Of a DNA stretch of 64,000 nt, positions 1 through 64,000 are shown piece by piece. The notes under the pieces were generated by a model, which ran no database searches, was not told where the DNA came from, and saw only the letters and a list, made by a program, of their open reading frames with translations. How positions within the stretch are numbered: position 1 is the stretch's first letter; each line of letters begins with the position of its first letter. Location of the stretch: the NCBI RefSeq assembly GCF_014851865.1, contig NZ_JACVAM010000005.1:124001-188000 (forward strand), in the 5' to 3' direction. Origin of the DNA: Pseudomonas sp. PDM16 (GTDB taxonomy: Bacteria; Pseudomonadota; Gammaproteobacteria; Pseudomonadales; Pseudomonadaceae). Position numbers and translations under genes: made by a program.

Positions 1-450
1 AAGCAGTCCCCGGTGGCCGTGGTGTTGCTGGATGTCGACCACTTCAAGCGCTTCAACGACACCTTTGGCCACGAGGCCGGTGACCTGGTGCTGCGTCACC
101 TGGCCACGGAAATGAAGCGCAACGTGCGCACCAGCGACCTGGCCTGTCGCTATGGCGGTGAGGAGTTCTGCCTGGTGATGCCGGAGATCAGCCGCGAAGA
201 TGCCGTCGAGCGTTGCGAATCGCTGCGTCTCGCGGTGAGCCGCCAGCAGGTGCGCTACGGCGGCCAGCCGCTGGGCCCCATCAATATCTCGCTTGGCCTG
301 GCCTGGTTCCCGCAGGATGGCGAGCAGATGGACGCGCTGCTGCACGCCGCCGACTTGGCTCTTTACCAGGCCAAGCGCAGCGGGCGTAATCGGCTGTGCG
401 TCTACCGCCGGGAAATGGACGGCGCCGCGGAGGAAGCGCCGTCCAGCTGA
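1..450 (+). CDS. Diguanylate cyclase GGDEF domain, C-terminal part
   Basis: Open at the left edge, so only the last ~149 residues are present. They form most of a GGDEF domain, which condenses two GTP into the second messenger c-di-GMP. The substrate-binding region [18 protein letters not shown] and the active-site motif RYGGEEF (around residue 53 of the fragment) are both intact, so a working cyclase is expected. The C-terminal tail after the domain is short. The sensory N-terminus lies outside the window, so the signal it responds to is unknown. The last 49 bases overlap the end of the convergent membrane-protein gene. Confidence 0.93.
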
Positions 451-1091
451 ACCGGCCTGGCGAGCAATGCGAGCGCCGAGGCGGCAATACCGAACTGGCC
501 CAGCCAGTAGCTGAGAATGATGGCGTAGCGCGCACCTTCGAATGGCGCAACGAAACGGTTGATGCCGATAAGACTGTCCGACAGCACGAACAGTGCAGCA
601 CCGCCAGCCGCCAGCCAGGCGGAGGAGGCTGCCACCACACCGATCCGGGCCAATGCGCGCCACAGCATGGCGCCAATGGCCAGACTGTATAGCGCTACCG
701 GCAGCACCAGCGTCCCGAGGCCGCTGCTGGCCAGCACGAAGAACATGCCGCCGCCCACCAGCGCCGCGATCAGCAGGTCGAGCGCGGCCAGGCGGCGGGT
801 ATCGCCCAGATACGCCACCAGATAGGCCAGGTGAGCCAGCAGGAAGGCACCCAGGCCGAACACGAACAGATCCGCCGGCCACTCCAGCAACATGTCACCC
901 AGTAGCGACAGGCCTAGCCCGATGGCGATCCAGCGTCGGTAGGCGCCGGCGGGTGCCTCGCGTAACCAGATCAGCAGGCAGATTACCGGTATCGGCTTGC
1001 TCAGCAGGCGCAGCCAGGGCAGTTCGAGTTGGTGGCCGAGAAGGAACAGCGTGGCGCCCGCGAGGGCGACGATCAGGAGCAGTGAGCGCAT
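402..1091 (-). CDS. Lysoplasmalogenase-like YhhN/TMEM86 membrane protein
   Basis: A 229-residue protein of about eight hydrophobic helices beginning MRSLLLIVALAG. The short polar segments include SKPIPVICLL and LSLLGDMLLEW, which fit the YhhN/TMEM86 family of integral membrane lysoplasmalogenases; some members hydrolyse the vinyl-ether bond of lysoplasmalogen. The family match is by pattern and the substrate in this organism is not known. The gene converges on the GGDEF gene and overlaps its 3' end by 49 bases, so no terminator can lie between them. Confidence 0.8.
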   Translation of the reverse strand: MRSLLLIVALAGATLFLLGHQLELPWLRLLSKPIPVICLLIWLREAPAGAYRRWIAIGLGLSLLGDMLLEWPADLFVFGLGAFLLAHLAYLVAYLGDTRRLAALDLLIAALVGGGMFFVLASSGLGTLVLPVALYSLAIGAMLWRALARIGVVAASSAWLAAGGAALFVLSDSLIGINRFVAPFEGARYAIILSYWLGQFGIAASALALLARPVQLDGASSAAPSISRR

Positions 1092-1180
1092 GGTGGGTTT
1101 CTCTTGTTGTTTGCGCCCATTATTGCCATTGCGCTGGCCGAGGCCAGTACAACGTATGCCAGCCCTGGTGGCTTATCGCG

Positions 1181-1465
1181 TCAGTGGCTGATGCCGAAGG
1201 TGCTGAACGGCAACAGTAGACAGGTCGCCAACCTGGGGTAGCGGGCGCCGAAGATGGCGCCGAGCAGCGCACCAGCCAATGCCCAGAGGGCGAACTGGCT
1301 CAGCGAGGATAGCGCTGGCTCGAAGGCCAGGCGCCCCAGGCCAGCTATCCAGAACGAAGCCAGGGCGCCGATCACGGCCCCGGCCGCGCGGTCCCGCCTG
1401 CGAATGGGCGAATGCCACCAGGTAGAGAATTGCTGGCGCTTATGGCTGAAGAACCGGCGCAACAA
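1181..1465 (-). CDS. Small hypothetical membrane protein
   Basis: A 94-residue protein: a basic N-terminus (MLRRFFSHKRQQF) followed by two hydrophobic, Gly/Ala-rich segments (AAGAVIGALASFWIAGLG and ALWALAGALLGAIFGA) typical of a small inner-membrane protein with glycine-zipper-like helices. I do not recognise a family or function. It ends 89 bases before the start side of the lysoplasmalogenase-like gene on the same strand and its start lies 4 bases downstream of the stop of the protease-inhibitor lipoprotein, so the three could be co-transcribed. Confidence 0.6.
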   Translation of the reverse strand: MLRRFFSHKRQQFSTWWHSPIRRRDRAAGAVIGALASFWIAGLGRLAFEPALSSLSQFALWALAGALLGAIFGARYPRLATCLLLPFSTFGISH

Positions 1466-1468
1466 AGA

Positions 1469-1870
1469 TCAACGAACCTCGATCTGACAGTCGACGGTCT
1501 TGGCGGGCGCTACGTCCACTTCCCATGGCTGCTGATACTGCATCTGCAAACGACCCTGGCCGGGTTGATAGGCCTGGTAACGCCAGGTGGACTGCCCGCC
1601 GGCCCCGACCAGCCCGGCATCTTCCGGCGTCACATAAACCTCTGGCCCCAGGCTGCGCAGCACGCCAGGTGCGGCGTCGGTCACTATCCAGCGGAAGCCC
1701 GTAGTGGGATTGCTTGGCAGGGTGATGTTCAGGGTCTGGCCGCTATTCAGCTCCATCGGGCATTTGCCCAGCTGCTTCTCCTCCACGCTCACACTGGACC
1801 TCGGCTGCGAGGTGCAGGCGGTGAGCAGGGCGAGGCTGCAGGGTAGCAGCAGGCGGTAGGTACGATTCAT
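1469..1870 (-). CDS. icp: Inhibitor of cysteine peptidase (chagasin/I42 family) lipoprotein
   Basis: A 133-residue protein with a lipoprotein signal (basic MNRTYR, hydrophobic core, lipobox LLTAC with Cys19), so it should be lipidated in the envelope. The mature part carries the chagasin/ICP hallmark loop SNPTTGFRW (about residues 53-61), followed by a GAGGQSTW segment and a YQQPWEV strand corresponding to the other inhibitory loops. The family tightly inhibits papain-like cysteine peptidases. It sits just downstream of a Lon-like protease gene on the same strand; in P. aeruginosa an icp gene is next to asrA, as I recall. The ATG at 1870 is chosen because the signal peptide starts there. Confidence 0.88.
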   Translation of the reverse strand: MNRTYRLLLPCSLALLTACTSQPRSSVSVEEKQLGKCPMELNSGQTLNITLPSNPTTGFRWIVTDAAPGVLRSLGPEVYVTPEDAGLVGAGGQSTWRYQAYQPGQGRLQMQYQQPWEVDVAPAKTVDCQIEVR

Positions 1871-1968
1871 GGCGGACTCCTGTCGAGCGGAAACCTGCAC
1901 AGCATAGCGTCTGCGCTGCCCAGCGGGCGAGGCAAGACCGTGTGGGGTTGGTCTCGCTGTTGCCGGGC

Positions 1969-4380
1969 TCAAGCGAACAGTACCTTCGCCACATCCGAGT
2001 AGCGTCTGGCGAAGTGCACAGTCAGACCTTCCTTCAGGTAGTCCGGCAGCTCTGCAAAGTCGCCGCGGTTGGCCTCGGGCAGGATCAGTTCGAAGATCTT
2101 CTGACGGCGCGCGGCGATCACTTTCTCGCGTACCCCGCCGATGGCCAGCACCTGGCCGGTGAGGGTCAGCTCGCCGGTCATGGCCACTCCTTTCTTCGGT
2201 GCCTGGTTGCGGGCCAGGGATAGCAGAGCGCTGGCCATGCTGATGCCGGCACTGGGACCGTCCTTGGGTGTGGCGCCTTCCGGGACATGCAGGTGGACGA
2301 AGGCCTGGTCGAAGAAGGTCGCATCGCCGCCGAATTTCTTCAGGTTCGCGCCGATGTAGCTGTAGGCGATCTCCGCCGACTCCTTCATCACCTCGCCGAG
2401 CTGGCCGGTGAGCTTGAAACCGCGGTTGAGCGTGTGGATGCGCGTGGCCTCGATTGGCAGGGTGGCGCCTCCCATGCTGGTCCAGGCCAGGCCGGTGATC
2501 ACGCCGGTGCCGTTGAACACCTGCTCGCCGCGGAACACCGGCATGCCCAGGTAACCCTCCAGGTCCTTGGGGCCGATCTTCACGGGCTTGCCAGGATCGT
2601 CCAGCAGTTGCACCACGGCCTTGCGCACCAGCTTGCCCAGCTGCTTTTCCAGCTGCCGCACACCGGCCTCGCGGGCGTAGCCCTCGATCACCGCGCGTAG
2701 CGCCGAGTCGTTGATGCTCAACTGATTCTTGCTCACCCCCGCGCGCTCCAGCTGGCGTGGCCACAGATGGCGCTTGGCGATGGCCAGCTTCTCCTCGGCG
2801 ATGTAGCCGGACAGGCGGATCACCTCCATGCGGTCGAGCAGCGGCCCGGGGATGGAGTCGAGGGTGTTGGCGGTGCAGACGAACAGTACCTTGGACAGGT
2901 CCAGGCGAAGGTCCAGGTAGTGGTCGAGGAACTCGACGTTCTGCTCCGGGTCGAGGGTCTCCAGCAGAGCCGAGGCCGGATCGCCCTGGTAGCTGGCGCC
3001 CATCTTGTCGATCTCGTCGAGCATGATCACCGGGTTCATCACCTCGGCCTCCTTCAGCGCCTGCACCAGCTTGCCAGGCATGGCGCCGATGTAGGTGCGG
3101 CGGTGGCCCTTGATCTCCGCCTCGTCACGCATGCCGCCGACACTGAAGCGATAGAACGGTCGGCCGAGGGATTCGGCGATGGACTTGCCGATGCTGGTCT
3201 TGCCCACGCCGGGCGGGCCGACCAGCAACACGATGCTGCCGGAAATCTCGCCCTTGAAGGCGCCGACGGCGAGGAACTCGGTGATGCGCGCCTTGATGTC
3301 GTCCATGCCGGCGTGGTGCTTGTCCAGCACCTGGCGGGCGTGGCCGAGGTCGAGCTTGTCTTGGCCGAACACGCCCCAGGGCAGGGCGGTGGCCCAGTCC
3401 AGGTAGTTGCGGGTGACGGCGTATTCCGGCGAGCCGGTTTCTAGGATCGCCAGCTTGTGCAGTTCCTCGTCGATACGCTTCCTGGCCTGCTCGGGCAGGG
3501 TCTTGCCGGCCAGGCGCTCGCGGAACTCGTCGGCATCGGCGCTGCGGTCGTCCTTGGTGATGCCCAGCTCCTGCTGGATCACCTTGAGCTGTTCCTTGAG
3601 GAAGAATTCGCGCTGGTGCTCGCCGATCTTGCGGTCGACCTCGGCGGACAGCTCGTTCTGCAGGCGCGCGACCTCCACTTCCTTGCGCAGCAGCGGTAGC
3701 ACTTTTTCCATACGGCGCAGGATCGGCACGCAGTCGAGCACCTCCTGCAGCACGCTGGCCGGCGCGGTGGTCAGGGCGGCGGCGAAGTCAGTGAGCGGCG
3801 ACGGATCGTTGGGGCTGAAGCGGTTCAGGTAATTCTTCAGTTCCTCGCTGTACAGCGGGTTGAGCGGCAGCAGCTCCTTGATCGCATTGATCAGCGCCAT
3901 GGCGTAGGCCTTGACCTCGTCACGCTGGTCATTGGGGCTCGGCGGGTACTCCACTTCGGCCAGGTAGGGCGGGCGATGGCGCTTGAGCCAGCCGCGCACC
4001 TTGACCCGGCCCAGGCCCTGGGCAACGAACTGCAGCTTGCCGTCGACGCGGCTGGCCTGGTGGATCTTCACCAGGGTGCCATGCATCGGCAGGCTGTCGG
4101 TATCGAAGTGGCGCGGGTCCGTCACCGGCTGGTCGACGTAGAACAGGGCCAGGCACTTGTGCTCGGTATTGGCCACTAGCTCCAGGGTCTCTGCCCAGTG
4201 CTCCTCGTTGACGATTACCGGTAATACCTGGGCCGGAAAGAAGGGGCGGTTGTGGATGGGGAGCACGTACAGCTTGTCCGGCAGTGACTGGCCGGGTAAG
4301 GCGAGATGGGTGGCCTGGCGGTGTGCCTCGGCTTCGATGTATTCGGAACTGTATTCGTTACTGCTGTCCTGATCGCTCAT
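1969..4380 (-). CDS. asrA: Lon-type ATP-dependent serine protease, AsrA-like
   Basis: An 803-residue cytosolic AAA+ protease. In order: a LON substrate-binding N-domain (LYVLPIHNRPFFPAQVLP), a coiled region, the AAA+ module with Walker A GPPGVGKTS (~385) and Walker B VIMLDEIDK (~455), and the protease domain with the catalytic serine in PKDGPSAG (~708) and lysine in GVREKVIAARR (~751). All catalytic residues are present. The longer N-domain and the icp neighbour fit the second Lon of pseudomonads (AsrA, tied to the heat-shock-like response to aminoglycosides) rather than housekeeping Lon. The ATG at 4380 fits the family N-terminus; the frame stays open upstream without other support. It is divergent from an AraC gene across ~184 bases. 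Confidence 0.9.
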   Translation of the reverse strand: MSDQDSSNEYSSEYIEAEAHRQATHLALPGQSLPDKLYVLPIHNRPFFPAQVLPVIVNEEHWAETLELVANTEHKCLALFYVDQPVTDPRHFDTDSLPMHGTLVKIHQASRVDGKLQFVAQGLGRVKVRGWLKRHRPPYLAEVEYPPSPNDQRDEVKAYAMALINAIKELLPLNPLYSEELKNYLNRFSPNDPSPLTDFAAALTTAPASVLQEVLDCVPILRRMEKVLPLLRKEVEVARLQNELSAEVDRKIGEHQREFFLKEQLKVIQQELGITKDDRSADADEFRERLAGKTLPEQARKRIDEELHKLAILETGSPEYAVTRNYLDWATALPWGVFGQDKLDLGHARQVLDKHHAGMDDIKARITEFLAVGAFKGEISGSIVLLVGPPGVGKTSIGKSIAESLGRPFYRFSVGGMRDEAEIKGHRRTYIGAMPGKLVQALKEAEVMNPVIMLDEIDKMGASYQGDPASALLETLDPEQNVEFLDHYLDLRLDLSKVLFVCTANTLDSIPGPLLDRMEVIRLSGYIAEEKLAIAKRHLWPRQLERAGVSKNQLSINDSALRAVIEGYAREAGVRQLEKQLGKLVRKAVVQLLDDPGKPVKIGPKDLEGYLGMPVFRGEQVFNGTGVITGLAWTSMGGATLPIEATRIHTLNRGFKLTGQLGEVMKESAEIAYSYIGANLKKFGGDATFFDQAFVHLHVPEGATPKDGPSAGISMASALLSLARNQAPKKGVAMTGELTLTGQVLAIGGVREKVIAARRQKIFELILPEANRGDFAELPDYLKEGLTVHFARRYSDVAKVLFA

Positions 4381-4564
4381 TGCGGCCCTGTCTACGGAAC
4401 GGGTGATGCGAGTTAGATGGGGAGAGGGCGTCGGCATTTCAATACTATTATCTGGTTGCTCCTTGTTTATGGGTTTGGTGCAACCTTCGCCATTTGTCGG
4501 TGCTACTGCCTCTTTTCTGTCGAAGTGGTTAAAGTGCAACCCTGTCCCGCTTCGGTGCATCGCC

Positions 4565-5317
4565 ATGCTCAATGCCCGCCTCGCATGCCTGGACAACCAG
4601 GCCCACGAACACGCCCACGACTACCATCAATTGGTCATGTCGCTGTCCGGTCGTGCGGAATTCGAGGTCGAAGGTCGTGGCGGCGAGGTTTGTCGCATGC
4701 GTGCCTGCCTGGTGCCGGGCGATGCCGATCATCAGTTCGCCGGCATGGGTGATAACCGCATGCTGATCCTCGATCTGGACGAACGTGACACCTCGCCGGA
4801 AGATCTCAGCCTGCTCTCCCAGCTGTTCGAGAGTCCGCGCTACCCGACGCTGGATGCCGACTTCCAGAACCTGCTGAGCTATGCCGGTGCGGAGTTGGCT
4901 CGCTATGGCAGCGACCCGCACCTGGCCCGCGCCCTCGGTGGCGTGCTGCTACGCGCGTTGCATCTGCGCCTGTTCGGCGAGCGCGGCCGCGGCGCCATCG
5001 CCAACCTCGACATCGGCCGGCTTGACGCCTACATAGTCGAGCACCTGGCACGGCGCATCACGGTGATCGAGCTGGCCCAGGTGGCTTGCCTCAGCCCCAG
5101 CCATTTCCACGCCCAGTTCAAGGACAGCGTGGGGCTGACCCCGCACCAGTACCTGCTCAAGACGCGCCTCGACCATGCTGCGCGCCTGCTGCGAGAGAGC
5201 CCGTTGCCGCTGGTACGGATCGCCGAGGAGTGCGGCTTCTCCAGCCAGAGTGCGCTGACCACGGCCATGCGACGCTACGTGGGGCTTACACCCAAGCGCC
5301 TGCGCGGTCTGCAGTAG
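4565..5317 (+). CDS. AraC-family transcriptional regulator
   Basis: A 250-residue regulator. The N-terminal half has a cupin-like sensor with His-rich start (HEHAHDYHQLVMSLSG), and the C-terminal ~100 residues form the two helix-turn-helix motifs of AraC/XylS proteins (VIELAQVACLSPSHFHAQFK and IAEECGFSSQSALTTAMRR), ending in GLTPKRLR. The frame is open upstream, but the ATG at 4565 gives the normal cupin start. It is divergent from the Lon-like gene. A regulator called PruR (proline utilisation) occupies this place in P. aeruginosa by my recollection; without comparison I leave the symbol blank. Confidence 0.88.
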   Translation: MLNARLACLDNQAHEHAHDYHQLVMSLSGRAEFEVEGRGGEVCRMRACLVPGDADHQFAGMGDNRMLILDLDERDTSPEDLSLLSQLFESPRYPTLDADFQNLLSYAGAELARYGSDPHLARALGGVLLRALHLRLFGERGRGAIANLDIGRLDAYIVEHLARRITVIELAQVACLSPSHFHAQFKDSVGLTPHQYLLKTRLDHAARLLRESPLPLVRIAEECGFSSQSALTTAMRRYVGLTPKRLRGLQ

Positions 5318-5321
5318 CGTC

Positions 5322-6176
5322 TCAGTCGCCGATCGCCACCGGGCGTGCAGGATCGGTGACCCATTCGCTCCACGAGCCTGCGTACAGCGGCGCCAGCGGG
5401 TAGCCGGCCAGGCTCATGGCGAACAGGTTGTGGCAGGCGGTGACGCCCGAGCCGCAGTAGGCAACCAACTCCTCCACCGGGCGCGCGCCGCGCAGGGCGT
5501 CGAAGCGGGCACGCAGCTGTTCGGCTGGCAGGAAGCGGCCATTGTTGCCCAGATTGTCGGTAAACACCGCGCACTGGGCGCCTGGGATATGCCCGGCCAC
5601 CGGGTCCAGGGGCTCCACCTCGCCGCGGAAGCGGGGCAGGGCGCGCGCGTCGAGCAGGGTCAGCTCGGCGCTGCCAAGGCGTTGTTGCAGCTGGGCGGCG
5701 GCGAGTAGAAGCGAGGCGTCCGGCTGACCGGTAAAACTGCCCGCCTGGTCCGCGGGCTTGTCGGAGTCCAGGGCCTGGCCGGCATCCTTCCAGGCCTTCA
5801 GTCCACCATCGAGCAGGAACACGCCATCGCGCTTGCCCAGCCAGGTCAACAGCCACCAGGCACGGGCAGCGAAGGCGCCTGGGCCGTCATCGTAGAGCAC
5901 CACTGTCGAATCGTTATTGATGCCCCAGGCGCGCAGACTGTTGACCATTGCTGCGGCCTCCGGCAGCGGGTGGCGGCCGGTCACGCCCTTGGTCTTCGGT
6001 CCCGACAGGTCGTGCTCCAAGTCGGCGAAGCGGGCGCCGGGGATATGCCCGTCGCCATAGCTGCGGGCGCCGTAGGTCGGATCGTCGAGGGCGAAGCGGC
6101 AGTCGAGAACCACCAGGTTCGGCTCCTGCAGGCGGGACTGCAGGTGTTCGGCGGTGATCAGCTGGGCGAGTGGCAT
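5322..6176 (-). CDS. sseA: 3-mercaptopyruvate sulfurtransferase / rhodanese
   Basis: A 284-residue protein made of two rhodanese domains. The first (residues ~1-130) contains VVLDCRFALDD but lacks an active cysteine; the second carries the catalytic loop CGSGVTA (Cys about residue 240), the form typical of 3-mercaptopyruvate sulfurtransferase rather than thiosulfate sulfurtransferase (CRxGx[R/T]). It transfers sulfur from 3-mercaptopyruvate to thiol acceptors or cyanide in the cytoplasm. It converges on the AraC gene with a 4-base gap. Confidence 0.88.
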   Translation of the reverse strand: MPLAQLITAEHLQSRLQEPNLVVLDCRFALDDPTYGARSYGDGHIPGARFADLEHDLSGPKTKGVTGRHPLPEAAAMVNSLRAWGINNDSTVVLYDDGPGAFAARAWWLLTWLGKRDGVFLLDGGLKAWKDAGQALDSDKPADQAGSFTGQPDASLLLAAAQLQQRLGSAELTLLDARALPRFRGEVEPLDPVAGHIPGAQCAVFTDNLGNNGRFLPAEQLRARFDALRGARPVEELVAYCGSGVTACHNLFAMSLAGYPLAPLYAGSWSEWVTDPARPVAIGD

Positions 6177-6266
6177 GGAACCTCCTGTGTCGAAATCATG
6201 GCCAGTCGCATCATAAGGACAGCCACGAATAACCAGAAGCGACCCGGAGACCTTTTGCGGCTCGTA

Positions 6267-6406
6267 GAACCCGCCTACGGCCTTCTGAATCAGAGCCAGA
6301 CAAGACAATAGCGGCCGAGAGAACGCAGTTTGCGATCTGCAAATAAGCACTCCGAAGCCGTTTCTAACGCAGTTTGGCCGGTATTCAGGAGGACGTAGAT
6401 GAGGTC
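6267..6406. repeat. Palindromic 140-bp element, copy A
   Basis: Imperfect long palindrome whose ends (GAACCCGCCTACGGCCTTC at the left, inverted at 6383-6406) are terminal inverted repeats. The interior contains CAGAGCCAGACAAG and, on the far side, CACTCCGAAGCCGTTTCTAACGC and GGCCGGTATTCAGGAGG. It is clearly related to the elements at 19904-20044 and 20353-20475. No coding potential. It fills most of the space between the sulfurtransferase and acyltransferase start codons. Confidence 0.75.
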
Positions 6407-6437
6407 TTGCAGCGGTTCGCCATGTGAGGACGTCATT

Positions 6438-7229
6438 ATGCTCAGCCTGCAACCTGCCATCGAAAGCGCCAACCTGGCTCGCCGCGTCGGCGTTGTTCTC
6501 GGAACCGCGCTGGTCACTCTGTACTACTGCATCCTGATTCTGCTGCGCGGGGTGTGCGGGCGTTTGCGCCGCACCGACGTGGACCGCTACACCCGGCGCT
6601 GGTCGGGGCTGCTGTTGCGGCTGGTACGCATGAATCTCAGCGTGCATGGCGCGATGCCGGACTTCAACGATGGTCGGCGCTACATCCTGCTCAGTACCCA
6701 TGCCAGCCACTACGACATTCCCGCCAGCTTCGTCGCCTTGCCGGGCTCGATCCGTATGCTGGCGAAGAAGGAGCTGTTTGGCATCCCAGTGTTCGGTGCT
6801 GCGATCCGCGCCGCCGAGTTTCCCTCGGTGGACCGGCACAACCGCCACCAGGCGGTGAAGGATCTGGAGAAGGCTCGCCGCATGATGGAGAGCGGCATCG
6901 TCTTGTGGGCCGCGCCCGAGGGCACGCGTTCGAAGGATGGCCAGCTGTTGCCTTTCAAGAAGGGCTGTTTCCACCTGGCCCTGGATACCAACGCGATCAT
7001 CGTGCCGATCGCCTTCCGTGGCATATCCGAGGTGCTGCCGGCGCGCACCTGGCGCTTCAACCTGGGCCTGCCGGTGCAGCTGCACATCGGTGCACCGATC
7101 GATGCCAGCCGCTACAACGTCGAACAGCTGCCCGAGTTGATGGCGCAGACCTGCCTGAGCATGCAGGGCCTGCTGGGTGATCCAGCGACCAGCGTGGTGC
7201 CGATCAGGCTGACCGAGCAGCCGGTCTGA
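6438..7229 (+). CDS. 1-acyl-sn-glycerol-3-phosphate acyltransferase (PlsC-like)
   Basis: A 263-residue membrane-associated acyltransferase. An N-terminal transmembrane helix (VVLGTALVTLYYCILILL) precedes the catalytic H(X4)D box in STHASHYD (His about residue 87), the acyl-acceptor motif with PSVDRHN, and the phosphate-binding box PEGTRSKDG (~160). It should transfer an acyl chain to lysophosphatidic acid or a related lysolipid. The ATG at 6438 begins a standard N-terminus; a longer frame upstream runs into the palindromic repeat. A strong terminator follows directly. Confidence 0.88.
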   Translation: MLSLQPAIESANLARRVGVVLGTALVTLYYCILILLRGVCGRLRRTDVDRYTRRWSGLLLRLVRMNLSVHGAMPDFNDGRRYILLSTHASHYDIPASFVALPGSIRMLAKKELFGIPVFGAAIRAAEFPSVDRHNRHQAVKDLEKARRMMESGIVLWAAPEGTRSKDGQLLPFKKGCFHLALDTNAIIVPIAFRGISEVLPARTWRFNLGLPVQLHIGAPIDASRYNVEQLPELMAQTCLSMQGLLGDPATSVVPIRLTEQPV

Positions 7230-7231
7230 AC

Positions 7232-7260
7232 GAAAAAGCCCGCCGATTGGCGGGCTTTTT
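7232..7260. terminator. Bidirectional rho-independent terminator
   Basis: Perfect 12-bp stem AAAAAGCCCGCC / GGCGGGCTTTTT around a GATT loop, with a U-run on either strand. It sits between the convergent acyltransferase and SMP-30-like genes and can serve both. Confidence 0.93.
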
Positions 7261-7277
7261 CATGGAGCGGCAGGCCC

Positions 7278-8336
7278 TCAGCGAATCTTCAGCTTGCCGA
7301 TGCGGTCGTTGTCCAGGCTGCCCAGGTACAGATAGTCGCCTACCGGCTTCACCGAGGTGACCATGCGCAGGTGGGTGCCACTGGTGTCGTGCAGGCTCTG
7401 CACGATCTCGCCTTTCTCGTTGAGGGCAATGGCCAGACCGTAGGATGCCGGCTTCGGCCACAGTGCGCGCGGCAGCTTGGCCAGCTGGGTCTTGAGCCAG
7501 GGTTGGTTCTGGAGGAAGTCGGCGTCGCTCTTGCGCGGGGTCGGCAGGGCCACCCAGAAGGTGCCGGCACGGTCGCCCTGCAGGTTGTCCGGCATGCCCG
7601 GCAGGTTGTCGGCGAACAGATCGTGGGTGCCAGCCTTGTCGCCCTTCAGCCAATAGCGCTGGATGCGGTAGCGATAAGTCTCGTTGACCAGTACGAAGTC
7701 CTCGTTCTGCGACAGGGCCACTCCGTTGGCGAAGTACAGGTCCTTGAGCAGTACTTCGGTCTTACCGCTGGCCGGATCGAACACCATCAGGCGTCCGTAA
7801 GGGCGGCCTTCGAGCAGGTCGAGCAGGTAGTCCGGCTGCTGGAACTTGCTGGAGGCGTCGGTGAAGTAGATGCGCCCGTCACTGGCGATATCCAGGTCGT
7901 CGGTGAAGACGAAGGGCACGCCTTCGGCCTCGGTGGCCAGCACTTCGATCTTGCCGGCTGGATCGATGCGCAGCAGACCTTTGTAAGCGTCGGCGAGAAT
8001 CAGGTTGCCCTGGGCGTCGAAGTCCATGCCCAGGGGGCGGCCACCGGTGGCAGTGAAGGTCTCGGCCTTGCCATCGGTGATGCGGATCACCCGGCCGTCA
8101 TGCAGGCCGGCATAGACCCGGCCCTGGGCATCCACTGCGGTGTCTTCCGGGCCGTGGATCTGTCCCTGGCCAAGCAGCTCGGCCTTCATCAGGGTGTCGT
8201 TGGGCTCCAGAGCGCCGGTCATCAACGGCGCGGTCTGTGGTTTCCAGGCCAGTGGGCTGATGGGGCTGGGGGTGAAATAGAGAAAGGCGGCGATGGCCAG
8301 ACTGACCAGCACGAGGAAGCCGAGGATTTTCTTCAT
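7278..8336 (-). CDS. SMP-30/strictosidine-synthase-like beta-propeller protein
   Basis: A 352-residue protein with an N-terminal membrane anchor (MKKILGFLVLVSLAIAAFLYF) and a six-bladed beta-propeller. Repeated blade motifs such as GPEDTAVDAQGRVYAGLHDG, GRPLGMDFDAQGNLILAD and DDLDIASDGRIYFTDAS are those of the SMP-30/gluconolactonase and strictosidine-synthase-like superfamily. Most act as lactonases or esterases with a bound divalent metal. The anchor suggests a periplasm-facing enzyme; its substrate cannot be told from sequence. The ATG at 8336 is taken since the anchor begins there. Confidence 0.82.
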   Translation of the reverse strand: MKKILGFLVLVSLAIAAFLYFTPSPISPLAWKPQTAPLMTGALEPNDTLMKAELLGQGQIHGPEDTAVDAQGRVYAGLHDGRVIRITDGKAETFTATGGRPLGMDFDAQGNLILADAYKGLLRIDPAGKIEVLATEAEGVPFVFTDDLDIASDGRIYFTDASSKFQQPDYLLDLLEGRPYGRLMVFDPASGKTEVLLKDLYFANGVALSQNEDFVLVNETYRYRIQRYWLKGDKAGTHDLFADNLPGMPDNLQGDRAGTFWVALPTPRKSDADFLQNQPWLKTQLAKLPRALWPKPASYGLAIALNEKGEIVQSLHDTSGTHLRMVTSVKPVGDYLYLGSLDNDRIGKLKIR

Positions 8337-8473
8337 TATTGGTTTTCTTCCCTGGGTTGCGGTGCGCCGCAGTGTACACGCTGCTGTGGCTGGGGTTGCG
8401 AGCACAAGGGGCGTGAATGCCCGGTATCAGCCGCAGGCATATATACTGCGCGGCATCAATCAAGGAGTGCCGC

Positions 8474-9589
8474 GTGGCCATCGATATTCAATGGATCCTC
8501 GACGACGCCAGCCTGGCGCGTCATTGCGCCGAGTGGCGGCAGTTGCCCTTCGTCGCCCTCGATACCGAATTCATGCGGGTCGACACCTTCTACCCCATCG
8601 CCGGCCTGTTGCAGGTAGGTGATGGCCAGAGCGCCTATCTGGTCGATCCGCTCGAGGTGAAGGACTGGACGCCGTTCGCCGAGTTGCTCGAAGACCGCAG
8701 CGTTACCAAGGTGCTGCACTCCTGCAGCGAAGACCTGGAAGTGTTCCTGCGCCTGACCGGCGCGTTGCCTGCGCCGTTGTTTGACACTCAGCTGGCGGCC
8801 GGCTACCTCAATATCGGTTTCTCCATGGGCTACTCGCGCCTGGTGCAGGAAGTGCTCGGCATCGAATTGCCCAAGGGCGAAACCCGCTCCGATTGGCTGC
8901 AGCGGCCGCTGTCGGAGACCCAGATCAGTTACGCCGCCGAGGACGCCCAGCACCTGGCCGAGTTGTACCAGGCGCTGCTGCCGCGCATCTCTGCCGACAA
9001 GATGGCCTGGATACTGGACGACGGTGCCGAACTGGTGGCCAACCAGCGCCGCGAGATCGACCCGGACGAGGCCTACTTGGAGTCCAAGCTGGCCTGGAAG
9101 TTGTCGTCCCAGCAACTGGCCGTGCTGCGTACCCTGTGTGCCTGGCGCGAACGCCAGGCGCGGGCGCGCAACCAGCCGCGTAACCGCATCCTGCGTGAAC
9201 ACTCGTTGTGGCCGCTGGCGCGCTTCCAGCCCGACAACACCGTGGCCCTGGCGCGTATCGAAGATATGCACCCGCGCACCGTGCGCCAGGATGGCGAGAC
9301 CATCCTGCGCATGATCCGCGAGTCGGCCGCGCTGCCTCCCGAGCAATGGCCCGAAACCCTGCCGGCACCGCTGCCGATCGAGGCTGGCGCGTTGCTCAAG
9401 CAGCTGCGCGCGGTGGGCCAGGCCGAGGCCGAGCGCCTGCAGATCGCCCCGGAGCTGATGCTGCGCAAGAAATCTCTCGAAGCCCTGCTCAAGAGCGGCT
9501 TCCCCGACGGCCCATGGACGCTACCCGACAACCTGCGCGGATGGCGCCGTGAACTGATGGGCCAAGCCCTGCTGGATGTATTGCAATGA
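8474..9589 (+). CDS. rnd: Ribonuclease D
   Basis: A 371-residue 3'-5' exoribonuclease that trims tRNA 3' ends. The DEDDy exonuclease domain shows Exo[11 protein letters not shown] (~29), Exo[13 protein letters not shown] and Exo[13 protein letters not shown], followed by an HRDC domain ([25 protein letters not shown]). I start it at the GTG at 8474, which has AAGGAG six bases upstream and gives the usual AIDIQWI N-terminus. Its stop overlaps the start of the ycgL gene (ATGA), implying translational coupling. Confidence 0.95.
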
Positions 9590-9879
9590 AGAAGATCTGC
9601 TCCATCTACAAAAGCCCGCGCAAGAACGAGATGTACCTCTACGTACTCAAGGCCGACGCCCTCAAACGCGTGCCCGAGGGCCTGCTGGCTGCCTTTGGTA
9701 CACCTCAGTTGTGCTTCGAGATGATCCTCACCCCGGAAAAGACGCTGGCCCGCGAGGACATCACCCAGGTGTTGGAAAACCTCGACAAGCAGGGCTACCA
9801 CCTGCAGATGCCGCCGCCGGAAGAGGAATACATACAGCACCTGCCGGAAGAGCTGCTGCGCCGAAACGACCCGGTCTGA
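9586..9879 (+). CDS. YcgL domain protein
   Basis: A 97-residue protein beginning [20 protein letters not shown] and containing [19 protein letters not shown], the pattern of the small YcgL (UPF0745-type) family found next to rnd in many gammaproteobacteria. The biochemical role is not established. Its ATG overlaps the rnd stop codon, so the two are translated from one transcript. Confidence 0.9.
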
Positions 9880-9970
9880 TTCTTCCGCCGGGATGTCGCC
9901 GAATCCGGCGCATCCCGCTCGGGTCATGCATGGCCCACTCTGCTCATGACGCCTAATAGGACGGATATCG

Positions 9971-10894
9971 ATGCGAGTCCTGCTGTTGGAACGCGATCAC
10001 GTCGACTACACCCAGCTGCTGCGAGCCGCCGCACCGGACCTCGAGCTGCTGGCTGGTGAAACCGCCTCGGGTGATGCGCAGACCTGTCCGGTCTGGCTCG
10101 GCGAGCCGGATTTGCTGCTGCCGTTGCTGCGTAAGGGGCTGCGTCCGAAGTGGCTGCAATCCACCTGGGCGGGGATTACCCCGTTGCTGGGCCTGGGACT
10201 GCCACGCGATTACCGGCTGAGCCGGGCTGTTGGCATTTTTGGCCAGCCGATGGCCGAGTATGTATTGACCTATCTGTTGGCGCATCGGCGTCGCGTGCTC
10301 GCACGCCTGGCCAGTCAGGTCGAACAGCGCTGGGATAATCAGGTGGCGCCCAGCCTGCGCGGCTGCAAGGTGCTGATCGTCGGCACTGGTGAGATCGGCA
10401 GCGACATCGCCCGTCTCCTCGCACCGTTCGGCGTGGAGTTGCGCGGCATTGCCCGCCTGCCACGTCCTATTGCGCATTTCACCGAGGTGGTCGGCCTGGA
10501 TGAGCTGGCCGAGCAGGTTGCCTGGGCCGATTGCGTGGTCAACGTGCTGCCGGATACTCCGGCCACTCGTGACATCTACGATGCCGCGCTGTTCGCCTGC
10601 ATGCGCTCCGACGCGCTGTTCATCAACGCCGGGCGCGGCGTGGCGGTGGTCGAGGCCGACCTGGTGGCGGCACTGTGCGCGGGACACCTGGCCGGCGCGG
10701 TGATCGACGTGTGTCGGGAGGAGCCGCTGCCCGCAGGCCACCCCTTCTGGGACGCACCGCGGCTGCTGCTCACCGGGCACAGCTCTGCGCCCACTGAACC
10801 ATCGGCCATGGCCCAATTGTTCGTCGACAACCTGCGACGTTACCGCGATGGCCAGGCGCTGCTCGGCGAGGTCGATTTCGAGCGGGGCTACTGA
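9971..10894 (+). CDS. D-2-hydroxyacid dehydrogenase
   Basis: A 307-residue NAD(P)-dependent oxidoreductase. The Rossmann nucleotide-binding motif is VGTGEIGSDIA (~136). The catalytic residues of the D-isomer-specific family can be placed: Arg in FINAGRGVAVVE (~221), Glu in DVCREEPLPAGHPFW and His in LLTGHSS (~270). It reduces 2-oxoacids to D-2-hydroxyacids; the GhrA-like length and motif layout suggest glyoxylate or hydroxypyruvate, but this is inference. It follows ycgL by 91 bases on the same strand. Confidence 0.88.
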   Translation: MRVLLLERDHVDYTQLLRAAAPDLELLAGETASGDAQTCPVWLGEPDLLLPLLRKGLRPKWLQSTWAGITPLLGLGLPRDYRLSRAVGIFGQPMAEYVLTYLLAHRRRVLARLASQVEQRWDNQVAPSLRGCKVLIVGTGEIGSDIARLLAPFGVELRGIARLPRPIAHFTEVVGLDELAEQVAWADCVVNVLPDTPATRDIYDAALFACMRSDALFINAGRGVAVVEADLVAALCAGHLAGAVIDVCREEPLPAGHPFWDAPRLLLTGHSSAPTEPSAMAQLFVDNLRRYRDGQALLGEVDFERGY

Positions 10895-11051
10895 GGTCGC
10901 GCTCAGCTAATCAGCGCCTGGCCGATGGCTTGCGGGCCCCGCCTGCCACGCGGTGCAAACTGCGCCAAGTCGGATCGACGCCCTCGAAATGCCGGCGGCC
11001 ACCGGCAGGACCCTGTCATCGCTTTCACCACGTCGCTTCTGAGGGGCGGGT

Positions 11052-11795
11052 ATGGATACTGTTTTTGTCATCGTGGTGCTCGGTGCCGCCCTGGCAGGTT
11101 TCGTCCAGGGGTTGTCAGGCTCCAACTTCGGTCTGGTGGCAATGGCCGTCTGGGCCTGGTTCATCGATCCGACGCTCATCGGACCGCTTGTGGTATGCGG
11201 TTCGCTGACGGGCCAGGTACTGGCCGCAGGCTCCTTGCGTCGAGAGTTCAATGGTAAGCACCTGCTTCCCATGGTGCTCGGTGGCGTACTGGGCGTCCCT
11301 CTCGGTGTTCTGCTGCTGCATCTGATCGACCCGACTCTGTTTCGTCTCGGGGTTGGGGTGGTGCTCGTGCTGTGGTGCCCACTGATGCTGGTGTCGCGGG
11401 TGCTGCCCCGCATCCACCGGGGTGGTGCGCGTGCGGATGCCGGTATCGGCCTTGTGGGCGGTGTGATGGGTGGGCTGGGTGGGCTTACCGGGCCGGCTCC
11501 CGCTCTGTGGGCCACGCTGAGGGGATGGGAGCGCGCCACCCAGCGCTCTGTCATCCAGGGCTTCAACCTGGCGATGCAGGCGGCGACGATGTTGACCTAC
11601 CTGATCACCGGCACGATCACCCGGGAGGCTCTGGGGCTATTCCCGGTGGTGATTGCTGCCGTGCTTGTTCCCACGCTGATAGGCGTGCGGGTCTATCGCC
11701 GTTTCAGCGACCAGGCTTTCAGACGCCTGGTGCTCATGCTGTTGAGCGTTTCCGGTGCGCTGCTGATCCTGCTGTCGCTACCGAACCTGCTGTAA
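11052..11795 (+). CDS. TauE/SafE family membrane exporter
   Basis: A 247-residue polytopic protein with about eight transmembrane helices. The twin glycine-rich repeats (AGFVQGLSGSNFGL near the start and GGVMGGLGGLTGPAPALW in the middle) are typical of the TauE/SafE (DUF81) family of sulfite, sulfoacetate or other organic anion exporters. The substrate is unknown here. Its stop codon (11793-11795) directly abuts the stop of the convergent bestrophin-like gene with no base between. Confidence 0.85.
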   Translation: MDTVFVIVVLGAALAGFVQGLSGSNFGLVAMAVWAWFIDPTLIGPLVVCGSLTGQVLAAGSLRREFNGKHLLPMVLGGVLGVPLGVLLLHLIDPTLFRLGVGVVLVLWCPLMLVSRVLPRIHRGGARADAGIGLVGGVMGGLGGLTGPAPALWATLRGWERATQRSVIQGFNLAMQAATMLTYLITGTITREALGLFPVVIAAVLVPTLIGVRVYRRFSDQAFRRLVLMLLSVSGALLILLSLPNLL

Positions 11796-12701
11796 CTAGA
11801 GCTGCACGTTGCCCACCGGCTCCAGGGGCGCCGGGGTCGGTTCGCCCAGCAACTCCAGGGCCGATATCTCGATGGTCCGGCAAATGGCATCCAGTGGAAG
11901 GTCGTTCGGTTGCGTGTCGAACGGGTCCGCAATCTGGTCGCCCAGCGCGTCCAGGCCGAAGAAGGTGTAGGCCAGTACGCAGACGGCCACGGGCGTGAAC
12001 CAGCCCAGGCTGCCCACCAGGCAGAACGGCAGCAGGAAGCAGTAGATATGCACCACCCTGTGCAGCATCAGGATGTACGGGTAGGGGATCGGGGTGTTTT
12101 TGATGCGCTCGCAGCCACCCAATACATAGGAGAGGCGGGTCAACTGCTGGTCGATTTCCACCATCACCACGTCACTGGCACTGGTGCTGCGTGCCTGTTC
12201 CATGAATCGCCGCCCCAGCACTCCGAGCAGGACATTCGGCTGGGAGGGGAGTGGGTGCGGGTCGCCGCTGAGAATACGCCGCGTATCGTCGCTGGCGGGC
12301 TGGCCGCGCAGCATGTCGCGTAGCGCATGGGCGAAGCCGATGAGCGGTCGCGCCAGCGACAGTCGTGACTCACGGTTGAGTTCCGGCAGCAGGATCATGC
12401 TTTGCCGGGCGAGATTGCGCGCGACGATCAGCAGTTCACCCCAGAGCGTCCGCGCCTCCCAGAAGCGCTGGTAGGCCACGGTGTTGCGGAACGCGAGGAA
12501 GATGGCCAGCGTCAGCCCCCACAGCGTGAACGGGGTGGCTGTAAGCAGCATGTGGTGGTCGTTGAGCAGCCCTCGGCTAGCGACGACCAGTGAGCTGAGC
12601 AGCACGGTGTACATCACTTTTTTCCAGATAACCGGAATGATCGAGCCCTTGATGGAGAACAGCAGGGTCCAGAGTGACGTGCGTTGCGGATAGATGATCA
12701 T
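11796..12701 (-). CDS. Bestrophin-like (YneE/UPF0187) chloride channel family protein
   Basis: A 301-residue integral membrane protein. The N-terminus MIIYPQRTSLWTLLF, the FRNTVAYQRFWEARTLWGEL motif and the C-terminal region with GLDALGDQIADPFD and NDLPLDAIC are those of bacterial bestrophins, pentameric ion channels. The conserved PFD...NDLP acidic cluster (the calcium-sensing region in animal homologues) is present. It shares no intergenic space with the convergent TauE gene. Confidence 0.87.
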   Translation of the reverse strand: MIIYPQRTSLWTLLFSIKGSIIPVIWKKVMYTVLLSSLVVASRGLLNDHHMLLTATPFTLWGLTLAIFLAFRNTVAYQRFWEARTLWGELLIVARNLARQSMILLPELNRESRLSLARPLIGFAHALRDMLRGQPASDDTRRILSGDPHPLPSQPNVLLGVLGRRFMEQARSTSASDVVMVEIDQQLTRLSYVLGGCERIKNTPIPYPYILMLHRVVHIYCFLLPFCLVGSLGWFTPVAVCVLAYTFFGLDALGDQIADPFDTQPNDLPLDAICRTIEISALELLGEPTPAPLEPVGNVQL

Positions 12702-13082
12702 GAGATGAGTGCGCGATGAGGATGAATGACGATTCGGGTCGCGAGGGCTGGCGGTGGATACCTGGGCGATGCGGGCAGAGGGCTAGCAATATACAGAAAC
12801 ATGGCACCGTAGTTCCGGATGGGAGGCGGCTCGCTCGTGCGGGAGCCGTTTCGGAAAAGGGGCGGCCCCTTTGCTCATGCTGGTTGGCACGGCCGGCTGC
12901 GGTGTTTGGTCGCTATGGCATGCTCATGGTCGGTGGAGTCCAGGGCTGCGGTGCGCTGATGGGGTAGATCTGACACAGGCCTGGTCATGTGTGCAGCAGG
13001 TGAGGGAGCGGACGTCCATGCAGGCAGGCCGGTTTTCACCAGACGCTGGCGCAGTTCCTCCTGTTGTGTGGGGCTGACACCC
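12702..13082. other. Intergenic stretch without a convincing gene
   Basis: About 380 bases between the bestrophin start and the HNH gene end. It must contain the bestrophin promoter. I see no hairpin, repeat or RNA signature. A 71-codon frame on the minus strand (13090-12875) begins at the HNH stop but has no recognisable content. Confidence 0.4.
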
Positions 13083-13436
13083 TCAGGCATCGGGTTTTTT
13101 CTTGAGCAATGCCTCCAGGCCGGCCAGGGCTTTGTGGGTGACCTTGTGACCGGAACCGGCCACGGCCGCCTCTTCCTTCTGATAGTGCAGGTCGACCTGC
13201 CGCTGATGCTCGTTGTCGTGGCAGTACAGACACAACAGCTCCCAGTTGGAGCCGTCTTCCGGGTTGTTATCGTGGTTGTGGTCGCGGTGGTGCACGGTCA
13301 GCTCGCTGAGACGCTTTCCACTGAACTCGCGCCCGCAGCGCCCGCAGATGTGGGGATACATCCGCAGCGCCTTCTCGCGGTAACTGGTCTCACGCCGGCG
13401 CTGGGCCTCGGCGAGTATCTGGTCGAGTTTGCTCAT
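13083..13436 (-). CDS. HNH nuclease, YajD-like
   Basis: A 117-residue protein with a compact HNH/beta-beta-alpha-metal fold. Zinc ligands are in CGRCGREF and LCLYCHDNEH, and the catalytic core is ELTVHHRDHNHDNNPEDGSNWELLC, with the HH and the following N in register. This matches YajD-type HNH proteins. The fold cleaves or nicks DNA; the physiological target is unknown. It stands alone, next to a decayed gene. Confidence 0.87.
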   Translation of the reverse strand: MSKLDQILAEAQRRRETSYREKALRMYPHICGRCGREFSGKRLSELTVHHRDHNHDNNPEDGSNWELLCLYCHDNEHQRQVDLHYQKEEAAVAGSGHKVTHKALAGLEALLKKKPDA

Positions 13437-13574
13437 GGGTTGCACCTGTGGCCGTACGGCTGGGGCTCCAGCATAGAACGAAAGCGGGCGTCGCTGGAGT
13501 CCGAGATGCGCCACATGCCGTTCTCTCTGAATCTGCTGTTGAGCCTGGGCGCTCGGGCCCGGCTGCCGAGCTAG

Positions 13575-13925
13575 CTATGCCCCCCAATGCAGCAACCCTA
13601 AAAGCGGGCCGGTCTCGTCCAGCTCCTCGTCCTGCCAATGACCGTAGTCGCCCACCGCTGGAACCGCTCAGCAGGGCATCGGTAGCGGGCAGTCGGCGTT
13701 GTAGGAAGCGCTGCTTGCGCTGGAGGCTCCAGCTGGATTCCCAATGGCTCGCCGGCCAGGTTGATGATGCAGTCGATGTGCTTGTCGCTGGCAATCTGGT
13801 CGAGTTGGATGAGGCAAGTAACACGCCCCTGGGTATGACGCACGCTGGCCACATCGCAGGGTAGCGCCATTACCTCATGCCCGGTCTGACTCAGGGCGCT
13901 GGCCAGTGGGTTGCCGATGAAGCCG
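13575..13925 (-). pseudogene. Remnant of SDR-family epimerase (TIGR01777/YfcH type)
   Basis: Read on the minus strand, three consecutive frames each give part of one protein. First frame: GFIGNPLASALSQTGHEV to CIINLAGEPLG, the N-terminal NAD-binding part. Second frame: SLQRKQRFLQRRLPATDALLSGS, the next stretch of the family. Third frame: AVGDYGHWQDEELDETGP, continuing the SGSAVGxYG active-site region, then a stop. So at least two frameshifts occurred, the first ~8 residues (TGGT) are lost, and only about a third of the ~300-residue family length remains. It is a dead gene. Confidence 0.85.
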
Positions 13926-14345
13926 CTGCAGCGCCTTAGGCTGCAGAACGTACAGCGGAATGGCGATCGACAGCGCCGCCGTCGCGTTGAGGTAGGCATG
14001 CCAGCGCAGGCCGAAGTAGAGCGAGATAGCACTGTCCAGCAGGCACCAGACCAGCAGGGCCAAAAAGATCACTGGTTTGATCTGGCGGTGGCCATGCTCG
14101 CGGTACAGGTACACCAGCAGGCCGAACAACACGCCCCAACTCGCCACTGTTGGTCCGAACAGTCCGACCATGGTCTGCAGCAAGCCTTGGAACTCAGTTG
14201 GCGGCGGCTGGTTGGAGACGCTGGTGTAGAGGTAGTCGAAGTAAGAGGCGGTAATCGGCAGATGCGCGGCGAAGGCCAGGGCAATGCCCAGGGCCACATG
14301 ACCTATAGCGACCACCAACAACCAGCGGTAGAGCAGGGCTTGCAT
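13875..14345 (-). CDS. Hypothetical membrane protein with altered C-terminus
   Basis: A 156-residue protein with about four transmembrane helices (WLLVVAIGHVALGIALAFA, ASWGVLFGLLVYLY, VIFLALLVWCLLDSAISLYFG, ATAALSIAIPLYVL). I do not recognise a function. The last ~15 residues (HRQPTGQRPESDRA) are an out-of-frame reading of the epimerase remnant's GFIGNPLAS segment, so a deletion fused this gene to the pseudogene and replaced its natural end. Confidence 0.65.
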   Translation of the reverse strand: MQALLYRWLLVVAIGHVALGIALAFAAHLPITASYFDYLYTSVSNQPPPTEFQGLLQTMVGLFGPTVASWGVLFGLLVYLYREHGHRQIKPVIFLALLVWCLLDSAISLYFGLRWHAYLNATAALSIAIPLYVLQPKALQRLHRQPTGQRPESDRA

Positions 14346-14748
14346 GAGCGATGTCCGATTTGCAGATTATTGATTGCTGCTTCCAGAGCCAGGCAGGTCG
14401 TGTTGGCGGTTTTACACTACAGGCACTCGAAGCGTCTGCAGCTTCCTTCATGTCGCTTCGCGTGCCGTAGACCGATGTCCTATGAGTGGGCTGGGGCAGC
14501 GACTGGGTGATGGACCGCGCGGTTCGATCATCCTGGCATCGCTCGATGCACTCAAATTGCACAGGCATCTCTGCGTTGCACATGGGCCGACCCCACGACA
14601 TCGTCTTTCATGGAGAAGTGGCACGCGCTCAGCGGCACATTGCCGCTCCCCAACCGCCGATCCTGCCGAGCTCCGGGCATGGCCCGCACCTGCAGTATCT
14701 GCTGGCCTGTGCCAGGTATATAGCCACCTTCGCCGACGGTGAGAGTTC
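14346..14748. other. Intergenic stretch, nothing recognised
   Basis: About 400 bases upstream of the membrane-protein gene and downstream of the flavin reductase gene. Short open frames occur on both strands but none has a plausible start signal or recognisable protein content. No clear hairpin or repeat was seen. It probably holds the promoter for the membrane protein. Confidence 0.4.
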
Positions 14749-15318
14749 CTAGGCCTTGAGCGCCTCGCCGATGACGTAGAAATTCCCGCCGGCCACATGG
14801 TGCAGGCTGCGCCAGGAGGGGCCGGCTTCTTCGAAGTACCAGCGGCCGTCGCGGAATACGCGGTCATCGGCCCAGGCGCCGACCACTTCGCCGATGAACA
14901 GATCGTAGGCCTGCTGGTTATGTGGCTCGGCAATCAGCTCGCAGGCCAGCCAAGCCGAGCAGCCTTGTACGAAGGGCAGGTCGTTGTCGGGCATGTCGAA
15001 CAGTTCGACGCCGGCTTTGGTCAGCTTGTCCGGGTCGTCCTTGAGGCTGTGGTTGCCGACCTGGTTGGTCAGCTGCAGCTGCGCGGCGGTCGGCACCTGG
15101 ATGACGAAACGGCCGCTGCGTTCGATCAGCTTGCGGGTGTGGGTGGCTTTGTCCAGCACGACGGTGAGTTTGGGCGGGGCGAAGTCCAGGGCGCAGCACC
15201 AGGCGGCGGCCATGACGTTGTCGACGCCGTTGTGGCGAGCGGAGACCAGGACGGTTGGTCCGTGGTTTAGCAAGCGGTAGGCCTTGGCGAGGTCTACCTG
15301 CTTTTGGTGGGGATTCAT
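14749..15318 (-). CDS. Flavin reductase family protein (FMN-binding)
   Basis: A 189-residue FMN-binding split-barrel protein. The stretch LNHGPTVLVSARHNGVDNVMAAAW, followed by APPKLTVVLDKATHTRKLIERSG and FVIQVPTAAQ, matches the flavin-reductase-like (DIM6/NTAB) family that reduces FMN with NAD(P)H for partner monooxygenases. No partner oxygenase lies nearby. The minus-strand start is followed upstream by repeat DNA, so the gene stands alone. Confidence 0.86.
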   Translation of the reverse strand: MNPHQKQVDLAKAYRLLNHGPTVLVSARHNGVDNVMAAAWCCALDFAPPKLTVVLDKATHTRKLIERSGRFVIQVPTAAQLQLTNQVGNHSLKDDPDKLTKAGVELFDMPDNDLPFVQGCSAWLACELIAEPHNQQAYDLFIGEVVGAWADDRVFRDGRWYFEEAGPSWRSLHHVAGGNFYVIGEALKA

Positions 15319-15403
15319 TTGTGTGGCGTTTCCTGACAGCGGGGTGTTGGCGTCGATATGGTTGCTGAGAATCAGCGCTTTCCTCGGCTGAGACTACAGG
15401 TTC

Positions 15404-15622
15404 CGCCTTGTACGGCGGGTCACTTTTTCCAGTCGCGGAAAAAGTAACCAAAAACGCTTTGCCCCTGCATCCGGCCCTGCGCTTCGCTCCGGGTTCGTTC
15501 GCTCCATCGCCGCTCCAGGGGCCCGGCGCGAAGGGCCATCCCTGGCCCATCGCGCCTCTCGCGGCCTCCATGCCGCTCAACCCCTTCCACGACGATTCCA
15601 CTCGCCCTCCTGAAGGGGCGTT
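15404..15622 (+). repeat. Long non-coding repeat, left copy of inverted pair
   Basis: Begins with a hairpin CTTTTTCC-AGTCGC-GGAAAAAG flanked by GTCA and GTAACC, followed by a GC-rich body (CATCCGGCCC, GCCGCTCC, CGCCTCTCGCGGCCTCCATGC) and ends CCTCCTGAAGGGGCG. The same order of blocks recurs in inverse orientation at 15735-15960. Open frames across it are by-products of GC bias and carry no family signature. Confidence 0.7.
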
Positions 15623-15734
15623 TTGAGTTGCGTGACAGTTCCATGTCTTCTCTCTCGATAGATCCCACGCGGAGCGTGGAAAAAGATCATGCGCGAAGCG
15701 TCCAGAAAAACTACCAGCCAACTCGGAGTCTGAA

Positions 15735-15960
15735 CCCCGTCAGGAGGCCGAGTGGAGGTGTTGCGTAGGGGGACGAGCCGCATGGATGCGGCGAGAGGCG
15801 TAAAGGGGCAGGGACGCCCCTTGTACGCCGGCCCCCGGAGCGGCACCGGAGGGAGGGAAGTCTGGCCGCAGGCCAGACCCGGATGCCGGGCGGGCTTTCT
15901 CTTTGGTTACTTTCTCTTTCGCGCGAGCAAAGAGAAAGTGACTCGCCGTAAGGGCGAAAA
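15735..15960 (-). repeat. Long non-coding repeat, right copy of inverted pair
   Basis: Inverted, diverged relative of 15404-15622. On the minus strand it starts with a perfect 10-bp hairpin CTTTCTCTTT / AAAGAGAAAG flanked by GAGTCA and GTAACC, then GCATCCGGG, GGTGCCGCTCCGGGGG, CGCCTCTCGCCGCATCCATGC and CCTCCTGACGGGG, matching the left copy block by block. About 110 bases separate the copies, including a small hairpin at 15664-15680 (CCCACGC/GCGTGG). Confidence 0.7.
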
Positions 15961-16083
15961 AACGAAATATGGAATCTTCACAAGTGCGGAAGGCTAAATT
16001 GGGATTCTTAACTTTTTCTGTTTTTTGCTCCACGATTCAGATGTAGTATCCGGTAGCGGCTGAATAAGCATAGGGGGTTGGAA

Positions 16084-17376
16084 GTGTTTGATCCTGAGGT
16101 TGGTTTTACATCGGATGTAATTAAAGATCATCAGCGATTTGTTGGGCGAATTGATTTAATTCGATCCTGTATGCAGGGCTTAAACTCCCCTATGAGTCTT
16201 ATAGCTATTTATGGGCGCCGCGGAGTTGGCAAGTCATCTCTTTTACGCCAAGTTCAACAGATGGCATTGGGTGATTACACCTTGGCTAAGAGGGCTGGGT
16301 TGGCAGCCGAGATTCCCGCCAAGCCGAGAACTTATCTTACGGTCTTTTATACTTGTGACTCCTTGATTAAGGGGGGTGAGGATCTGATAAAGCGTCTTTG
16401 TAATGATCAAGATGACGAAGATGGGCTTTTGAGGCTCTTGCCCGATGATGGCAAGGAAATCGTGGAGTTTTCTCGAACAAAGGAAGTTTCGTTAGGTGCG
16501 GACCTAAAGGTAGTGAATTGGGGCGCAAAAGGAATTGAGTCGAATAAATATGTAAAAGTTGTTCCTGATGATACGGTTCAGACGTTTAGAAACTTTATTT
16601 CTTCTATTGTCTCGAATCAAGTAAAGGGCCGGATGAAAAGAGACGGTTTGCTGATATTGTTAGATGAGTTTGATGTCGTTGAGAATAAGCATGGGTTGGG
16701 TTCGCTTATAAAATCTCTTAGTTCCAAGGATGTTAAGTTTGCAATATGTGGGATTGGGCAGGATTTGCATGGCCTTGTTGAGGATCACGGTTCAGTTGAG
16801 CGATTGCTTGAGCAAGGTGCTGTCCATGTCAGGCCGATGCCACAAGCTGAGGCTGTCGCTGTCCTCGATAGAGCGGAGGAGCTTTTTGAGGGGAGTCTCT
16901 CATTTGATGGTGAGATTAAAGAGGATATTTCTTCGATCTCGCAAGGATATCCTTACTTTATTCAGATGATTGGCAGGTCTTGCGCATTGAAGGCTGCGCA
17001 AATGGGGTTGAATAAGGTAAATAAATATATTTATCAATCGGTGCTGTCTGATATTAAGTCTGGTCTGGCTTTTCCAGCGCTCGAGTCATCTTACAAGAAG
17101 GCGGTAGGTGATTCGTCTGATAGGCAGCTCCTTCTTCATATTTTGGCTGAGCAGCCTGAGGAAAATACGCTGTTTAATGAGGATGTTGGGCGGGTATTTC
17201 TAAAGCAGGCAAGGCGTGATGCAGGGGAATTTGATATCGAGTATGTGGATCAGTTGTTGCCGAGGCTGCTTGATAGAAAATTTGGTCCGGTGTTGCGGAG
17301 TGTGCCAGAGGGGCGTGGCGTTTATGAGTTTATTAATCCTGTTTTTAGGTTATATGTGACTTTGCGTAATATTTGA
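16084..17376 (+). CDS. AT-rich orphan P-loop ATPase (archaeal-type/STAND-like)
   Basis: A 430-residue protein, the only clearly AT-rich gene in the window. An N-terminal FVGRIDLI segment leads into Walker A IYGRRGVGKSS (~44); Walker B is LLILLDEFD (~190), followed by a sensor-like stretch KFAICGIG. The C-terminus resembles a winged helix and ends in FINPVFRLYVTLRN, as in the Orc/Cdc6-like and archaeal ATPase_2 groups. No effector domain is visible. The GTG at 16084 has AGGGGG six bases upstream; a TTG at 16078 is too close to that site. Codon and base use point to recent transfer. Function unknown; an orphan defence or plasmid-type NTPase is possible. Confidence 0.75.
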   Translation: MFDPEVGFTSDVIKDHQRFVGRIDLIRSCMQGLNSPMSLIAIYGRRGVGKSSLLRQVQQMALGDYTLAKRAGLAAEIPAKPRTYLTVFYTCDSLIKGGEDLIKRLCNDQDDEDGLLRLLPDDGKEIVEFSRTKEVSLGADLKVVNWGAKGIESNKYVKVVPDDTVQTFRNFISSIVSNQVKGRMKRDGLLILLDEFDVVENKHGLGSLIKSLSSKDVKFAICGIGQDLHGLVEDHGSVERLLEQGAVHVRPMPQAEAVAVLDRAEELFEGSLSFDGEIKEDISSISQGYPYFIQMIGRSCALKAAQMGLNKVNKYIYQSVLSDIKSGLAFPALESSYKKAVGDSSDRQLLLHILAEQPEENTLFNEDVGRVFLKQARRDAGEFDIEYVDQLLPRLLDRKFGPVLRSVPEGRGVYEFINPVFRLYVTLRNI

Positions 17377-17390
17377 CTGGATTAATATTG

Positions 17391-17428
17391 GATCGCTGTT
17401 GGATTTTTTACTTTCTCCAGCAGCGGTC
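17391..17428. terminator. Possible terminator hairpin
   Basis: GATCGCTGTTGGA and TCCAGCAGCGGTC can pair over 13 bases with G-U pairs, around an AT-rich loop. It lies between the convergent ATPase and cobF genes. No long U-run follows on either strand, so termination is only likely. Confidence 0.4.
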
Positions 17429-17440
17429 CTTAAGTGCGCA

Positions 17441-18196
17441 CTATTTTGTTCTTCTCAGTAGATAACTATCCATAACCCACCCATTCCTCTCCCGCGCTCC
17501 CGCGCGAGTCTCGGCAATCCGCTCCGCCACCTCATCCAAAGCTCCAGCAATCAAAATCTCATCCGCCGTCCCCACATACGCCCCCCAATAGATATGCAGC
17601 CCCTGCCCAACAAACCGTAGGTAGGTGTCCTTGGCATCGAGCATCACCGCCACACTATCCACGCCTTGCGGCCAGCCCTCGGCCAGCAGGCGGCCGGTGG
17701 TGATTTCCACGGCGCGGCCGATCTGGTTCAGCGGTATGCGATGGCGGGCGGTGAGGGCCTGCAGGCTGGTGATGCCGGGGATCACGTCGTAGCTGAGGTC
17801 GCTGCGCGCGCTAGCGATGGACTCGATGATGCGGATGCTGCTGTCGTACAGAGAGGGGTCGCCCCAGACCATGAAGGCGGCCGTCTCGCCGTCGCTCATC
17901 TGCTCGTCGATCAACTGCTCGAACACCGCCTGCTTGTCGCGGTTCAGCTCGTCCACGCTGGCGCGGTAGTCGGCGGCTTCGCGTTCGCGTTCCGGCTGCT
18001 GGCCCTCGGCGAAGCGCGGGTTGTGGCCTTCGAGGAAGCGCTCGCAGATTTCCCGGCGCAGGGCGTTGAGCTTGTGTTTGGCCGGGCCCTTGTCCATCAG
18101 GAAGATCACATCGCTGCGGCGCAGGGCCTTGATCGCCTGTTGGGTGATGTAGTCCGGGTCGCCGGCGCCGATGCCGACCAGCAGCAGTTCTTTCAT
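17441..18196 (-). CDS. cobF: Precorrin-6A synthase (deacetylating)
   Basis: A 251-residue SAM-dependent methyltransferase of the tetrapyrrole methylase fold. It begins LLVGIGAGDPDYITQQA, the SAM-binding start of the family, and contains FMVWGDPSLYDSS and DVIPGITSLQALTARH in the expected places. CobF is specific to the aerobic pathway: it methylates C1 of precorrin-5 with loss of the acetyl group. Its ATG overlaps the stop of the VWA gene by four bases, placing it last in a chlI-VWA-cobF operon. Confidence 0.94.
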   Translation of the reverse strand: MKELLLVGIGAGDPDYITQQAIKALRRSDVIFLMDKGPAKHKLNALRREICERFLEGHNPRFAEGQQPEREREAADYRASVDELNRDKQAVFEQLIDEQMSDGETAAFMVWGDPSLYDSSIRIIESIASARSDLSYDVIPGITSLQALTARHRIPLNQIGRAVEITTGRLLAEGWPQGVDSVAVMLDAKDTYLRFVGQGLHIYWGAYVGTADEILIAGALDEVAERIAETRAGARERNGWVMDSYLLRRTK

Positions 18197-18960
18197 GGTC
18201 TGTTCCAGGTGGGCGCGCGGCTTGCGGGCGCCAGTTCGTCGATATGGTGGTAGTCGGCGCCCAGCTCAAAGGCCAGCTGGCGGGCGCGGCCGAGGCGGAT
18301 GGGCGCGCGTTCGATGTCCAGCAGCAGGCCGGGGCAGGGTAGCGCGGTAAGCCGCGGCCAGTCGCGCAGGCGGCCGTCGGTGAGCAGCAGTAGGCGCTGT
18401 TGTTCGCCTGGTTTGTGGCGTTGCCGGCGCGCCAGCCAGGGCGTGGCCAGTTGCAGGGCCTCGATGATCGGGGTACCGCCGCCGGCGCCGAGCTGCTGCA
18501 GCCAGGTGTGCAGTTCAGGCGAGGCCTTCTGCCCCTGCCACAGCCAGCGCGGCTGCGCGCCGCCGGCTTCGAGCACGGCCAGGCGTGCGCGCTGGCGGTA
18601 GGCGCTGGCGAACAGCTCGGCGAGCAGACCCTTGGCCTGGGCCAGGGCTCCATGGCGGCGGGTGCTGGCCGAGGCATCGACTATCACCAGCCACAGCTCG
18701 CCCGGGCGCAGGCGGCGGGCGTGCCAGTGCAGGTCGGCGTGGCGACGCGGGCGGCCGTGGGCGAGGGTCGCCGGCCAGTCGATACGTGTGGGCGTGCCGC
18801 TGCCGCGTGCGCCGCTGCGTCCGCCTTGGGCCTGGCCGGGTTGGGGTAGGGCATCCGCGCCTGGGGCCTGGCGTGGGCGGATGCTCAGGGCTTTTTTGGC
18901 CAGGCGGGTGGCTCGCGCCGTTCGCCGACCGCCACGGCCTGTGGCGGCAGCGCCCCCCAC
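18193..18960 (-). CDS. VWA-domain chelatase subunit (ChlD/BchD-like)
   Basis: About 255 residues from a GTG at 18960; the true start may be further in. The first ~80 residues are low-complexity and basic. From ~90 on there is a von Willebrand A domain with the MIDAS metal site DASAST and later GAGGGTPIIEAL and LLLTDGRLRD. This is the arrangement of the D subunit partner of AAA+ chelatase motors. It overlaps the end of chlI by 76 bases and the cobF start by 4. With chlI it probably drives CobN, in place of CobS/CobT, which I do not see here. Confidence 0.8.
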   Translation of the reverse strand: MGGAAATGRGGRRTARATRLAKKALSIRPRQAPGADALPQPGQAQGGRSGARGSGTPTRIDWPATLAHGRPRRHADLHWHARRLRPGELWLVIVDASASTRRHGALAQAKGLLAELFASAYRQRARLAVLEAGGAQPRWLWQGQKASPELHTWLQQLGAGGGTPIIEALQLATPWLARRQRHKPGEQQRLLLLTDGRLRDWPRLTALPCPGLLLDIERAPIRLGRARQLAFELGADYHHIDELAPASRAPTWNRP

Positions 18961-19886
18961 TGGCCTTCGCCCTGGTCTGGTTGTGCTGGCTGCTGTTGCG
19001 ACTGGTTTGGTGCTGGCGGCGGGCTAGCGGCGGGCGGTGTGTGTTCGCGGCGGCGATGGGCGAGGACGAAGGACTCCAGGGCGTCGATGTCCTGCGCTTC
19101 GATCCGGTCGGCGCCACGCCAGGCAGCGTGGGCGCGGGCGCCGCGCAGCCACACCAGGTCGGCGCGCAGGCCGTCGACGGCGGCGGCGAAGCAGCGCTGG
19201 GCGATGGCGTCGAGGCTGGTGTCGTCCAGGGCGATTGCGCTCAGGCGCTGACGGGCATCCATGCAGCGCTGGCGCAGGGCGTCCTGCTCGTTCTGCCACT
19301 GGGCGCGGAAGGCTGCGGGGGCGTCGTCGAAGGCCAGGCGGCGGCGGATGATCTCGGCACGCTGGGCCGGCTCGGGTGTGCCGCCGAGTTGGACCTTGAG
19401 GCCGAAGCGGTCGAGCAGTTGCGGGCGCAGTTCGCCTTCCTCGGGGTTCATGGTGCCGATCAGCACGAAGCGCGCCGGGTGGCTGTGCGACAGGCCATCG
19501 CGCTCGATGTGGTTGATGCCGCTGGCGGCGACGTCGAGCAGCAGATCGACCAGATGGTCGGGCAGCAGGTTGACTTCGTCGACATAGAGCACGCCGCCGT
19601 GGGCATTGGCCAGCACGCCAGGGGAGAAGCGCACGCGGCCCTCGCCGAGCGCGGCATCCAGGTCGAGGGTGCCGACGATGCGTTCCTCGCTGGCGCCCAG
19701 CGGCAGGGTGACAAAGCGCCCGCCGTCTAGCAGGTCGGCCACGCCGCGCGCCAGGGTGGACTTGGCCATACCGCGCGGGCCCTCGATCAGCACGCCGCCC
19801 AGGGCTGGGTCGATGGCGGCCAGGCACAGCGCCAGCTTGAGCTCGTCGGCAGCCACCACGGCGGCCAGGGGGAAATGGGGCTGCAT
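18885..19886 (-). CDS. AAA+ chelatase motor subunit (ChlI/BchI-like)
   Basis: A 333-residue AAA+ ATPase. Walker A is IEGPRGMAKST (~34-44), Walker B GVLYVDEVNLLPDHL (~98), sensor 1 region LIGTMNPEEGELRPQLLDRFG. These are signatures of magnesium-chelatase I subunits. The C-terminal ~50 residues are a Pro/Gln-rich linker. Pseudomonads lack chlorophyll; the setting among cobF, cobN and cobW indicates a role in the cobaltochelatase, powering cobalt insertion by CobN together with the VWA protein. Confidence 0.88.
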   Translation of the reverse strand: MQPHFPLAAVVAADELKLALCLAAIDPALGGVLIEGPRGMAKSTLARGVADLLDGGRFVTLPLGASEERIVGTLDLDAALGEGRVRFSPGVLANAHGGVLYVDEVNLLPDHLVDLLLDVAASGINHIERDGLSHSHPARFVLIGTMNPEEGELRPQLLDRFGLKVQLGGTPEPAQRAEIIRRRLAFDDAPAAFRAQWQNEQDALRQRCMDARQRLSAIALDDTSLDAIAQRCFAAAVDGLRADLVWLRGARAHAAWRGADRIEAQDIDALESFVLAHRRREHTPPAASPPPAPNQSQQQPAQPDQGEGQWGALPPQAVAVGERREPPAWPKKP

Positions 19887-19903
19887 GGCGTTACCTCAAG
19901 TGG

Positions 19904-20044
19904 CGAACCTGTTTACGAGCTTCTGGATTAGAGCCAGACAAGGCAAAAGTGGCCGAGGAAGCGCAATGTACAAGTAGTACATGAGCATTCCGAGGCCGCT
20001 TTTAACGCCGTATGGCCGACAGCCAGGAGGTCGTAAGCAGGTTC
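19904..20044. repeat. Palindromic 141-bp element, copy B
   Basis: The best-preserved copy. Terminal inverted repeats of 22 bases are GAACCTGTTTACGAGCTTCTGG at the left and its near-complement at 20023-20044. The halves continue to pair through AAAAGTGGCCGAGG / CCGAGGCCGCTTTT to an apex TGTAC-AAGTA-GTACA, so the whole element can fold into one long hairpin. No coding capacity; lies between the chlI start and the first aromatic leader ORF. Confidence 0.85.
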
Positions 20045-20105
20045 CAAGGGTTGAAAGGGGGCGGGTTGATCGGTTAGCGTGGCAACCATCGTTTTGGAGA
20101 TCAGC

Positions 20106-20234
20106 ATGTCGTTTCGTCCTTCCCTGAACCGCCTCGTTCGCTCCGCCGCTGTCGGCGTGGCTGGTGTGTGCGCGCAGGTCGAGGCCGTCGCTTATTTCTT
20201 TTATGGGTATTGGTTTAGCCAGCGGCGCGCCTGA
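20106..20234 (+). CDS. Aromatic-rich leader peptide 1 (attenuator)
   Basis: A 42-codon ORF with GGAG six bases before its ATG. It has a basic, Ala/Val-rich start, then near its end the run YFFYGYWFS, seven aromatic residues in nine (three Tyr, three Phe, one Trp), then QRRA and stop. A GC-rich hairpin (20224-20249) overlaps its end and a strong terminator follows at 20284. This is the textbook layout of a leader peptide that couples aromatic aminoacyl-tRNA supply to read-through into the DAHP synthase gene downstream. Function is inferred from layout. Confidence 0.75.
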   Translation: MSFRPSLNRLVRSAAVGVAGVCAQVEAVAYFFYGYWFSQRRA

Positions 20235-20249
20235 TACCCCACAGGCGCC
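20224..20249 (+). promoter_or_regulatory. Pause-like hairpin of the first attenuator
   Basis: GGCG-CG-CCTG pairs with CAGGCGCC (two-base bulge) around ATACCCCA, at the stop codon of leader peptide 1. Its position corresponds to the early pause hairpin in ribosome-mediated attenuators. Confidence 0.45.
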
Positions 20250-20283
20250 CCAGAGCAAAGGGTCGCCACCAGCCAGTTTCACG

Positions 20284-20322
20284 AAACCCCGGTCGGCCAC
20301 CCGACCGGGGTTTTTGTTTTTT
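20284..20322 (+). terminator. Attenuator terminator before DAHP synthase
   Basis: Perfect 13-bp stem AAACCCCGGTCGG / CCGACCGGGGTTT with a CCAC loop, then TTGTTTTTT. It is 49 bases after the stop of leader peptide 1 and 320 bases before the aroG-type start, so it would end transcription unless countered. Confidence 0.9.
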
Positions 20323-20352
20323 CGGCCCACAAGGCCAACAACCAGCGCCTGT

Positions 20353-20475
20353 CGCTGGATGAGCGAGCTAGAGCCAGGCAAGGCGGCGGCCGGTGAGGAA
20401 GCGCAGTGTACGAGTGGTACATGAGCATTCCGAACCAACGCCAACGCAGCCTGGCCGACGCGCAGCCATTCAGCG
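20353..20475. repeat. Palindromic element, copy C
   Basis: Diverged relative of the 19904-20044 element: shares GAGCCAGGCAAGGC, GAGGAAGCGCAGTGTACGAGTGGTACATGAGCATTCCG with apex TGTACGAGTGGTACA, and CAGCCTGGCCGACGCGCAGCC. Ends (CGCTGGATG.. / ..CCATTCAGCG) are complementary. It lies between the first attenuator terminator and the second aromatic leader ORF. Confidence 0.75.
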
Positions 20476-20501
20476 CAGGTGAGAACACAGAGGATCGAAA
20501 C

Positions 20502-20603
20502 ATGACCGCTTACACCGCCTATTACCGCAGCTACCGCAACTCCGCCTGGCGATTTAGCAGCGCTGCCGCGCACCACCGAGATTCCAGTCGAACACCCAGA
20601 TAG
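20502..20603 (+). CDS. Tyrosine-rich leader peptide 2
   Basis: A 33-codon ORF with AGAGGA seven bases before the ATG. It begins MTAYTAYYRSYRNSAWRF: four Tyr codons within ten, then a Trp and a Phe. It ends 45 bases before the DAHP synthase ATG. A small hairpin (GCGTGG-CATGAGA-CCACGC, 20612-20630) sits between, just upstream of the aroG-type ribosome site; no U-run follows, so if it regulates it may act on translation. Role is inferred from composition and position. Confidence 0.6.
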   Translation: MTAYTAYYRSYRNSAWRFSSAAAHHRDSSRTPR

Positions 20604-20648
20604 CGCGCCGCGCGTGGCATGAGACCACGCCGGGCGAGGACCACCGCC

Positions 20649-21722
20649 ATGAATGCTTCCGTTACCGCTCTGCGCGCACAAGCCGTGCCGCCATCCACCA
20701 CTCGCCGCCGCGCAACGCCGCTGCCGAGCCCCTCCGATCTGCGCCAGCGCCTGCCGCTGTCCGCCGCTCTTGCCAGTCAGGTACAGACCCAGCGCGAGGC
20801 CATCCGCGCCGTGCTCGACGGCTCCGACCCGCGCCTGCTGGTCGTCGTCGGCCCCTGTTCCCTGCACGATCCGATTTCCGCCCTCGAATACGCCGACCGC
20901 CTGGCCGCACTGGCCCCCGAGGTGAGCGACCAGCTGCTGCTGGTGATGCGTGCCTACGTCGAGAAACCACGCACCACCATCGGCTGGAAGGGCCTGGTCT
21001 ATGACCCGCAGCTGGACGGCAGCGGCGACATGGCCGGCGGCCTGGAACTGTCGCGCCGGCTGATGCTGGCCATGCTCGAACGCGGCCTGCCAGTGGCCAC
21101 CGAACTGCTGCAACCGCTGGTGGCCGGTTACTTCGACGACCTGCTGGGCTGGGCCGCCATCGGCGCGCGTACCAGCGAATCGCAGGTGCACCGCGAGCTG
21201 GTCAGCGGCCTGGATGTGCCGGTAGGCTTCAAGAACGGTACCGATGGCAGCCTGTCGATTGCCTGCGACGCCATGCGCTCGGCGGCTCACCCGCACCAGC
21301 ACTTCGGCGTGGACGGCCTGGGTCGCCCGGCCTTGGTCGAGACCGACGGCAACCCGGACACCCACCTGGTGCTGCGCGGCGGCCACGGCGGGCCGAACCA
21401 TGATGCGGCCAGCGTGGCCGTGGCGCGGGCGAGCCTGGAGAAGCAGGGCATTGCCGCACGCATCATGGTCGACTGCAGTCACGCCAACAGCGGCAAGAAC
21501 CCGCTGCGCCAGCCGGCGGTGCTGCGCGACGTGCTCGACCAGCGCCTGGCCGGCGACGCCAGCCTGCGCGGGGTGATGCTGGAGAGTCATCTGTTCGATG
21601 GTTGCCAGCCGTTGTCCGCCGAACTGCGCTACGGCGTGTCGATCACCGATGGCTGCCTGGGCTGGAGCGGCACCGAGGCGATGCTGCGCGAGGCGGCCGA
21701 GCGGCTGCGGGTGGGGCGCTGA
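20649..21722 (+). CDS. 3-deoxy-7-phosphoheptulonate synthase (DAHP synthase, class I)
   Basis: A 357-residue enzyme for the first step of the shikimate pathway, condensing PEP and erythrose-4-phosphate. Recognisable blocks are VVVGPCSLHDP, MRAYVEKPRTTIGWKG, GARTSESQVHRELVSGL, VGFKNGTDG and MVDCSHANSGKNP, with metal and substrate ligands intact. It is of the AroF/G/H type. The two leader ORFs upstream suggest control by aromatic amino acids. It interrupts a cobalamin region, facing cobN with a 5-base gap. Confidence 0.94.
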   Translation: MNASVTALRAQAVPPSTTRRRATPLPSPSDLRQRLPLSAALASQVQTQREAIRAVLDGSDPRLLVVVGPCSLHDPISALEYADRLAALAPEVSDQLLLVMRAYVEKPRTTIGWKGLVYDPQLDGSGDMAGGLELSRRLMLAMLERGLPVATELLQPLVAGYFDDLLGWAAIGARTSESQVHRELVSGLDVPVGFKNGTDGSLSIACDAMRSAAHPHQHFGVDGLGRPALVETDGNPDTHLVLRGGHGGPNHDAASVAVARASLEKQGIAARIMVDCSHANSGKNPLRQPAVLRDVLDQRLAGDASLRGVMLESHLFDGCQPLSAELRYGVSITDGCLGWSGTEAMLREAAERLRVGR

Positions 21723-21727
21723 GGGCA

Positions 21728-24700
21728 TCAGGACTCCTCCGCATCCAGCAGCAGGTTTTCCAGCGCCGCCTGGTACTCGCCGGGCTGCTGCCAGAGGCCG
21801 CGCTGCTGGGCCTCCAGCAGGCGTTCGAGCATGTCCTGCAGGGCGCCGGGGTTGTGCTGCTGGATGAAGTCGCGGGTGTCCTTGTCCAGCAGGTAGGCAT
21901 CGGCCAGCAGGGCGTACTGGTGGTCGTCGACCAGCTCGCTGGTGGCGTCGAAGCCGAACAGGTAGTCGACCGTGGCGGCCAGCTCGAAGGCGCCCTTGTA
22001 GCCGTGGCGCTTCATTCCGGCGATCCACTTGGGGTTTACCGCGCGGGCGCGCACCACGCGGCCGAGTTCTTCCTTGAGCGTGCGGATGCGTGGATTGTCC
22101 GGCTGGCTGCTGTCGCCGAAGTAGCTGGCGGCCTTGGCGCCGCGTAGGGTCTCGACTGCCGCCAGCATGCCGCCCTGGAACTGGTAGTAGTCGTTGGAAT
22201 CGAGGATGTCGTGCTCGCGGTTGTCCTGGTTGTGCAGCACCGCCTGTAGCTGCTGCAAGCGTTCGGCGAACTGCGCGCGAGCCGGCAGGCCCTCGGCGCC
22301 CTGGCCGTAGGCGTAACCGCCCCAGTTCAGGTACACCTCGGCCAGGTCCGCGCGGGTCTGCCACAGGCGTTCTTCCACCGCGTTCTGGATGCCGGCGCCA
22401 TAGGCGCCCGGCTTGGCGCCGAAGATGCGCCAGCCGGCTTGGCGCCGTGCCTCGACCGGGTCTAGCCCCTGGTCCTGATGGCTCAGGGTCTCCTGCCAGA
22501 CACGCGCGGCCAGCGGGTTCTTATCTTCCGGCTCGTCCAGCTCGGCCACCGCCTGCACAGCCGTATCGAACAGGCGGATCAGGTTGGCGAAGGCGTCGCG
22601 GAAGAAGCCGGACACGCGCAGAGTCACGTCCACCCTTGGGCGGCCAAGTTGTTCCAGTGGCAGCACCTCGATGCGCTCGACTCGCTGGCTGCCGGGCTGC
22701 CATACCGGGCGCACGCCGAGCAGGGCCAGGGCCTGGGCGATGTCGTCGCCACCGGTGCGCATGGTCGCCGTGCCCCACACCGACAGGCCCAGGCGCTGCA
22801 GATGCTCGCCCTCGTCCTGCAGGTGGCGTTCGAGCAGGCGCTCGGCGCTCTGCACGCCGATGCGCCAGGCGGTGGGCGTGGGCAGGTGGCGCACGTCCAC
22901 CGAATAGAAGTTGCGACCGGTGGGTAGCACGTCCAGGCGCCCGCGACTCGGTGCGCCACTCGGCCCCGGCGGTACGAAACGGCCTTTAAGCGCGGCGAGC
23001 AGGCCGTTCATTTCGGCGCCACCGCAGGCGTCCAGCAGCGGGGCGATATGGCTGCGCAGCTCGTTCAGGACCTCGGCGCTGGCCGGGCCAGGGGCTGAGG
23101 ATTCGAGCTGTTCGATCAGCTGCAGAGCCAGCAGCTCCAGGCGCTCGCGGGTATCGCCACGGCTGCGCCAGGGCTCATCGCTGAGTGCTTGCAGGCAATC
23201 CGGGCGCGGGCCGTCCCAGGGCTCGGCCGGCTCGCCGCCGAGCGGGTCGAAGTCCAGCTCAAGGTCCTGGGCAAGGGCGCGTAGCAGGCTGGCGTGCCGG
23301 CCATGGCCGTCGCCGCGCGGGATGCGTACCAGCGACAGCAGAGTGTCGCGGCGCAGGCGCCCGCTCGGCGACTCGCCGAAGCAGTGCAGGCCGTCGCGGA
23401 TCTGCGACTCCTTGAGGTCGCACAGGTAGGCGTCCAGCTGCGGCAGCCAGCTGTCTGGGTCGTCGTTGACCTGCAGGCCCAGCTCGCGGTCGAGGCTGGC
23501 CTCGCGCACCTTGCGCTGGATCTCGCTGCGCAGCTCCAGGGCGCGGCGCGGGTCGAGCTGGCTGGCCTCGTAGTACTCGTCGGCCAGACGCTCCAGGTCG
23601 CGCAGCGGGCCGTAGCTCTCGGCGCGGGTCAGCGGCGGCATCAAATGATCGAGAATCACCGCCTGGGTGCGGCGCTTGGCCTGGGCGCCCTCGCCGGGGT
23701 CGTTGACGATAAAGGGGTAGAGGTTGGGCAGCGGGCCGAGGATCGCGCTCGGCCAGCAGGCCTCGGACAGGCCGACGCTCTTGCCCGGCAGCCACTCCAG
23801 GTTGCCGTGCTTGCCGACATGGATCAGCGCGTCGGCGGCGAACGCCGTGCGCAGCCAGCAGTAGAAGGCCAGGTAGCCATGTGGCGGCACCAGGTCCGGG
23901 TCGTGGTACACCGCCGCGGCGTCCAGCTGGTAGCCGCGCGCCGGCTGGATGCCGACGAAGGTCAGGCCGAAGCGCAGGCCGGCGATCATCAGGCGACCGC
24001 TGCGGTACATCGGGTCCTGCTCGGGTGGGCCCCAGCGCTCCAGCACGTCGCGCTGGTTGGCCGCGGGCAGGCTGGCGAACCAGCGCCGGTAGTCGTCCAG
24101 CGCCAGGCTCTGGGCGCAGGGGCGCTGATCGAGGTTGTCCAGATCGTTGGTCACGCCGCCGAGCAGCTGGTGGATCAGAGCGGTACCGTCGTTCGGCAGG
24201 CTGTCGGTCGGGTAACCCTGCTGCTGCAGGGCGCGCAGGATATTCAGCGCGGCAGCCGGGGTGTCCAGGCCGACGCCGTTGCCGATGCGGCCGTCGCGGG
24301 TCGGGTAGTTGGCCAGGATCAGCGCGACGCGCTTGTCGGCGTTGGCCTTGGCCGCAAGCCGAGTCCAGCGCAGGGCCAGCTCGGCGACGAAGTCCATACC
24401 CGGCAGGTGTGGGCGGTAGCGCACCACATCGCTCTGGCTGCGCTCGCTGCGTGCGGCCACGCCCTTGAAGCTGATCGGCCGGGTGATCAGGCGGCCGTCC
24501 AGTTCGGGCAGGGCGATGTGCATGGCCAGGTCGCGGGGGCCCAGGCCCTGGGCGCTGGCCTGCCATTGCTCCTCGCTATCGAGGGCGCAGAGTGCCTGCA
24601 GCACCGGCACGTCGCGGCGGAATGGCCGTTCCTGCGGCGATTCCGGGTTGGACTGGGCGAAGCCGGTAGTGTTGAGGATCACCGCCGCCTCGGTCTCGTC

Positions 24701-25462
24701 CAGCCAGGTCTCGACCTGGGCCAGGCACTCGGCTTCCTTGAGGCTGGCCACGGCAATTGGCAGCGGGTTGAGGCCCTGGGCCTGCAGGCGCTGGCAGAAG
24801 GTATCGACGAAGGCGGTGTTCCCGGCCTGCACCTGGGCGCGATAGAACAGCAGCGCCGCCACGGGCCAGCCCGGTTGCCAGCCGGCGCGCCAGTGCTCCA
24901 GGGTTGCCTCGCCATGCAGTGGGTGGTGGATCAGCGTACGCGGCAGGGCGCGCGGCTCGCTCCACGGGTAGTCGCGCTGCAGCCAGCGGCTGGCGATATG
25001 GCGCAGCAGGTGGCGGGCGTTGTCCGCGCCGCCCTGGCGCAGGTACTGCCACAGGCGCTGGCTGTCCTCGCTCGGCACATTGCTCAGCGTGGTCAGCTCG
25101 GGATCGGGGCTGTCGTCGCCGGGCACCAGAATGATCTTGGCGCCCAGGCGGCCCAGCTCGACCAGACGCTCGATGCCGTAGCGCCAGTAGCTGACGCCGC
25201 CATGTACCGAGATCAGGATGACTTTGGCGTGGCGCAGCACTTGCTCGACGTAGAAGTCCACGGAAGCGTGGTTGGGCAGCTGCGCCGGGCTGGCCAGGCG
25301 CAGGCTGGGGAAGTCCTCGGGCAGCTCGCGCGCCACCTCGGCCAGCAGCGACAGATGCGAGTCGCCGGTGCAGAGGATCACCAGCTCGGCCGGGGTCTGG
25401 CCGAGGTCGGCGATGCTGTCGGCCGGCAGGGTGACGCCGGCCTGGGCGCGCAGCAGGTGCAT
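21728..25462 (-). CDS. cobN: Aerobic cobaltochelatase subunit CobN
   Basis: A 1244-residue protein, normal length for CobN/ChlH, the tetrapyrrole-binding subunit that inserts cobalt into hydrogenobyrinic acid a,c-diamide. Seen in order: an N-terminal flavodoxin-like part (ISVHGGVSYWRYGIERL), LILANYPTRDGRIGNGVGLDTP, DALIHVGKHGNLEWLPGKSVGLSE, and the late region VRVSGFFRDAFANLIRLFD and SRIFGAKPGAYGAGI-like RIFGAKPGAYGAGI. Its start follows the cobW stop by one base, so both are on one riboswitch-controlled transcript. Confidence 0.95.
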   Translation of the reverse strand: MHLLRAQAGVTLPADSIADLGQTPAELVILCTGDSHLSLLAEVARELPEDFPSLRLASPAQLPNHASVDFYVEQVLRHAKVILISVHGGVSYWRYGIERLVELGRLGAKIILVPGDDSPDPELTTLSNVPSEDSQRLWQYLRQGGADNARHLLRHIASRWLQRDYPWSEPRALPRTLIHHPLHGEATLEHWRAGWQPGWPVAALLFYRAQVQAGNTAFVDTFCQRLQAQGLNPLPIAVASLKEAECLAQVETWLDETEAAVILNTTGFAQSNPESPQERPFRRDVPVLQALCALDSEEQWQASAQGLGPRDLAMHIALPELDGRLITRPISFKGVAARSERSQSDVVRYRPHLPGMDFVAELALRWTRLAAKANADKRVALILANYPTRDGRIGNGVGLDTPAAALNILRALQQQGYPTDSLPNDGTALIHQLLGGVTNDLDNLDQRPCAQSLALDDYRRWFASLPAANQRDVLERWGPPEQDPMYRSGRLMIAGLRFGLTFVGIQPARGYQLDAAAVYHDPDLVPPHGYLAFYCWLRTAFAADALIHVGKHGNLEWLPGKSVGLSEACWPSAILGPLPNLYPFIVNDPGEGAQAKRRTQAVILDHLMPPLTRAESYGPLRDLERLADEYYEASQLDPRRALELRSEIQRKVREASLDRELGLQVNDDPDSWLPQLDAYLCDLKESQIRDGLHCFGESPSGRLRRDTLLSLVRIPRGDGHGRHASLLRALAQDLELDFDPLGGEPAEPWDGPRPDCLQALSDEPWRSRGDTRERLELLALQLIEQLESSAPGPASAEVLNELRSHIAPLLDACGGAEMNGLLAALKGRFVPPGPSGAPSRGRLDVLPTGRNFYSVDVRHLPTPTAWRIGVQSAERLLERHLQDEGEHLQRLGLSVWGTATMRTGGDDIAQALALLGVRPVWQPGSQRVERIEVLPLEQLGRPRVDVTLRVSGFFRDAFANLIRLFDTAVQAVAELDEPEDKNPLAARVWQETLSHQDQGLDPVEARRQAGWRIFGAKPGAYGAGIQNAVEERLWQTRADLAEVYLNWGGYAYGQGAEGLPARAQFAERLQQLQAVLHNQDNREHDILDSNDYYQFQGGMLAAVETLRGAKAASYFGDSSQPDNPRIRTLKEELGRVVRARAVNPKWIAGMKRHGYKGAFELAATVDYLFGFDATSELVDDHQYALLADAYLLDKDTRDFIQQHNPGALQDMLERLLEAQQRGLWQQPGEYQAALENLLLDAEES

Positions 25463-25463
25463 G

Positions 25464-26516
25464 TTAGCCGGCCAGGGCGGCCTTCAGCTCCGCCTCGATG
25501 GCGGCGCGGTCGAGGCTCTGGCCGATCAGCACCAGGCGGCTGACGCGCGCTTCGCCCTCGCCCCAGGCGCGGTCGAAGTGGCGGTCGAAGCGTTGGCCGA
25601 CGCCCTGTACCAGCAGGCGCATGGCCTTGCCGGGGATGGCGGCGAAGCCCTTGACGCGCAGGATGCCGTGTTTGGCCACGGCGTCCTTCAGGGCGGCGAG
25701 CAGGCGCGCTTCTTCGGCCTCCGGCAGGACCACGTCGAAGGAGTCGAACTCGTCGTGGTCGTGATCCTCGTCTTCCTCGTCGTGGTGGGTGCGACGGGCG
25801 TCGATATGCAGTTCGGTCTCGCAGTTCAGGCCGAGCAGCACGCCGAGCGGCAGGTCGCCGTCCTGGGCCTCGATCACCTTGACCGCCGGCGGCAGTTCCT
25901 CGGCCACCTCGGCGCGTACGGCGGCCAGGGCGTCGGCGTCTAGCAGGTCGGTCTTGTTCAGTACCACCAGGTCGGCGCTGGCCAGCTGGTCGGCGAACAG
26001 TTCGTGCAGCGGCGATTCGTGGTCGAGGTTCGGGTCCTGCTTGCGCTGGGCGTCCACCTGATCGGGGAAGGCGGCGAAGGTGCCGGCGGCCACTGCTGGG
26101 CTGTCGACCACGGTGATCACTGCATCGACGGTGCAGGCGGTGCGGATTTCCGGCCAGTTGAAGGCCTGTACCAGCGGCTTGGGCAGGGCCAGGCCGGAGG
26201 TCTCGATAAGGATGTGGTCGAGCTCGCCGCGACGTGCCACCAGCTCGCGCATCACCGGGAAGAATTCTTCCTGCACGGTGCAGCACAGGCAGCCGTTGGC
26301 CAGCTCATAGACGCGGCCGTTGGCTTCTTCCTCGGTGCAGCCGATGGAGCACTGCTTGAGGATGGCACCGTCGATGCCCAGTTCGCCGAATTCGTTGACG
26401 ATCACCGCGATGCGGCGGCCGCCGGCATTGGCCAGCAGGTGACGGAGCAGGGTGGTTTTGCCGGCACCGAGAAAGCCGGTGACGATGGTGACAGGAAGTT
26501 TGGCGAGCGATTGCAT
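25464..26516 (-). CDS. cobW: CobW, COG0523 GTPase metallochaperone
   Basis: A 350-residue GTPase thought to help cobalt delivery. Walker A is GFLGAGKTT (14-22), the COG0523 metal motif is GCLCC (~74), and the G4-type motif NKTDLLD is present. An acidic, His-rich loop (HHDEEDEDHDHDEFDS) in the linker is a likely metal-binding region. First gene after the minus-strand cobalamin riboswitch and directly followed by cobN. Confidence 0.94.
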   Translation of the reverse strand: MQSLAKLPVTIVTGFLGAGKTTLLRHLLANAGGRRIAVIVNEFGELGIDGAILKQCSIGCTEEEANGRVYELANGCLCCTVQEEFFPVMRELVARRGELDHILIETSGLALPKPLVQAFNWPEIRTACTVDAVITVVDSPAVAAGTFAAFPDQVDAQRKQDPNLDHESPLHELFADQLASADLVVLNKTDLLDADALAAVRAEVAEELPPAVKVIEAQDGDLPLGVLLGLNCETELHIDARRTHHDEEDEDHDHDEFDSFDVVLPEAEEARLLAALKDAVAKHGILRVKGFAAIPGKAMRLLVQGVGQRFDRHFDRAWGEGEARVSRLVLIGQSLDRAAIEAELKAALAG

Positions 26517-26627
26517 GGCAGCCCCGGAAGCGTCGTGAAATGGACGGACGGGCAGGGCGGGGCACGCGCGGACGAGCGAGGGCCGAACACCACCGGATCA
26601 CCCCGCCCGGTTGTCGAAACATTTGCG

Positions 26628-26890
26628 AGGCAGGTCTCCTGGCTTACGGCGTGAGCCCAAAAACCTTTTACGATTTCGCCGCTTGGGCTGGCGAAATCGT
26701 AAGAGGTTCGGGCTCGATCCCTCACCTTCCCGCCCTACAGGGCAGTGGCATTTCGAAGAATCTCGTCCGTTCACAGTTGCGGGGGCAGCCAGGGCTTGAA
26801 AGACCCTGTTCCCTCTTAGCTTCTTCGGCTGGCGAAGAAGAACCTCGGAAAGGGCGCAAGGCTACGCAGTGCCTGGGGTACGGTCAACCT
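26628..26890 (-). promoter_or_regulatory. Cobalamin riboswitch upstream of cobW-cobN
   Basis: Read on the minus strand: AAGAGGGAAC, then the B12 box GGCTGCCCCCGCAACTGTGAA (complement of 26769-26790), a GCCACTG block, GGGAAGG, and the closing AAGCCAGGAGACCTGCC at 26629-26646. A 63-base hairpin (26653-26715) with a 19-bp stem is inserted before the closing element. The 5' boundary is approximate. Cobalamin binding should lower cobW-cobN expression. Confidence 0.9.
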
Positions 26891-26935
26891 CGCGGTTGAC
26901 GCTGGGCGGGGCTTCGTGATGTTCTAGAAAAGCTG

Positions 26936-27131
26936 TTTCAGGTGCCTCTCGCCGCCGTGCGCGAGGTGAAACGGGAAGCCGGTGGGCCCTTCTCCATGCA
27001 TGGAGTGGGCGAGTCCGGCGCTGCCCCCGCAACGGTAAGCGATCGACGGGTCCTCAATGCCACTGTGCCTCGTGCATGGGAAGGCCGACCCGGTTCCTGC
27101 AAAGGCGTCGCAAGCCCGGAGACCGGCCTGA
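26936..27131 (+). promoter_or_regulatory. Cobalamin riboswitch upstream of cbtB-cbtA-cobE-cobM
   Basis: Shows CAGGTGCC at the start, AACGGGAAGCCGGTG, the B12 box GGCGCTGCCCCCGCAACGGTAAG, TGCCACTGTG, TGGGAAGG and the closing GCCCGGAGACCGGCCTG. All core blocks of the class are in order. It lies ~195 bases before the cbtB start and only ~45 bases from the 5' side of the oppositely oriented riboswitch. Confidence 0.93.
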
Positions 27132-27326
27132 ATCTTCGTTAGAACCCGCTTGGACGCCTCGTGAGCCAGAGCCTGCCGTTATTCCGCAGAGCTGGCGCGC
27201 AGCAGACGTCGAACGGGCTCGTTGGCAACCCGCGGTGGGCGGGCGCATGCCGGTTTATGGCCCTGGATGGGTCATTTCCTCGCTGCGACCTTCTACCGGA
27301 ATACCAATCCCTGGAAGGTGCTCATC

Positions 27327-27512
27327 ATGTCCAGCCGCACGCTGTCGTCCTCCGCTTCCGTTTCGCTCCCGCTGTCCAAACGCCTGGCCATCGCCGCCGG
27401 CAGCTGCCTGCTCGGCGCACTGCTGATCTTCTTCGCCGGCTTCTCGCATATCGAGGCGATGCACAACGCCGCCCACGACACGCGCCACAGCGCCGCCTTC
27501 CCCTGCCACTGA
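27327..27512 (+). CDS. cbtB: CbtB, cobalt transporter small subunit
   Basis: A 61-residue protein with one transmembrane helix (LAIAAGSCLLGALLIFFAGF) and a C-terminal His-containing tail (HIEAMHNAAHDTRHS) ending in PCH, the pattern of CbtB cobalt-uptake proteins. The ATG at 27327 starts the expected short N-terminus. It is first in a riboswitch-led operon and precedes cbtA by 11 bases. Confidence 0.88.
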   Translation: MSSRTLSSSASVSLPLSKRLAIAAGSCLLGALLIFFAGFSHIEAMHNAAHDTRHSAAFPCH

Positions 27513-27523
27513 GACCGCCTGCC

Positions 27524-28246
27524 ATGATCAAGCGCATCGCCCAGACTGCGGGCTTCGCAGGCCTCTTGGCCGCCATCGTTCTGACCCTGTTGCAGAGCCT
27601 GTGGGTCACCCCGCTGATCCTGCATGCGGAAACCTTCGAAACCGCCGAGCCGGTGGCTGAGCACAGCCACGAGACGCCGGTCGCCGCCCATGAGCACGAA
27701 CACGAGGAGGCCGCCGGCCATAGCCACGATGGCGAGGCCTGGGCGCCAGAAGATGGCTGGCAGCGCACCCTGTCTACCGGCCTGAGCAATCTGGTGGTGG
27801 CTGTTGGCTTCGCCCTGATGCTGGCTGGTCTGTTCACCCTGCGTGCACCGAGCCAGACCTGGCAGGGCCTGCTCTGGGGGCTGGGCGGTTTTGCCGTGTT
27901 CAGCCTGGCGCCGTCCGCCGGCCTGCCGCCGGAGCTGCCGGGTACTGCCGCTGCCGACCTGCTGCTGCGTCAGTGCTGGTGGATCGGCACTGCCGTCGCC
28001 ACTGCTGCTGGCCTGGGTCTGATCGCCTTCGGCCGCAACTGGGCGCTGCGTGGCGTCGGCCTGGTGCTGCTGGCCGTGCCGCACCTGATCGGCGCGCCGC
28101 AGCCGGAAGTTCACGAGAGCCTGGCGCCCGAGGCGCTTGAGCACGAGTTCATCCTCGCCTCGCTGCTGACCAACGCGCTATTCTGGTTGGCCCTGGGCCT
28201 GGCCGCCGCCTGGTTCTTCGCCCGTGGCGAACAGCGCGACGCCTGA
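27524..28246 (+). CDS. cbtA: CbtA, cobalt transporter membrane subunit
   Basis: A 240-residue protein with about five to six transmembrane helices. A periplasmic-type loop after helix 1 is very His-rich (EHSHETPVAAHEHEHEEAAGHSHDG), fitting metal capture. CbtA with CbtB is a predicted cobalt importer nearly always under B12 riboswitch control. The 3' end overlaps the GTG start of cobE. Confidence 0.9.
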   Translation: MIKRIAQTAGFAGLLAAIVLTLLQSLWVTPLILHAETFETAEPVAEHSHETPVAAHEHEHEEAAGHSHDGEAWAPEDGWQRTLSTGLSNLVVAVGFALMLAGLFTLRAPSQTWQGLLWGLGGFAVFSLAPSAGLPPELPGTAAADLLLRQCWWIGTAVATAAGLGLIAFGRNWALRGVGLVLLAVPHLIGAPQPEVHESLAPEALEHEFILASLLTNALFWLALGLAAAWFFARGEQRDA

Positions 28247-28637
28247 TCCGCTGCTGATCGCCGGTCTCGGCTGTCGCCGCGGCTGCACGGCGGCCGAGCT
28301 GCGCCAACTGCTGGAACAGAGCTTGGCGCAGCTCGCACTGCCGCTAGATGCGCTGCATGGCCTGGCCAGCAGTGCATACAAACGCGACGAAGCGGGTCTG
28401 CTGCTGCTGGCGGCAGACCTTGGCCTGCCGCTGGACTTCTATTCGGCCGAGCAACTGGCGTCCTACGAGTCACAGCTGAGCGAAAGCTCGGAGCAGGTGC
28501 GCGAGCTGACCGGCTCCGCCAGCGTGGCTGAGGCCAGTGCCCTGGCCTGCGCTGCCGAACGCTCTGGTCGTGCCGCCACCCTGATCTGCCGCAAACAGCG
28601 CAGCGCCGCTGCTACCCTGGCCATCGCCACGGCCTGA
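28224..28637 (+). CDS. cobE: CobE / CbiG C-terminal-domain protein
   Basis: A 137-residue protein matching the C-terminal domain of Cbi[39 protein letters not shown], and [10 protein letters not shown]. CobE is required for aerobic cobalamin synthesis, though its step is unsettled. The GTG at 28224 overlaps cbtA by 23 bases; a later start is possible but would cut the first strand. Confidence 0.87.
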
Positions 28638-28650
28638 ACCGGAATTTCCC

Positions 28651-29418
28651 ATGACCGTCTATTTCATCGGTGCCGGCCCCGGCGATCCTGAGCTGATCAC
28701 CGTCAAAGGCCAGCGCCTGATCCGCAGCTGCCCGGTGATTCTCTATGCAGGTTCGCTGGTACCCGAGGCTGTGTTGCAGGGCCACAGCGCCGAGCTGCTG
28801 GTGAACACCGCCGAGCTGCACCTTTCGCAGATCATCACGCTGCTGGCCGAAGCCCATGCCAAGGGCCAGGATGTGGCCCGCGTGCACTCCGGCGATCCGT
28901 CGCTGTACGGCGCCATCGGCGAGCAGATTCGCGAGCTGCGGGCACTGCAGATTCCTTTCGAGATCATTCCCGGCGTCACCGCTACGGCGGCCTGCGCGGC
29001 GCTGCTGGAGGCCGAGCTGACCCTGCCCGAAGTGGCGCAGACGGTGATCCTCACCCGCTATGGGCACAACTCGCCGATGCCGGCGGGGGAAGAGCTGGGT
29101 GCCCTGGCCAGCCACCGTGCGACTATGGCCATCCATCTCGGCGTGCAGCATCTGCCGCGCATCGTCACGGAGCTGCTGCCGCACTACGGCGCCGACTGCT
29201 CGATCGCCGTGGTGCATCGCGCCAGTTGGCCGGATCAGGACTGGGTGCGCGGCACTCTGGCGGATATCGAGGTGAAGGTGGCGGAGAAGGGCTTCCGTCG
29301 TACCGCGTTGATCCTGGTCGGCCGCGTGTTGAGCGCGGAGGACTTCGCCGGCTCGGCGCTGTATGCCGAGGCTACGCGCCACTTGTTCAGGAAAGACGGC
29401 GCAGGCAGTACAGACTGA
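28651..29418 (+). CDS. cobM: Precorrin-4 C11-methyltransferase
   Basis: A 255-residue SAM-dependent methyltransferase. Family blocks are [43 protein letters not shown] and [13 protein letters not shown]. CobM methylates C11 of precorrin-4 to precorrin-5, the substrate of CobF encoded nearby. Last gene of the cbtB operon, 13 bases after cobE; its 3' end overlaps a convergent small gene by 32 bases. Confidence 0.94.
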
Positions 29419-29683
29419 GGTCGCTGTTGCCCTGGTTGTCGGCGATGGCGAGCTCGCCGCCCTGTGCCTTCAGCCGCGTATTCAGCTCGCTGGCGTAGAG
29501 CGCCTGACGAAAGTGTGGGTAGTCCAGCTGCGGCGCCAGCCACAGGTGCAGCTGTGGCAGGCGGAAGGCCCAGTAGTCGGCCTGGCAGTCGAAGCCGGCC
29601 GCTTGCAGGCGGGCGAGCAGGGCAACATTGCCGGCGAGCACGGCCTGGCACTGGGCGAAGAAGCTTTCCACGGGATCGTTCAT
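29387..29683 (-). CDS. Hypothetical 98-residue protein
   Basis: Begins [19 protein letters not shown], with [20 protein letters not shown] in the middle. No family I can name. The length, start and position between cobM and the Pfm-like gene make it a likely real gene. It is divergent from the Pfm-like gene by 69 bases and overlaps the cobM 3' end by 32 bases. Confidence 0.65.
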
Positions 29684-29752
29684 GGCGGCGAATATTGCGC
29701 GGCGCCAAGGGTTGCGGGCAACCTGTGCGCCTCTTTCGGGCAAGGATCTCTC

Positions 29753-30424
29753 ATGCGTGACTATCAGTGGCTGCACGAATACTGCCTCAACCGCTTCGGC
29801 TCGGCCGCGGCGCTGGAGGCCCGGTTGCCGCAGCCGAAGAGCGACGCCGAGCTGCGCGCGCTGAGCGATGACCGCTACCTGTCGCTGATCGCCCTGCGCG
29901 TGTTTCGCGCCGGCCTCAAGCACAGCCTGGTGGACGCCAAATGGCCCGCCTTCGAAGAAGTGTTCTTTGGCTTCGACCCGGAGAAGGTGGTGCTGATGGG
30001 CGCCGAGCACCTGGAACGGCTGATGCAAGATGCACGGCTGATCCGCCACCTGGGCAAGCTCAAGAGCGTACCGCGCAACGCCCAGTTCGTTCTCGACGTA
30101 CAGAAGGACAAGGGCAGCTTCGGCGCGCTGATCGCCGACTGGCCGGTGACCGACATAGTCGGCCTGTGGAAGTACCTGGCCAAGCACGGCAGCCAGCTCG
30201 GCGGTCTGTCGGCACCGCGCTTCCTGCGCATGGTCGGCAAGGACACCTTCATTCCCAGCGACGACATGGTTGCCGCACTCAAGGCTCAGAACATTATCGA
30301 CAAGGCGCCGACCAGCCAGAAGGACCTGGCCCTGGTGCAGGCCGCCTTCAACGAATGGCAGGCACAAAGCGGCCGGCCGCTGTGCCAGCTGTCGATGATG
30401 CTGTCCTATACCGTGAATCACTGA
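29753..30424 (+). CDS. Pfm-like DNA-3-methyladenine glycosylase I-fold protein
   Basis: A 223-residue protein with a helix-rich HhH glycosylase-like fold, e.g. YLSLIALRVFRAGLKHSLVDAKWPAFEEVFFGFDP and ARLIRHLGKLKSVPRNAQF. It matches the TagI-related family, including P. aeruginosa Pfm, reported to affect energy metabolism and swarming rather than repair. The zinc-binding Cys/His set of true Tag enzymes is not evident, which supports a non-repair role. Starts at the ATG at 29753. Confidence 0.78.
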   Translation: MRDYQWLHEYCLNRFGSAAALEARLPQPKSDAELRALSDDRYLSLIALRVFRAGLKHSLVDAKWPAFEEVFFGFDPEKVVLMGAEHLERLMQDARLIRHLGKLKSVPRNAQFVLDVQKDKGSFGALIADWPVTDIVGLWKYLAKHGSQLGGLSAPRFLRMVGKDTFIPSDDMVAALKAQNIIDKAPTSQKDLALVQAAFNEWQAQSGRPLCQLSMMLSYTVNH

Positions 30425-30459
30425 TAGGCGAGCGCAACGTCTGACTCGGAGGAAATGGC

Positions 30460-31227
30460 ATGCAGCAGGACATCATCCGTGTAGCCCTGGCCATCCAGAA
30501 GGCCGAGCGCATCCTGATCATCACTGGTGCCGGGCTCTCGGCGGACTCCGGGCTGCCTACCTATCGTGGCCTGGGGGGGCTGTACAACGGCCTGACGGCC
30601 GAAGGCCTGCCGATTGAGGCGGCGTTGTCGGGGCCGATGCTGCAGCGCGATCCGGTGCTGTGCTGGAAGTACCTGGCGCAGCTCGGCGAGGCCTGCCTGG
30701 GCGCCAGCCCCAATGCCGGGCATGCCGCCATTGCCGAGCTGCAGCGGCGCAAGCCGGGCTGCTGGGTGTTGACGCAGAACATCGATGGCTATCACCGCCG
30801 GGCGGGTTCTCCGCTGGAGCGGCTGATCGAGATCCATGGCGAGCTGGCGCCGCTGTTCTGCCAGTCCTGTGGCGCCGAAGATCCGCACCTGGCCGAGCAC
30901 CTGCAGCAGCCGTTGCCCCCGCGCTGTGCCCAGTGCGGGGGCATCCTGCGCCCACCGGTGGTGCTGTTCGAGGAAATGCTGCCGGAGGGTGCCATTGGTC
31001 GGCTTTATGATCAGGTGCGTCAGGGCTTCGAAGTGGTTATCGCGGTAGGTACTACCGCAAGCTTTCCCTATATTGTCGAGCCCATGGTCGAGGCCAGACG
31101 CAGCGGGGGCTTCACCGTCGAAGTGAACCCTCAGCAGACCGATATCAGTCGCTGGGTGGATGCCCGATTATCGGGAAGGGCGTCAGACGTTTTGCCGGAA
31201 CTACTAAGTCACATTTGCGGGCATTGA
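30460..31227 (+). CDS. Sir2-family NAD-dependent protein deacylase
   Basis: A 255-residue sirtuin. NAD-binding blocks are ITGAGLSADSGLPTYRG (~22-38), TQNIDGYH and VGTTASFPYI; the catalytic His is in EIHGE (~127). A four-cysteine zinc site is formed by FCQSCG and RCAQCGG. It removes acyl groups from lysine, releasing nicotinamide. Such genes are sometimes called cobB, which here could be confused with the cobyrinate amidase, so no symbol is given. Confidence 0.9.
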   Translation: MQQDIIRVALAIQKAERILIITGAGLSADSGLPTYRGLGGLYNGLTAEGLPIEAALSGPMLQRDPVLCWKYLAQLGEACLGASPNAGHAAIAELQRRKPGCWVLTQNIDGYHRRAGSPLERLIEIHGELAPLFCQSCGAEDPHLAEHLQQPLPPRCAQCGGILRPPVVLFEEMLPEGAIGRLYDQVRQGFEVVIAVGTTASFPYIVEPMVEARRSGGFTVEVNPQQTDISRWVDARLSGRASDVLPELLSHICGH

Positions 31228-31296
31228 ATTTGCAAATCGTCTTCATAGACGGCATAGTCGCTCGCCAACAAATTCCAGACAGACACGGTCGTGCCC

Positions 31297-31920
31297 ATGC
31301 TAAAGCGCTTCGCACCCCTCGTGCCCATTGCACTCACAGCTCTGCTGACGGCTTGCGCCACTACCCAGGCCCCGCAGCAGCCCCAGATGGATCTGGCTTA
31401 CAAGTCACCGCAATCCGCCGACTACAGCCTCTTCGAAGAAGAAGAGCCGTTGGCCGATTTCTCGGATGACAAACCCTACGAGCTGCCGTCGCTGGCGGAT
31501 AGCATTCTGGCCCATGGACTTTCCCTGGTCGGAACGCGCTACCGTATGGGTGGCACCTCGGTGACCAGTGGTTTTGACTGCAGTGGCTTCGTCGGCTTCC
31601 TGTTCAAGGAAGAGGCGGGCATGAAGCTGCCACGCTCCACCCGTGAGCTGATCAATCTGGATGCCCCGTTGGTATCCCGCCACGATCTGGAGCCGGGTGA
31701 TCTGATCTTCTTCAACAACCGTGGTCGCGGTCGCGTCAGTCATGCCGGTATCTATCTGGGTGATGACCAGTTCATTCACTCCAGCAGCAGCCGCAGTGGT
31801 GGCGTGCGGGTGGACAGCCTGGACGATAGCTACTGGAGCCGCAGTTACATGGAGGCCAAGCGTGTACTGGCCCTGGCTCCGGATCAGTCGAGCGCTACGA
31901 GTTCCTTGTTGCCCCGTTGA
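31297..31920 (+). CDS. NlpC/P60 family lipoprotein, first of tandem pair
   Basis: A 207-residue lipoprotein (signal MLKRFAPLVPIALTALLTAC, Cys20 acylated). After a ~60-residue acidic linker the NlpC/P60 domain begins: catalytic Cys in SGFDCSGFVGFLF, His in GRVSHAGIYLG, and a third polar His in DQFIHSSSS. It should cut peptide stems of peptidoglycan at the outer membrane. The ATG at 31297 fits the signal better than the GTG two codons before. A paralogue follows 69 bases downstream. Confidence 0.88.
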   Translation: MLKRFAPLVPIALTALLTACATTQAPQQPQMDLAYKSPQSADYSLFEEEEPLADFSDDKPYELPSLADSILAHGLSLVGTRYRMGGTSVTSGFDCSGFVGFLFKEEAGMKLPRSTRELINLDAPLVSRHDLEPGDLIFFNNRGRGRVSHAGIYLGDDQFIHSSSSRSGGVRVDSLDDSYWSRSYMEAKRVLALAPDQSSATSSLLPR

Positions 31921-31989
31921 TTGCACGGGCCTTGCGCCCGTGCCTTCGAGCCGGCAGAGTAGGGCGCATTCCGGCCAGGACGCCCGCCC

Positions 31990-32505
31990 ATGCATTTCAC
32001 GGCTCGCCTCTCCCTGCTAGCCCTCGCCGCGCTGCTCACCGCATGCGCCGGCAACCCTCCCTCTCAGGAACCCTACAATCCCTTCCCCATCGTCGGCGTC
32101 AATGCCGATGACGTGGTGATCAGTGCCATCGGCCTGGAAGGTACGCCCTATCGCTATGGCGGCAACACGCCGGAGAGCGGTTTCGACTGCAGTGGCCTGA
32201 TCGGCTACGTCTACCGCAATGCCGCGGGTATTCAGCTGCCACGCTCGACCCGCGACATGATCAATCTGCGCGTGCCCAATGTCGGTCGCGGCGAACTGCA
32301 GAGCGGTGATCTGGTGTTCTTCGCCACCAACGGTGGCGGCAAGGTGAGCCACGCCGGTATCTACGTTGGCGAGGGGCGCTTCGTGCATGCGCCGTCCAGC
32401 GGAGGAACTGTCCGCCTCGACTATCTGACACAGACCTATTGGCAGAAGAGCTACCTCGGCGCCAAGCGGGTACTGGCCGCCGGCCAACTGGCGCGTCAGC
32501 CATGA
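31990..32505 (+). CDS. NlpC/P60 family lipoprotein, second of tandem pair
   Basis: A 171-residue paralogue of the preceding gene with lipobox LLTAC (Cys18), a shorter linker, catalytic Cys in SGFDCSGLIGYVY, and His in GKVSHAGIYVG. The two proteins share RSTR(E/D) and the GxxRY(R/G)xGGxx core. Its TGA overlaps the ATG of the O-methyltransferase gene. Confidence 0.88.
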   Translation: MHFTARLSLLALAALLTACAGNPPSQEPYNPFPIVGVNADDVVISAIGLEGTPYRYGGNTPESGFDCSGLIGYVYRNAAGIQLPRSTRDMINLRVPNVGRGELQSGDLVFFATNGGGKVSHAGIYVGEGRFVHAPSSGGTVRLDYLTQTYWQKSYLGAKRVLAAGQLARQP

Positions 32506-33164
32506 CCGGCCGCACGCTGGCGCTCGACGATGCGCTCTACCAATATCTGTTGGATGTCTCGTTGCGCGAGTCGCCGCTGCTCAAGCGCCTGCGCGACGAG
32601 ACCCAGCAGTTGCCCATGGCGCGCTGGCAGATTGCGCCCGAGCAGGGCCAGTTCATGGCCCTGCTGGTGCAACTCAGCGGTGCGCGCAAGATGCTTGAGA
32701 TTGGCACCTATACCGGCTACAGCGCACTGTGCATGGCTCAGGCTGCTGGCGAGGAAGGTCGGCTGATCTGCTGCGACCTGCCCGGTGATTACAATGCCAT
32801 CGCCGAGCGCTACTGGCATGAGGCCGGTCTGTCCGAGCGCATCGATTTGCGCCTGGCACCTGCATTGGAGACCCTCAGTGCCCTGGAGCGAGGTGGCCAT
32901 GGAGAGAGTTTCGATCTGATCTTCATCGATGCCGATAAGGCCAACTACACGGTGTACCTGGAACACGCTCTGGTGTTGGCGCGCAAGGGCGGCCTGATCC
33001 TGTTCGACAACACCTTGTGGGGCGGTCGGGTGCTGGAGACCAGCCCGGACAGCGCTGATACCCGCGCGATTCAGGCGCTCAACCGTGGCCTGCGCCGCGA
33101 CACCCGCGTCGAGCTCAGCCTGCTGCCGCTGGGCGACGGGCTGAGCATCTGCCGCAAGCGCTAG
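32502..33164 (+). CDS. SAM-dependent O-methyltransferase (class I, COMT-like)
   Basis: A 220-residue cation-dependent O-methyltransferase. The SAM motif I is MLEIGTYTGYSALCMA, motif with metal ligand is LIFIDADKANYTVYL, and FDNTLWGGRV closes the active site. The family methylates catechol-type or similar hydroxyls; substrate unknown. Start ATG overlaps the upstream stop (ATGA). Confidence 0.87.
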   Translation: MTGRTLALDDALYQYLLDVSLRESPLLKRLRDETQQLPMARWQIAPEQGQFMALLVQLSGARKMLEIGTYTGYSALCMAQAAGEEGRLICCDLPGDYNAIAERYWHEAGLSERIDLRLAPALETLSALERGGHGESFDLIFIDADKANYTVYLEHALVLARKGGLILFDNTLWGGRVLETSPDSADTRAIQALNRGLRRDTRVELSLLPLGDGLSICRKR

Positions 33165-33199
33165 AGCCTGCCAGCCAGGGGCTGTGGCATCATCGCCAC

Positions 33200-33520
33200 A
33201 TGCCCGAACCGATCCGCCTGCCACCCCAGCCCGATGCCTGCGAGCTCTGCGCCCGCGCCTTGCCACTGACCCGCCATCACCTGATCCCCAAGGCCCTGCA
33301 CGACAAGCCCTATGTGCAGAAGCGCTTCGCCAAGGGCGAGCGCATCACGGCCACGCTGTGGGTCTGCCGCGGCTGCCACAACCAGATCCACAAGCTGTTC
33401 AGCGAGAAGGAACTGGCGCTGACCTACAACAGCCGCGAGGCCCTGCTCGGCGACGAGCGCCTGCTCACCTTCGTCGAGTGGCTGGCGAGCAAGCCGGCGG
33501 GCTTCACGCCCAAGCACTGA
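33200..33520 (+). CDS. Small HNH-type zinc protein
   Basis: A 106-residue protein with a CELCARALPLTRHHLIPKAL block and a WVCRGCHNQIHKLF block. The paired CxxC and the HH...N...H order are those of an HNH nuclease-like fold. Similar short proteins are conserved in proteobacteria with no assigned function. It starts ATG at 33200, 35 bases after the methyltransferase gene, and converges on the Cys-rich gene with a 3-base gap. Confidence 0.78.
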   Translation: MPEPIRLPPQPDACELCARALPLTRHHLIPKALHDKPYVQKRFAKGERITATLWVCRGCHNQIHKLFSEKELALTYNSREALLGDERLLTFVEWLASKPAGFTPKH

Positions 33521-33523
33521 GGC

Positions 33524-33859
33524 TCAGGCGCCGGCAGCCAGTGCTTCGCATTCCACCACGCAGCGTTGGCAGGCCTGGGCGCACTGCTGGCAGTGGTCGT
33601 GTTGGTGCTTGCCGCAGGCCTCGGCGCAGGCCTGGCAGGCGATTGCGCAGAGGCGCAGGAATTCGTCGCACAGCGGGCTGTCGCGCACCATCAGGCGTTC
33701 GGCCAGGCGGCAGATGTCGGCGCAGTCGATATCACAGGCGATGCAGATGGCCATGTGCTGTAGATCGGGCTCCTTGAGGCAGGCGGCGGCGCAGGTTTCA
33801 CAGGCAATGGCGCAGGCGCTGCAGGCCTGGATGCAGGAGGCGTAACGTTGGTGGGCCAT
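33524..33859 (-). CDS. Cys-rich four-helix-bundle copper-storage-like protein
   Basis: A 111-residue protein with 20 cysteines, mostly as CxxxC pairs along helices (CIQACSACAIACETC, CAIACQACAEACGKH, CQQCAQACQRC). This is the DUF326/Csp pattern, a four-helix bundle whose core is filled with Cu(I). No signal peptide or twin-arginine motif is present, so it resembles the cytosolic Csp3 type. Next to it on the other side is the cobO riboswitch; no copper regulator was seen. Confidence 0.86.
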   Translation of the reverse strand: MAHQRYASCIQACSACAIACETCAAACLKEPDLQHMAICIACDIDCADICRLAERLMVRDSPLCDEFLRLCAIACQACAEACGKHQHDHCQQCAQACQRCVVECEALAAGA

Positions 33860-33974
33860 GGGATTCTCCTTTGCTCGATTGTTCTGCTGTGAGCCCTCTG
33901 GTTCCTGTGGGTTCGGCCGATCTGCCGGGCGGTGCGATTGACCGAGGCATGAGCTGGCCCTAAGCTTCGCGCCT

Positions 33975-34166
33975 GCTTCAGGTGCCCCGACGCGACGCGT
34001 CCGTGGGTGAAACAGGGAAGCCGGTGCATTCGTTACGAAGATTCCGGCGCTGCCCCCGCAACGGTAGGTGAGGAAATGGGTCGCTTGATGCCACTGTGTT
34101 ACGGCACGGGAAGGCGCGATCCACGGGCTGCAAGGCCTTGCTCACGAGCCCGGAGACCGGCCTGTC
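33975..34166 (+). promoter_or_regulatory. Cobalamin riboswitch upstream of cobO
   Basis: Blocks in order: TTCAGGTGCC, AACAGGGAAGCCGGTG, B12 box GGCGCTGCCCCCGCAACGGTAGG, TGCCACTGTG, ACGGGAAGG, closing GCCCGGAGACCGGCCTG. The sequence strongly resembles the 26936-27131 riboswitch. The ~145 bases from its end to the cobO ATG hold the expression platform; no strong U-tailed terminator is evident, suggesting translational control. Nothing else is seen in the 33860-34311 gap. Confidence 0.93.
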
Positions 34167-34311
34167 GCGATCCACGGCAGTGCGGCGGGCTCTGCGGTTG
34201 CGGCCCCCTCGGGCCTGGCCGTTTCTTTCCTCGTTCTGTCCTTGTTTCTGTTCGTGTGCCCGCCAACCGGGTGCGCAGGGCGCTCTGGCGCCGGCAAAGA
34301 GGAGTCCGAAC

Positions 34312-34923
34312 ATGAACGAGTCGGCCGAACGCGACGCCCGCCACCTGGCGCGCATGCAGCGCAAGAAAGCCCTGATCGACGAAAAGATCGCCCAGGCCCA
34401 GGACGAATACGGCCTGCTGCTGGTGCATTCCGGCAACGGCAAGGGCAAGAGCAGCTCGGCCTTCGGCATGGTCGCCCGCGCCCTCGGCCACGGCATGCGG
34501 GTCGGCGTGGTGCAGTTCATCAAGGGCGCCGCCAGTACTGGCGAGGAAGCCTTCTTCCTCCGCTTCCCTGACGAGGTGCGCTGGTTCGTCATGGGCGAGG
34601 GCTTCACCTGGGAAACCCAGGACCGCCAGCGCGATATCGCTATGGCCGGCGAGGCCTGGAAGGTGGCGCGCCAGCTGCTGGCCGACGAGAGCATCGGCCT
34701 GGTGGTGCTGGACGAGCTGAATATCGCCCTCAAGCACGGCTACCTGCAGCTGGACGAAGTGCTCGCCGATATCGAAGCGCGTCCGTTGCTGCAGCACGTG
34801 GTGGTGACCGGCCGCGGCGCGCAGCCGGGGATGATCGAGGCGGCGGATACGGTGACCGAGATGACCCTGGTCAAGCATGCCTTCAAGGCTGGAGTGAAGG
34901 CGCAGAAGGGAGTGGAGTTTTGA
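34312..34923 (+). CDS. cobO: Cob(I)yrinic acid a,c-diamide adenosyltransferase
   Basis: A 203-residue CobA/CobO-type enzyme that transfers the adenosyl group of ATP to cobalt(I). The ATP-binding P-loop is GNGKGKSSSAFG (~42), followed by VGVVQFIKG, WETQD and VLDELNIALKHGYL. It opens the second cobalamin operon, directly under the riboswitch. ATG at 34312 has GGAG eight bases upstream. Confidence 0.94.
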   Translation: MNESAERDARHLARMQRKKALIDEKIAQAQDEYGLLLVHSGNGKGKSSSAFGMVARALGHGMRVGVVQFIKGAASTGEEAFFLRFPDEVRWFVMGEGFTWETQDRQRDIAMAGEAWKVARQLLADESIGLVVLDELNIALKHGYLQLDEVLADIEARPLLQHVVVTGRGAQPGMIEAADTVTEMTLVKHAFKAGVKAQKGVEF

Positions 34924-35035
34924 TGCCTTTCCGCCCCCAGCACGCCGTGCGCTGTGTCAGCGGCACTTGCCGTACGGGTATGTACTGTCTGCGTGCCGCT
35001 TCCTTGCGCACGACGCACTGGCTGGCGGAAAGCAT

Positions 35036-36328
35036 ATGAATAGTCGCCACTGCCCGGCTCTGCTGATCGCCGCGCCGGCCTCCGGCCAGGGCAAGACCAC
35101 CGTCACTGCCGCCCTGGCGCGCCTGCACAGTCGTGCCGGCAAGCGGGTGCGGGTGTTCAAGTGTGGTCCGGATTTCCTCGACCCGATGATCCTCGCCCGC
35201 GCCAGCGGCGCGCCGGTGTACCAGCTGGACCTGTGGATGGTCGGCGAGGAAGAGTGTCGGCGTCTGCTGTGGCAGGCGGCAGGCGAAGCCGACCTGATCC
35301 TGATCGAGGGGGTCATGGGGCTGTTCGACGGTGCGCCCTCGGCCGCCGATCTGGCGAGGCGTTTCGGCGTGCCGGTACTGGGGGTGATCGACGCCGGCGC
35401 CATGGCCCAGACCTTAGGCGCCATGGCCTATGGCCTGGCGCACTTCCAGCCCGACCTGCCGTTCGCCGGGGTGCTGGCCAACCGCACCGGTAGCGAGCGC
35501 CACAACGGCATCCTGCGCGACAGCCTGCCGACCGGCATGCGCTGGTTCGGTGGCCTGCCGCGCTCGTCCGCGCTGGAGCTGCCGCGCCGCCACCTGGGGT
35601 TGATCCAGGCCGAGGAGCTGGCCGATCTGGACGCCCGTCTGGACGCCGCCGCGGATGCCCTGCTGGCCAGCGCCGGCGAGCTGCTGCCTGAGCCGGTGAG
35701 TTTCGCCGCGCCGGCCGAGCAGACCATCGAGCCGCTGCTGGCCGGTGTGCGCATTGGCGTGGCCCGCGACACCAGTTTCGCCTTCCTCTACCAGGCCAAC
35801 CTCGATCTGCTGCGCGCGCTGGGCGCCGAACTGGTGTTCTTCTCGCCGCTGGCCGACCAGGCCCTGCCGGATGTACACAGCCTGTATCTGCCTGGTGGCT
35901 ATCCCGAACTGCATCTGCAGGCCCTGGCTGGCAACCGCGCGATGCTGCAGGGCATCCGCGTACATCATGCCGCTGGCAAGCCGCTGCTCGCCGAATGCGG
36001 CGGCATGCTCTATCTGCTGGAGGCGCTGACCGACAAACAGGGCGAGAGCGCCGAATTGCTTGGCCTATTGCCGGGCAGCGCAGTGATGCAGCCGCGCCTG
36101 GCGGCCCTGGCGCTGCAGCAGGTAGAGCTGCCAGAAGGCGTTTTTCGCGGGCATACTTATCACCATTCCGTGCTGGACTGCACCCAGGTGCCGCTTGCCC
36201 GTGGTGTTTGTCCGAACGGCAAACCGGTAGCCGAGGCGGTGTTCCGCCGCGGACGCCTGACCGCCTCCTATATCCATTTCTACCTGCCGTCCAACCCCGG
36301 GGCGACGGCCGAGCTGCTGCTGCCATGA
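35036..36328 (+). CDS. cobB: Cobyrinate / hydrogenobyrinic acid a,c-diamide synthase
   Basis: A 430-residue glutamine-dependent amidotransferase. The N-terminal ATPase has ASGQGKTTV and LILIEGVMGLFDG; the C-terminal class-I glutaminase has LLAECGGMLYL with the nucleophile Cys (~320) and a His near the end in TASYIHFYLP. It amidates the a and c side chains. The ATG at 35036 is preferred to upstream codons because the P-loop domain starts there. It overlaps bluB (ATGA). Confidence 0.94.
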   Translation: MNSRHCPALLIAAPASGQGKTTVTAALARLHSRAGKRVRVFKCGPDFLDPMILARASGAPVYQLDLWMVGEEECRRLLWQAAGEADLILIEGVMGLFDGAPSAADLARRFGVPVLGVIDAGAMAQTLGAMAYGLAHFQPDLPFAGVLANRTGSERHNGILRDSLPTGMRWFGGLPRSSALELPRRHLGLIQAEELADLDARLDAAADALLASAGELLPEPVSFAAPAEQTIEPLLAGVRIGVARDTSFAFLYQANLDLLRALGAELVFFSPLADQALPDVHSLYLPGGYPELHLQALAGNRAMLQGIRVHHAAGKPLLAECGGMLYLLEALTDKQGESAELLGLLPGSAVMQPRLAALALQQVELPEGVFRGHTYHHSVLDCTQVPLARGVCPNGKPVAEAVFRRGRLTASYIHFYLPSNPGATAELLLP

Positions 36329-36975
36329 GCGACCACGCCTTCAGCCCCGACGAGCGCGCCGCGGTCTACCGCGCCATTGCTGAGCGCCGCGACATGCGCC
36401 ACTTCGCTGGCGGCGAGGTAGCGCCGACGCTGCTCACGCGCCTGCTGCAGGCGGCCCACCAAGCGCCGAGCGTCGGCCTGATGCAGCCGTGGCGCTTTAT
36501 CCGTATCACCCGGCCCGAGCTTAGAGAGACTATTCACGGCCTGGTCGAGGCCGAGCGGGTGCGTACTGCAGAAGCACTGGGTGAGCGCAGTGACGAGTTC
36601 ATGCGGCTCAAGGTCGAGGGTATCCGCGACTGCGCCGAACTGTTGGTGGCGGCCCTGATGGACGGCCGCGAGGCCCATGTGTTTGGCCGCCGCACCTTAC
36701 CGCAGATGGACCTGGCCTCGCTCAGCTGTGCGATCCAGAACCTCTGGCTGGCCGCCCGCGCAGAAGGTCTGGGGTTGGGCTGGGTGTCGCTGTTCGATCC
36801 ACTGGCTTTGGCCGAATTGCTCGGCATGCCGGCCGGCAGCCAGCCGGTGGCGGTGCTGTGCCTGGGGCCGGTGAGCGAGTTCTACGAGCGGCCGATGCTG
36901 GTGCAGGAAGGCTGGGCCAGCGAGCGACCGCTGAGCGAGCTGGTGTTCGCCGACCGCTGGGGGCAGCAGGCGTGA
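36325..36975 (+). CDS. bluB: 5,6-dimethylbenzimidazole synthase BluB
   Basis: A 216-residue flavin-destructase that cleaves FMNH2 with oxygen to give DMB, the lower ligand of B12. Family features are [27 protein letters not shown], and [11 protein letters not shown]. Oxygen-dependent DMB synthesis agrees with the aerobic pathway genes here. The start overlaps the cobB stop and its own stop overlaps the GTG of cobD. Confidence 0.93.
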
Positions 36976-37877
36976 GTGTTGCTTTGTCCGCCCTGGCTGG
37001 CATGGGCCTGGATGCCTGGTTCGGTGAGCCGCGCCGCTGGCACCCGCTGGTGGGCTTCGGCAACCTGGCCAAACGCATCGAGCAGCGCCTCAATGCCGGT
37101 GGTCGCGGCTGGCGCAGCCATGGCGTCAGTGGCTGGTGCCTGGCCGTGCTGCCGCCGGTGGCGCTGGTCTGGTTGCTGAGCCTGACCGATCTGGGCTGGC
37201 TGCTGGAGATCCTCGCCCTGTATTTCGCCGTCGGCCTCAAAAGCCTCGGCGAGCATGCACTACCGGTGGCGCAAGCGCTGCGCCTGGGCGATCTGCCGCA
37301 GGCGCGCCAGCGCGTCGGCTACCTGGTCAGCCGGCGTACCGCCGAGCTGGACGCCACTGGCGTGGCTCGTGCCGGCACCGAGTCGGTGTTGGAGAACGGT
37401 TCGGATGCGGTGTTCGCCGCGCTGTTCTGGTTCTGCCTGCTCGGTGCGCCGGGCGTGGTGCTGTACCGGCTGAGCAACACCCTGGACGCCATGTGGGGTT
37501 ACCGCAACGAGCGCTTCGAGCGCTTCGGCTGGGCGGCCGCGCGCATCGATGATGTGCTCAATTACATCCCCGCGCGCCTGGTGGCGCTGACCTACGCACT
37601 GCTCGGGCGCACTGGCCTGGCACTGCGCTGCTGGCGCCGGCAGGCGCCACAATGGGACAGTCCCAACGCCGGGCCGGTGATGGCTGCAGGCGCCGGAGCC
37701 CTGGGCGTTAGCCTGGGCGGTTCGGCCGTCTACCATGGCATCGAGGAGCAGCGGCCGCAGCTGGGGGAGGGCGCGCCGCCGCAGGCGCGTGATATCGAAA
37801 GGGCACTCAATCTGGTGCATGGCGGCGTGGTTCTGTGGCTGCTGGTGCTGGTAGCAGGAGGACTCTACCTTGCTTGA
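36972..37877 (+). CDS. cobD: Adenosylcobinamide-phosphate synthase
   Basis: A 301-residue membrane protein of the CobD/CbiB family that attaches the aminopropanol arm to adenosylcobyric acid. Motifs: [19 protein letters not shown] near the start, [36 protein letters not shown]-like [14 protein letters not shown], and [14 protein letters not shown]. The GTG at 36972 overlaps the bluB stop. Confidence 0.93.
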
Positions 37878-38856
37878 CCATGGCGGACGGCTGCGCGCTG
37901 CGGCCCAGCGCTACGACATTCCATTGGCGGACTGGCTCGATCTGTCCACTGGCATTGCACCCTATGGCTGGCCGCTACCCACGGTAGCGGACTCGGCCTG
38001 GCATAGGCTGCCGGAGGTCGGCGATGGCCTTGAGGCGGCCGCATGTGATTACTACGGCGTAACGACGTTGTTGCCGGTGGCCGGCTCCCAGGCGGCGATT
38101 CAAACCTTGCCACGCCTGCGCCGCGTGGGTAGGCGGGTGGGCATCGTATCGCCAGCCTATGCCGAGCATGCAGAGGCCTGGCGCCGTGAGGGCCATCTGG
38201 TCACCGAGCTGAGCGAGGGCGCGGTCGAGCGTAGCCTGGATCGGCTGGACATCCTGCTGGTGGTCAATCCGAACAATCCTACCGGCCGGCTCATCGAGCG
38301 CGAACGCCTGCTCGACTGGCATGCGCGGCTGGCGGCGCGCGGTGGCTGGCTGCTGGTGGACGAGGCTTTCATGGACTGTGCCCCCGAGCACAGTCTGGCT
38401 GCCGATAGCCAGCGGCCGGGGCTAATCGTGCTGCGCTCGTTCGGCAAGTTCTTTGGCATGGCGGGTATACGCCTCGGTTTCGTGCTGGCCGAAGCCGATC
38501 TGCTCGAGCGTCTGACCGGGCTACTCGGCCCTTGGTCAGTCAGTGGGCCGGCGCGGGCAGTGGGTAGGGCTTTGCTGAGCGATCTGGAGGGGCAGCGTCG
38601 CCAACGCGAGCGCCTGCTGGCCGATAGTCTGCGCCTGGCTCTGTTGCTCAGTGCATACCGCATGGCGCCGGCCGGGGGGACGGCGCTGTTCCAGTTGGTG
38701 GCTCACTTCCAGGCCGTCGGTCTACACGGCTATTTCGCTCGCCGCGGCATCCTCCTGCGCCTGTTCGCCGAAACCCGCTGCCTGCGCTTCGGCTTGCCCG
38801 GCGATGAGATCGGCTGGCAACGCCTGGAGCAAGCGCTCATGGATATGCCGGTATGA
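37870..38856 (+). CDS. cobC: Threonine-phosphate decarboxylase
   Basis: A 328-residue PLP enzyme of the aminotransferase class I fold. It makes (R)-1-amino-2-propanol phosphate for CobD. Seen are [32 protein letters not shown] and the PLP lysine in [18 protein letters not shown] start at TTG 37870, because AGGAGG lies eight bases before and no better codon follows nearby; the start overlaps cobD by eight bases. Confidence 0.9.
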
Positions 38857-40349
38857 CAGTAGTGCCTGACGGGCGCGACGACTCGCCTGTGGTGCAGGCC
38901 GCCACCCTGATGGTCCAAGGCACCACCTCGGACGCCGGCAAGAGCACCCTGGTGACTGCGCTGTGCCGCTGGCTGCAGCGCCAGGGCGTCAGCGTCGTGC
39001 CGTTCAAACCGCAGAACATGGCGCTGAACAGCGCTGTGACCGCCGATGGCGGCGAGATCGGCCGTGCCCAGGCGGTGCAGGCCCAGGCCGCTGGGCTCGC
39101 GCCGCACACCGACATGAACCCGGTGCTGCTCAAGCCCAACTCCGACACCGGCGCCCAGGTGATCATCCAGGGCCGCGCCATCGGCAACATGAATGCGGTG
39201 GCCTACCACGACTACAAACAGGTCGCCCGCGAGGCGGTGCTCGAGTCCCACGCCCGCCTTGCCGCGCAATACCCGGTGGTGATGGTGGAGGGTGCCGGCT
39301 CGCCAGCCGAGATCAACCTGCGTGCCGGCGACATCGCCAATATGGGCTTCGCCGAAGCGGTGGATTGCCCGGTGCTGCTGATCGCCGATATCGACAAGGG
39401 CGGCGTGTTCGCCCATCTGGTCGGCACCCTGGAGCTGCTGTCGCCACGCGAGCAGGCGCGGGTCAAGGGCTTCGTGATCAACCGCTTCCGCGGCGACATC
39501 GCCCTGCTGCAACCGGGGCTGGACTGGCTGGAGCAGCGCACCGGCAAGCCGGTGCTCGGCGTGCTGCCGTACCTGATGGACTTCCACCTGGAGGCCGAGG
39601 ACGCAGTGCAGGTGCTGCAGCCGGACAAGGAGCGTGAGGTGCTGCGCGTCGCCGTGCCGGTGCTGCCACGCATCAGCAACCACACCGACTTCGACCCGTT
39701 GCGCCTGCACCCGCAGGTGGACCTGCAGTTCATCGGCCCCGGTCAGGTGATTCCGCCAGCCGACCTGATCATCTTGCCCGGCTCCAAGAGCGTACGCGCC
39801 GACCTGGCGCGCCTGCGCGAGCACGGCTGGGACGCCGCCATTGCCCGCCACCTGCGCTATGGCGGCAAGGTGCTCGGCATCTGCGGGGGCCTGCAGATGC
39901 TCGGCACGTGCATCGACGACCCGCATGGCCTGGAAGGCCCGGCCGGTAGCAGCGCGGGCCTCGGTCTGCTCGACTACGCCACCGTACTGGAGCCGGAGAA
40001 GCAGCTACGCAATGTGCGCGGGCGTCTGAGCCTAGGCGAGCTGGAAGTCAGCGGCTACGAGATCCATGCCGGCGTCAGCGCGGGTCCTGCCCTGAGTAGT
40101 CCCGCCGTGCGCCTGGACGATGGTCGCAGCGATGGCGCCATCAGCGCCGACGGCCAGGTCATGGCCACCTACCTGCACGGCCTGTTCGAGCAGCCGGCCG
40201 CCTGTGCTGCGCTGCTGCGCTGGGCCGGCCTGCGCGAGGCGCGCCAGGTGGATTATCATGCGCGCCGCGAACGCGACATCGAGCGCCTGGCTGACCTGGT
40301 CGAGGCACATCTGGATACTCAAAAGCTGCGCGAGCTTTGTGGCCTGTAG
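38853..40349 (+). CDS. cobQ: Cobyric acid synthase
   Basis: A 498-residue amidotransferase that adds the b, d, e and g amides. P-loop domain: [48 protein letters not shown]-terminal glutaminase: [12 protein letters not shown] with Cys (~343) and ATYLHGLF with His (~441). The ATG overlaps the cobC stop. The final two codons and TAG lie at the edge of a 71-bp repeat. Confidence 0.95.
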
Positions 40350-40416
40350 GGTGGATGTCGCCGTTTACATCCACCTTGGTGGCTTCGGTGGATCGATAGA
40401 GCGCGATCCACCCTAC
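40346..40416. repeat. Short repeat element with 11-bp terminal inverted repeats
   Basis: Ends are GTAGGGTGGAT and ATCCACCCTAC, perfectly complementary. Inside are two hairpins: GGTGGATGT/ACATCCACC (40350-40375) and GGTGGATCG/CGATCCACC (40387-40412). It fills the gap between cobQ and cobP and includes the cobQ stop codon. Confidence 0.8.
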
Positions 40417-40430
40417 GGAAGGAGAGCAAG

Positions 40431-40952
40431 ATGCTTGAACTGATCCTCGGTGGCGCCCGCTCCGGCAAAAGCCGCCTGGCCGAGCAGCTGGCGGCGGACA
40501 GTGGCCTGGAGGTCACCTATATCGCCACCGGGCAGGCCTGGGACGGCGAGATGGCCAAGCGCATCGCCCACCACCGCAGTACGCGCCCGGCCGAGTGGGG
40601 CCTGGTGGAGGAGCCCCTCGAACTGGCCCGCGCCCTGCGTGACAATGCCGCCCCCGAGCGCTGCCTGCTGGTCGACTGCCTGACCCTGTGGCTGACCAAC
40701 CTGCTGATGCTGGAGGACGAAACTCGCCTGGCCATGCAGCGCGATGCCTTCCTCGAGGCGCTGGGCGAGCTGCCCGGGCGTATCATCCTGGTCAGCAACG
40801 AGACCGGCCTGGGCGTGGTGCCGCTCGGGGAGCTGACCCGCCGCTACGTCGACGAGGCCGGCTGGCTGCACCAGGCCGTGGCCGAGCGCGCCGAGCGCGT
40901 GCAGTTCTGTATCGCCGGCCTGCCCATGCTGCTCAAAGGAGCGCCGCTATGA
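40431..40952 (+). CDS. cobP: Adenosylcobinamide kinase / guanylyltransferase
   Basis: A 173-residue bifunctional enzyme (CobP/CobU). The P-loop is [16 protein letters not shown] (~6-20), the GTP/cobinamide region includes [17 protein letters not shown] with the guanylylated His, and [11 protein letters not shown] and [10 protein letters not shown] follow. It activates adenosylcobinamide to the GDP form. Preceded by GGAGAG; the stop overlaps the cobT ATG. Confidence 0.94.
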
Positions 40953-42004
40953 CTTCTTCCCTGTGGTGGCAACAAGCCTGCCGTCAACCTGATGCCGCCG
41001 CCGAGGCCGCTGCCCTGGCGCGCCAGGCACAACTGACCAAACCGACCGGCGCCCTCGGCGCGCTGGAGGCGCTGGCAGTGCGTCTGGCCGCACTGCAGGG
41101 GCGCGAGAAACCGGTCATCCGCAGTCCACAACTGGTGCTGTTTGCTGGCGATCACGGCGTGGTTGCCGAGGGTGTGTCGGCCTACCCGCAGGCAGTGACC
41201 GCGCAGATGCTCGGCAACTTCGTCGCCGGCGGCGCTGCCGTCAGCGTGCTGGCCCGCGAGCAAGGTGTGCCGCTGTGCTTGGTCGACCTGGGCACCATCG
41301 ATCTCGCGCTCGAACTGCCCGGCGTACGTCACCTGCGCCTGGGCGCCGGCACCGCCAACTTCGCTGTAGAACCGGCAATGACGGCCGAGCAGTGTGCGGC
41401 CGCTCTGCAGGCCGGGTGCGATGCGGCGCAGGGGGCGCTTGTGGCAGGTTGCGACCTGCTGCTGGCCGGCGAGATGGGCATCGGAAACACCAGCGCTGCC
41501 ACCGCCCTGGCCTGCGCGCTCAGCGATCTGAATCCGGTCGATCTGACCGGGCCCGGTACCGGCCTGGGCGTCGCCGGGGTGAATCATAAGCGGGTGGTAA
41601 TCGAGCGGGCCCTGCTGTTGCACGGTGCTCATCTGGCTGAACCCTTCGAGGCCCTGCGCCGGGTTGGCGGCTTCGAGCTGGCGGCCCTGGCTGGCGCCTA
41701 TATCGCTTGCGCCCAGGCCGGCATTCCGGCCGTGGTCGACGGCTTCATCTGCAGCGCGGCGGCCCTGTGCGCCGTGCGCCTGAATCCTGGCGTGCAGCCC
41801 TGGTTGCTGTTCGCCCATGCCGGCGCCGAGCCTGGCCACGCCGCGCTGCTGGCCGAGCTCGGCGGTGCGCCGCTGCTCGATCTCGGCCTGCGCCTGGGCG
41901 AGGGCAGTGGCGCTGCTCTGGCGCTGCCCCTGATCAAACTGGCCTGCGCGCTGCACGGCGGCATGGCTACCTTTTCTGAAGCTCTGGTTGAGGACAAGCA
42001 ATGA
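40949..42004 (+). CDS. cobT: Nicotinate-nucleotide--DMB phosphoribosyltransferase
   Basis: A 351-residue enzyme that makes alpha-ribazole phosphate from DMB and nicotinate mononucleotide. Blocks seen: [69 protein letters not shown], and the catalytic Glu region [13 protein letters not shown]. Called cobU in some Pseudomonas naming. Overlaps both neighbours by four bases. Confidence 0.95.
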
Positions 42005-42573
42005 CCCTTTCCCTGGATATGTTGCGCCACGGCGTGACCGACGCCGGCCCCGGCTTTCGTGGCAGCAGCGACGATGCGCTGACCGAGCAGGGCCGCCAGC
42101 AGATGCAGCTGGCCCTGGCGGGCAAGGGTGGCTGGGACTTGGTGGTCAGCTCGCCGCTGCAGCGTTGCGAGTCCTTCGCCCGTCAGTTCGCTGAAGCCCA
42201 CGGCTTGCCGCTGCGTATCGAGGCCGATCTGCGCGAGCTGCACTTCGGCGCCTGGGAAGGCCGCAACTCGGCGGAGGTGTTGCTGGAAGATCCAGAGGCG
42301 CTCGGCAAGTTCTGGAACGATCCCTACCGTTTCACCCCGCCTGAGGCCGAGCCGGTCAAGGACTTCGCCAAGCGCGTGCTGGGCGCGGTCGAGCGCCTGC
42401 AGGCCGAGCTGGACGGTAAACGTGTGCTGCTGGTGACCCACGGCGGCGTGATGCGCCTGTTGCTGGCGCGTGCGCGCAATCTGCCGGAAAACCAGTTGCT
42501 GCAGGTGGAGGTGGGCTATGGCGCGCTGCATGGCCTGCAGGTTGCAGCCGGTCTGCAGCTGACCGAAGCCTGA
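42001..42573 (+). CDS. cobC: Alpha-ribazole phosphatase (histidine phosphatase)
   Basis: A 190-residue phosphoglycerate-mutase-fold phosphatase. The catalytic LRHGVTD motif has the nucleophile His at residue 10; [22 protein letters not shown] and [10 protein letters not shown] (second His) complete the site. It removes phosphate from alpha-ribazole-P or adenosylcobalamin-5'-P. The name collides with the decarboxylase gene at 37870. Coupled to cobT (ATGA). Confidence 0.9.
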
Positions 42574-43310
42574 TGCTGCCGCAGCCGCTGCTGATCGCCC
42601 TGCAGTTCCTCACCCGCCTGCCTGTTCGGCTGGCGGGTATGCCGGAGCCTGCTCAGGTCGGCCGTTCGCTGTTGTGGTATCCGCTGGTGGGGCTGCTGCT
42701 TGGCGGGTTGCTGCTGGCCTTGCATGGGCTGCTCGGCAGCACTCCGGCGTTGCTGCAGGCGGCCATTCTGCTGGCGGTCTGGGTCGGGCTGTCCGGTGGC
42801 CTGCATCTGGATGGTCTGGCCGACACGGCTGATGCCTGGGTCGGTGGTTACGGTGATCGCGAGCGCACGCTGGCGATCATGAAAGACCCGCGCAGCGGCC
42901 CCATTGCAGTGGTCGTGCTGTTGCTAGTGCTGCTGCTCAAGTTCGCCGCCTTGGCCGTACTGTTGGAACGGGAATTCTGGGCCGGCCTGCTGCTGGCTCC
43001 CTGGCTGGCGCGTGCGCTATTGCCGTTGCTGTTCCTGACTACCGCCTATGTGCGCGCCGGTGGCCTGGGCGAGGCGTTGGCCGAGTATCTGCCGCGCGAT
43101 CACCTGCCGCTGGTGCTGGCCGGTCATGGCCTGGCCATGTTGTTGCTGGGCTGGAGTGGGGTGTGGGCAGTGGCCGCCGCTGCTTTGGTGTTCTGGCTAC
43201 TGCGCCGCGCCTTTGTCGCGCGCCTGGGTGGTACCACCGGCGACACGGCCGGCGCCCTGTTGGAGCTGGCCGAATGCGCAGTGCTGCTGAGCCTCGCCTT
43301 ATTCCTCTGA
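42573..43310 (+). CDS. cobV: Adenosylcobinamide-GDP ribazoletransferase
   Basis: A 245-residue polytopic membrane enzyme (CobV/CobS) that joins adenosylcobinamide-GDP to alpha-ribazole, the last step. Motifs: LQFLTRLPV near the start, GGLHLDGLADTADAW with the acidic metal site, and IMKDPRSGPIAVV. Shares one base with the phosphatase stop (TGATG). Last cob gene of the operon. Confidence 0.94.
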   Translation: MLPQPLLIALQFLTRLPVRLAGMPEPAQVGRSLLWYPLVGLLLGGLLLALHGLLGSTPALLQAAILLAVWVGLSGGLHLDGLADTADAWVGGYGDRERTLAIMKDPRSGPIAVVVLLLVLLLKFAALAVLLEREFWAGLLLAPWLARALLPLLFLTTAYVRAGGLGEALAEYLPRDHLPLVLAGHGLAMLLLGWSGVWAVAAAALVFWLLRRAFVARLGGTTGDTAGALLELAECAVLLSLALFL

Positions 43311-43382
43311 GCCATCTGTTCCGCTGTCTTCTCCGGTAACTGTAACTGCCTGTTCGGCTGATGCGGGTATATACCTGTATTC

Positions 43383-43796
43383 ATGTTGCCGACCCGATGC
43401 CTCTGTACCAAATTGCGCCGCGCCAGCCGTGGTGTGAGCCGAATCTACGACGATGCCCTGGCTGATATTGGGCTCAATGTCGCCCAATTTTCCCTGCTGC
43501 GTAATCTCCAGCGCCTCGACCGGCCGAGCATTTCGGCCCTGGCCGAGGCCCTGGGTCTGGATCGCAGCACCCTCGGCCGCAATCTGCGGGTAGTGGAGGG
43601 CATGGGGCTGGTTCAGATGGGAGAGGGGGCCGACCAGCGTAGCCGGCAGGTGGTGTTGACCGAGTCGGGCGAGCACCTGCTGGAGCGTGGCGCTCCGCTC
43701 TGGGAGCGAGCCCAGCAGGAGCTGGCACGGCGCCTGGGTGATGACAAACGAGCAGCATTGATGCTGCTGCTGGACGATCTGGAAACCATCGACTGA
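43383..43796 (+). CDS. MarR-family regulator
   Basis: A 137-residue winged-helix regulator. The recognition region is ISALAEALGLDRSTLGRNLRVVEGMGLV, followed by the wing DQRSRQVVLTESG, the normal MarR order. It is 27 bases upstream of an MFS transporter on the same strand, so it likely controls that transporter in response to its substrate. An ATG at 43383 gives a somewhat short N-terminus with extra cysteine. Confidence 0.87.
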   Translation: MLPTRCLCTKLRRASRGVSRIYDDALADIGLNVAQFSLLRNLQRLDRPSISALAEALGLDRSTLGRNLRVVEGMGLVQMGEGADQRSRQVVLTESGEHLLERGAPLWERAQQELARRLGDDKRAALMLLLDDLETID

Positions 43797-43823
43797 CGGG
43801 CCGTTGCCCGTGGAGACAACGAC

Positions 43824-45032
43824 ATGAACAATCCATGGCGCGCGGCAGCCTGGCTGCTGGTGGGAGCATCGCTGATCCTGGCCCTGTCGCTGGGTGTGCG
43901 GCATGGCTTCGGCCTGTTCCTATCGCCGATGAGCAGTGAGTACGGTTGGGGTCGCGAGGTATTCGCCTTCGCCATCGCCCTGCAGAACCTGATATGGGGT
44001 CTGGCCCAGCCGATCACCGGGGCTATTGCCGATCGCTTTGGTGCGCGACGGGTGATCGTCGCCGGCGGGGTGCTCTATGCTTCGGGTCTGGCGCTGATGG
44101 CCGGTGCAGATTCGGCGTCGTCATTGTCGCTGAGTGCCGGTCTGCTGATTGGCATCGGCCTGTCTGGCACCTCCTTCTCGGTATTGCTGGGTGTGGTCGG
44201 CCGCGCGCTGCCGCCGGAAAAGCGCAGCATCGGCATGGGCATCGCCGCTGCCGCCGGCTCCTTCGGTCAGTTCGCCATGCTGCCTGGGACGCTCGGGCTG
44301 ATCGGCTGGCTCGGCTGGTCATCTGCCTTGCTCGCGCTGGCAATGCTGGTGGCCCTGATCGCCCCCTTGGCGCTGATGGTTCGCGACATTCCCCTGTCTG
44401 CGCCGGCTGGTGCCGAGCAGAGCCTGAGCGCCGCATTGAAGGAGGCATGCAGCCACTCGGGCTTCTGGCTGCTGGCGCTTGGCTTCTTCGTCTGTGGCTT
44501 TCAGGTGGTTTTCATCGGCGTGCATCTGCCGTCGTACCTGGTCGATCAACACCTGCCGGCCTCCGTCGGCACCACGGTGCTGGCACTGGTCGGGCTGTTC
44601 AACGTGTTCGGCACCTATATCGCCGGCTGGCTGGGCGGACGGATGTCCAAGCCGCGCCTGCTCACCGGCCTGTATCTCCTGCGTACGCTGGTGATCGTGG
44701 CCTTCGTTTACTCACCGCTGACCGAGTGGAGTGCCTATGCCTTCGGCATGGCCATGGGGCTGCTGTGGCTGTCCACTGTGCCGTTGACCAATGGCACGGT
44801 GGCGACCCTGTTCGGTGTGCGCAACCTGTCCATGCTCGGCGGCATCGTCTTCCTGTTCCACCAGATCGGCTCCTTCCTCGGCGGCTGGCTGGGAGGCTAT
44901 CTGTACGACCATACCGGCAGCTACGAGGTGGTCTGGCAGCTGTCGATCCTCTTTGGTCTGATGGCGGCAGCGCTCAACTGGCCGGTGCGTGAACGACCGG
45001 TTGAGCGCCTGCGAGCGGCGGAGCTGGCATGA
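43824..45032 (+). CDS. MFS transporter
   Basis: A 402-residue major facilitator with twelve predicted helices. The start (LALSLGVRHGFGLFLSPMSSEYGWGREVFAFAIALQNLIWG) and GAIADRFGARRV loop 2-3 motif resemble the monocarboxylate/oxalate-formate branch. Substrate unknown. In one transcription unit with the MarR gene upstream and the micro-ORF downstream (stop/start overlap). Confidence 0.87.
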   Translation: MNNPWRAAAWLLVGASLILALSLGVRHGFGLFLSPMSSEYGWGREVFAFAIALQNLIWGLAQPITGAIADRFGARRVIVAGGVLYASGLALMAGADSASSLSLSAGLLIGIGLSGTSFSVLLGVVGRALPPEKRSIGMGIAAAAGSFGQFAMLPGTLGLIGWLGWSSALLALAMLVALIAPLALMVRDIPLSAPAGAEQSLSAALKEACSHSGFWLLALGFFVCGFQVVFIGVHLPSYLVDQHLPASVGTTVLALVGLFNVFGTYIAGWLGGRMSKPRLLTGLYLLRTLVIVAFVYSPLTEWSAYAFGMAMGLLWLSTVPLTNGTVATLFGVRNLSMLGGIVFLFHQIGSFLGGWLGGYLYDHTGSYEVVWQLSILFGLMAAALNWPVRERPVERLRAAELA

Positions 45033-45151
45033 GTCGCAGGTGGGGGCAGGGATTGGCGGTGCTGCTGGTCATGGCGCTGCTGGCGCTGGCCTGGTGGGGC
45101 TGGAGTCGCGGCGGGTTGGCTCTGCTGCAGCTGAACATGAGCCTGTGCTGA
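45029..45151 (+). CDS. 40-residue single-pass membrane micropeptide
   Basis: ATG overlaps the MFS TGA. The product is MSRRW, then a Leu/Ala/Trp transmembrane helix (LAVLLVMALLALAWWGW), then SRGGLALLQLNMSLC and stop. The positive start, helix and polar end make it a believable small membrane protein translated by coupling. It could also be a leftover of the transporter end or a partner of it; I know no family. Confidence 0.6.
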   Translation: MSRRWGQGLAVLLVMALLALAWWGWSRGGLALLQLNMSLC

Positions 45152-45213
45152 AGATTGCCGCGCGGGCTATGGGCGAGTAGCGTTGACTCATGAAATGACT
45201 CGGAGCTGCTGTC

Positions 45214-45762
45214 ATGTTGCCGCGAATCACCTCTCTGCCCCTGTTATTCCTGTTGTCCTCGTCGCTCTGGGCGGCAGACTGCGCGCCGCTGTTGAAAGAC
45301 CAGGGTGAGTTGCAACAGCTGCGCTCCAAGGAGCGTATCGACCTGTGTCAGCGTTTCGCCGGCAAGCCGCTGATAGTCGTCAATACCGCCAGTCATTGCG
45401 GTTTCACGCCGCAGTTCAAAGGGCTGGAGGCGCTTTACCAGCGCTACAAGGAGGAGGGGTTGGAGGTGCTCGGCGTGCCGTCCGATGACTTTCGCCAGGA
45501 AGCCGACAGTTCCGAGGGAACGGCCAAGATCTGCTTCATCGACTATGGCGTGACCTTCGCCATGAGCGAGCCGCAGGCGGTCAGTGGTGACGATGCAGTA
45601 CCTCTTTTCCGCGAGCTGGCCGAGCAGAGCAGTGCGCCGCGCTGGAATTTCTACAAATATGTGGTGGGGCGCGACGGCAAGGTGGTTGCTAGCTTCTCCA
45701 GCCTGACCAAGCCGGATGACGAGGACCTGATTGCGGCCATCGAGAAGGCCATCGCTCAGTAA
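45214..45762 (+). CDS. Glutathione peroxidase-family protein, exported
   Basis: A 182-residue protein with a signal peptide ([20 protein letters not shown]), so periplasmic. The peroxidatic Cys is in [16 protein letters not shown] (~61) and the Trp in PRWNFYKY. The usual Gln of the catalytic group (in FPCNQF) is replaced: here the strand reads [10 protein letters not shown]. It reduces peroxides with a thiol, more likely thioredoxin-type than glutathione. A bidirectional terminator follows. Confidence 0.86.
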
Positions 45763-45769
45763 GACCAGA

Positions 45770-45807
45770 CCACGAAAAAGCCGGGCGAATGCCCGGCTTT
45801 TTCGTGG
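45770..45807. terminator. Bidirectional rho-independent terminator
   Basis: Perfect 17-bp stem CCACGAAAAAGCCGGGC / GCCCGGCTTTTTCGTGG around GAAT, with A- and U-rich parts inside the stem. It separates the convergent peroxidase and FadL genes. Confidence 0.93.
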
Positions 45808-45822
45808 TGGCGCAGTGTACCG

Positions 45823-47091
45823 TCAGAAACGGTAGCTGGCCTGCAGGCCTACGCCGTGAGCGCTGTTGTTGTACTCGGCACTGAAGCCTGGCGCGATCTC
45901 CACACCCGCCAGTTCGGTGGCGGGCTGGTTGACCTTGGCGCTGTTCTCGTGGAGGTACGAGTAGGCGACATCGATGGTCAGGTCCGGATTCGGCGACCAG
46001 CCAGCACCCAGAGAGAACACCTTGCGGTTGCCCACGGGAATGCGCACGCTGCGGTGGGCGTTCTCGGCCGGCGACGGGTCGAGAGCGAGGCCGGTACGCA
46101 GGACCCATTGCGGGTTGAGCTGGTAGGCGGCGCCGATGGCATAGGACCAGGTATCGTGCCACTTCAGCTCTTCGCCGATCTCGTCGAGGATGCCCAGCGG
46201 AGTGCCTTCGTTTTCCACGACGATTTCATCCAGGCGGCTCCAGCGGGTGAAGGTGGTGCCCGCGTGGAGTGTCCACTGATCGTCGAGTTTGTAGGAGATC
46301 GAGGTATCGACGGTTTCCGGCGTGGTGAAGTCCAGCTTGCCGTCGTACTCGCCGTTGAACAGACCGACCAGTCCGGTGCCGCCGGTAACGCGGGTGCGGC
46401 CTTCCAGGGTGTAGTCGACCTTGGAGTGGTAGGTCAGGCCCCAGGTCAGCTGATCCGTGATGTCGACCATGATGCCGGCGTTGAAGCCATAGCCCACGTC
46501 GTCGCCCTTGACGCCGACCTTGGTCTCGCCGGTGCCGCCAACGGCGGAGTTGTCCAGCTTGTTGACCAGCTTGCCCTTGATCTTGTTGATGGTCGGGCCG
46601 AAGCCGACGGACACGCTGTCGTTGATCTTGTAGCTCAGGGTCGGCTGCAGGGTGACCACCTCCACCTTGCTGTACTGGCCCTTGAAGCGGCCGCCGAAGC
46701 TCTTCTCGTAGTCGCTGATCAGCGCGTAGGGCACATAGAGGCCCACGCCCCAGCTCCATTGATCATCGATCGGGCTGGCGTAGTAGCCGAACGGCACCGG
46801 CGTCAGCGGTACCATGTCGCCCTTGGCGGTGTTCGCGCTGGCGTCATCGATGTCGACGTTGGCCTTGACCAGGCCGAATCCGCCCACCACTTCCGGGCGT
46901 TCCAGTTTGGTCAGGCCTGCAGGGTTGCCGAAAAGGACGGTGGCATCATTGGCAGAGGAAGCGCGACCGGCGAAGGAGGTGCCCATGCCGCTGACGCTCT
47001 GTTCGTTGATGGCAATTCCGTTGCCCAGGCTGTGAGTGGAAATCGCTCCGACGGCGAGCGCAAGAGAAGTCTTCAACCAGAGATTTTTCAT
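45823..47091 (-). CDS. FadL-family outer membrane protein
   Basis: A 422-residue outer-membrane beta-barrel for long-chain fatty acids or other hydrophobics. Signal peptide MKNLWLKTSLALAVGAISTHSLGNG; mature part begins with the FadL-type plug NEQSVSGMGTSFAGRASSANDATVLFGNPAGLT and ends with a C-terminal aromatic GVGLQASYRF. I use ATG 47091, not the GTG four codons upstream, because the signal peptide starts there. Confidence 0.9.
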   Translation of the reverse strand: MKNLWLKTSLALAVGAISTHSLGNGIAINEQSVSGMGTSFAGRASSANDATVLFGNPAGLTKLERPEVVGGFGLVKANVDIDDASANTAKGDMVPLTPVPFGYYASPIDDQWSWGVGLYVPYALISDYEKSFGGRFKGQYSKVEVVTLQPTLSYKINDSVSVGFGPTINKIKGKLVNKLDNSAVGGTGETKVGVKGDDVGYGFNAGIMVDITDQLTWGLTYHSKVDYTLEGRTRVTGGTGLVGLFNGEYDGKLDFTTPETVDTSISYKLDDQWTLHAGTTFTRWSRLDEIVVENEGTPLGILDEIGEELKWHDTWSYAIGAAYQLNPQWVLRTGLALDPSPAENAHRSVRIPVGNRKVFSLGAGWSPNPDLTIDVAYSYLHENSAKVNQPATELAGVEIAPGFSAEYNNSAHGVGLQASYRF

Positions 47092-47246
47092 TAGGAAGCT
47101 CACGAACAGTGAAACGGGGGCGGCAAGCTAACTGTTTTGCCGGGCCTTGCCAACCGCTCTGGAACGGGGTTTTTGTGAACTTTCGTTAAGCGCGGGCTGG
47201 CTTGGGAGTGACTCTTAAGTCACTGAATTGGTTCCGACTTCTTGCC

Positions 47247-47726
47247 TCAGGCCGCCTGTGGGGAGGGTGGGATGCATTGCTGCCAGGCGTTCAGGAAATC
47301 GCACAGACGGCCGTGAGGCTGGAAGACCTGGCGCCAGATCCGGGCGAGGCCATGAAGGTCATCGGCCTCGGGGAGGATGGCCGTTTCACTCTCGACGAGC
47401 ATCCAGGCGATGGCGGTGGCGTAGCGCAGGTTGACGGTGAGTTCCAGATGTGGCGCGGCGAGGAAGGCGTGCTGGCTGGCGAGTCCGCGGACCAGGCTGG
47501 CCAAGTCTGGATCGCGGGCCAGGTGCAGGTCCCATAGTCGCTGGTGGCGTGATTCGCTGATGCGGTAAAGGCCGTGGCCTTGAGTGCCGTCCAGGGCGCT
47601 ACCGAGCGCCGACTGGCTGGCGGCGGTGCCCAGTAGAAGGGCTTCGGCGGTTGCAGAGTGACGCCCCAGGTACATCAGAGTGGGGCGGATGACATGTTGG
47701 CAGAGGTCGCTGGCGGCAATTCCCAT
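47247..47726 (-). CDS. Hypothetical 159-residue protein
   Basis: Starts MGIAASDLCQHVIRPTLMYLG and is mostly helical, including HGLYRISESRHQRLWDLHLARDPDLASLVRGLASQHAFL. It looks like a small family found in pseudomonads with phage-like flavour in places, but I cannot name it. It lies between fadL and the alginate lyase gene, same strand, with a terminator hairpin upstream. Confidence 0.6.
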   Translation of the reverse strand: MGIAASDLCQHVIRPTLMYLGRHSATAEALLLGTAASQSALGSALDGTQGHGLYRISESRHQRLWDLHLARDPDLASLVRGLASQHAFLAAPHLELTVNLRYATAIAWMLVESETAILPEADDLHGLARIWRQVFQPHGRLCDFLNAWQQCIPPSPQAA

Positions 47727-47790
47727 GTGGCCCTCGCGAAGGGTGCCGGCGGGGCCAGGTGCCTGGCAGCTTTTCTTGGTTCTAATAAAG

Positions 47791-47811
47791 GCCCCGCCGG
47801 AAGCGGGGTTA
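47791..47811 (-). terminator. Terminator downstream of alginate lyase
   Basis: On the minus strand: CCCCGC-TTCCG-GCGGGG followed by CCTTTATT. Placed 165 bases past the lyase stop and ahead of the 159-residue gene. Stem is short and the U-run interrupted. Confidence 0.55.
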
Positions 47812-47975
47812 GCCGCTCGATTTGAAGTGTAGTGCGATAAATCGGCTGTAAAGGGCTGTTTTTAAACTGTTTAAGCTCGTACTAACTGTGCAATATGTCT
47901 AGATGTGATTAAAAACTGATCAGTTACTCGCCCAGGTAGCCAGCGGTAGTTGTGGCTGCCTGGGCGAGATGCCAT

Positions 47976-48653
47976 TTACAGGTGTTCGATCTTCAGGCTG
48001 GTGAACTGCGCGCTGCCAGCCTCGGTGTTGTTGCCGACGTTGTCCTGTACGTAGCTGCCGGCCTTGAAGTACATGGTCTGCTTCGCCCAGCTGGCGTCGA
48101 GCTTGGCACTCCACGTCACCTGCGCTGCGGTCGGCAGCTTGGCGTAGACGGCCAGGGTGCCGCCCGGGGTCAGGCGAATGGTGTAGCTGAAGCTCTGGCC
48201 CAGCGGCACGTTGCGCAGGACGATGGCCTTGCTGGTATCGATTCCCGGCTTCAGGCGATAGATCGCGGTCACGCTGCCCGTCTTGGCGGACACGCTGTAC
48301 TCGTACTGCAGTTTGATGGGTGGATCGTCGCCCTCCACGTTGTGGATCTGGCCGATCACCACTTTGCCGGTCGACGGTACCTGGGTGACTTTCATGGTCG
48401 CGCGCAGATAGTTGTCGGCATCCTTGTATTTCCAGTTGCGCGGCTTGCCATCGGCGAAGGTCTCACGCAGTTCGCTGCGCGGATACTTGGCGTTCTTGGT
48501 AGTGGTGCCATCCACCGGTGCCCAGAAGAACAGGGTGCCGTTGATGTTCTTGAAGTAGTCGTCCTGGTAACCGGAGGCGAGCAGGGGAGTGGTGATGGTG
48601 GTTGCCGGCTCGCCGACGGGAATGGTCAGGTTCCAGGTGTTGAGGTCGATCAT
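47976..48653 (-). CDS. Alginate lyase family 7 (PL7)
   Basis: A 225-residue polysaccharide lyase, the whole protein being one PL7 jelly-roll domain. The three family motifs are all present: RSELRE (Arg), VIGQIH (Gln, His) and YFKAGSYVQ (Tyr, catalytic), so an active beta-eliminating enzyme on alginate is expected. There is no signal peptide, and the upstream in-frame codons do not add one. It stands alone between ~250 and ~470 bases of non-coding DNA. Confidence 0.92.
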   Translation of the reverse strand: MIDLNTWNLTIPVGEPATTITTPLLASGYQDDYFKNINGTLFFWAPVDGTTTKNAKYPRSELRETFADGKPRNWKYKDADNYLRATMKVTQVPSTGKVVIGQIHNVEGDDPPIKLQYEYSVSAKTGSVTAIYRLKPGIDTSKAIVLRNVPLGQSFSYTIRLTPGGTLAVYAKLPTAAQVTWSAKLDASWAKQTMYFKAGSYVQDNVGNNTEAGSAQFTSLKIEHL

Positions 48654-49125
48654 GGTGCGTAACGGCTCCGAGAAAAAACTGGAAAACTCATCCGGAGCGC
48701 AGGTCGATCACGACACTGAAACTGCCTAGCCGCCCTGCCAGTAAGCGCACACAGAATGATGCTCTTGCATGCCTTGGCGTGATGGTTGAGCCGGGCATGG
48801 CGCGCTTTATACGGAGCAGCCGAAGCTTTGATAATTACCGTTTGTCGACATATTGGCGTCCAAATATTGGCGATTAATTGACGCTGCTTTTGCTATGTCT
48901 ATCGCATTGATGCGAAACGGATTTTTAACAGCGAAACGGCAGCGTCTGGCGGCTTGCCGCTGCGCTTGTGGCGACGAACGGAAAGCACCATGCCAGAGCG
49001 GTTCGTGAACGGATTCTCAAGTGTGTTGGGGGGCGTGTGAGGACGGCGAAACGACAGCTCGCAAGGGTGCTCGCCTTGCGGTCGTGTAATGACGACCGCG
49101 ATGGCACGACCCGGGTGCCTACGAG
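48654..49125. other. Intergenic region between alginate lyase and acylase genes
   Basis: About 470 bases. It carries the alginate lyase promoter (minus strand); an AT-rich patch at ~48825-48920 is the likeliest place. Near the acylase gene end are two hairpins: GCAAGG/CCTTGC (49061-49079) and a perfect 8-bp stem GCGGTCGT/ACGACCGC (49078-49099). They may act as transcription stops for the acylase gene, but lack a U-run. No gene. Confidence 0.45.
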
Positions 49126-51663
49126 TTAGCGGCCTGGGGTCAGCAGCAGGCGCTTGTTACCGTAGACCTTGTCGACGTTGCGGCTCTGGAACGGGAAGCT
49201 CATGTAGCCGCCCTTGAGCCAGGCGTCGATGCCGTCGGCGTAGTGCGGGCTGGCCGGGTTGCCGGACTGGCCGGAACTGTTGACCCCGATCATCGGCTCC
49301 TCCAGGCCGAAGTCTACGACGATGCGCATGGCCGGGATCAGCCACACGTTGAAGTCCTTGCCCCATTCGTAGGCGGCCACGTTGAGGGTGCCGTGGTCGC
49401 CACCGGCCGGGTAGGGCCCCCGATCCAGGTAGCCGCTGATGGCTTCGATGCCGCTGCGCTGGCTGGCGCTCAGGTAGGGCGCCATCTTGGTGGCTTCGCT
49501 GGTCCAGTTGTACTGGTGCAGCTTGCCCCACTGCCAGGCGCTGCGGTTGGCGCCCAGCTTGCCTTCCAGATAGCTGACGGCGCCGGCCAGGCTGCGTGCC
49601 ATGATCGCCGGCTTGTCTTCCTTCTGCGCGGTTTTCACGTCGTCCCAGAATGGGCTGTCGTCGCGGCCGAGCAGGTGGTCGGCCTGGGCCGAATAGCTGT
49701 TGTTGCTGATCTCCACCAAGGCGCGCCAGGCCGGGCTGGTATCCGGGCCCAGTTCGTCGAGGAAGGTGGCCTTGGCACTTTCCTGAAGGAAGGCGCTGTA
49801 CAGCGCTGCATCGGCAGAGGTAGCCGCCATGCGGCCGTCGAAGGCCATCAGGCGCTTGTAGGCTTCCTCGGCCTTGGCGCGCTCGGCGGCGGGCAGGGAG
49901 GTGATGGCCTTCTTCAGCGGCTCGGCCATGCCCGGTGCGTCGAACATCGCCTGCAGCTTGCCGGCGAACGGCGTGGTCTGGTCGTACTGCATGGCGATCA
50001 TGCTTTTCTGGTCATGGCGCCCGGAGCCGGCCAGTTGCGCGATGCGCTCGGCGCGCTCCGGGTAGAACCAGGAGTTGGACAGCTGCATGCCGTAGCCGCG
50101 TGGCACGGTGCGATGGTTGGCGGTGCCCAGCCAGCCCTGCATCGGGTCCTGGTCGTAGGGGTGCAGCATGGCGTCGGCGTAGCCATCCCAGTCGTAGGCG
50201 CCGTCCCAGCCCGGCGAAGGCACCAGGCCGGTGCCCTGCTTGCGGTTGGGGTAACGACCGGTGACCTGCCAGCCGATGTGCTGGGCGTCGGCGAACACGA
50301 TGTTCAGCGCCATGGCGCGCACTTCGCGGGTGGCTTCGAAGGCCTGTTCCACTGACTGGGCGCGGGACAGGTCGAAGAAGGCATCGATCGAGCGATCCGT
50401 CTCGCCCTGGATGCTGCGTAGGGCCAGACCGTAACCGCTGGACATCTGCAAAGGTTGCAGAGGTGATTTGCGTTCGCCCAGCGCCGAGTTGAGCAGCGGG
50501 CCGTTGCGCGTTTCGTAGACGGTCTCGCGAATCGGCCGCTGACCCTTGATGAAGAAGGTTTCCTGGCGCTCACGAGCCGGCTGCCACTTGCCGTTGGCCT
50601 GGTAGTAGAGGCGGCCGCCCTCGCGTTTGACCTTCTCGAGGAACAGGTCCTGGTTGTCGCCCATGACCATGGTCATGCCCCAGGCCAGCTTGCCGTTGAA
50701 GCCGGCGACCACGGCCGGCACCCCGGCAATGGACACGCCGGCGGCCTGGAATTTCGGCGAGCGGATCTGCACGAAATTCCAGATCGAGGGCATCGACAGC
50801 GGCAGGTGGGTGTCGTTGGCCAGCAGGCTCTTGCCGCTGCGACTCTTCTGCGGGGCGATGGCCCAGTTGTTGGAAGCGGCGACGCCGAGCATGTTCAGTG
50901 CCGCCACCTGGCCGGCGGCGTTGTTTACTGCGGCCAGGCCCGGAATCTTGCCGGCCAGGTTCAGGTCGCGCAGTTTCTCGGCTTCGTCGAACGGCAATGG
51001 CTCGTCCGGGTAGCTCGGCAGCAGCCAGGCCAGCTTGTCGGCGCCGACCTTGTCGCTGAGGGTGAGGGCGGCGATCTCTTCCTGCAGGTTGACCGACAGG
51101 CCGAAGTTGAGCAGGCAGAACAGCAGTACCGAGTCTTCCGGTTTCCAGTAGGCCGGGCGGTAACCGCTCTCGGCCAGGTCCATCGGCAGCTTGTCCTTGT
51201 AGCGGAACAGGTAGGCGTTGACGCCGCGGGCATAGACCTCGAAGAACTTCTTGATCCGCGGCGAGGCGTTCTTGTACAGCACCTCGGCGCTGGCGCGCAG
51301 GTTGACGGTGCGCATGAAACGGTCGATTTCCAGCACGCCGGGGCCGTTCATCTCGGCCAGGCGGCCCTCGGCCAGCAGGCGCATGCCGACCATCTGGCTG
51401 AGGCGGTCGGCGGCGTGCACGTAGCCCAGGGTGAACAGGGCGTCATGGAAGGTGGTGGTCTCGATCAGTGGCATGCCCAGCGCATTGCGCCGTACCACCA
51501 CGCTCTGCGCCAGGCCCTGGACGCGGACGATGCCCTGGTCCGGGTGCACGCTGTCGGCGTAGCGGCCATTGAGGAAAGACTGGCAACCGCTGAGGAACAG
51601 GGTGCTGCACAGGGTCGCGGCAGCGGCGACGAACAGAGGTCGGAAGATGAGGCGCGAACCCAT
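49126..51663 (-). CDS. quiP: Penicillin-acylase-type acyl-homoserine-lactone acylase (QuiP-like)
   Basis: An 845-residue Ntn hydrolase, matching QuiP length. After a leader come the alpha part ([32 protein letters not shown]), then the autoprocessing site [12 protein letters not shown] with Ser ~263 as N-terminal nucleophile, and beta-chain blocks [15 protein letters not shown] and [15 protein letters not shown]. It cuts long-chain AHL signals or similar amides in the periplasm. The N-terminus carries a lipobox-like LFLSGC, so it may be lipid-anchored. ATG at 51663 gives that signal. Confidence 0.87.
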
Positions 51664-51771
51664 GACTGGCTCCTGGCGCAGGGAGGCGGACGATGGGGCG
51701 AATTGTAGAGGGCGGAAGCCGCGGGGAGTAGGGGCTTGGCAGGGCATTGCACCCTGCCGGGCGAGTTCAGG

Positions 51772-51972
51772 TCAGGCGCCGTGGCACTTCTTGAACTTTT
51801 TCTCGCTGCCGCAGGGGCAGGGGTCGTTACGGCCGACTTCCTTCAATGGGTTGCGCACCGGCTCCTGGTGATGATGGTTGCAGTGCGGGCCGTGCACGTG
51901 GCCGTCGTCATCGTGGTGATGGTCATGGTCGTGGTTGCAGTCGGGGCCGTGAACATGAGGCTGCTGAGTCAT
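51772..51972 (-). CDS. Small SEC-C zinc protein with His-rich head
   Basis: 66 residues. The first half is packed with His and Asp ([18 protein letters not shown]), the end is a SEC-C motif [17 protein letters not shown], which binds zinc as in SecA. No enzyme domain. It may serve as a metal-binding protein; function unknown. Its start follows the LEA-like gene stop by four bases on the same strand. Confidence 0.85.
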
Positions 51973-51976
51973 GAAG

Positions 51977-52471
51977 CTACTCCGGGATGTAATCGCTGGG
52001 GATTATCTCGCCATTGCGCTGCAGATGCACGTTGCGGCCGAACAGGACACCCGTCTTGACCTTGCCACGAAGGCGATAGCTGATCGGTTTGTCCGTGTCC
52101 TCCAGCGCCTTGACCACGCCTTTGAGGTGGCGCCACAGATTGGTCCGCACCGGCACCTCGAATTCGCGGCGGCCGTGGGCAGGCACGTTGATCCACTCGC
52201 TGGATTCTCCCTCGGTCAGCGGTATGCCGTTGAGCTCGATGTCATAGCTCAGGCCGCGTATGGGTAATTCGAAGCCATTGGGGTTGACGACGCGAAAGCG
52301 CAGCGAAAACTGTTGTTCCAGCAGCTTGGCCTTGATGACATCGACTTTGACGAGGTGGACTTCCGGGTCCTGGAAATCACCACTGAACCAGCTGGTGCAT
52401 CCCGTAAGGCCTGCCTGCAGGCCGATGAATATCGTCAGGGCGATGATACTGTTTCGCGCCTGTGAAAACAT
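51977..52471 (-). CDS. LEA14/WHy-domain lipoprotein
   Basis: A 164-residue protein with lipobox GLTGC (Cys ~25) and a WHy (water stress/hypersensitive response) domain: [32 protein letters not shown], then [19 protein letters not shown] type 2 domains stabilise proteins and membranes in stress. ATG at 52471 gives a proper lipoprotein signal. Confidence 0.87.
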
Positions 52472-52583
52472 TGCATTACTCCGATTGACGCCCCAGTGTA
52501 ACAAGCGGCTGCTTGGCAGCCACCTGCTGTTACCAGAAAAAAACTGCGCCATACTGGGCATCGAATTGGACAGGAGTGTGACC

Positions 52584-53144
52584 ATGAGCCTCTATGAGAT
52601 CGCCTTTGCCGGGCAGGTGGTGCCAGGTGCGGCGCTGGAGCAGGTGAAGGAAAACCTGGGGCGGCTGTTCCAGGCCGATGCCCAGCGCATAGCCTTGCTG
52701 TTTTCCGGACGGCGCATAGTGATCAAGAGCAATCTGGATGCTGCAGGCGCCGAAAAATACCGGGCGACCATGGAGCGAGCCGGCGCCTTGGCCATTGTCC
52801 AGCCGCTGCAGGTAGAAGAGGTGGAGATGGCTCCGCCGCCTCCGGCTCCTGCTCCAGTAGCTGCGCCGATACCTTCTGCAGCTGCAGCGCCAGTTAAGAG
52901 TGGCAGCTCGGCTCGTGTCATTCCTCGTGATGAGTACATGGCTGCTTTCAGCGACGTGGAGGCGCCGGACTTCGGTATCGCACCGGTTGGCGCTGATCTG
53001 CAGGACGCCAAGCCCGAGGCCCAGCCACCGCAAGTGGACTTTTCGCAGTTCAGCCTGGCTCCGGCCGGTAGCGATATGGGCCAGGCCAAGACCGCCCCGT
53101 CCGGCCCGCCGCCTGATACTTCGCATCTCAAGTTGCAAGAGTGA
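52584..53144 (+). CDS. Hypothetical protein with Pro/Ala-rich linker
   Basis: A 186-residue protein. The first ~80 residues form a small folded domain (ALEQVKENLGRLFQADAQRIALLFSGRRIVIKSNLDAAGAEKYRATMERAGA), like an SPOR/ferredoxin-like helper domain. Then a Pro/Ala-rich linker and a tail with two copies of a short repeat (FGIAPVGADLQDAK and FSLAPAGSDMGQAK). No function known. GGAG precedes the ATG at 52584. Confidence 0.72.
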   Translation: MSLYEIAFAGQVVPGAALEQVKENLGRLFQADAQRIALLFSGRRIVIKSNLDAAGAEKYRATMERAGALAIVQPLQVEEVEMAPPPPAPAPVAAPIPSAAAAPVKSGSSARVIPRDEYMAAFSDVEAPDFGIAPVGADLQDAKPEAQPPQVDFSQFSLAPAGSDMGQAKTAPSGPPPDTSHLKLQE

Positions 53145-53148
53145 TGAA

Positions 53149-53172
53149 CAAGGCCCGCATATGCGGGCCTTG
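53149..53172. terminator. Perfect 24-bp palindrome terminator
   Basis: CAAGGCCCGCAT directly followed by its exact complement ATGCGGGCCTTG, between the convergent 186- and 374-residue protein genes. It lacks a long U-run; on the plus strand TTGTTGCT follows. Confidence 0.7.
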
Positions 53173-53184
53173 TTGCTCCTGATG

Positions 53185-54309
53185 TCAGCTGCTGCCGGCA
53201 CATGCGGTTTTTGCCTGGACGGGAGTGAGGTTGCGCACCGAGGTATAGAACAACTCACAGGTCTGCGTTTTGTCCGTTACCTGCCACTTCTGCGTGCAGG
53301 CATTTAGCGTCTGTTGCGGGTCGGCAGCGGGATTCTGCCCCATGCCAGCCTGCCAACAGGCGGCACTGATGTCCTGGCCCATCACCTTGAGCCCGGCGGC
53401 GTCGGCTTTTTGCTGATCACCGCCATAGTTCTCCGGATCGGCCGCGTACCAGATGTAGCTCGGGTGGTTGGCTCCGAGCACTGGCACATTCTGGCCCGGC
53501 GTTGGGGCTATCTCGTCCAGGCCTAATACGCCGATATTCACCTTGTACTGGCTGTTGACCCAGCTACGCACCGGTCCGCCGAAGGCGACCAAGGGTAGGG
53601 GCGTGCCATCTCCGTCGGTGAGTTGGGCGACCATGGTCTTCTGGTAGTCGGTGAAGTAGTCGTAGACCCCCTCCAGGTCGCCGCCGGCGCTGGCCGGTGC
53701 AGCGATTGGGGCGATGTCGATGATGGTCTGGTAGGCCGGAGTCTGTTCCGCCGTAACTCCATTTTCTGTCAGCAGCGATGCCCACCGGTCCGTGGTCTTG
53801 GATTCCAGATAGTCCTGGGCCTGAGTCAGGGAATAGTCCGGTGGGAAGTGCAGTAGCTCCACGCTCTTGCGATTGTCCAGGGCCATCCCCAGCGGCAGGA
53901 AGAAGTACCAGCTGTACTGCCATTTGCCGTCGCCGTTGAGTTTGCTGGCGCCGTCGAAGGCCAGGTCTCCGGCATTCAGCAGGTTGGTCAGGGGCGTGCC
54001 GTAGTTGGCGGGAACGCCGGTGAACGCAGCGGAGAGCGTGTCGTTGGTGCGACTGACCTTGACCGTGGCGTCGGCGTATCCATCGCGCTCCAGGCTCTGT
54101 TTCAGGTAGTGCTCGGCGGTTTGTTCGAGCGTCCAGTCGCGGTAGCAGATCACGCCACAATTGTTCGGGTAGGCGAACAACCTGGTTACCCGCTCGCTGC
54201 TGCCCAGATTGACTTGAGCGTCGGCCGCCTGGGCAATTCCCGCCTGGAGGGGCCCGATGAACAACAAGGTGGCCAGACTGGCCACCACTCCACTGTGCTT
54301 GTGCTTCAT
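53185..54309 (-). CDS. Exported hypothetical protein, 374 residues
   Basis: Signal peptide (MKHKHSGVVASLATLLFIGPLQAGIAQA) and a secreted, Tyr/Trp-rich body without a fold I can name. Visible pieces are AYPNNCGVICYRDWTLEQTAEHYLKQSL, KWQYSWYFFLPLGMALDNRKS, and VLGANHPSYIWYAADPENYGG. Several Cys (CGVIC, ACWQAG, NACTQ, TCELF, TACAG) may form disulfides. Its neighbours do not show its job. Confidence 0.7.
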   Translation of the reverse strand: MKHKHSGVVASLATLLFIGPLQAGIAQAADAQVNLGSSERVTRLFAYPNNCGVICYRDWTLEQTAEHYLKQSLERDGYADATVKVSRTNDTLSAAFTGVPANYGTPLTNLLNAGDLAFDGASKLNGDGKWQYSWYFFLPLGMALDNRKSVELLHFPPDYSLTQAQDYLESKTTDRWASLLTENGVTAEQTPAYQTIIDIAPIAAPASAGGDLEGVYDYFTDYQKTMVAQLTDGDGTPLPLVAFGGPVRSWVNSQYKVNIGVLGLDEIAPTPGQNVPVLGANHPSYIWYAADPENYGGDQQKADAAGLKVMGQDISAACWQAGMGQNPAADPQQTLNACTQKWQVTDKTQTCELFYTSVRNLTPVQAKTACAGSS

Positions 54310-54379
54310 CTACTGCTCCTTGTTGGCCTCAGCTCCTGCCGGGCTCTGGCTACAAATGAAGCAGACTTTTCGCGTAGGT

Positions 54380-54850
54380 CTAGCCCAGGTAAGGGCTGCA
54401 GCATTTCTTGAATTTCTGCCCGCTGCCGCATGGGCAGGGATCGTTGCGTCCAGCCTTCAGGGGCACTGTGGGGTCGATGAAATACCAACGACCATCGTGC
54501 TGGACGAACGCCGAGCGCTCGCGGTGGCTGTGCTCGCCGCTACCGTCGTGCCAGCGTGCGCTGAACGTCACGAAGGCATGTTCGGGTTGGGCTCCGATCA
54601 GCTCGCTTGCTTCTACGTCGAGCCCCAGCCATGTACTGCCCAGGCTCCATGCGCGGATGCCATCACTGTCGAGCCCGGCTTGCTGGGCCGGCAGCGTGGT
54701 GCCGACCAGATAGTCGACCAGCCCTAGTACGTAGGCGCTGTAGCGCGAGCGCATCAGGTGCTCGGCGCTGGGCGCCGGTGTGCCCAGATGATAGTGGCCG
54801 CAGCAGCCCTCTAGTGGGGTGCCACTGCCGCAGGGACAGGCTTGGCTCAT
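54380..54850 (-). CDS. YchJ-like protein with two SEC-C motifs
   Basis: A 156-residue UPF0225/YchJ-type protein: an N-terminal SEC-C ([14 protein letters not shown]), a central NTF2-like domain ([40 protein letters not shown]) and a C-terminal SEC-C ([16 protein letters not shown]). Both motifs bind zinc. Role unknown. Ends the pair with the 165-residue gene, four bases downstream of it. Confidence 0.9.
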
Positions 54851-54854
54851 AGAG

Positions 54855-55352
54855 TCACCACCAGTATTTGCCGAAATTTTCCGGATTGGCCCAGAACTTG
54901 GCGTTCAGCCAGTCCGGCACCTGTTTGTAGTCGCGCAGATCGTAGGTGAACAGGGTGAGAACCTGTCCCTCGCGCTGAAAGCTCTCGCTGACTTGCAGCG
55001 CCAGGGCGAACAGATCGGTTTCCTGCCAGCCACAGGCGTTCAGGTCGACCAGCACGGCCAGACGGCTGGCATTGAGGTTGCGAATGCCGCCCAGTAGCTC
55101 CAAACCGGTGCGATGGGGTAGGTGTTCGAGGCAATCGGCGAGCACGGCCAGGTCGTAGCGCTGTCCCGCGAGCGATGCTGGTAAGGGGGCTGCCGGCGTT
55201 TGGCTCACCAGGCTGTCCGGGTGAGCCTGTTGAAATGCCGTCACGGCAGGCAACTGGCTGGAGGAGACCACCAACAGGCGCGGCGGGGCTTGCAGGTCGA
55301 GGAGCGCGGCCAGCGCCTGTTGTGGAGTGCGGTCGGAAAAGGTCTGGTTCAT
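54855..55352 (-). CDS. Hypothetical 165-residue Rossmann-like protein
   Basis: A short protein resembling a truncated methyltransferase-like fold: [59 protein letters not shown] and [29 protein letters not shown] at the end. A glycine-rich SAM site is not seen, so it may not bind SAM. Same strand and 4 bases upstream of the ychJ-like gene. Confidence 0.72.
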
Positions 55353-55510
55353 GGGGAAAATGTCTGAAATGTGAACGCAAAGACTAACGCGGTGGACAAA
55401 GTATTTGGAACTTGGCGCGAACAGTGCCTATAACTGGCAGATAGTAAGGAAGCGATCTTTACTTCTTTGCTGTCGGTTAGATGCCGATTCCCTACAGGAG
55501 ACCTAAAAAG

Positions 55511-56143
55511 ATGAGTATCACAAGGAAAGCTGTACCCCTGATCCTGGCAAGCGGCCTGCTGACCGGTTGTGCCGGTATCCAGAAAACTGATTGGCCGACC
55601 TGTGCGGCTGTGGGTGGTGTGACAGGTGCTGCGCTTGGCGCCATCGAAAGCTCCGAGTGGGCAGGCTGGGGCGCACTGGTAGGTGCCGGCGTAGCGGCCT
55701 CCTACTGCTGGGTTCACGGTGCCGATGAGCAGGTGGCGGTGGTCGAGGAAATGGTGGTCGAAGAGGTTGCCGTACCCGAGTCCGAGCCTGCTGAGCCGGT
55801 TCGTGTCGAGCTGGACGTCAAGTTCGATTTCGACAAGTCCGTGGTCAAGCAAGAAAGCCAGGGCGACATCAAAGCGTTGGCTGACTTCATGAGCCAATAC
55901 CCGGCTACCAGCACCGTGGTTGAGGGGCATACCGACTCCGTCGGTACCGACGCTTACAACCAGGGTCTGTCCGAGCGCCGTGCCAATGCCGTGCGAGACG
56001 TACTGGTCAACCAGTATGGCGTGGGCGGTGATCGTGTGAGCTCGGTAGGTTATGGCGAAAGCCGCCCGGTAGCTGACAACTCCACCTCCGAGGGTCGTGC
56101 CATCAACCGTCGCGTGGAAGCCGAGGTCGAAGCTCGCCCCTGA
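55511..56143 (+). CDS. OmpA-family lipoprotein, first of tandem pair
   Basis: A 210-residue lipoprotein (lipobox LLTGC, Cys ~20). A Gly-rich helical hairpin (GGVTGAALGAIESSEWAGWGALVGAGVA) precedes a Val/Glu-rich linker and the OmpA peptidoglycan-binding domain: VKFDFDKSVVKQES, VVEGHTDSVGTDAYNQGLSERRANAV and SEGRAINRRVEAEVEA. The Asp and Arg that contact diaminopimelate are present. Confidence 0.9.
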   Translation: MSITRKAVPLILASGLLTGCAGIQKTDWPTCAAVGGVTGAALGAIESSEWAGWGALVGAGVAASYCWVHGADEQVAVVEEMVVEEVAVPESEPAEPVRVELDVKFDFDKSVVKQESQGDIKALADFMSQYPATSTVVEGHTDSVGTDAYNQGLSERRANAVRDVLVNQYGVGGDRVSSVGYGESRPVADNSTSEGRAINRRVEAEVEARP

Positions 56144-56186
56144 GTAATCCTATCCCGGCCTGGCGGCTGCAGCGGAACGCGCAGTC

Positions 56187-56220
56187 GTCCCCCGGGACGG
56201 GCTTGTACACTTTGGGGGAC
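56187..56220 (+). terminator. Possible terminator after first OmpA-type gene
   Basis: GTCCCCC pairs with GGGGGAC around a 20-base loop, followed by GGGTCTTTACT. It lies 43 bases after the stop and may partly stop transcription before the second gene. Confidence 0.4.
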
Positions 56221-56229
56221 GGGTCTTTA

Positions 56230-56267
56230 CTCCTGTGTTACCGGTAATCGAACCGGTGACACAGGAG
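56230..56267 (+). promoter_or_regulatory. Hairpin sequestering the ribosome-binding site
   Basis: CTCCTGTGTTACCGGT pairs with ACCGGTGACACAGGAG over 16 bases (one G-U) around AATCGA. The Shine-Dalgarno bases GGAG (56264-56267) are the last four of the stem, seven bases before the ATG of the second OmpA-type gene. Folded, it would block ribosome binding. Confidence 0.75.
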
Positions 56268-56274
56268 ACTCGCC

Positions 56275-57012
56275 ATGAGAAGACTCGCAAGGGCAGCTGT
56301 ACCCCTTCTCTTGGTCAGCAGTGTTCTTTCTGGTTGCGCCACGACTTCCAGTACGGGAGATGCGCCGCTCAATCAAGGGAACTGGCCCATTTGCACGGCG
56401 ATTGGCGGCCTGACCGGAGGAGGTCTTGGCGCAATCGAAAGTTCTACCTGGGCAGCTGGAGGTGCCGTGGCCGGTGCGGTCATCGGAACTCTGATCTGCT
56501 ATGCCCAGGACGGTGACGAAGATGGCGACGGAGTGTTTGATCGTCGCGACCGTTGCCCCGATACCCCGCCCAACACTCCGGTACGGCACAACGGTTGTCC
56601 GCTGCCCACCTATCCGGATGCCGCTCCCGACACCTCTACCGAGCCCGTGGCCGCGGCAGGTGATTCGGTACGCGTCGAGCTCGACGTCAAGTTCGACTTC
56701 GACAAGTCGGTGGTCAAGGAAGAAAGTCAGGCCGACATCAAGGCTTTGGCCGACTTCATGAGTCAGTACCCGCAGACCTCTACCACAGTCGAGGGGCACA
56801 CCGATTCCGTTGGCTCCGATGCATACAACCAAGGTCTGTCGGAGCGACGAGCCAATGCCGTGCGTGATGAGCTGGTGAATCGGTATGGCGTGTCGGGGGA
56901 CAGGGTGTCGTCGGTGGGTTACGGCGAATCCAAGCCGGTGGCTGACAATGGCACCGATGATGGTCGTGCAGTCAACCGCCGTGTTGAGGCCGAGGTCGAA
57001 GCACGACCCTGA
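56275..57012 (+). CDS. OmpA-family lipoprotein, second of tandem pair
   Basis: A 245-residue paralogue of the preceding gene (lipobox VLSGC). It adds a calcium-binding thrombospondin-3-like segment, DGDEDGDGVFDRRDRCPDTPPNTPV, before the OmpA domain, which is nearly identical to the first (VKFDFDKSVVKEES, VEGHTDSVGSDAYNQGLSERRANAV). Such TSP3-OmpA proteins link outer membrane and wall. The ATG at 56275 has its SD inside a hairpin. Confidence 0.9.
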   Translation: MRRLARAAVPLLLVSSVLSGCATTSSTGDAPLNQGNWPICTAIGGLTGGGLGAIESSTWAAGGAVAGAVIGTLICYAQDGDEDGDGVFDRRDRCPDTPPNTPVRHNGCPLPTYPDAAPDTSTEPVAAAGDSVRVELDVKFDFDKSVVKEESQADIKALADFMSQYPQTSTTVEGHTDSVGSDAYNQGLSERRANAVRDELVNRYGVSGDRVSSVGYGESKPVADNGTDDGRAVNRRVEAEVEARP

Positions 57013-57094
57013 CCTCATTGGGGGTAACAGCACTTCTGGCGATGATCTGCTCCCGCGCTGCCACTACAGCGGCGCGGGAGCCGATTCGGCTCAA

Positions 57095-57559
57095 TCAGAA
57101 GGTAGGGCGAGCTGCGGCGATGGCGACCAGTGCCAAACCAACCAGCAGATTGCTGCCTACCAGCCGGCGGATGCGCCCCAGCGCTTCGCCACCCGCTGGC
57201 CAGTCATGATCATCGATGGCCCGACGTAGCTGCGGCAGCAGCAAGACCTGAACGCGCAGGAACAGGGCCAGCATCACTAGGTACAGCCCCATCATCACCT
57301 GCACATAACGTGGTGCTGCCTCGAAGCCGGCGAAGCGCAGGTGCAGCATGCCCATGCCGGATACCGGCAGAATCATTACGGCGATCCATACCCAGACGAA
57401 GAAGCGGCGGAATACTTCCAGCCACAATGTCAGGCGCTCTGGCGCCTGCAGTTTGGACACGGCTGCCGGACGCAGAATCATCCAGGCGAAGAACATGCCG
57501 CCGACCCAGATCAGGGCGGCCAGTGTGTGCAGGGCGTAGAGGGCGGAGAAGACAGTCAT
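57095..57559 (-). CDS. CopD-like small membrane protein
   Basis: A 154-residue protein with four helices: LYALHTLAALIWVGGMFFAWMIL, FFVWVWIAVMILPVSGMG, VQVMMGLYLVMLALFL, and the last in NLLVGLALVAIAAA. The start with His in ALHTLAALIWVGGMF matches the CopD/YgaP-type membrane family; the His pair may bind haem or copper. Divergent from dinG. Confidence 0.75.
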   Translation of the reverse strand: MTVFSALYALHTLAALIWVGGMFFAWMILRPAAVSKLQAPERLTLWLEVFRRFFVWVWIAVMILPVSGMGMLHLRFAGFEAAPRYVQVMMGLYLVMLALFLRVQVLLLPQLRRAIDDHDWPAGGEALGRIRRLVGSNLLVGLALVAIAAARPTF

Positions 57560-57639
57560 CGGGAGTCTCGGTCGCGGGATGGCGCGCGAGCATAACCTAT
57601 CGGTAAACTACTGAAAATTTATCCAGCCTTTTCGCGCCC

Positions 57640-59787
57640 ATGCTCAGTTCCGAACTCAAGTCCCAGATCCAGGGCGCCTACAGCCGTTTCCTCGAGGCCA
57701 AGGGGCTCAAGGCCCGTTATGGCCAGCGTCTTATGATCGCCGAGGTGGCCAAGGTACTGGGAACGATCAAGCACAATGACGAAGGCCAGCGTGATGGCGA
57801 GCCCGCAGTAGTGGCGGTAGAGGCAGGTACCGGCACCGGCAAGACGGTAGCCTACAGCCTGGCGGCCATTCCCACTGCCAAGGCTGCCGGCAAGCGTCTG
57901 GTCATCGCCACCGCCACCGTGGCGCTGCAGGAGCAGATCGTTCACAAGGACTTGCCGGACCTGATGCGCAACGCAGGTCTGCAGTTCAGCTTCGCCCTGG
58001 CCAAGGGACGTGGCCGCTACCTGTGTTTGTCCAAGCTGGACATGCTGCTGCAGGAAGGGCAGGTGCAAGGTGCCACTGCGCGGATGTTCGAGGAAGAAGG
58101 TTTTCACATCGACGTCGACGAGCACAGCCAGAAGCTCTACGGCAAGATGATCGAGAAGCTCGCCGGCAACCGTTGGGACGGCGATCGTGACAGCTGGCCG
58201 GAGGAGCTCGAGGATCAGGTCTGGAGTACTCTGACCACCGACCATAGCCAGTGCACCAGTCGCCATTGCCCGAACTTCCAGCAGTGCGCCTTTTACAAGG
58301 CGCGCGAGGGCATGACCAAGGTCGATGTCATCGTCACCAACCACGATATGGTCCTGGCTGACCTGGCTCTGGGCGGAGGTGCCGTGCTGCCGGACCCGCG
58401 CGAGACGCTCTACGTGTTCGACGAAGGCCACCACCTGCCGGACAAGGCCATCGGCCATTTCGCCCACTTCACCCGTTTGCGCAGCACCGCTGACTGGCTC
58501 GGCCAGGTGGAGAAGAACCTGACCAAGCTGCTGGCTCAGCATCCGTTGCCCGGTGATCTCGGTCGCCTGATCGAAATGGTGCCGGAGCAGACCAGGGAGC
58601 TGCGTACCCAGCAGCAGTTCATGTTCAGCGCCTGTGAACAGCTCGCCGACTTTCGCGCCGGCGAGGATATGGAGGGTCGCGAGCGCCCGCGTCATCGCTT
58701 CGAGGGCGGCGTGGTGCCGGAGCATTTGCGCGAGTTGGGCATTGAGCTGAAGAAGGGCTTCTCCAAGCTTACCGACGTCTTCACCCGCCTGACCGAGCTG
58801 CTCAAACAGGCCATGGACGACGAGGGCAGCAGCACCGGCCTGGCCAGCCACCAGGCCGAAGAATGGTACCCGCTGTTCGGCAGCCTGCTGGCGCGTGCCC
58901 AAGGCAACTGGGAACTGTGGACGGCCTTCACCGTAGAAGACCCGGAGGACAGTCCGCCGATGGCACGCTGGCTGACTCTGGCCGACAGCGGTGCGCTGTT
59001 CGATATCGAGGTCAACGCCAGCCCCATCCTGGCCGCCGAGACCCTGCGCCGTAACTTGTGGAACGTCGCCTATGGCGCCCTGGTGACGTCGGCGACCCTG
59101 ACAGCGCTGGGCACCTTCGATCGTTACCGTATGCGCGCCGGCCTGCCCAAGGCGGCGGTCACCGCTGTAGTACCCAGTCCGTTTCACCATGCCGATGCGG
59201 GCGTGCTGCGCGTGCCGGACCTCAAGGCCGATCCGCGCGATGCCGCTGCCCACACCGCGGCCATCGTTCGCGATCTGCCGGAGCTGGTGAAGGGCGCTCG
59301 CGGTACGTTGGTGCTGTACTCCTCGCGCAAGCAGATGCAGGACGTGTTCGACGGCCTCGACCGCGACTGGCGCAAGCGCGTGCTGATCCAGGGCAACCTG
59401 TCCAAACAGGAGACACTGAACAAGCACAAGGCGCGGGTCGACGACGGCGAGGAGAGCGTGCTGTTCGGCCTGGCCAGCTTCGCCGAAGGCGTAGACCTGC
59501 CAGGTGCCTACTGCGAGCACGTGGTAATCGCCAAGATTCCCTTCGCGGTGCCTGACGACCCGGTGGAGGCTGCGCTGGCCGAATGGATCGAGGCGCGTGG
59601 CGGCAATCCGTTCATGGAAATCGCCGTGCCCGATGCTTCCTTGCGTCTGGTCCAGGCCTGCGGCCGTCTGCTGCGCACCGAGGCGGACCGAGGCACGATC
59701 ACCCTGCTGGATCGTCGCGTGGTCACCCAACGTTACGGCAAGGCCATCCTCAACGCGTTGCCACCGTTTCGCCGCGAGATCGCCTGA
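57640..59787 (+). CDS. dinG: ATP-dependent DNA helicase DinG
   Basis: A 715-residue superfamily 2 XPD-like helicase. Walker A EAGTGTGKTVAYS (~64), four cysteines of an iron-sulfur cluster (in GRYLCL, QCTSRHCPNFQQC), Walker B VFDEGHHL (~260), and late motifs including FASFAEGVDLPG-like LASFAEGVDLPG and QACGRLLRTEADRG. It unwinds D-loops, R-loops and forked DNA. Translates from ATG 57640, divergent from the CopD-like gene. Confidence 0.94.
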   Translation: MLSSELKSQIQGAYSRFLEAKGLKARYGQRLMIAEVAKVLGTIKHNDEGQRDGEPAVVAVEAGTGTGKTVAYSLAAIPTAKAAGKRLVIATATVALQEQIVHKDLPDLMRNAGLQFSFALAKGRGRYLCLSKLDMLLQEGQVQGATARMFEEEGFHIDVDEHSQKLYGKMIEKLAGNRWDGDRDSWPEELEDQVWSTLTTDHSQCTSRHCPNFQQCAFYKAREGMTKVDVIVTNHDMVLADLALGGGAVLPDPRETLYVFDEGHHLPDKAIGHFAHFTRLRSTADWLGQVEKNLTKLLAQHPLPGDLGRLIEMVPEQTRELRTQQQFMFSACEQLADFRAGEDMEGRERPRHRFEGGVVPEHLRELGIELKKGFSKLTDVFTRLTELLKQAMDDEGSSTGLASHQAEEWYPLFGSLLARAQGNWELWTAFTVEDPEDSPPMARWLTLADSGALFDIEVNASPILAAETLRRNLWNVAYGALVTSATLTALGTFDRYRMRAGLPKAAVTAVVPSPFHHADAGVLRVPDLKADPRDAAAHTAAIVRDLPELVKGARGTLVLYSSRKQMQDVFDGLDRDWRKRVLIQGNLSKQETLNKHKARVDDGEESVLFGLASFAEGVDLPGAYCEHVVIAKIPFAVPDDPVEAALAEWIEARGGNPFMEIAVPDASLRLVQACGRLLRTEADRGTITLLDRRVVTQRYGKAILNALPPFRREIA

Positions 59788-59878
59788 GCCTCGGCAAGCC
59801 TGATCGCGTTAAGCATCCGGGGTGGCATCTATGGTCCCTCTAGTGTCTACTTGGGCATCTTTCGGAGTGCCTGTTCGT

Positions 59879-62146
59879 ATGATTCACCGTTCGTTGCCCC
59901 TCGTGTTTGCCCTGACTATCACCACACCCGCGCTGGCTGCGTCGGAAGGGCAGCAGACCCTCTTCAGTTTCATCAAACCCACCGACGTGGTGAAGGTCGA
60001 GAATCAGTCCGCCAGTTTCCCCGAGTTGACCGCCGAGCCCACGCCCGAAGGCGAGGTGCTGCGCCGCTTCACCTTCAGTGCTGCCGAGAGCCCCAGCCTT
60101 CGCCTCAGCCCGCAGGCTGGTGTCTGGGACTGGTCGCAGGCTGGTGCCATGAGTCTGCGCCTGCAGAACGCCATGGATTGGGCCATTACCCTCGAAATCC
60201 ATATAGAGAGCAGCGATGGCAAGGTCTTGACCAGTCGCATCGCCCTGCCGGCCGGTCCGGCACAGACGCTGCTGATTCCGCTCGCCGCCACGACGCCGCG
60301 AGCCCACGGCATGCGCGCTGCGCCGCCCATGCCGGTCAGTATCGAGGGCCAGCGCGTATTGCTGGCCGAGACCGTAGAGGGCGAGCTGAGCAAGGCCGCG
60401 GTCAGCGCCGTGACCATGAGCATGAGCCAGACGGACGCACCGCAGAGCATCCTGCTCGGCCGCTTCGGCGTGCAGGCCGGCGATGCCGCGCAGCAGGCCG
60501 CATACACCGGCATCATCGATGCCTGGGGGCAGTACAGCCGCGGCCAGTGGCCGGAGAAAGTCAGTAAGGACGAGCAGCTGCGTGAGGCGGCCTCACGCGA
60601 AAGCGACCAGCTCAAGGCTTGGCTGGTCGAGCGTCCGCAGCGGGACAAGTTCGGCGGTTGGCTGAGCGGCCCGAGCTTCGAGGCCAAGGGTTTTTTCCGT
60701 ACCGAGAAGCGTGATGGTCGCTGGTTCCTGGTGACACCCGAAGGCCACCCGTTCTATTCGCTGGGGGTCAACGCGGTCAGCGCCTGGCAGAGCCAGACCT
60801 ATGTGGAGGGCCGTGAGTCCATGTTCTCCGCATTGCCAAAGGACGGAGATGCTCTGGCTGCCTATTACGGCGAGCGGGACAGCCGCAGTGACAGCGGCGC
60901 GAGCCGTGGTCGCTCCTTCGACCACGGTCGTTGGTACGACTTCTACCGCGCCAACCTGCAACGTACTCATGCTGAACCCTGCCATGCGGCACAGCCGCCG
61001 CTGGCCGCTACACCGGCGCCTGCCGAACTGGCACCGTGCCCGCCGGCAGGCTTCAACGCCGACCGCTGGACCCAGCATTCGCTCGACCGTCTGCAGGCCT
61101 GGGGTTTCAACAGCCTGGGCAATTGGAGTGACGATACCCTGGCCCGCGCCCAGCGCATGCCGTACACGGTGCCGCTGTCGATCTCCGGCGACTACGCCAC
61201 CATCAGTACCGGTCACGACTGGTGGGGTGGCATGCCCGACCCGTTCGACCCGCGTTTCGCCATGGCGGCCGAGCGGGCCATCGCCATTGCCACTCGTGAT
61301 CGTCGTGACGACCCCTGGTTGCTCGGTTTCTTCGCCGACAACGAGTTGGCCTGGGCGGCCCCTGGCGATGATCCCAAGTCTCGCTACGCACTGGCCTACG
61401 GCACGCTGCGCCTGACCACCGACGTGCCGGCCAAGCGTGCGTTCCTCAAACAGTTACGCGACAAGTATCGTAACCAGAACGGTCTCTCCAAGGCCTGGGG
61501 CATTGAGCTCAAGGCCTGGGAGCTGATGGAGGACCCGGGTTTTGAAGCACCGCTGCCGAGTGCCGAATTCCCGCAGATCGAGAAGGATCTGCAGAGCTTC
61601 CAGCGCCTCTTTGCCACCACTTACTTCAAGACCATTGCCGAGTCGCTCAAGTGGCATTCGCCTAACCACATGCTGCTAGGTGGCCGCTTTGCCATTGCCA
61701 CCCCGGAGGCGATCGAGGCCTGTGCCGAGTACTGCGATGTGCTCAGCTTCAACTTCTACGTCAAGGAGCCGCAGCACGGCTACGATTTCGCCACGTTGCG
61801 CGCACTGGACAAGCCGCTGCTGGTCACCGAATTCCACTTCGGTAGCCGTGATCGCGGGCCGTTCTGGGGCGGCGTGGCTGAGACCTACAAGGAAGAGGAG
61901 CGTGGGCCGGCCTATGCCAACTTCCTGGCTAAGGCCCTGGAGGAGCCCGCCATTGTCGGCGTGCACTGGTTCCAGTATCTGGATCAGCCGGCCAGCGGCC
62001 GCTTGCTCGATGGCGAGAACGGCCACTTCGGCCTGGTCGGTATCACCGATCGGCCCTGGCAGGGTTTCGTAGAAGCGGTGCGCAAGGCTAACCTGAAGGT
62101 TCCCGAGCAGTTAATGCCAAAGCCCGACACAGCCCCTAAGCCCTGA
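59879..62146 (+). CDS. Exported GH50-like (beta-agarase type) glycoside hydrolase
   Basis: A 755-residue protein with signal peptide (MIHRSLPLVFALTITTPALA). An N-terminal beta-sandwich (residues ~30-210) precedes a TIM barrel: FYSLGVNAVS, LGNWSD, LGFFADNELAW with the acid/base Glu (~487), and LVTEFHFGSRDRG with the nucleophile Glu (~650). The EFHFG..DRG block is typical of GH50 beta-agarases. As pseudomonads rarely eat agar, a different beta-galactan or exopolysaccharide is likely the substrate. The ATG at 59879 is chosen for the signal. Confidence 0.82.
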   Translation: MIHRSLPLVFALTITTPALAASEGQQTLFSFIKPTDVVKVENQSASFPELTAEPTPEGEVLRRFTFSAAESPSLRLSPQAGVWDWSQAGAMSLRLQNAMDWAITLEIHIESSDGKVLTSRIALPAGPAQTLLIPLAATTPRAHGMRAAPPMPVSIEGQRVLLAETVEGELSKAAVSAVTMSMSQTDAPQSILLGRFGVQAGDAAQQAAYTGIIDAWGQYSRGQWPEKVSKDEQLREAASRESDQLKAWLVERPQRDKFGGWLSGPSFEAKGFFRTEKRDGRWFLVTPEGHPFYSLGVNAVSAWQSQTYVEGRESMFSALPKDGDALAAYYGERDSRSDSGASRGRSFDHGRWYDFYRANLQRTHAEPCHAAQPPLAATPAPAELAPCPPAGFNADRWTQHSLDRLQAWGFNSLGNWSDDTLARAQRMPYTVPLSISGDYATISTGHDWWGGMPDPFDPRFAMAAERAIAIATRDRRDDPWLLGFFADNELAWAAPGDDPKSRYALAYGTLRLTTDVPAKRAFLKQLRDKYRNQNGLSKAWGIELKAWELMEDPGFEAPLPSAEFPQIEKDLQSFQRLFATTYFKTIAESLKWHSPNHMLLGGRFAIATPEAIEACAEYCDVLSFNFYVKEPQHGYDFATLRALDKPLLVTEFHFGSRDRGPFWGGVAETYKEEERGPAYANFLAKALEEPAIVGVHWFQYLDQPASGRLLDGENGHFGLVGITDRPWQGFVEAVRKANLKVPEQLMPKPDTAPKP

Positions 62147-62255
62147 TTTCATAAGGGACCGTTGGTCTGGCGGCGCGACTTGGACGAAGCGCCAGGATTC
62201 ACATGTGCGGCCGGGACTGGAACAATGCCGGCCATTCAGACCGAGGAATACCAGG

Positions 62256-63401
62256 TTGCAGATCCAGGGCCATTTCGACCTGCGCTTCGAAGCGCTGAAA
62301 GACGCTTTTGTCGAACTCTTCGACGACCCGCAGGAACGAGGCGCCGCCCTGTGCGTGCAGATCGGCGGAGAAACCGTCGTCGATATCTGGGCCGGTACGG
62401 CCGACAAGGACGGCGCCGAAGCCTGGCACACCGACACGATTCTCAACCTGTTCTCCTGCACCAAGACCTTCGCCGCCGTCGCCGCCCTGCAGCTGGTGGA
62501 GCAGGGCAAGCTGGAGTTGGATGCCCCAATCGTACGCTGGTGGCCCGAGTTCGCCGCTGCAGGCAAGGAGGGCGTGACCCTGCGCCAGCTGCTCAGCCAC
62601 CGCGCTGGACTGCCGGCCCTGCACGCGCCGCTGCCGGCCGAAGCCTTGTACGACTGGGAACAGATGACCGTTGCCCTGGCTGCAGAGCGCCCCTGGTGGA
62701 CGCCTGGTGAAACCCACGGCTACTCGCCCATCACCTATGGCTGGCTGGTCGGCGAACTGCTGCGCCGGGTGGAGGGGCGTGGGCCCGGTGAGTCCATCGT
62801 CGCCCGCATCGCCAAGCCATTGGGACTGGATTTCCATGTCGGGTTGGACGAGTCGGAGTTTCCCCGCGTTGCCCACATCGCTCGCAAGAAGGGTGACATG
62901 GGCGATGCCGCTGCTCAGCGCCTGCTCAAGTGCATGATGAGTGAGCCGGCTTCGCTGACCACCCGTGCCTTCGCCAATCCTCCGTCCATCCTCACCAGCA
63001 CCAACAAGCCGGAGTGGCGGCGCATGCAGCAGCCGGCGGCTAATGGCCACGGCAATGCGCGCGCCCTGGCCGGCTTCTACGCGGCGCTGCTGGATGGGCG
63101 CCTGCTCGAGCCTGAGCTGCTCGGCGAAATGACTCGCGAACACTCCTGCGGTGAAGATCGCACCCTATTGACCCAGACCCGTTTGGGACTGGGCTGCATG
63201 CTCGATCAGCCAGAGGTGGCGAATGCCACCTACGGCCTTGGCCGGAAGGCTTTCGGTCACCCTGGAGCGGGTGGATCGGTGGGTTTTGCCGACCCCGAAT
63301 GCGATATCGCCTTCGGTTTCGTCACCAACAGTCTCGGACCATACGTACTTATGGACCCACGCGCGCAGAGATTGGCGCGAACGTTGGGTCAATGCCTGTA
63401 A
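62256..63401 (+). CDS. EstB-like serine hydrolase (class C beta-lactamase fold)
   Basis: A 381-residue esterase/beta-lactamase-family protein. The SxxK nucleophile motif is LFSCTKTF (Ser ~67), Tyr of the second motif is in HGYSPITYG (~155), and the third motif HPGAGGSVGF (~334) replaces KTG as in EstB esterases. No signal peptide, so cytosolic. Start: TTG 62256 with GAGGA eight bases before, which gives the normal family N-terminus QIQGHFDLRFE. Confidence 0.86.
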   Translation: MQIQGHFDLRFEALKDAFVELFDDPQERGAALCVQIGGETVVDIWAGTADKDGAEAWHTDTILNLFSCTKTFAAVAALQLVEQGKLELDAPIVRWWPEFAAAGKEGVTLRQLLSHRAGLPALHAPLPAEALYDWEQMTVALAAERPWWTPGETHGYSPITYGWLVGELLRRVEGRGPGESIVARIAKPLGLDFHVGLDESEFPRVAHIARKKGDMGDAAAQRLLKCMMSEPASLTTRAFANPPSILTSTNKPEWRRMQQPAANGHGNARALAGFYAALLDGRLLEPELLGEMTREHSCGEDRTLLTQTRLGLGCMLDQPEVANATYGLGRKAFGHPGAGGSVGFADPECDIAFGFVTNSLGPYVLMDPRAQRLARTLGQCL

Positions 63402-63424
63402 CTTGCTTGGGGGAAGATCTGACC

Positions 63425-64000
63425 ATGCATAAGAAATCTCTTGTTTTGCTCTGCTGCCTGAGCCTCACCGCCTGTGCCGGTAACTCGGAAAGGTCCACTG
63501 GTACCAGCGGTTGGTGGCCGTTCGGCGGCGACAGCAAGGCCGCCGTCGTCAAGAAGGCACCTCCCAAGATCGACCATGAGGTCACCAACGCCTGGCTAGA
63601 TGAGTACGAGCCGCGCCTGAAGCTGGCACTGCAAGACAGCAAGATGGAGCTGGAGCGTCGTGAGAACGTGCTGGTCGTCACTGCTCCGGTGGAGAGTTCG
63701 TTCAATCCGGATCGCCCGAGCATGCTGATGCCGGCGGTGCTTGGCCCGTTCACCAAGGTCGCCAAGATTCTCGAGGCCGACAAGCTTACCGGCGTGCTGA
63801 TCCTTGGCCATGCCGACAGCACCGGCAAGGTTGAGGACAATCGCAAGCTCAGCGAGGACCGGGCCAAGGCGGTGGCGTCGATCTTCCGCCTCAGCGGTTT
63901 GCAGCGCGACCGCCTGTTGCTGAAGGGAGTCGGTTCGGACATGCCGCGCGCCGCCAACGACAGCGTCCAGGGCCGTGCCCTGAATCGCCGCGTGGAAATC
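63425..64000 (+). CDS. OmpA-family lipoprotein, N-terminal part
   Basis: Starts at ATG 63425 and runs off the window (192 residues seen). Lipobox SLTAC (Cys ~17); then a Lys/Ala linker and an OmpA-like domain: LGPFTKVAKILEADKLTGVLILGHADSTGKVEDNRKLSEDRAKAVASIF and later GRALNRRVEI, which gives the Asp and Arg contacts for peptidoglycan. Different from the 55.5 and 56.3 kb pair in its domain sequence. Confidence 0.88.
   Translation, partial: MHKKSLVLLCCLSLTACAGNSERSTGTSGWWPFGGDSKAAVVKKAPPKIDHEVTNAWLDEYEPRLKLALQDSKMELERRENVLVVTAPVESSFNPDRPSMLMPAVLGPFTKVAKILEADKLTGVLILGHADSTGKVEDNRKLSEDRAKAVASIFRLSGLQRDRLLLKGVGSDMPRAANDSVQGRALNRRVEI

Follow-up and report, generated by a model that had tools for sequence, protein, structure and literature searches.

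Tandem aromatic leader ORFs before a DAHP synthase gene in Pseudomonas and a possible second stage of supply sensing

DAHP synthase governs the flow of carbon into all of the aromatic amino acids. How it is controlled is of importance both for natural products and for Pseudomonas strains engineered to produce aromatics. In a stretch of 64,000 nucleotides from Pseudomonas sp. PDM16 (the "window"), a DAHP synthase gene of the aroFGH type (ATG at 20649; TIGR00034, 427.4 bits, cut-off 173.2) is preceded by two short open reading frames containing aromatic codons (Table 1). The locus raises the question of what a second leader of this kind might contribute when the first is already followed by a terminator.

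Two successive aromatic-codon leaders had been described here in a first-pass annotation, which named failure of the second ORF to recur in related genomes as the outcome that would count against it. The pair proved to be real and conserved. Orthologous loci were chosen by protein similarity alone (the best 80 of 590, 79 of them with upstream sequence), and leader 2 is present in 75 of these 79, the four Salinicola loci being without it. In an enlarged set of 175 loci, which includes some genomes twice and, like the pseudoknot counts given below, is biased toward the leader-2 core because the exact core was the selection rule, 173 loci have an aromatic cluster 5' of leader 2 (a loose pattern, applied with no test for a Shine-Dalgarno sequence, SD) and 170 have a U-tailed terminator there. 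Comparison of the upstream regions shows that both ORFs keep aromatic codons across Pseudomonas, which the annotation had proposed as a check.

Table 1. Features of the leader region and the DAHP synthase gene in the window
Feature	Position	Strand	Basis
SD of leader 1, GGAGA	20096..20100	+	read from sequence
Leader 1 ORF, aromatic run YFFYGYWF near 3' end	20106..20234	+	ORF list and sequence
Rfam P15 (RF00627) match: leader 1 end, hairpins, terminator stem	20192..20311	+	covariance-model scan
Intrinsic terminator, 13-bp stem and U tail	20284..20322	+	sequence, terminator scan
Dispersed repeat copy between terminator and leader 2, outside the system	20360..20470	+	genome search, relatives
SD of leader 2, AGAGGA	20489..20494	+	read from sequence
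Leader 2 ORF, 33 codons, four Tyr codons 5' of core Trp	20502..20603	+	ORF list, orthologue comparison
Conserved core TGG-CGA-TTT-AGC (Trp-Arg-Phe-Ser)	20547..20558	+	sequence and genome search
Second in-frame CGA codon, 4 codons 5' of leader-2 stop	20589..20591	+	sequence and locus comparison
Predicted hairpin, leader-2 stop to SD of gene	20604..20636	+	folding; weak in window (z -0.5), stronger in many relatives
SD of DAHP synthase gene, GAGGA	20636..20640	+	read from sequence
DAHP synthase gene, aroFGH type	20649..21722	+	ORF, profile match

The first leader and its terminator

Leader 1 extends from the ATG at 20106 to the stop codon at 20232-20234 and encodes the peptide MSFRPSLNRLVRSAAVGVAGVCAQVEAVAYFFYGYWFSQRRA. 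Its SD and terminator had been correctly recognized in the first-pass annotation, which gave the peptide as ending in YFFYGYWFS and thereby omitted the last four residues, the C-terminal end being AYFFYGYWFSQRRA. The arms of the terminator (20284-20296 and 20301-20313) form a perfect 13-bp stem, which is followed by TTTTTGTTTTTT. Taken by itself, the terminator scan is no better than chance, as it finds one terminator in the region 19500-22200 and shuffled sequences predict 1.7.

The leaders of the trp, his and phe operons of enterobacteria are leader-peptide transcription attenuators. Leader 1 is built alike, having an ORF with an SD and a run of end-product codons, several hairpins, and an intrinsic, U-tailed terminator 3' of the ORF. 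It differs from the enterobacterial attenuators in mixing Tyr, Phe and Trp codons, in preceding the entry gene of the common pathway and in being followed, after the terminator, by a second leader. If leader 1 follows the general scheme of such attenuators, the position of a ribosome on the Tyr-Phe-Phe-Tyr-Gly-Tyr-Trp-Phe run would choose between the hairpins and the terminator, and transcription would go beyond 20322 when aromatic aminoacyl-tRNA is scarce. Equilibrium folding of 65 loci gave no ribosome-dependent loss of the terminator.

The segment 20192-20311 of the window is a full-length match to the Rfam family P15 (RF00627), scoring 96.5 bits against a gathering threshold of 70, and the hairpin segments of P15 are conserved. 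Of 298 genomes from the genus, 269 have a P15 match. Rfam types P15 as 'Gene' (sRNA), an entry that does not include leader 2, and a passage of PMC2375449 names it as one of the sRNAs that Livny et al. detected. At the present locus the same RNA would form the 3' portion of an attenuator with a leader peptide, situated ahead of DAHP synthase. Of the 30 P15 loci with the best scores, 29 have both a DAHP synthase signature and the leader-2 core on the 3' side of P15, and this location suggests a leader rather than an independent small RNA. For the paralogous DAHP synthase gene of the same genome (L002, 52% identity), 500 nt were examined and no short leader with aromatic codons was seen; the ORFs with aromatic codons found there belong to, or overlap, the gene upstream.

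The second leader and its codons

Leader 2 begins with the ATG at 20502, ends with the stop codon at 20601-20603 and encodes MTAYTAYYRSYRNSAWRFSSAAAHHRDSSRTPR. The annotation had taken it for a reader mainly of Tyr. This agrees with the codon usage of 126 distinct leader-2 5' peptides, where Tyr accounts for 21.1% of the codons in frame and for 0.4% and 1.7% in the other frames, but it leaves out that the aromatic part almost always ends in Trp-CGA-Phe. Phe accounts for 4.6% of the codons in frame and 1.1-2.4% in the other frames, and each of the 126 peptides has at least two Tyr, Phe or Trp codons (median 4) before the core Trp. The start of leader 2 is situated 18 to 72 nt from the core with the frame open between them, the in-frame position being a condition of the search. 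As in leaders of the rtpLP type, the regulatory codons lie in an ORF that has its own SD. To judge from these comparisons, leader 2 is no chance ORF.

The core codons TGG-CGA-TTT (Trp-Arg-Phe) are nearly invariant at the nucleotide level despite the rarity of CGA and TTT. In the DAHP synthase gene of the window and the neighbouring large ORF, CGA is used for one of 137 Arg codons and TTT for one of 35 Phe codons; in the DAHP synthase genes of the loci, the 2365 Arg codons of Pseudomonas include 68 CGA, and the 2216 of Halomonadaceae, where leader 2 is found too, include 92. The sequence TGGCGATTTASC occurs once in the genome of the window, at the leader-2 core. Among the 79 orthologues, the exact core TGGCGATTTA is present in 74, within an open leader that has an SD-like sequence; it is present as a variant in L063 (CGC for CGA) and is absent from the four Salinicola loci, and this protein-based count is the less biased of the figures given here. 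Two further loci were found by means of an RNA model. In L176 the core TTT is replaced by TAT, another aromatic codon, and there is no second CGA; in L196 the core is without a Trp codon. These two and the four Salinicola loci fell out, for want of the exact core, of a set that kept 94 of 100 loci.

The 175 loci contain 163 distinct core-to-start sequences, and in all 163 a further in-frame CGA follows the core. Among the leader-2 Arg codons 3' of the core, CGA makes up 62 of 101 in the short forms defined below, 57 of 157 in long-form Pseudomonas and 131 of 387 in Halomonadaceae. The last CGA is placed 4 codons before the leader-2 stop in 62 of 81 Pseudomonas sequences and 7-8 codons before it in 55 of 82 Halomonadaceae sequences.

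The Salinicola loci (L067-L069, L071) have leader 1 and its terminator, no leader 2, and a gene start soon after the terminator. Leader 2 is thus a separable module, because leader 1 exists there without it.

Long form, short form and the pseudoknot layout

The long form of leader 2, found in the P. putida group, the P. fluorescens group and Halomonadaceae, has an ungapped block of 63 nt that starts at the core. The block contains two interleaved stems, S1 of 8 bp and S2 of 6 bp, with constant loop lengths, which is the layout of an H-type pseudoknot; it is located inside leader 2, 14 nt 3' of the core CGA. The short form occurs in the window, P. citronellolis, Stutzerimonas stutzeri, Halopseudomonas and others, and the clade of the window is without this layout.

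The stems were assessed on 113 distinct sequences, a set from which 29 loci without S2 at the fixed distance had been dropped and in which identical blocks were merged. The dropped loci are mostly short form, together with L064, L078, L079, L130 and L182. Of the 1582 cells of S1 and S2, 96.6% pair, and 6 of the 14 pairs and 55 cells are changed on both sides. Among 500 shuffles, one has as many as 6 such pairs, and none equals the real alignment in pairing, in the 55 cells or in the covariation score; these statistics ignore the relatedness of the sequences. Upon sliding the alignment by 1-3 columns, the pairing falls to at most 49.7% and the score is lower, yet the slide by +3 has 60 cells changed on both sides. 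The outer S1 pair is seen as CG, GU, UG, AU, GC and UA. Support for S1 is greater than for S2, which hardly varies (two pairs, with one cell each changed on both sides), and one S1 position is unpaired in 36 of the 113 sequences, chiefly from Pseudomonas. The smaller set A1 (47 sequences, with L064, L078 and L079 included) has 91.8% of its cells paired and 15 changed on both sides. Covariation thus supports S1 and S2 as putative stems; the layout can be read as H-type, and the stems may either coexist or alternate.

Of 151 genomes in family f33, taken as Halomonadaceae, 94 have the long-form block, once per genome. Under strict filters, 20 of 391 genomes in the order have it, as does one of 370 in the class, which also belongs to f33. 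The RNA model behind these searches is blind to the short form and leaves the genome of the window itself unmatched.

By eye, the stems of L064, L078 and L079 seem to be compensated, and in L078 (Cobetia), at about 2279-2348, both stems are apparently swapped for other complementary sequences with slightly different spacing. The junction of S2 and S1 (columns 42-48 of alignment A2) reads C(A/G)CCUCC and has a nearly invariant U that is outside both stems. This motif, which resembles the 3' end of 16S rRNA, might pair with Shine-Dalgarno sequences.

From the second leader to the gene

The position of the leader-2 stop relative to the gene differs between the families. Of 87 Halomonadaceae loci, 52 have the stop 2-8 nt ahead of the gene start and another 10 have it overlapping the start, so that a stop at the ribosome-binding site of the gene, as in the rtpLP type of leader, is seen in 62 of the 87. 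It is not seen in the window, where the stop is 45 nt 5' of the gene start, or elsewhere in Pseudomonas, where the distance is 28-50 nt (37-48 nt in 42 of 42 short-form loci, 41-50 nt in 44 of 46 long-form loci). Stops in the shifted frames are either at the core or widely scattered, although some cluster among close relatives (for example, at -70 in the +1 frame of 14 of 42 short-form loci). A placed stop in frame 0 and scattered stops in the shifted frames favor translation in frame 0 to the end and disfavor frameshifting. The distance of 14 nt between the CGA codon and the H-type layout does resemble the spacing of frameshift stimulators, which would fit a reading of the core and pseudoknot as a programmed frameshift site. 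Nevertheless, the core has no slippery heptamer, and programmed frameshifting, being highly improbable, was rejected.

Many Pseudomonas loci have a predicted hairpin between the leader-2 stop and the SD of the gene. The stop-to-start tails of 88 distinct Pseudomonas sequences have a mean z of -1.9 against mononucleotide shuffles, with 66 below -1, and in 68 of 88 loci the predicted stem begins 15-18 nt from the last CGA. The hairpin of the window, with a z of -0.5, is no stabler than shuffles, and folding of 20480-20700 is no better than that of shuffles (z +1.08).

The annotation had called the second unit terminator-less, and the terminator scan of the window agrees, finding no U-tailed terminator between leader 2 and the gene. 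Because leader 2 is without a terminator, its output would probably be exerted through the start region of the gene. The preferred reading, to which about an even chance is given, is that the two leaders form a tandem sensor acting on transcription and then on translation, in which leader 2 interferes with the gene and stalling relieves the interference. In such a sensor, mRNAs that result from read-through would carry leader 2 with its good SD, its Tyr-rich codons and its Trp-CGA-Phe core. When charged tRNA is short, a ribosome would stall on leader 2 and leave the 3' part of leader 2 and the ribosome-binding site of the gene free. A ribosome that runs on would reach the second CGA and the stop, which would bring it beside or over the gene start in most Halomonadaceae and to the foot of the hairpin beside the SD of the gene in Pseudomonas; there, at the end of leader 2, it would interfere with initiation on the gene. 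In the long form the pseudoknot, 14 nt past the CGA, may serve as a brake that keeps the ribosome on the core. We infer that leader 2 is translated and senses supply, as well as the direction of its effect and the interference itself. Interference at the end of a leader has reportedly been described for rtpLP-rtpA, rtpLP being the leader peptide of the B. subtilis anti-TRAP operon. Against interference, a ribosome terminating on leader 2 in Pseudomonas would be too distant to cover the start codon directly, stop and start being mostly 37-50 nt apart.

A stop that adjoins a start is usually a sign of positive coupling, which would reverse the sign of the proposed interference. Ribosomes leaving leader 2 would then re-initiate at the gene start or unfold the hairpin that precedes the SD of the gene, the aromatic and CGA codons merely tuning their flow. 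The overlap or near-overlap of stop and start in the 62 Halomonadaceae loci is in keeping with this, as is the predicted hairpin of Pseudomonas, which begins a few nucleotides from the stop and would have to be opened by a terminating ribosome. However, coupling has the wrong sign for feedback, as starvation would lead to less enzyme, and it does not explain the aromatic codons. The gene also has SD-like sequences of its own (a script picked the gene starts and SDs of the 175 loci, the presence of an SD being partly a selection rule), and Salinicola manages without leader 2. Positive coupling is considered unlikely.

Translational attenuation of the erm/cat type senses antibiotics, and sequestration of the ribosome-binding site is the rule there. 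A terminator-less leader ORF before the gene is common to both systems, as would be a dependence of translation on stalling. For the present locus, sequestration would mean that the core RNA (GACUGGCGAUUU) pairs with the ribosome-binding site of the gene until stalling on Trp, Phe or Tyr codons frees it. In folds of short-form loci (L004-L006, L014 and L017) the core can pair with GCCAGUC/CGCCAG beside the gene start, and in several short-form relatives the modelled accessibility of the ribosome-binding site goes up on covering the core. Core and site were also compared with a background of 62 ribosome-binding regions, some of them belonging to tested orthologues. The best tenth was reached by 7 of the 21 distinct pairs from short forms, that of the window included, by 2 of the 34 from long-form Pseudomonas and by 6 of the 67 from Halomonadaceae. 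The mean SD accessibility of the short forms does not rise when the core is covered (0.56 to 0.52), and in the window the partner of the core is the arm of the hairpin next to the SD rather than the SD itself. Consensus folds of Halomonadaceae are without pairing of the ribosome-binding site, and no structure beyond the pseudoknot stems and weak flanking pairs was found in them. Pairing of a leader segment with the site of the gene is thus confined to a part of the short-form clade, and, unlike in erm/cat, sequestration is not general in the leader-2 family; it is quite unlikely to be the mechanism.

Modelling of 74 loci gave no consistent effect of the ribosome position on the accessibility of the ribosome-binding site. 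With the pseudoknot blocked, no consistent change of SD accessibility was found in models of 83 Halomonadaceae, 45 long-form and 38 short-form sequences, and the folding tests gave no switch common to all clades.

The want of a U-tailed terminator after leader 2 in the window is also what a second transcription attenuator dependent on Rho would produce, in which the position of the ribosome would set the access of Rho to the C-rich 3' part of leader 2. In relatives of P. fluorescens, the sequence 3' of the pseudoknot appears by eye to be C-rich and G-poor. However, stalling upstream would expose the C-rich stretch and lower expression in starvation, which is the wrong sign, and a role of Rho is very unlikely.

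The best precedent for the supposed second stage, by analogy, is the anti-TRAP (at) operon of B. subtilis, where translational control by ribosome stalling comes after a T-box, according to a passage of PMC11255114 citing Chen and Yanofsky (2003, 2004). The two systems would be alike in sensing an end product at the level of transcription and then of translation, the second time by stalling on a leader ORF. The present locus differs in having a leader peptide in place of the T-box, three amino acids, a pseudoknot and CGA codons, and in belonging to another phylum and another gene. No T-box was found in the window by an Rfam scan at gathering thresholds.

The annotation had also held that the double form is not a standard description. 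Leader 1 with its terminator is already catalogued as P15, but no account of a double leader before DAHP synthase was found in the literature, a search in which subscription papers were thinly covered and which is weak evidence of absence. The terms DAHP, aroF and P15 have no occurrences in the main text of PMC2965389, nor have aroF, PA1750, PA2843, P15 and aromatic in that of PMC8297930. Each component is thus of a known kind; what is new is the series of two leader peptides, presumably acting at different levels, and the pseudoknot layout in the frame of the second. If the tandem reading is true, one mRNA senses aromatic supply twice by leader peptides, first in transcription and then in translation, and P15, catalogued as an sRNA, becomes half of a tandem system.

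A more specific proposal, held only tentatively and rather doubtful, is that leader 2 represents a new translation-level amino acid sensor common to Pseudomonadaceae and Halomonadaceae. CGA codons about 14-18 nt before the pseudoknot and, in Pseudomonas, before a second hairpin would hold the ribosome, and the supply of aminoacyl-tRNA would set both its waiting point and the access to the DAHP synthase start, in series with the transcription attenuator. A pseudoknot layout in the frame of a leader, with a rare codon at a fixed spacing, poses a well-defined question on ribosome positioning.

The two units are set apart in the window by a dispersed repeat of about 105 bp, which has 24 matches in the genome of the window. 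Copies at 19929-19993 and 20360-20470 flank leader 1. Much of the interval between terminator and leader 2 in the window is taken up by the repeat, which is missing from close relatives. Terminator and core are 233 nt apart in the window and 89-98 nt apart in the close relatives L003 and L199-L203; in L003, which is near-identical, neither copy occurs within the stretch read. Since a repeat lies between the terminator and leader 2, the units need not adjoin, provided that the region works in this strain; the insertion is a natural experiment on the spacing of both units. A plasmid search gave no match. The reverse strand of the repeat (20333-20422) resembles Rfam sX9, with a score of 33.2 bits, below the gathering score of 44. 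The window also contains three cobalamin riboswitches, at 26612-26862 on the reverse strand and at 26923-27145 and 33963-34179 on the forward strand, the first two of which are divergent.
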